Part shown: piece after piece, positions 1 to 23,130 of the stretch
How the letters are laid out: every line of letters starts with the position of its first letter
How positions within the stretch are numbered: the first letter of the stretch is position 1
Source of the DNA: Chromera velia
Taxonomy: Eukaryota; Sar; Chromeraceae
Length of the DNA: 23,130 nt
Direction: 5' to 3'
Assembly: GCA_018398765.1 (NCBI GenBank)
Contig: JAHBMJ010002057.1
Span: forward strand, 1 to 23,130
Notes under the pieces: generated by a model
The model's database searches: none
Told to the model about the DNA's origin: nothing
Seen by the model: only the letters and a program-made list of their open reading frames with translations
Made by a program: the position numbers and the translations under genes

Positions 1-457
1 CAGAGACATGCGCAAAAAAAGAAGACATGCGGAAAACAGTCTGAACTGCACAGGAAGGAATGAGAAGCAGAGAACAGGAAAACAGGACGTCAACTGGAAA
101 GGAAAGAATGGTACGCAGAGTGAGAGACGGGGAGCAGGGGGAGCTAGGGAGAGAGAAAAAGAGAGAGAGGGAGAAAACGGAGGCATTCAAAGAAGTTGTT
201 GGATACGGAGAAAGGAATCGAGCAACGAGGTCTGGAGATACCCCTTCTCTCTCTCTCTCTCTTTCTCTCTCTCACACACACACACACAGAGACACACACA
301 CACAAACACACACACACACGCTCGCACATGCGACTGCGCGCGCATACACACGAATACGAGCTGCTTGAAAACAAAAGAGGCCCACTACCAGAGAGATCCA
401 CGGACGAACGAACGAACGAAGGAACAGGCAAACCAACAGAAAGAGAAAGAAACAAAC
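1..457 (-). other. Intron sequence of the signal-peptidase-like gene running off the left edge
   Basis: The gene to the right is read leftwards, and its last recognisable exon ends at 458 with an incomplete codon (phase 1) and a GTTTGT donor. This stretch is therefore the start of its next intron. I looked for the exon carrying signal-peptidase box E (a GDNR-like motif) and did not find one, so it should lie outside the window. A CT tract followed by a CA tract occupies roughly 245-320. Long open frames here come from these simple repeats. Confidence 0.5.
245..320. repeat. CT then CA dinucleotide microsatellite
   Basis: An imperfect run of CT repeats changes into CA repeats. It lies in the intron downstream of the last visible exon of the signal-peptidase-like gene. 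It generates spurious Ser/Leu-rich and Thr/His-rich open frames. Confidence 0.9.
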
Positions 458-3400
458 CATTTGGAACCGTCAGAGGCCCAAAGTTGACCGTCGCAGGATT
501 GGGGGGCACGGCGAGATCTGCCGTCTTATCCTCTCCGTTGACTGTCAACTTCCCCAATCTGGCTTCGATGACGTCGCCCTGTTTGCATGACAGAAACACA
601 ACATCAGACGCGCAACAACGATTTGCAATGCAAGTTCTTGCGTGAGACGAGGCTTAAACTGCGCAGAAAGAGAGACAGAAGGGAAGTGATGGTAGACAGA
701 GAAATGCCGCGTTCGTTCAAGGGGTCCTGCAGGCTTCTTTGCGCTCTTGGGGCCCTCTTCCACCCTCTCTGGCTTCTCAGTTTGTGGCTTCGTCTTACTT
801 CACCGCTGCATGCCAGGGCGTAAGTAATCTCTCCGGGGCCTTTTCTCTTCACATAGAAGCAAACGGACCCACGGCTTAAGCATCCGAAGGGGCAAATACA
901 GGAAGGAACATGCGAGGGAGGGAGAAGACAGACAGATGGGGCAACAAACAAAATTGGAATAGAAGGTGGTCTTTCCTCAGCTCACCTCTTTTGCAAAGAC
1001 CCTCTGTATTGCAAATTTATTTCCCCCCGCAGCATTCAGAATTGTTTTTCTGACTTCCTCCACAGGAACTCCCGGATTTCGTGCGGTGGTTTCCTCAACT
1101 TGTCGCGAGAGAAACGACCGCACGTACTCGGGCTGTTTGTACCACATCAGGTCTCCCGACTGGACCTCCTTCATGCCGCCTCCAGACGCGGCCTTGGCCA
1201 CGATCAAAAGGGCCCCGGAAGGAATGAGGGGCTCCAAGAGAGTGGTCCTGGAAAGCGAAGAAAAGCGGAACACGTGACTGCTTCGCTACCTCTTTCTCGA
1301 TGTATGCGTGTGACCAGAGAAAGACTCAAAGAAAACAGCATAACTGAAAGGCTACAATCAGAGAGTGAAGAATAAACGCAGAGAGAATAGAGGGTAGACC
1401 AAAAAACTGCAGAAATTCTTCCAAAAATCAAGAAGAAAAAGGTATTTCGAGTTCGGCTACGCGCCTCCGTAAGAGTTTGAGGGGCTCTGAGGTCATGAGG
1501 GATTCATTCGAAATCGGAGCAGGTGCCTCGGTGATGCCCCGCAGGCATTCCGGTTTGACTGAATGACTCAATGCCTAACTGACAGACAGATCTGCAACAG
1601 AGAAAAAGAAAACGAACGAAGTTTGACTGACTGACTGACTGACTGACTGACTGACTGTGAGTAGACTGGCTCAAAGATGAATGTCCGAGCGAAGAGGACC
1701 AGAACGAGCGTAGCCAGAAGTAGAGGGGACTTGAGAGCTTTAGAGAGTTGCTTTTGCCACTTGGCTACCTTTGACTGAGCGCAGAAAGATAGCAAGGCAG
1801 TCAGCAGGGAAAACGCTAGACATGATGATAGAAAGACGGGGGAAAGCAGATCGAGAGGTCGGCCAACACGCAGAGAAGAGATGGAAATAGATGTTGAGAC
1901 AAAAACTTCTTTCTTTCTTTCTGGAAAGCCATCGAGATCCTCTTTTTTTGGACCTAATTTTTTCGCTCATTCGCCTTTTGTTCCCACGTATTTCCTTCTT
2001 TTCTCTTTGCTTGCGTGCCTGCATGTGTATCTGTCCGTCTGTCTGTCTGTCTCTGATACCAGTGTCCATTCGCTGAACAATACTGTCATTGATTTGTGTC
2101 TTTCATTTCGCTCTTCGCTTCTTGCATTGTTCTCTGGCTCTCCCTTATGCACTCACCTTTCTCCTTGCTGCCTCTTCCCTGGCACGTTCGTCTCTCCGAA
2201 CTTCCCTCAGCTTCTCGGAAAGTTCCGTGTCAAGCAGTTCATCGGGAAGTTCGTCGTAGTCCGGAAGCTGCATGTATACACAGAGATCAGACGTACTTAT
2301 CTGTGGATATGCAATAAGTGAGAAATATACAACGGCAGCAGCTCCCTTGAAAAAGCTGTGAAAGAGCGGTGAAAGCAAATCACGCTCACTCGCTCATACT
2401 CACGCTCACTGACTCACTTGAGCCGACACTGTCCTATTCACTGATGTACCCCTCTTACTCGCTCATCTCGCCAATTCAGCCTTCTGTTTCAACTAAAAAA
2501 AAGAATCCTCTGCTGGTCTCCTTCCGATCCCCCTTTATTGCTCATTCGTTTCATCGAAGAAAACAGAAAATACGAGAGTGAGCCAGAGGGTGAAGGTGTC
2601 GCCCAGGAGTAGGTTTCCCTGGAGGAGAGGAGGGGGAGAAGGAAAACGCGCATGGGGGTGAAAAATGGAAAGCCAAGCAAGCAAACAAGCAAAAGCCCGA
2701 GGAAAGGAAGCAAGAAGAGAGAGAAAACACACCCACACACACCGACCCGAATCTGGTCATCAGTCCACCCACGCTGCAACAAACCAAAGAAAGCAACTCA
2801 GTGACGCCACAGGAGAAGAAGGAGTGTAGAACAGATCCATGAGAACAGGAGGCATGAAAGACATCTCGCACCCATCTCCCGAGGCACCGTGTTGGGTCGT
2901 TGACTTTCTTAACTCATCAAACTAGAAAAGTGCGAATGAAGTCGACAGTCAGTACAGGAACTTCTTTGCTTGAACAGATAGGGATAGTGGCGAAAGAGAG
3001 CGTCAGTATAGGAACTTCTTTGCTTGAACAGATAGGGATAGGGGCGAAAGAGAGCGTCAGTAGAGGAACTTCTTTGCTTGAATAGATAGGGGCGAAAGAA
3101 GGTTGTCCGAGAGAAGTCTAGCCTCAATATCGCGAGCACATACGAGAGAGAGAAAGGGCAGAGAGCAAACACATACGTCAAGTCTGTGCACAATTTGACG
3201 CAACGAGACATACGAAGGAAATCGTCCGCACAAGCCAAAGAAAGGCCTTCCAACGCACCTCTCATTTGCACGCCTGTCTTGAAATGTCTCCCTTCTCTCT
3301 TGCTCTTTCTGTCTCTCCGACTCGACTGACCATTTTTAGCGATCTCTCATAGAACTCTTCCGCATTCTTGAAGTCCCTGTTCAGCTCTCCTGTCTTTGAG

Positions 3401-3915
3401 ATCTCCCTCTCGTACATGTCTTTCTCCAACTCTCTCTCGTCTCCTTTGAACGCCTGCTCCACGCGGGAGCCAAGGTCAGACGTTTGGAGTTGGTACATGA
3501 ATGGAAGCGCCTTTCCACTGTCCTCTGTCTCTGTCTCGTTGACTCTGCGCAAAGTAAGGCCTCCGTATTGAGAGATCACGTCCCCATCCTCTTCCCCTCC
3601 AACACTCTCATTGCCGTCTCCTCCTGCCGCAGTGGCATTTGCCCCCCCTCCCCCGACGTCAACGCTCTGTTCCCCTTCCCGTGGCTCTTCCAGGATTCCA
3701 AGACGAAGCTCACCTCCCGCTCCTCCCGGCGACCCTCCAGGGAAGTCCCACAGCACCAAAGGAGACGGAGACGGAGACGGGAGACGCCAAGGTGCACCTC
3801 CCCTTCTTTCCCCTTGAGCAGACAGACTCTTCAAGATTCCGGCTGCAGACGGCACAAAAGCATGAGCTGCTGGGATGCAGCTCAGCACCCCACCACAAAT
3901 CAAGGCCCAACGCAT
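458..3915 (-). CDS. Plastid-targeted type I signal peptidase homologue (S26), apparently lacking both catalytic residues; partial at 3' end
   Basis: Exons, in order: 3915-3331, 2267-2157, 1774-1656, 1247-986 and 578-458. All are joined in matching phase and give 399 codons plus one base. Residues 1-19 are a signal peptide (LICGGVLSCIPAAHA) followed by F-V-P, the secondary-plastid leader signature. Residues 20 to about 190 are a Pro/Gly/acidic-rich transit and linker region. Residues 249-266 form the membrane helix ending ARTFIFEP (box A). Residues 302-308 (SGDLMWY) match box C (RGDIVVF). Residues 349-374 (KFAIQRVFAKEGDV, then GKLTVNG) match box D and the strand after it. In an ungapped comparison with the bacterial enzyme, the nucleophile Ser position is Leu275 and the general-base Lys position is Gln353. 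Active relatives cleave signal or thylakoid-transfer peptides at the membrane. This protein probably cannot by that mechanism. Box E is expected beyond the left edge. Family call is fairly sure; inactivity is inferred. Confidence 0.8.
1621..1656. repeat. TGAC (GTCA) tetranucleotide array starting at a splice donor
   Basis: About eight copies of a 4-base unit. Read on the minus strand, the first GTCAGT is the 5' splice site of the third exon of the signal-peptidase-like gene, and the array forms the first bases of the intron. Confidence 0.85.
2948..3103. repeat. 54-bp minisatellite, three copies
   Basis: Units start at 2948, 3002 and 3056, exactly 54 bp apart, and share the core GGAACTTCTTTGCTTGAA. 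The first two differ at a few bases and the third is internally shortened. The array lies in the first intron (2268-3330) of the signal-peptidase-like gene. It has no spacer/repeat structure like a CRISPR array. Confidence 0.9.
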
Positions 3916-4140
3916 GTCCTTAAGGGTACAGCGATCGCTCTCTCTGTCAGGTGCAGACGAGAGTCAGTTGACTCTCGGACAGACGCCACGACGGAGTAGG
4001 CAACCAGGGAAACGACAACCAAGCAATACACCAGACTACTACGAAGTCCTGCCCACATGGGAATGGGTTTAGAGAGAGTCTTGTATGGAGGGCCGTGCTG
4101 ACGGTATTGGCAGATCAGATGCATGTCAGACCCCTAGCTG

Positions 4141-4310
4141 AATTCGGCGCGCGCGCGCTGGCGTGCAGGAAGCGAAGCGGACGGACCCCGAACCACGAAA
4201 GGTGCATGGGTTGCGGCGTCGCGGGGCCGTCCCGGGGCCGGTCCCATGAGAAGGCCCGCGCCGCGCGCTGGGGTCCGGGGCGAAAGGGGTCCGGGACCTG
4301 GTAGAACCAT
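4141..4310. other. Very GC-rich, CpG-dense block upstream of the signal-peptidase-like gene
   Basis: The composition jumps abruptly to a strongly GC-rich stretch. It opens with alternating CG (about 4146-4158) and contains runs such as CGGGGCCGTCCCGGGGCCGG and two GGGGTCCGGG copies. It starts about 225 bp upstream of the ATG at 3915 and is followed at once by AT-rich DNA. It could be a CpG-type promoter, a structured non-coding RNA or an inserted fragment. Open frames here on both strands are compositional and resemble no protein I know. Confidence 0.45.
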
Positions 4311-4339
4311 AGCCAGCCCTAGCCATCTTACACCTGGAA

Positions 4340-5731
4340 AGGCCCACAAAGCGAAACTCTCTTTTCGTGGACCTCGCTGAAGTTTTTAAAAGTGCTTTCG
4401 AGTGTCTTCTCAGTTTTACCTAATTCGACTCAGGTATACTCACGTCTGCGTGTTAACATCAAGTTACATCAAGTAATAACTAGGTGGTCCTAGATATTCA
4501 CATCATATTGCTAGATCGTCCAGCTAGAAAAGATCGAAGTAGAAACGACAAAAACAATGTTTCTTAAATGTCTGTTCATTACTTGTTAGTTTTACTTTCT
4601 AAGCAAAACGGCTGTTCTAAGCTAGGTTCTGAGTGTATGAATTAATAGTTATATCTGTAGATATCTAGTTACACATAGTAAGATGCAACTTTAACAATGA
4701 TACAACCTAGGATGCAACGCTATAACTAAAGTATACGTGACTCTAAGGCCGACCATCGACTCTTAGATCGACTGATTTGATCGACTAAAGAAGTAAAACC
4801 CAATTCCTGGCAAATCATGTACTACCCGTCATCATCATCATCATACGCCATCGCCATCGGCCCATGCTAGGCGTCTAACGTTCGGCAGATCACAGCATAC
4901 CGGGCAAATTAATTGTTAAATAATAGACTTTAAGTTGGCAAGTAGCTCAACACTTCCAGTTTTTGCAAACGCTTCAACCTCTGGCAATCTATAGCCACTG
5001 CGGTAACAGGGGAGCTTCAATACTATATCACTTACGAAGATCTAAAAAATAGAAAGAAAAAAAAAAGATACAAGAAAAATAATGCAATATCAAACATAGC
5101 TGTAAAAAAGAATAAAATATACAATTAATTAGTATACTAGCATTGCTAATCGGAATTGTTGTTAAAATTTTGGAATAACAATTTTTTGAATTCCCGCGTG
5201 ACTGGATTGGAATCAACTTTGAATTAATTTATTTTTTAAACACTGTGTCGTAACATTTTTCTGTCTACCCTACCGCCCTGATCCCCCGTATACATACGTA
5301 CAAAGATGCACGCGCATGACATGTACCTAAGCACAGAGTCTGAGAAAGGTTGGTAGAAAGGAAGAAGGATCACATTACGCCGGTTTTTACGGAGCCGTGT
5401 CACCTCCGTAACTCCAAAGAAACGACAGCGCACCTTCACTTATTGCAGCATGCGATTGGGCGAATGTGCGAATTAAGGAAAGCAAACGAAATTTAAAGAA
5501 ACAGAAGCGCCAACATCCGGAGTCGGACAACGGACTACTTTGCATTGCATGCATCCTTCTCTGTGGTAAGTTCGACCCTTTTCGGATCTCCCCCACCCCC
5601 CTCTGGTTGCGTTTGCTGCCCATTTGACGGCTTTATTCTCTTCTAGTCCCTTAATTCTCCTTCCTGCAGTTCACTCGGAAGGCTTGATATTTTGATTCGA
5701 CGGGGCGGCCCCGGGATCATCGATCGACTGA
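4340..5731. other. AT-rich intergenic island
   Basis: About 4380-5240 is AT-rich with short A/T runs and no coding pattern. It holds one copy of a GATGGC/ATGATG element (about 4825-4890) that recurs inverted near 19890-19955. From 5240 to 5731 the composition is more balanced. That part is presumably the 3' flank of the secreted-protein gene ending at 5732. I see no RNA gene or mobile-element protein here. Confidence 0.6.
4825..4890 (-). repeat. Dispersed element, copy 1 (inverted relative to copy 2)
   Basis: On the minus strand this reads GCCGAACG, a short variable stretch, then GGCCGATGGCGATGGCG, then TATGAT and several ATG/GAT units. The same order occurs on the plus strand at about 19894-19955, with a perfect 23-base core. 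Both copies sit in AT-rich intergenic islands. Confidence 0.6.
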
Positions 5732-8700
5732 TTAACCCAGCTTGCCAAAGTCAAACTTTCCGTTGAGCCCCTTCAGATTGAGGGACGAAAGGTCCAGATC
5801 AAGCAGCCCTCCCTTCTTCTCGAGCACGTCCTTCTCTCCAAAGCCCTTCTCTCCAACCTGCATGCTCCAGACAGACATTTTGGCAATGCAATAAAATGTG
5901 GCGCAGTAAACGATTCATGAAGTCCTCTCAGATCCGACTCATGAGTATGAAGCTGTCATTCGATTCTTCGCTTGCATCCATGTTTATTTTGCCGAATCTA
6001 TGTTCGTGTACCCGGCCAAGTACGCCTGCGTGTTTAATTCTTTCTCACACAACTACGCTCACGTACCCATCACAGGAAGGGCCCCGCTTCTCCCCCTCCG
6101 AGGAGCTCAGCTACACACAATCAAAACCCGAAAGAAAGTGTTCTTCCGAGCTTGCCCGCTCACCTTCCCCCTTCATTACTGACCTTGACTGTGAAAGCGA
6201 TCAACGAGGCCTCATCGCCGCCCGAACAGTCAAACACGCCAGGGTCACAGAGGTCCAGGGCGAGGTACACATCCACTGTTCCATCCTTGAACCTCTGGCT
6301 CATCGTGCCCCGATCCCTAACCTCCTTCACTCCGACGTCCATCACACCATCTCCATCCAGGTCTAGGTCGGTCCCCGTGCCAACGAGAGGTTCCCCGTTG
6401 ACAACCGCAAAAGACGAGTCCGAACCGACCTCGAACATGAAAAGCCAGTCGCCTGCTTACAACATCATGCAGTGTAGTGTGCGAGTGGATGCAAACATTG
6501 ACTGACTGCGTGAGAGGTCTTACACTCATTGACGGTAGGTACTGCTCTTCGAAGAGCTTGATGAGTGAAGTGCTCTCTCTATTTACGGTGAGTGACTGTG
6601 ACACAGTTCTGACTGCAACAAACGGTGACTTCTAAAAGCTTGATGCAGCGCTCGTGTCGCTTGTGGTATACACAAGCAGCTGTACTTGGGTCGGAAGAGA
6701 GGACAGACGAGAGGGAGTGCGCACAGCAGCTGGAGAGGACCGGAGAGGATAGGAGAGGGCCCAGCCTCCTGACTACCAAAGAAGCCGGGAAGGGGCCGGG
6801 GAGAGAAGTGGAAAGGGGAAGGTGAAGGCAAAGGGAAAGAGAAGGAAGGACTATGACAAGAAACAAGTGGCAGCATTTGCCTTCGTACAATTAAACTGTG
6901 AAGAATGTAACTTTTCATTTCGCTGAATTCCATGTTCGCTTGGTACGTCAGCATTGCATGTTCTCTCTCGAGCCGTCAGCACTGCATGTTCTCTCTGAGA
7001 CTCGAGCCGTCATTTTCTGTCTCGAGCCAAAGCAATGAATGACATTCATCTTTTTTTTCATTTCATGATTCGATTCTTCGCAGAGACATGTAGATACCGA
7101 CAGACCGACCAACCTTCTTCGTTGATTCTCACTTGAGGGCTGTCATCGTTGTCGTCGTTGAAGAAGAGATCGCAGTTGGTGTTGGGGAAGTCGAAGCACG
7201 TCACGGTCTGTTGATACACGGGCTCTTCATTCACAAACACAACCTGGAGGCATCAGGCAGGCAGGCAGGCAGGCAGGAGAGCTGAACGATGGATTTTGAA
7301 GACGGAAGTCTCAGAGAAAAACATTAAGAGAGAACAAACAACACTTAATTGCAAGAAAGGCAAGAAAGACTGCATGCACATCCCATCCCGACCGTAATGT
7401 TGATCGTTCACGACGCTGTGTGGGGCTGTCTTCACTTCTTTTGATCCGTCCAAAAATTGAAGGTCCTGCTTTTTTCTTGCCCACCACTTCATCCATGTCT
7501 TCTCAGATGCGCTGTCTTTATTTCGTTCTTCCCTTAATCTTCTCTCTCTCTCTCTCTTTTTTTATTCTCCTCTCCTTTTCTCCCCCGTCATTTCCGGGCT
7601 GCTGATGCATGAGAAACACACCGCATGAAGACGAGCATCCGATCCCCCGACTGACAGCAAAGTTCTCTGTGCCGTTGTTTACCCGGACGCTGACGATCTT
7701 GTCGCCCTTGTTGGTGATGTCCATGAACTGGTTCGGACCGTCAAAGCCCGTCCCCCAAGTCAGGGTTCCTGCAGGCATGCGTGCGTCAGAAGAGAATGAA
7801 GGGTTCCTGCAGGCATGCGTGCGTCAGAACAAAATGAAATCCTCCACAGCCTGAGGCTTGGTCGGCTTTGATCGAGCCTCAGTGCGTCTGTCTTCTCCCT
7901 TGCGTCTTCATGTTCCCCCCCCTCATTCCTCGATCCTTATTTCGATGCAACCGCTGAATCTTTCCTGCAAGCCCACCGGCAGGCTCGCTGAATTCCTGTC
8001 CACTAGCAAGATGTCAGGTCAAAGGCAAACAAACAAATGCCAACGGGCCGACCCGGTCTACCCGGCAGATCTTCCATGCACCCCTCCACATGCATGCAGT
8101 CCCTTCGTTCCCCCAAAACAAAACAAAACAAAACAAAAGGAAGAAAAGAGATCGAAAGGAAACACGCAACCAAATGAATGCATCCCCTCACTCACTCACT
8201 CACTCTGACACTCACTCACTCACTCACTCACTCACTCACTCACTCCCTCACTCACTCACTCACTCACTCACTCACTCACTCACTCACTCACCGAACGCCC
8301 AACCAACCGACCGACAGACCGACAGACCGACCGACCAGGAATCTGGAGGCCCAGCGAGGGGGGCACGGGGTCACCCTCCCTCATCACTGCTCCGCCGAGG
8401 GTGAGCAGCTGCGGGGATGCCTGAGACTGCCCCTTTCCCTTCGTCTTGCCTTTGCCGTTAGCTTCGACAATGACAGCCTTCAGATTCTCCTGCTGAGCGT
8501 TGGCTCCAATCAACCAGTTCTCTCCGTTGGGAGACGGCTGGAAGCTCCGGACGAAGTTGACAATCGTCTCCCCGTCAACGACGTCGAAGGCCTTGATAAG
8601 AGAGGACCTGGACATGGAGGGAAGGGTGACCTTCTCGATGGCGCCGCCTGCATGCAAGGAAGGAAGAAGGAGTGAGGCAAGCAAGCCCGATTTTGGATGT

Positions 8701-9769
8701 ATACGGAGGAATGGGGGAAGGTAGGCAGGCACAAAGATTGGAACACAAGCACGGCCGAGGGGATGCATGAGGGATCCGTCAACGAGGCCGAGAGGAAGAA
8801 AGGAAGGAAGAAAGGAAGAAAGGAAGGAGGGAGGATAGCTGAGGAGGAGAAAGGAGAGAAACAGGGAAGAAGTGGCTTCGTGACTTCGTGTGTCGCTTCG
8901 TGGGTGAATGAATGAGTGATGTAGTGGGTCGTTTCGTGTGCGAGGTGAGAGAATGGGTGACTCTCCAGTTGTCTGGCTGAGTGGCAGCATGCCTTATTTG
9001 ATAAACGAGCGAGGTCTTCTATGAACTCACCAAATTCAGAGTCGCTTGTGGTGTTGGTCTCGACGTTCACAAACACGCACTTGCCGTCATTCGTTGCTCG
9101 AATGTCAAGAACTTTTACAACAGGTTGGCCATTCACAAGGTCACCTGCCTCTAGGACCACCAAAAGGTCCAGAAGCGCCTGATCTGGATCTCCACTGTCA
9201 TCGGTTGCGTTCATCCACGCAATCTGGCCCGCATCTGTAAAGTCAAAGCGGCTGCTGCGTTGCGAAACCCCCGGATCGAAAAGAGTTGTGAAATCAAAAG
9301 AACGACGCACGCTGCCAACCCAGTCGAAGAATATGTCAAAATTTGCCGCTTCCTCACCAATTCCAACTGCCCACCCCCCCACGAAGTTTGGGCGGAGGTT
9401 GAAGAACCCGAAAGTCACGAAGGAATCGTTCAGAACTGGAAGAGGAGTGATCCACCAGCGGCAGCAGAGATCCTCAGTGCATCCCCCTTCTTCGCCCTTG
9501 CAAGCGACGTCCTTTGGGTCCAATACGGGCACATAGGGAGAAGGGCATTCCTTGGGGAAGTTGACGAGATAGCTTCTTTTTGCTGTTGTCAGCGCGTCCC
9601 CTTTGTCTCCAAAAAGGTCAGGCAATTTGAAGTCCAGGGAGGAAAAGTTGAACTTTCCTGCGCCCAGACCAGGAGGGAGTTTCAGGTTCTCAGTCAGCTT
9701 GTCCACATCCAGGGATGCAGACACCACCGTGCCAAGGAGTAGTGCTTGGACGGCTGCTCTTCGGAACAT
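5732..9769 (-). CDS. Secreted orphan protein, 549 aa, six exons
   Basis: Exons, in order: 9769-9031, 8647-8375, 7768-7656, 7243-7114, 6452-6184 and 5857-5732 (stop TAA). The phases fit throughout and sum to 550 codons. I chose the Met at 9769 over an in-frame one at 9835 because it begins a clean signal peptide, MFRRAAVQALLLGTVVSA. The mature protein has a Cys-rich segment early on (GGCTEDLCCRWW), several possible N-glycosylation sites (NDS, NATD, NTTS, NGTE) and a Lys/Gly stretch (KGKTKGKG). An aspartate-rich DLDGDGVMD at about 449-457 resembles a dockerin or thrombospondin-3 calcium loop. The mature N-terminus carries GKFNFSSLDFKL and the C-terminus carries SSLNLKGLNGKFDF, so related blocks bracket the protein. 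I do not recognise the family. Export to the surface, wall or endomembrane system is likely; function is unknown. Confidence 0.8.
6948..7028. repeat. Short direct repeats with GCATGTTCTCTCT and CTCGAGCC cores
   Basis: GCATGTTCTCTCT occurs twice and CTCGAGCC(GTCA) three times within about 80 bp. They lie in the 6453-7113 intron of the secreted-protein gene. Confidence 0.7.
7255..7277. repeat. GGCA tetranucleotide array
   Basis: About five to six GGCA units lie just upstream, in transcript sense, of the 3' splice site at 7244-7245 in the secreted-protein gene. In the RNA they read as CCTG repeats. Confidence 0.8.
7763..7838. repeat. 38-bp tandem duplication containing a 3' splice site
   Basis: Two adjacent 38-bp units (7763-7800 and 7801-7838) are identical at 36 positions. 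Each carries the minus-strand sequence CATGCCTGCAG|GAACCC. The copy next to exon 3 of the secreted-protein gene is used in my gene model. The other copy is an intact duplicate acceptor 38 nt further upstream. Confidence 0.9.
8186..8292. repeat. CTCA/TCAC tetranucleotide microsatellite
   Basis: About 100 bp of almost pure CTCA repeat, followed at about 8305-8337 by a related GACC/GACAGACC stretch. It lies in the intron 7769-8374 of the secreted-protein gene, and is the longest clean tetranucleotide array in the window. Confidence 0.95.
8791..8835. repeat. GGAA/GAAA purine microsatellite
   Basis: Imperfect GGAA and GAAA units lie within the first intron (8648-9030) of the secreted-protein gene. 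Confidence 0.8.
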
Positions 9770-10959
9770 GATTCGACCTGACAACGCTTGATGATTCAAG
9801 CGAACCGAATTGTCCCAGAGACGTCGCGACAGCAACAGTTGCTCAAGAGCGTCACTTCAAGTCTGTTGAGAGATCAATACAGATAAGGAATATGAAGTTC
9901 AAGAATTCCGCTCAACCGCCTATGGGAACTTTGTCTGCATGCTGCATGCACGGACTCTTAATTGAAGAGCGTTTTCTGAACATGAAGCTATACATAGTGT
10001 GCATGTCCGAAGCCTATATAGCTGAATGACCGAATGCATGCATGATCGATCGCGCGATCACATGCATATGGCCCGCGGGTCGACGTAATAAATATTTTTG
10101 GCGCGCGTCATGCGCGCTCAAATTTTGTGTGCATGCTAATAAAATTTTGCATATATTACTATATTAAATAGTATCATAGTGCAACTTTGAAGCTAGTGCA
10201 AGCCCTAGCAAGCCCACTCCCAGCAGTAAACCATATAAAGAAAATAAAAGAAAACCTGGAAGGTTAATGCTTATAATTTCAGTAACTATCGAAATAGAGT
10301 CTATTATATAGACTAGACTGAGAGACGCACACACCAACTAGCACGTTAGCAGTGTGACACGAACACATCATAATATATTGCACTAACATTGACTAACAAC
10401 CCCAACTAGATTCACAAAGTGTGTACATGTACTTTGATCTTATAAACTATAATTTTTTCTTGTTGTTGTTCTCTGTTGTAATGTTTGGTTGTTGTTTCAG
10501 TATATTTTAGTAATTGAAAATAATATTAGAAGTCAACTCGACATCAGAAGTTCGGCCCCAACCTTTACCAATCCTCACCACCTCAGCAAAAAACTGCTTA
10601 AGTTGGCATCTGTGTACAGTTCACTACTGCTTTTAAATTTCCAGTTGAAAGACCACAACACAAGACGTGACTTCTGGCTCTCCCCTGGCATACGTGGTGA
10701 CTGGGAATCCATTTGACTCTAGATTTGACTGCACATCTGTCTGTCATGCAAATGAGAGGTCGTTCTCTGCCTCTCAGACGAGGAACCAGACGGGGCATTG
10801 GAAGACGGATGGAGACGGATGCATAATAAAATTGCATGAATGCGCCTTGAAAAGACTGCACTGCATCTTTTCTTTCTCTGCTTCTGAAGAAAACAGCTTT
10901 GAATCCACGCCCGGTCCCTTGATTGTATGATCCAATTGCCTCCCCATGCATCAATTGAA
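9770..10959. other. Intergenic spacer with an AT-rich core
   Basis: It separates the 5' end of the secreted-protein gene from the 3' end of the NOX gene; both read leftwards. The part at 9770-10000 should contain the promoter of the former. Around 10040-10130 are several small palindromes (GATCGATCGCGCGATC, and paired GCGCGC blocks near TCATGCGCGC). About 10130-10530 is AT-rich with no coding pattern. The stretch 10540-10959 is of mixed composition and is probably the NOX 3' flank. No RNA gene was recognised. Confidence 0.5.
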
Positions 10960-13900
10960 CTAACTAAAGTCCTCCTTCACAAGTACAAATTTGGGGGGAG
11001 CACGCACCCCTCTCTGAGACTGCCCTCCCACCTGTCTGCTTGACCCCGAAAAGGGCGATCCGTTTGTCCCCTTCCCCTCTCCTTCCAATTTCTGAATTCC
11101 CTTCAAAACCGATTTTTGAATCTTCGGCCCTGCACACACAAACACCCCCACAGGTCCTTCATCCTCCTCCTCTTCCTCCTCATACATCGACGCCCCCCTC
11201 CCTCCATTGGAAGAGGGTGACAGGAGATCTTCTGTCTCCTCGCTTGGAAGAACTCTCCCGAGCTCCTGATCAAATTTTGGGTATCTGTTGAAGTGAATCT
11301 CCAAAAATTTGTGCCCTCCCGGCCCCCCCACCCCATTGGTCCTGAATGCAAGCTCACTGGGCAGCAACGTGGGCTGCCTAGAAGGATCATTCTCATTCAC
11401 CGGATGCAGGTTGGTGGATTGTCCCGGTGCCCCCCCCCCTCCTACCCCCCCGTGTCCCTTCTTCTTCAGACGTCTTCTCACCAGCTCTGCTTGGGCAACC
11501 AAGGCTTCGAGTGCAGAGATCAGCAACTCGTGCTCAGCCGGCAGCTTTTCCCTGCAATGGAATGGTCGGGTTCAAAAGTCGAACGAACGTATTGGTTGGA
11601 TGGATGTTCTATTCAATTCAAAGATAGCAGCAGCACACTATCGAAAGCTAAGCAGGCACGCAGGCAGCAAGCCGTGTGACTCATTCATTCTTGTCCTGAG
11701 TTCTCCTGAAAAATCTGTGTTCTTTCTTTCTTTCTTTCTTTCTTCCTTTCTTCCTTTCCTTCTTTCCTTCTTTCCTTCTTTCCTTTCTTTCTTTCTTTCT
11801 TTCTTTCTTCCTTTCCTTCTTTCCTTCCTTCCTTTCTTTCTTGCTTTCTTTCTTTCTTTCCTTCCTTCCTTCCTTCCTTCCTTCCTCCTTCATTCCCTTC
11901 CTCCTTCCTTCTCTCGTTTTTGAAGTCGTGAAAGGCAGAAGGAAGGAAGAAAGGAAGGAACAATAGGGGAACTCCAATATTCGCCTTGCGGGATTCACCA
12001 GATTTTTTTTTTTTCTTTCGAAAGAAGTGTCTCGCAAGTTTCCTCTCATCCCCCCCCCCCGCCCCTCACCTTGGGACTGTGATGAACAAGCTGAAAGTGA
12101 GTGGAATCTCCACAGGGCAAAGAACCAAAAAGATGAGTTCATCAAAAGCCCCGAATAATTCGTCCAACCGCCTGTTGGTCCACACAAAGTGGGCCCGTCG
12201 GATTTCCGAAAACTCTTCGATGAACGAGTCGTGGGCCTGTATGCATGCATGCATGCATGTGGTGGCATCGTGTAACAAATACATTCATTCGAATGTGCAT
12301 GCATAATGATCAAAAAGGAAGTATGCATGGATGGACGTGCCATTTATTTTCGATACAGAACCAATGGGCCTGATTTTGCAATTCACTTCTGCGTGTTCAC
12401 ATGAATTTACAGGCTTACCGACAAACATGTGCAAGGACAGGGATGGGCCTCAGCCCTGTCCTTGAGATTTTTTTCTTGGTCCCCTCACTCCCTTTCAACG
12501 TTCCCAAAATGGACCTTTTCGTGTCCACACGCCTACTCTTGATCCCACCCTGTCCCATCATCCATGCATGCATCCATCCATCCATCCCCAGATTCACAAA
12601 CCGGTTCACCATCTGACCGCCTGACAGACGAGGATGCTTTCGTATGAGACCAAAATTTCCCCCTTTCATTGCGAAAGAAAAAGCAGATAGATATTCTTAT
12701 TCGAACGTTCCATCCAGCACTTGACTGACTGACCTGGAGGCCTCCGTCTGGCCTGGGTATGTATCGAGTTCGGAACGCTGCCCCTCCCCCTGCTGCTTCC
12801 CTCTCCCTCTCTGCCTCCTCCGCAAGTATCTCCTGTCTCTTAAACCTCAAAGACATCAGCTCCGTCATGCTGTTCAAGAAACCCAAAAAAGGGGCCATGC
12901 CCGTGGTGGCTCCGATGAAAACTGCACGACGAAAGTTCACCGAATAATCCGCAGGGGCTCCAAATGGCCCGTCAATGTCGATTCTCGGGTAGATCGCGTG
13001 GCTGTCGTCGTGGAGGTCCTTTGCGGCATTGCACGCGGCAAGGAGACGGATGAAGTTCGTCGTCCACTCACCCCTCTTTCCGATCATCAGACGCAAGTCT
13101 CGCTCTGAAGGCGAGCTGCATGTAAGGGGAACAAACAAAAAGGAGGCAGGAAGGAAGGTACACTTCTTCATGGGTTGTCGCAGGAGGGGTCAACAATGAA
13201 AGCGAGATGGACAGAGCGCGCGCGCGCGAGAGAGAGAGAGAGAGACAGAGAGACAGAGTCTGCCGCTACGGAAACCTTTAAGTGAAAATCTGCTGGTGCG
13301 TGGCCAAGAAAGAAATGATAAACCTGGTGTCAAAGGCCTTTGTTCCTTCCAGTATTTCATGATGCACCAATGAGGATAGATAGAGAGGAAGAGTAATGCA
13401 GCTCAAAGAGAAGCAGACGGTCGTACATGTCTGTACGCAGTGCATGCAGAACAGAAGCAACTCTCACTTCTTCACAAAGAAGCTCCTGCTAGCCTACTGA
13501 CCTACCTGCACAGGGCAAAGGAATGCCACCGAATGAGGCATTTGCTTTCATACAGAAATGAGCCCTGAAAAAGAACTCTGTATGAAAGCAAATGCATGCA
13601 CTGACCTGCACAGGGAGAATGGATGCCACTGAATGAGGGAGATCTTGGGGCACCTCACCCAGATGACTTGTCCAGCTCGACACTGGACGTAGGCGGGTCG
13701 GACGATTTTCACAAACGCCACTGTTGCATCCAATACCATAGCGCTGTCCTCTTCCCTCTCCTTTTCTTGTCTCGCCGGACTCGCGGCTCCTTTGTCCTTC
13801 TGCCTCCTTTTTTGATCTGCCTCACTCAAGACCACAACCGCATGACGAATCACGCAGTCAGTCAAAACGGTGAGCGTCCGATACCGTCTCCACCAAAGGT

Positions 13901-14335
13901 CTCCGAGGTAAATCAAGAAACAAGGCAGCCCCCAGAAAACCAGATTCGTGAACCCATATGCAAAGTTGCCCTTCCACCCGTGGAGCATCAACAGAGGAAC
14001 AACAGAGTAGAAGAGCCAGTGAGTCAGATAGAAGACTTCAAAATTGGAGGTGCGAACAGCAGGAAGCGACATGATGCCTATCGCGAGAAACACCGCGACC
14101 AGCGCATACCTGCATCCACCCATAAATTCATTCACAACTTGAAAGATAATGATGATCAAAGGTCTGGGATAACACGCTTTGCCTTTCTCAGTCTCGTGTA
14201 TTGAATTGAAAAACAACAAAAAGAAAAAGAAATAAACGGGCAAAACGGTCTTGGGGTCGGTTTGAAATAAAATTTCGAAGCAGGAGAGAATTGCTAGCTG
14301 GCCTCGCTTCTCTCTTACACTGCGTTTGCACTTTG

Positions 14336-14371
<36 letters not shown>

Positions 14372-17098
14372 ATGAATTCACTCACGCACTGACTGACTGT
14401 CTCACGCTCCCACCCACACATGGATGTCTGTCAGTCTATCTGAGCGCTAGCTGCTTTCAGCTTACTCGTTCACTCACCCTGAGATGCTGGTTTGAGAGAT
14501 CAGCAGATCCGAGTAAGAGGGCACTGCTGTCACCGTCTCCCCCTCCCTCAATCACGAAGTTCAGATCGTCAACAGAAGCCTCAGTCAGACCCCTGTATGT
14601 CCCACTCAGGTGAGAGCACACGTGCCCCAAGGAGGCCACCATCAACCAGGAGGCAGCGCCCATGTGGGCGATCCGGTGCTCGTCCAGAACTGTACGAAGG
14701 GCCTGCCAATTCGCCAAGCAGCTGTTACGAACTGCAGTGATCAGTCCCCTGCGGAAACCAAAAAAAAGAAAATCGGCACAAAATGACACAGTTTTGAATG
14801 CACCTTTTTCGTGTCTGTGGGGCTGTTTCTCGTCATCGGAAAGATCATTTCGCAAAAGGGGGTGGAAAGTAAAAAAATTCAAACAGGACAACGCCAGTCG
14901 ACAGATGAGATGTGGAAGCCACGAGAGAGACTAGTGGTGACCCTAACAGGTGATCGATTTTGTGACTGTCCTGACCGTCACCATCAAGATGGATTTGCAA
15001 GCCCAAATCATGGCAGGAAAACCAATGACCGACAAATCGACCTAAAAAAGGAAAGAAAAACACGTGTGCAAACGGCGAAGAAATGGAGACAGCCAGAGCA
15101 TCCTTCTGAATGACAGACCTGGACATGAGGAGGAAACAGAGTCCGACCAGGCCGTGGGCCGTCAGAGCGAACGACCGGGCACACACGAGGCCCCAACCGA
15201 TTCGGAAAGGGAACTCACGAGTGTTGGAGTACAGCGCAAAGCCGAGACCAAACAAAACGAAGACCGCAATCGTCACGAACACCTGCAAGAAGGAAGTGAG
15301 GGGGGGGGGGAAGGATGAAACTGTCCAAAGGACTGACGCAAAAGCTGCAGGACGCATGCAGAGTTTCTTTTTGTCGTCTGTGAAGTGCAATCGAGAAAAC
15401 AACAAAGAGGATGGATTTTTTTTTCATGTCAGGGAGAAAGAAGGACTTCTTCTCCGGCTTCACAAACAGATCTTCCGCTTGCAGGATGCTTTTTCCCTTC
15501 CTCTTCTCGCCCCTTGCCAGTACATCTTGATTGCCCTTTGTTTCTCTCTTCTTTTCTTTTCTGGGGATGAGTGCCCTCTCTGCCCATGAAGCCACTGATC
15601 AGATCGGTTCTGCATTCTGTACGGAATCCATCCTGGAACAAACACACAAAAATCCTCAGCATCAAAATGAGCATACCTGCGCTGCACTCTGGAAGAAGTC
15701 CTTCAAGGTTTCTACCCTCTCAAAGCCCCACGACCTCAGACGACTGTGAGCCTGCACAGGCTGCTGGACGGCCTGCTTATCTCGGTGGTGTTTGCTCTCA
15801 GACGGCCTCTTCCCGTGTGCGTGCAGCTGGCTGTGATTCGGATGGGAATGTGAGATCAAAAGGTGATTGTTATGCATAGAACGGGGAGAGTGGGAAGCTG
15901 CTTTTGATCGATGGGACTCTGATCGGGCGCCCCCCTCTGTGATCGGTGCCACTGGATTCTCTGTGGCCGCCATCGGTTGGGAAATTTTGCGAAGGATCAC
16001 AGGAGATGCTAGGGAGCCCCGAATTTTGGACGATCTCCTTTGCAGCATCAGTGAACCTCTGTGTGCTACTTCGAAAGCTAAATGTTCCTCCATCTCCCTC
16101 TCCTCTTCTACCATGAGGCACTGTACTGCTGTCTGTAGGCGCTCCATTAGCGCCTGCTCCCCTCGCGGGGTACCGCAACCGGGTGCGGATAAGTAGGGTC
16201 GATTGTGTTCCGAAGAAGCGCGGGGTGCGAGTCCTGCCCGGGGGGGGAAGGCGAGAGAGAGACCTGTTCCCGCTCCTGGAACGGCTCCGTTTTCAGTTCC
16301 CTCTCCCGTCGGTTGAACCGAGGGAGGGGGAGCTTCACTCTCCAAACTCGGCTGTGGGACAGGTGACTCCTTCAATCCTTCGTTCGCTGTGCCGGTTGGG
16401 GGTGTGGGCTCGGTCTTGGCTCGGACTTCGGCATGGTTGGCGTCGGAAGGGGGGGCAATGGGTTGTGGTGGCAGGGTTCGAGATACGTCTGCAGGCGGAG
16501 GTGCGGCAGGTACTGGGGCGTGAGAGGAAGCGGTGAGGCCAAATCGTGTCGACTGCGAAGTGAGACGGTTTTTGAGAAAGAGTGCGAGCGCCATGGCATG
16601 AAGGCTGTTGGGAGAAATGTCAATTCCCAGAACTGTCTTGCAATGAGAAAGGACGGAGATGAGCTCGTTAAGGTCTTTGTAGGTCGTCGGGTCCAGACGC
16701 GCTCTTACCTCCGCATCTGAATCTTTCTCTTTGACTGCTCTCGCATGTCTTTCTCGGAAGTCATGGATACCCTGGGCTTTCAGGGTCATTGCATGAAGGT
16801 CTTGGGATTGCTGGGGCTGCACGCCGCTGGAAGACATGTCGGCAGCATCCGGACTCCCCCCACCGGATCGACGTCTCGGAGGGACGAACAAATTTCGAAT
16901 CGACCCTTCCTTACCCTGCTTGTTTCCAGGGGTCTCTGCCGTGAGAGAGGGAATCTCACCTCCTGTCTCCATATTCTCTGCGGCATTATCATCTGCAGGT
17001 CCCCCTCTCTGAGTGAATCCCATTGTCCCCTCCCCATCGCGCTTTACCTGAAGCCAGCCAGCGTCCGATCCTTCCGAGCCACGCTTTGGCGAAGACAT
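10960..17098 (-). CDS. NADPH oxidase (NOX family), about 1157 aa, seven exons, long N-terminal extension
   Basis: Exons, in order: 17098-15677, 15282-15119, 14748-14534, 14137-13606, 13115-12734, 12236-12070 and 11551-10960 (stop TAG). The enzyme moves electrons from NADPH through FAD and two haems across a membrane to oxygen. Residues 1-474 are a Pro/Ser/Gly-rich, probably disordered extension without EF-hands. An in-frame stop 12 bases upstream supports the start. Haem ligands are His557/His571 (13 residues between) and His640/His653 (12 between), the NOX spacing. HPFSL (772-776) is the FAD motif. GPFGAP (827-832), FIGATTGMAPF (844-854), HFVWTNR (921-927) and VGVFVCAGP (to 1103) are NADPH-domain motifs. 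The tail KFVLVKEDFS resembles the NOX2 C-terminus with one extra Ser. A Gly-rich loop and poly-Glu (about 1083-1093) are inserted in the NADPH lobe. The junction between exons 3 and 4 is the least certain, because its acceptor TTTCAAG is weak. Confidence 0.88.
11720..11885. repeat. Long polypyrimidine/polypurine tract (TTTC/TTCC units)
   Basis: About 165 bp is almost entirely C and T on the plus strand, built from TTTC and CCTT units. It lies in the last intron (11552-12069) of the NOX gene, so it is a GAAA/GGAA purine run in the transcript. It yields a Lys/Glu/Arg-rich shadow frame on the minus strand and Ser/Phe-rich frames on the plus strand. Confidence 0.95.
13216..13258. repeat. CG dinucleotide run followed by GA run
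   Basis: About six CG units pass into GA repeats, then GACAGA units. The tract lies in the NOX intron 13116-13605. Confidence 0.85.
13504..13638. repeat. 100-bp-spaced duplication of a NOX exon end and splice donor, with a 19-bp inverted repeat between
   Basis: A 34-bp segment at 13605-13638 holds the end of NOX exon 4 (the HPFSL codons) and the first base of its donor GT. It is copied at 13505-13538 with 29 of 34 bases identical and a spacing of exactly 100 bp. Between the copies, 13538-13556 and 13577-13595 are perfect inverted repeats of 19 bp around a 20-base loop. The second copy keeps an intact CAG|GTAG donor. Confidence 0.85.
14339..14366. repeat. CT dinucleotide microsatellite
   Basis: About 14 CT units lie in the NOX intron 14138-14533. 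Confidence 0.9.
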
Positions 17099-18202
17099 CG
17101 AGGGTCCTCAACAGAAGTGGACCGATCAGCAGGAAATTGGGAGACTTATACCTCTCAGAGGCACTCAGATGAAGCTTTCTTACTGTGCAAAAGCTCAACT
17201 AAAGTCGCAAGGGGTGAATACGGCAGTATGTTGGGTCGAGATGCTTCCTCAGAGCGCAGGTTAGGTACCGATACATACGACCAGCCGGATATGCAGTCAG
17301 TGCCGACAACATATGAAACCGGCAAAGTGCACCGTTTGTCTCTCCCGGTTTCTCTCTTGTTCGTCAGTCATAGCTGTTCATCCACAGGGAGCAATACGGA
17401 GCTTCCTTCGATCTGTACATCTTGCGGTCTCTCTTCCGTCAATCACCTCAACAATCCTCAACACAACTCCCTCCCCATGCAACTTCGATCCTGCATGCCC
17501 GGCCCCGGCTGCATGCAGCATATGCAATGCATGACGCGCGCGTGCATGCGCGGCCCGCGAAGGCCGCCGCGGGGTCCGTCCGATCTTCCCTCATGCAGTC
17601 AGTGCATGACAGTCACATGCAGGCTCAGTGTTGCTTCAGAGTCTGTTGCACTATATATGTTGCACTGCTGTGTGATCGTTGCAATATGTTGCAGTGTGTT
17701 GTGTTGCATCTCGTGTTGCATCATTGCACCAATTCAATTGATTAATATATAACTCATCGGCAATCAGTTGCACATTAATCAGTGCACTGATGACTGGATC
17801 GAGTTGCAACGCAGAACGACGCCAAAACTGCATGTCATGCAGCCGGACGAATGATTGAGTGCATTCAGGCTGGATTCATCACGATTCATCCTGGTCTGAA
17901 AGGAAAGTGCAGATGTGTCGACATGACTTCATGCAGACCGACCAGGCAATTCACTCACACGGGCAGTGGCGGATTGAAGTGCAACTGCTTGGAGGCTTAA
18001 TCAAACTCCATTCGTTGATTTGACAACTCACCGATCGATCGGAGAAGCATCGCAACTGACTTCCGTGCGTATCAGTCGACTGAACAGCCGGCCAGAACAT
18101 TCACTCGTCCTTCTCTTCTACAAAGGCACTCGGCACTCGGCACTTCAAAGGAAACGCATCAAAGACGTCCGGTGAATTACAAAGGACTGTTCTTGCTCCA
18201 CG
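17099..18202. promoter_or_regulatory. Divergent intergenic region between NOX (-) and RING-CH E3 (+)
   Basis: The 1.1-kb region lies between two outward-facing start codons and must hold both promoters. No coding exon was convincing in it. About 17500-17600 is rich in TGCATG and GC-rich palindromic words such as GCATGCGCGGCC. The stretch 17645-17808 contains the GTTGCA cluster described separately. The part next to the E3 gene (18000-18200) has no obvious TATA box. Plus-strand open frames near 17313-17752 look like chance frames. Confidence 0.6.
17645..17808 (+). promoter_or_regulatory. Cluster of eight GTTGCA hexamers
   Basis: Exact GTTGCA begins at 17645, 17659, 17678, 17688, 17703, 17715, 17767 and 17803, all in the same orientation, with a near match (GTTGCT) at 17630. 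By chance about 0.04 copies per strand would be expected in a stretch this long. The spacing is irregular (10-52 bp), so this is not a simple tandem repeat. A perfect 14-bp palindrome, ATCAGTGCACTGAT, lies inside at 17778-17791. It may be a cluster of transcription-factor sites in the shared promoter. Confidence 0.45.
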
Positions 18203-19430
18203 ATGTCAGGGGAAATTACTCCTCTTCTTCTTTCGTCACCTGGAGAAGAGCTTCAGGCAGATGGATTGGGAGAACAGCTTCAGCACAGTGGAGCACACGC
18301 TAGTCATGCAGAACCAGAGTTGTGCAGAGTTTGTCGCCAGGGCAGCAGTCGTGTCGACATGGGAGAGCTGATTCATCCGTGCAGGTAATTTGGAGGTCGG
18401 GTCGCATCGTCAAACGATGGGCAACCTGTGCTTTGCCCGTGATACATCACATCTCCCTAAAGCCGCTTCAAAGCCTGTTCTTCTCACGCTTGTCCACGGG
18501 ATACCTGAGCGCTTGCAGATGCACCGGGAACCTGAGGTTTGTGCATCGCGAGTGCCTGAACGACTGGCGAGCTTTCGATGGTTCAGCATTCTACTGCGAT
18601 CTTTGTCGCCAAGACTACGAGTTTGAAGTGGCTCCAATCCGAATGAAATCCTGTTTCGTCCAGACTTTGGTGGTCATCGTTGGTCTTTCGATGGTTGCCT
18701 TCTTCGTTCTGTGTGCCGGTCTCATGGGAGCCGCCCTGAATGAATGGGGCGCTTGGGACGAGTTCGGATTCGATCTGGTGGCCTTCTGGTACGAAACCAA
18801 AGAACGGCAACAAGATGTGATGGAGCACACTGAGAAATACTCTCGAGTGGCTCTGCTGGGCTTTGTTGGCATGGGAATCACTGGCTGGGTCTCGTGGCTC
18901 CTCATCAGCCTCTTTGCCTGCTTTCGCAATGGCTACATGCACCAACAACCGCAATTCCACACTTTCCACGAAGAGGAGGATAGACGGTTGGCAGAGAATG
19001 TACGACGCGGAGTCGATCCCGTCGCCCGCATGAGTTTTTTACGGCCGAGTCGCTTGTGCTGCGCGCCAACAGACTTCTTGAACCCCTGCCCCAGACTGTA
19101 CAGCTACGCATGCCCCGCGAACCCTCTGGATGGGCCAGACTGTTCCTACACATGTTGTTCCTGTTGTTCGAGCATGCTTTTCTGCGGAAGCAGAAGTCCA
19201 CCTCCTCATAATCCTATTCAGCCCGTATTCAATAGAGAGAATCGATGCGGCGCCTCGTGCTGTTCTGTAGCGATGTACCTCTGTTTCGTGGCCGTGTCCT
19301 TCTCGGAGCAGTGATCTTCATCGTCTCTCCCTTCGTTTGGTTCTACCTTCTGCTGCGAGAACTGATCGTGAGGAGGTTCCCAGTGAAGAACTTCGAAGAG
19401 GCGCCGTTGCAGATGGAGGAGCAGGTATGA
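18203..19430 (+). CDS. RING-CH (MARCH-type) membrane E3 ubiquitin ligase, about 306 aa
   Basis: Exon 1 is 18203-18384 and exon 2 starts at 18519. The junction (GCAG|GTAATT ... CTTGCAG|ATG) falls inside the zinc domain and restores it exactly. The C4HC3 ligands are Cys41, Cys44, Cys60, Cys62, His70, Cys73, Cys87 and Cys90, with Trp77 before the last pair. This is the RING-CH finger that recruits an E2. Two membrane helices follow, at about 106-131 (FVQTLVVIVGLSMVAFFVL) and 171-195. The end is ambiguous. The exon 2 frame closes with TGA at 19312, while a hydrophobic, coding-like tail (GAVIFIVSPFVWFYLLLREL) continues in another frame to TGA at 19428. An intron at 19098-19270 (CT|GTACAG ... TTCTGTAG|C) restores the frame and gives a third helix. 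Family members ubiquitinate membrane proteins in the endomembrane system. The substrate cannot be guessed. Confidence 0.82.
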
Positions 19431-20373
19431 ATGAGAGGTCGCGACGATGGGGTTTTGTTATACTGAATTTGGAACGACACAGACGCTTTTCACATAATAT
19501 TATTACACGCATGAATAGAAACCTATTAGAAGGAGTTAGAATAAATGTTAAAAATGACTCGCCGTGACTTCGGTCGCTAGTTCGGTCAGCAACTTCAACG
19601 ATAAAGACAGTATTGCCGCAAATAGAAAAGATTGCAGTTACCGTGAGTTACCAACATTTTATATCGTTATAGACATCGTATACATCAACGTATGATTCAA
19701 TGATAGAAATGAAAATATAAATAGTACAAAAAAAAATTAAAAATGATTAAATGAATCTATAATATAAAACTACAACTAGCACTGCAAGCCAAAAATATAA
19801 TGTAAAAACATCTAAATGAATTCAATGTTATTTTAAATTTTGATTTAAAGAGCTAACACCTGCTATTGTAAAAAACTGAACTGCCTCATGCGTCGCCGCC
19901 GAACGCTTTTTATTAGGCCGATGGCGATGGCGTATGATAATGATGATGATGATTAGCACCCTAGTGAGCACCTAGGCTAGCACTCAGATACAATCACTTT
20001 CTGAAAGCGTGGACTGATATATTCAAAAAGTTTTAAATGGATCCCTTCTCACGTTTTTAATCCTAACTCAACGCATCGATTGTGCATCTCACTGATCACT
20101 TTCCGAATCCGAAAATTTGGTGACGATTCTCTTGAATTGGCACTTCAAGCCTGCCATCCTCTGCCCTTTTCTGCACTCTCTCCGCTGCTTCCCTTTTCAG
20201 TCCCCTCCCCCAGATTCTTGCAATGCACTTCACTGAACGTTCGGAGTTCAACGTAGAGCATCCCGTGCAGGCGAGAGTAACAAAAGTGACGTTTCATCAT
20301 TCTAATTTGATCAGACGTACATCAAACAGCTAGGTCTTCCTTCCTCTTTGCCTTCCGAGTCGAGTTCATTTTG
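19431..20373. other. AT-rich spacer between convergent gene ends
   Basis: The 3' flanks of the E3 gene (+) and EF-hand gene (-) meet here. About 19470-19870 is strongly AT-rich with long A runs and no coding pattern. The dispersed element, copy 2, is at about 19894-19955. The rest, 20060-20373, is of mixed composition. No RNA gene was recognised. Confidence 0.6.
19894..19955 (+). repeat. Dispersed element, copy 2
   Basis: This plus-strand copy carries GCCGAACG, then GGCCGATGGCGATGGCG at 19916, then TATGATAATGATGATGATGAT. It matches the reverse complement of 4825-4890, with 23 identical bases in the core and diverged flanks. Confidence 0.6.
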
Positions 20374-21576
20374 TCAGTTCATCACCAGCCCCTGCTTGTG
20401 CGCAGCCTCTTCCAGGACCACCAGGAGGTTGTTCCGGTCAGTCTTGGCCTTTGCGTCTCCGAAAGCCTGCATCCATCCGTCCAGTAAAGGAATTCGGGAG
20501 AAAGCATTCACACGAAGTTTTTCGACACTCAGCAGAAAAGAATTGCAAAAATACATAATTCGTTGACATGCATATCAAAACTTGTGTTTTTCACCAACCA
20601 AAGTGCCAGACTGGCTTTTCTGATCGAAAGATGATTGAATGAATGAAGAGTCCGACTGGCTCACCATGTCCGCCCAGAGCTTCTCAAATTCGTTCTCCCC
20701 CAGGTGAATCGAACGTCCAGAAAGGAACCTCTCAAAGCCCTGCGAACGAAGAGAAGGGAAACCAAAGAAAATATCATGTTTCTGGTGTGCTTCATTCATG
20801 CAAAATAGAAAACCGTTCTGCATCCTTGATACAAGAGCTTGTCAAGTCCCTCCCTGCACACATTCAGTTACGTCGACAGAAATTGTCTTTTCATGACGTG
20901 GCTGCTGACTTCCCTTCTTTCTATTGTCTTCTTGCTGACACACAGGGTAAAACGACATGCATACAGAATGACAAAGAAGCAAAAACGCAAGCGGACATAC
21001 ATGTAGAAAGACACAGAAACAACGAGACTCGAAGACCCACCCACCTCTCTGGAGACCTCCTTGTCGAGACCCTGCCGCATTGCCAGAAACATCTGCATGC
21101 ATGCATACATGCATAGCGTCGCATGCAAATGCTAGTCTGCCTGCCAGTGCACACACACGACAATTAAGAGAGCCCCTCTACAAGTACAAGAATCGGAAGT
21201 CCAAATGGAATTGGACACTCTTGTGCACTCCACAACAACCAAGTACAAGAATCGGAAGTCCAAATGGAATTGGACACTCTTGTGCACTCCTGGAGGTGAG
21301 AGCCCGTGATCGTTGAACAGAGAGAGAGCCTACCAGGCAGACTTTTTGTGAAAATCAGCATGGCATACCGGATTGTCTCTAACGCAAATGCAAAGGAAAC
21401 AGGAGCACCAAGCACCAAAATGACATAAAGAAGGACTCCACACGAAGGTACAAACCTCATCGCAGGATCCGAAGCGCTCCACCAATTTTCGAAAAAGAAG
21501 GGCGTATGCTGCATCGACAGGGAGAGAGACAGAGAGAAAGAGAAGCACAGATAAGCGAAAGCAATCAGACTTGCAT

Positions 21577-21640
<64 letters not shown>

Positions 21641-22762
21641 GGTGGGTGTGTGTGTGTGTGAGAGAGGGGGAGGGAGAGAAGGTCTTCAGATTTTTCGGAC
21701 AGCTGCCACCTGAAGGTGAATCTCAACTCAAATGTGATATCTCTGTTTGTTTCAACATTTCAAACCCCTTCACTTTGGTATCTGCATGCGTTAGCTAAGT
21801 TGAAACACGTGTGTGTGTGTGTGTCCTGTCCTGTCCGTGAAATCAACTGACCCCCCTCCAGGTCCACTATGGGCACAGGAGATGAGTACTTGAGGGGGAG
21901 GTGCTCTGAGGGTGCGAGTCTGCCCGCGCTCTGGGAAAGGCCACTGTGGAACTCATCCCATGAGACCAGCCCGTCGCTGTCCGTATCGAGAGCATCGAAC
22001 ACTTTCTTGAAAGTCGAATCGCAGTAGAAGTCTGCAGACAAACAGGCAGGCAGGCATACGATGCGGTGCAGAGAAAGGAAGACGTGTGGAAAGTGTTCAG
22101 CATTCAGCTATTCGGACGTCAATCCACATTGACAGACAGAGGTCTGATGCCGTGATGCAAAAAGAGAGGAAGCAGTCTCGTTCTTTTGAGGAGAAACAGA
22201 TAGCGATACATCTGCATAGATAGATAGATAGGTAGATAGACACGAGCCAAAAACAAGAATACAACTTAAGGATTCGGCAACGCACCCTGTCGATCTCTCT
22301 CTCTCTCTCTATCGCTCTCCCTCCCCCCACTCTCTGCATCTCACTCCCTTTCTGTGTCGCCCACTCTCTCCCTTCCTCTCTCTCTCTCACTCACTCTCTT
22401 TTCAGGAAGGCCGACCGACCGACCGTCTCCCACAAGGGCAGAGATTCCGGTCTTGAACTCGTCGTATACCAGCGCTTTGCTGTACGACCCTGAGATCTGC
22501 TTGAACGCATCTGCACGTACGAAGAGAAAGAAAGAATGAATCCAAATCCAACATTCACAGGCAACCGAAATCCCAAGGGACGGGATCCATGGGCATCGGT
22601 TTCAAAAAAGTCGATACAACAGACTCACACGCGCACCGCACACAGGCAGACCCTTCCCGACGTGCCCGACTGACCTCTATACGAGGAGAACTTTTCTTCT
22701 ACTGCAGGAAAAGAGCCAAAGGGGGACAGAAGAATTTCACGTAAGATCGTACAACGAATCAT
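20374..22762 (-). CDS. EF-hand calcium-binding protein, about 194 aa, eight exons
   Basis: Exons, in order: 22762-22741 (tentative), 22701-22675, 22510-22424, 22031-21852, 21508-21456, 21092-21045, 20739-20665 and 20466-20374 (stop TGA). Every junction is GT/AG and phase-consistent, totalling 195 codons. One canonical EF-hand loop, DTDSDGLVSWDE (61-72), has acidic residues at 1, 3 and 5, Gly at 6 and Glu at 12. The preceding motif (about 23-34, SGSYSKALVYDE) has the same layout but lacks the early acidic ligands, so it is probably a non-binding partner hand. The C-terminal half (GFERFLSG, GENEFEKLW) looks like degenerate EF helices. A calcium sensor or adaptor is likely; the target is unknown. 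The first exon is weakest because its intron (22702-22740) would be only 39 nt and the N-terminus may lie elsewhere. Two internal exons are only 27 and 48 nt. Confidence 0.7.
21181..21290. repeat. 51-bp perfect direct duplication
   Basis: 21181-21231 and 21240-21290 are identical over 51 bp, separated by 8 bp. They lie in the intron 21093-21455 of the EF-hand gene. The identity suggests a recent duplication, or an assembly artefact. Confidence 0.95.
21577..21660. repeat. CT run followed by GT run
   Basis: About 12 CT units are followed by about 17 GT units and then an interrupted GT stretch. The tract lies in the intron 21509-21851 of the EF-hand gene. Confidence 0.95.
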
Positions 22763-22867
22763 TCATTCTGTAATTTTCTTCCAAAATTATTCAGTCTATT
22801 CTTTCCGCAAAGAGGCAGAAACAAAGGCTACTCGACGCTTCATAAAAAAACGGAAAGCACGCAATTT

Positions 22868-22985
22868 CTACGCAAGCTTGCAGAGAGCGAGTTGGGCAAC
22901 TGCTTCTTCGAATTCCGGAGGCAGTCCGGTCTTGCGGCAGCCAGCAACAACTGCCGGGATTGGACTAGTCACCTTTCCTTTCACA
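22868..22985 (-). CDS. Possible last exon of an upstream unidentified gene
   Basis: On the minus strand an open frame ends at TAG (22870-22868) with a coding-like tail: PAVVAGCRKTGLPPEFEE, then AVAQLALCKLA. Codon choice resembles that of the exons around it. Possible acceptors are GACTAG at about 22971 or one further upstream, so the left boundary of the exon is unclear. The frame cannot be joined to the EF-hand gene in phase. If real, it belongs to a gene that starts beyond the right edge and ends about 100 bp from the proposed EF-hand start. I do not recognise the protein. Confidence 0.3.
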
Positions 22986-23094
22986 CATAGAGGACATACA
23001 GAACAGCCGGGATGGATACACATACAGAACAAAATTGAATTTACTTGAGGCTGCTTTCAAGCTCAGACGCCACTGCAGCCGCTAGGCATCCATG

Positions 23095-23097
<3 letters not shown>

Positions 23098-23130
<33 letters not shown>
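23098..23130. repeat. CA dinucleotide microsatellite at the right edge
   Basis: The window ends inside a CA run preceded by CGCGCG. The full length cannot be seen. Confidence 0.95.

Follow-up and report, generated by a model that had tools for sequence, protein, structure and literature searches.

Here, we analysed a 23,130-base contig of Chromera velia, which in its full length is called the window. Its minus strand carries, from 3915 to 458, a gene that we read as six exons (3915-3331, 2773-2747, 2267-2157, 1774-1656, 1247-986 and 578-458), with GT and AG at each junction used and a frame that stays open across all of them. Judged by sequence, the gene is real and its product is homologous to type I signal peptidases (S26A). 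The six-exon model yields 408 residues so far: the gene runs off the contig edge at base 1, so that box E and the rest of the 3′ end are cut off and the next exon would lie off the contig.

Exon 1 (3331..3915) comprises the start codon, a signal-peptide-like leader that ends in AHA before FVPS and an acidic low-complexity part; it was defined by its open frame, the hydropathy of the leader and a donor with ATG followed by gtcagt. The sequence-only reading of this locus had described an intact frame over five exons; the open frame held up, and the exon count was extended to six by an optional phase 0 micro-exon of 27 bases (2747..2773; RGWTDDQIR), placed solely by its good splice sites (gttgcag and gtcggt). 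As this micro-exon adds nine frame-neutral residues, Leu275 and Gln353 of the earlier numbering correspond to Leu284 and Gln362 here. Exon 3 (2157..2267) is an open frame between the sites catgcag and gtgagt and encodes a charged linker. Exon 4 (1656..1774), placed by profile alignment and splice models, encodes a transmembrane helix and box A (ARTFIFEP); where it ends on the 3′ side is uncertain, as intron 4 starts with a gtca repeat visible in the sequence (1612..1663), which offers in-phase donors at 1656, 1644 and 1632 for the acceptor at 1247. Profile alignment and splice enumeration assign to exon 5 (986..1247) the place of box B (LLEPLIPSG), box C (SGDLMWY) and the beginning of box D (FAIQRVFAKE, with Gln for Lys), whereas the remainder of box D (GDVIEARLGKLTVNG) and FGPLTVPN, followed by the donor gtttgt, belong to exon 6 (458..578) according to the gene model and profile alignment. 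The signal-peptidase core is preceded by a single, strongly hydrophobic helix (mean hydropathy 2.07) at residues 257-275. By eye, intron 1 shows a direct repeat at about 2940-3090 with three nearly identical units, each some 55-60 bases long.

Three further loci were noticed on the contig. Ferric reductase / NADPH oxidase-like exons lie on the minus strand at 12533-15423, with 27.6 bits for FAD_binding_8 (cut-off 22) and 24.5 bits for Ferric_reduct, which is below the cut-off of 28. A RING-variant membrane protein (RINGv, 31.4 bits) is encoded on the plus strand at 18304-19314, and an EF-hand-like exon on the minus strand at 21760-22107 scores 24.7 bits, just under the cut-off of 25.4.

Relationship to type I signal peptidases

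The Pfam profile Peptidase_S26 (PF10502) matches residues 259-387 of the spliced protein with 38.8 bits (E 1.2e-9) against a cut-off of 22.9, and boxes A, C and D occur in the order proposed before on the minus strand between 458 and 3915 (ARTFIFEP, SGDLMWY and FAIQRV, together with EGDV and GKLTVNG). For TIGR02227 (NCBIfam), the score of 38.4 bits, obtained with a query truncated at its 3′ end, lies under the cut-off of 47. Three further S26 genes, all with Ser and Lys, were found in the genome on contigs C86, C3334 and C1491 (loci L007, L008 and L009), by which names we refer to them. The paralogue with catalytic residues that had been sought in the same genome is C86, a thylakoid-type S26 gene with PSLSM, YIKR, box E (GDNRNASYDS) and a score of 132.9 bits for S26. 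Its leader ends in VIA before FRNG, and its best prokaryote matches are cyanobacteria (49% over the best segment). The window protein shares 28% identity with C86, with boxes A, C and D as well as FGPLTVP kept. C3334 (SDSM and CKR) and C1491 (GPSM and CKR) are presumably relatives of mitochondrial inner membrane peptidases.

A profile built from 80 bacterial relatives gave 35.2 bits for the window protein (best stretch 32.7) and 180.4 bits for C86. An alignment of the window protein with C86 and C3334 had 516 confirmed relatives, of which the best 80 make up these rows; in the scan for relatives, one pattern of two contained [KQ]R, which allowed both Lys and Gln and sought no other residue. 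The window protein has the longest end branch of an 83-row tree (7.17 changes per column) and no reliable place in it, and its best phmmer matches are a mixture of Paenibacillus and cyanobacteria. In a collection of genome contigs, a search for relatives of the window protein gave 59 pattern matches and no relative. No second copy or haplotype was found in the genome itself, since three of four matches were the window and the fourth (E 7.8) was a chance match, and a Pfam family search of the genome for the missing box E exon at E 10 gave eight matches with nothing beyond the three paralogues. The single match of a sequence search in the PDB, a lipoyl-domain protein (E 0.006), was rejected as a relative.

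The position of the catalytic Lys

In the window protein, the position of the catalytic Lys is occupied by Gln362 (codon CAG), which lies inside exon 5 and is separated from the exon 5 donor by six codons (RVFAKE). All 80 bacterial rows and C86 have Lys in this column. Enumerating splice models for the junction between exons 4 and 5 gave 1011, of which 988 have Gln in the column and the other 23 a gap; no model has Lys. For exon 5 together with intron 5, 3663 models stayed open, and Lys entered the column in 65 of them, the best of which reached 31.9 bits compared to 38.4 bits for the plain reading; this top-scoring Lys-bearing model draws on intron 5 sequence translated as FYVKR. We thus judge the Gln in place of Lys to be real, as proposed earlier, and the loss of the catalytic Lys has good support at the level of the sequence.

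An open stretch of intron 5 (820-858, minus strand; FYVKRKGPGEITY) resembles a canonical box D (Y-V-K-R). The resemblance is probably due to chance, although the stretch could be a mutually exclusive exon.

The position of the catalytic Ser

Splice sites were scored with matrices derived from reference introns of tubulin-like genes (13) and ubiquitin-conjugating genes (14), which were picked for keeping the protein continuous and had to begin with GT and end with AG. Of the 27 introns, one (score 26, AAG acceptor) was dropped, with which CAG acceptors would amount to 26/27; all 26 introns used end in CAG, and G precedes the donor in 18. The matrices also took in four introns of the window gene, and the cost of 8 bits per extra micro-exon was our own choice. 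Acceptors in this genome are near-uniformly GCAG (23 of the 26 introns used; loci L113-L118 and L120-L144), which could aid gene finding here.

The gtca repeat with which intron 4 opens provides a donor every four bases and, for each acceptor, an in-phase donor every twelve. Joining donor 1656 to acceptor 1247 reads EPVYSQTTLLEPLIPSGALLIVAK and places Leu284 at the nucleophile position, with 38.4 bits and a spacing of 23 from the Glu of box A to the Lys position, a spacing that is found in 81/81 rows. The form 1667/1231 reads EPPLIPSGALL, with Ala at this place, 43.8 bits and a spacing of 14. Two forms bring in Ser: 1644/1247 reads EPVYSQSVSQTTLLEP, with Ser at nucleophile distance from box A, 38.0 bits and a spacing of 27, and 1640/1231 reads EPVYSQSVSQSPLIPSG, with the exact box spacing of 23 and 41.5 bits, for which a GAG acceptor is required. 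Overall, a spacing of 23 occurs in 2/34 single-intron forms holding both anchors (one with Leu, one with Ser) and in 6/946 micro-exon forms. The 1011 junction models include no P-S-x-S-M-like motif.

The profile alone does not select the Leu form, as it ranks 40th of 1011 by this score and is exceeded by 39 forms, several of them with Ser or Ala. With splice sites and profile combined, the Leu form comes first among the same 1011 forms (48.6), followed by the Ser form 1644/1247 in second (47.0) and 1632/1247 in fourth place (46.3), while 1640/1231 ranks 41st and the Ala form 115th. The lead of 1.6 bits over the 1644 form is small. Donor 1656 is the top-scoring of the repeat donors (5.78 compared to 4.58). 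Its acceptor at 1247 (CAG) scores 4.4 and is a CCAG, a kind absent from the 26 reference introns; acceptor 1231 (GAG) scores −4.3, and an unused GCAG acceptor inside intron 4 at 1591 (gttgcag), the use of which would call for a micro-exon, scores 4.3.

On this basis, Leu284 probably stands at the nucleophile place and Ser is probably lost, a reading of the sequence that depends on the splice form. The sequence-only reading had weighed two placements of box B and concluded that the residue is not Ser either way; this was not exhaustive, because the gtca repeat supplies several in-phase donors and thereby a Ser form close behind the Leu form. Of its claim that both catalytic residues are lost, the part on Lys stands, and the part on Ser is favoured yet splice-dependent.

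Discussion

Has the window protein lost both catalytic residues or Lys alone? A protein that kept Ser would arise if exon 4 ended at a later donor (forms 1644/1247, 1632/1247 or 1640/1231), which yields EPVYSQSVS, and we regard this as unlikely, though as the best of the alternatives. It draws on the second and fourth combined ranks of the forms using acceptor 1247, and on the good profile score and exact box spacing of 1640/1231. However, half of the places in the SVSQ repeat are Ser, and a Ser at the nucleophile place therefore comes cheaply by chance. The 1644 form moreover departs from the otherwise invariant spacing (27 instead of 23), 1640/1231 needs a GAG acceptor where all reference introns used have CAG, and donor 1656 outscores the other donors of the repeat. 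Even with Ser retained, little or no activity would be expected, since Gln cannot act as a general base.

Recent inactivation is possible, and a decaying gene that lost catalysis and serves no present function would agree with a single copy in the assembly, cut at the contig end, with the very long end branch (7.17) and with the single base that separates Lys from Gln. We nevertheless hold such decay to be quite improbable. The open frame, the GT-AG sites throughout, the kept boxes C and D and a GC content by codon position of 0.63, 0.46 and 0.58, compared to 0.45-0.51 in the introns of the gene, argue against an old pseudogene; the divergence of box B extends over its whole length and exceeds one base, in contrast to boxes A, C and D and FGPLTVP, which are retained. 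Least probable is an active peptidase with misread catalytic exons. Box D could then come from a mutually exclusive intron 5 exon (FYVKRKGPGEITY) or box B from an exon within intron 4, or the assembly could contain a base error. In favour of this are the YVKR that intron 5 encodes in open frame and the strong unused acceptor at 1591 (4.3, compared to 4.4 for 1247), but the Lys-bearing forms stay at or below 31.9 bits compared to 38.4 and lack RVFAKE, no junction model contains the box B motif, and a base error at Lys would leave box B unexplained.

Judging from the sequence, the product of the gene is most likely a signal-peptidase homologue that has diverged and become non-catalytic, and it may belong to a plastid. 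We lean towards a membrane-anchored S26A homologue that would be devoid of proteolytic activity, most likely with Leu284 at the nucleophile place, and that would enter the plastid and bind without cutting. With Gln at the place of the active-site Lys, the protein probably binds or holds other proteins and does not cut them. The basis for plastid targeting consists of the signal-peptide-like leader followed by Phe (AHA before FVPS), its hydropathy and the similar start of C86 (VIA before FRNG) only. In the mechanism that we propose, the leader would carry the protein into the plastid, where its one helix would anchor it in an internal membrane. The S26 core would be kept, along with part of the substrate groove (the strands of box C and box D), and the protein could then hold on to targeting peptides, or to the active C86 peptidase, without any cleavage, much as has been proposed for SipA and a partner in Streptococcus. 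It may have a role as scaffold, binding factor or regulator. A more tentative proposal, which we consider rather doubtful, is a conserved pseudo-signal-peptidase of a photosynthetic protist's complex plastid that has lost both catalytic residues and assists the active thylakoid peptidase, either as a subunit that binds presequences or as its regulator. If true, the plastid signal peptidase would consist of a cutting and a non-cutting partner.

To our knowledge, no dead signal peptidase has been described in a plastid setting. Among the matches listed from open-licence literature (titles and abstract openings), none described a plastid signal peptidase without catalytic function, which is weak evidence of novelty. 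Bacterial counterparts exist. In SipA of Streptococcus pyogenes, Asp and Gly replace Ser and Lys, and the excerpt of the source used here describes a kept peptide cleft and no peptidase activity (PMC4049620). Like the window protein, SipA is thus a signal-peptidase homologue without the catalytic Lys (and, in its case, also without Ser); it differs in being bacterial, in its role in pilus assembly and in having Asp and Gly where the window protein has Leu (probably) and Gln, and its cleft was shown by a crystal structure, whereas the window protein is known here from sequence alone (PMC4049620). SpsA of Staphylococcus aureus, described as lacking two catalytic residues, likewise is a homologue that occurs beside an active enzyme (SpsB); unlike the window protein, it is bacterial and dispensable, and the excerpt drawn on ascribes no function to it (PMC12445088).

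On the plastid side, the S26A core is shared with C86 and with Plsp1, Plsp2A and Plsp2B of Arabidopsis (thylakoidal processing or plastidic type I signal peptidases), as are the one membrane helix before box A and possibly a plastid-directed leader. The Ser-Lys dyad is present in C86 by its sequence and in the Arabidopsis enzymes according to the literature (PMC3210150); in the window protein, by contrast, neither the Lys nor a regular box B is found. In the portion of that source used here, Arabidopsis Plsp1 and Plsp2 are given as functionally different (PMC3210150). Members of the S26 family in Arabidopsis and rice are described, in the part of the text consulted, with either Ser and Lys or Ser and His (PMC1560137).

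In bacteria, a small number of signal peptidases are dead, and SipA among these is required for assembling other proteins. A plastid case, which for now rests on one gene, would allow asking what the signal-peptidase fold does without catalysis. If true, a dead signal peptidase in the plastid would suggest that complex plastids trim imported proteins with the help of a ‘non-cutting’ partner.
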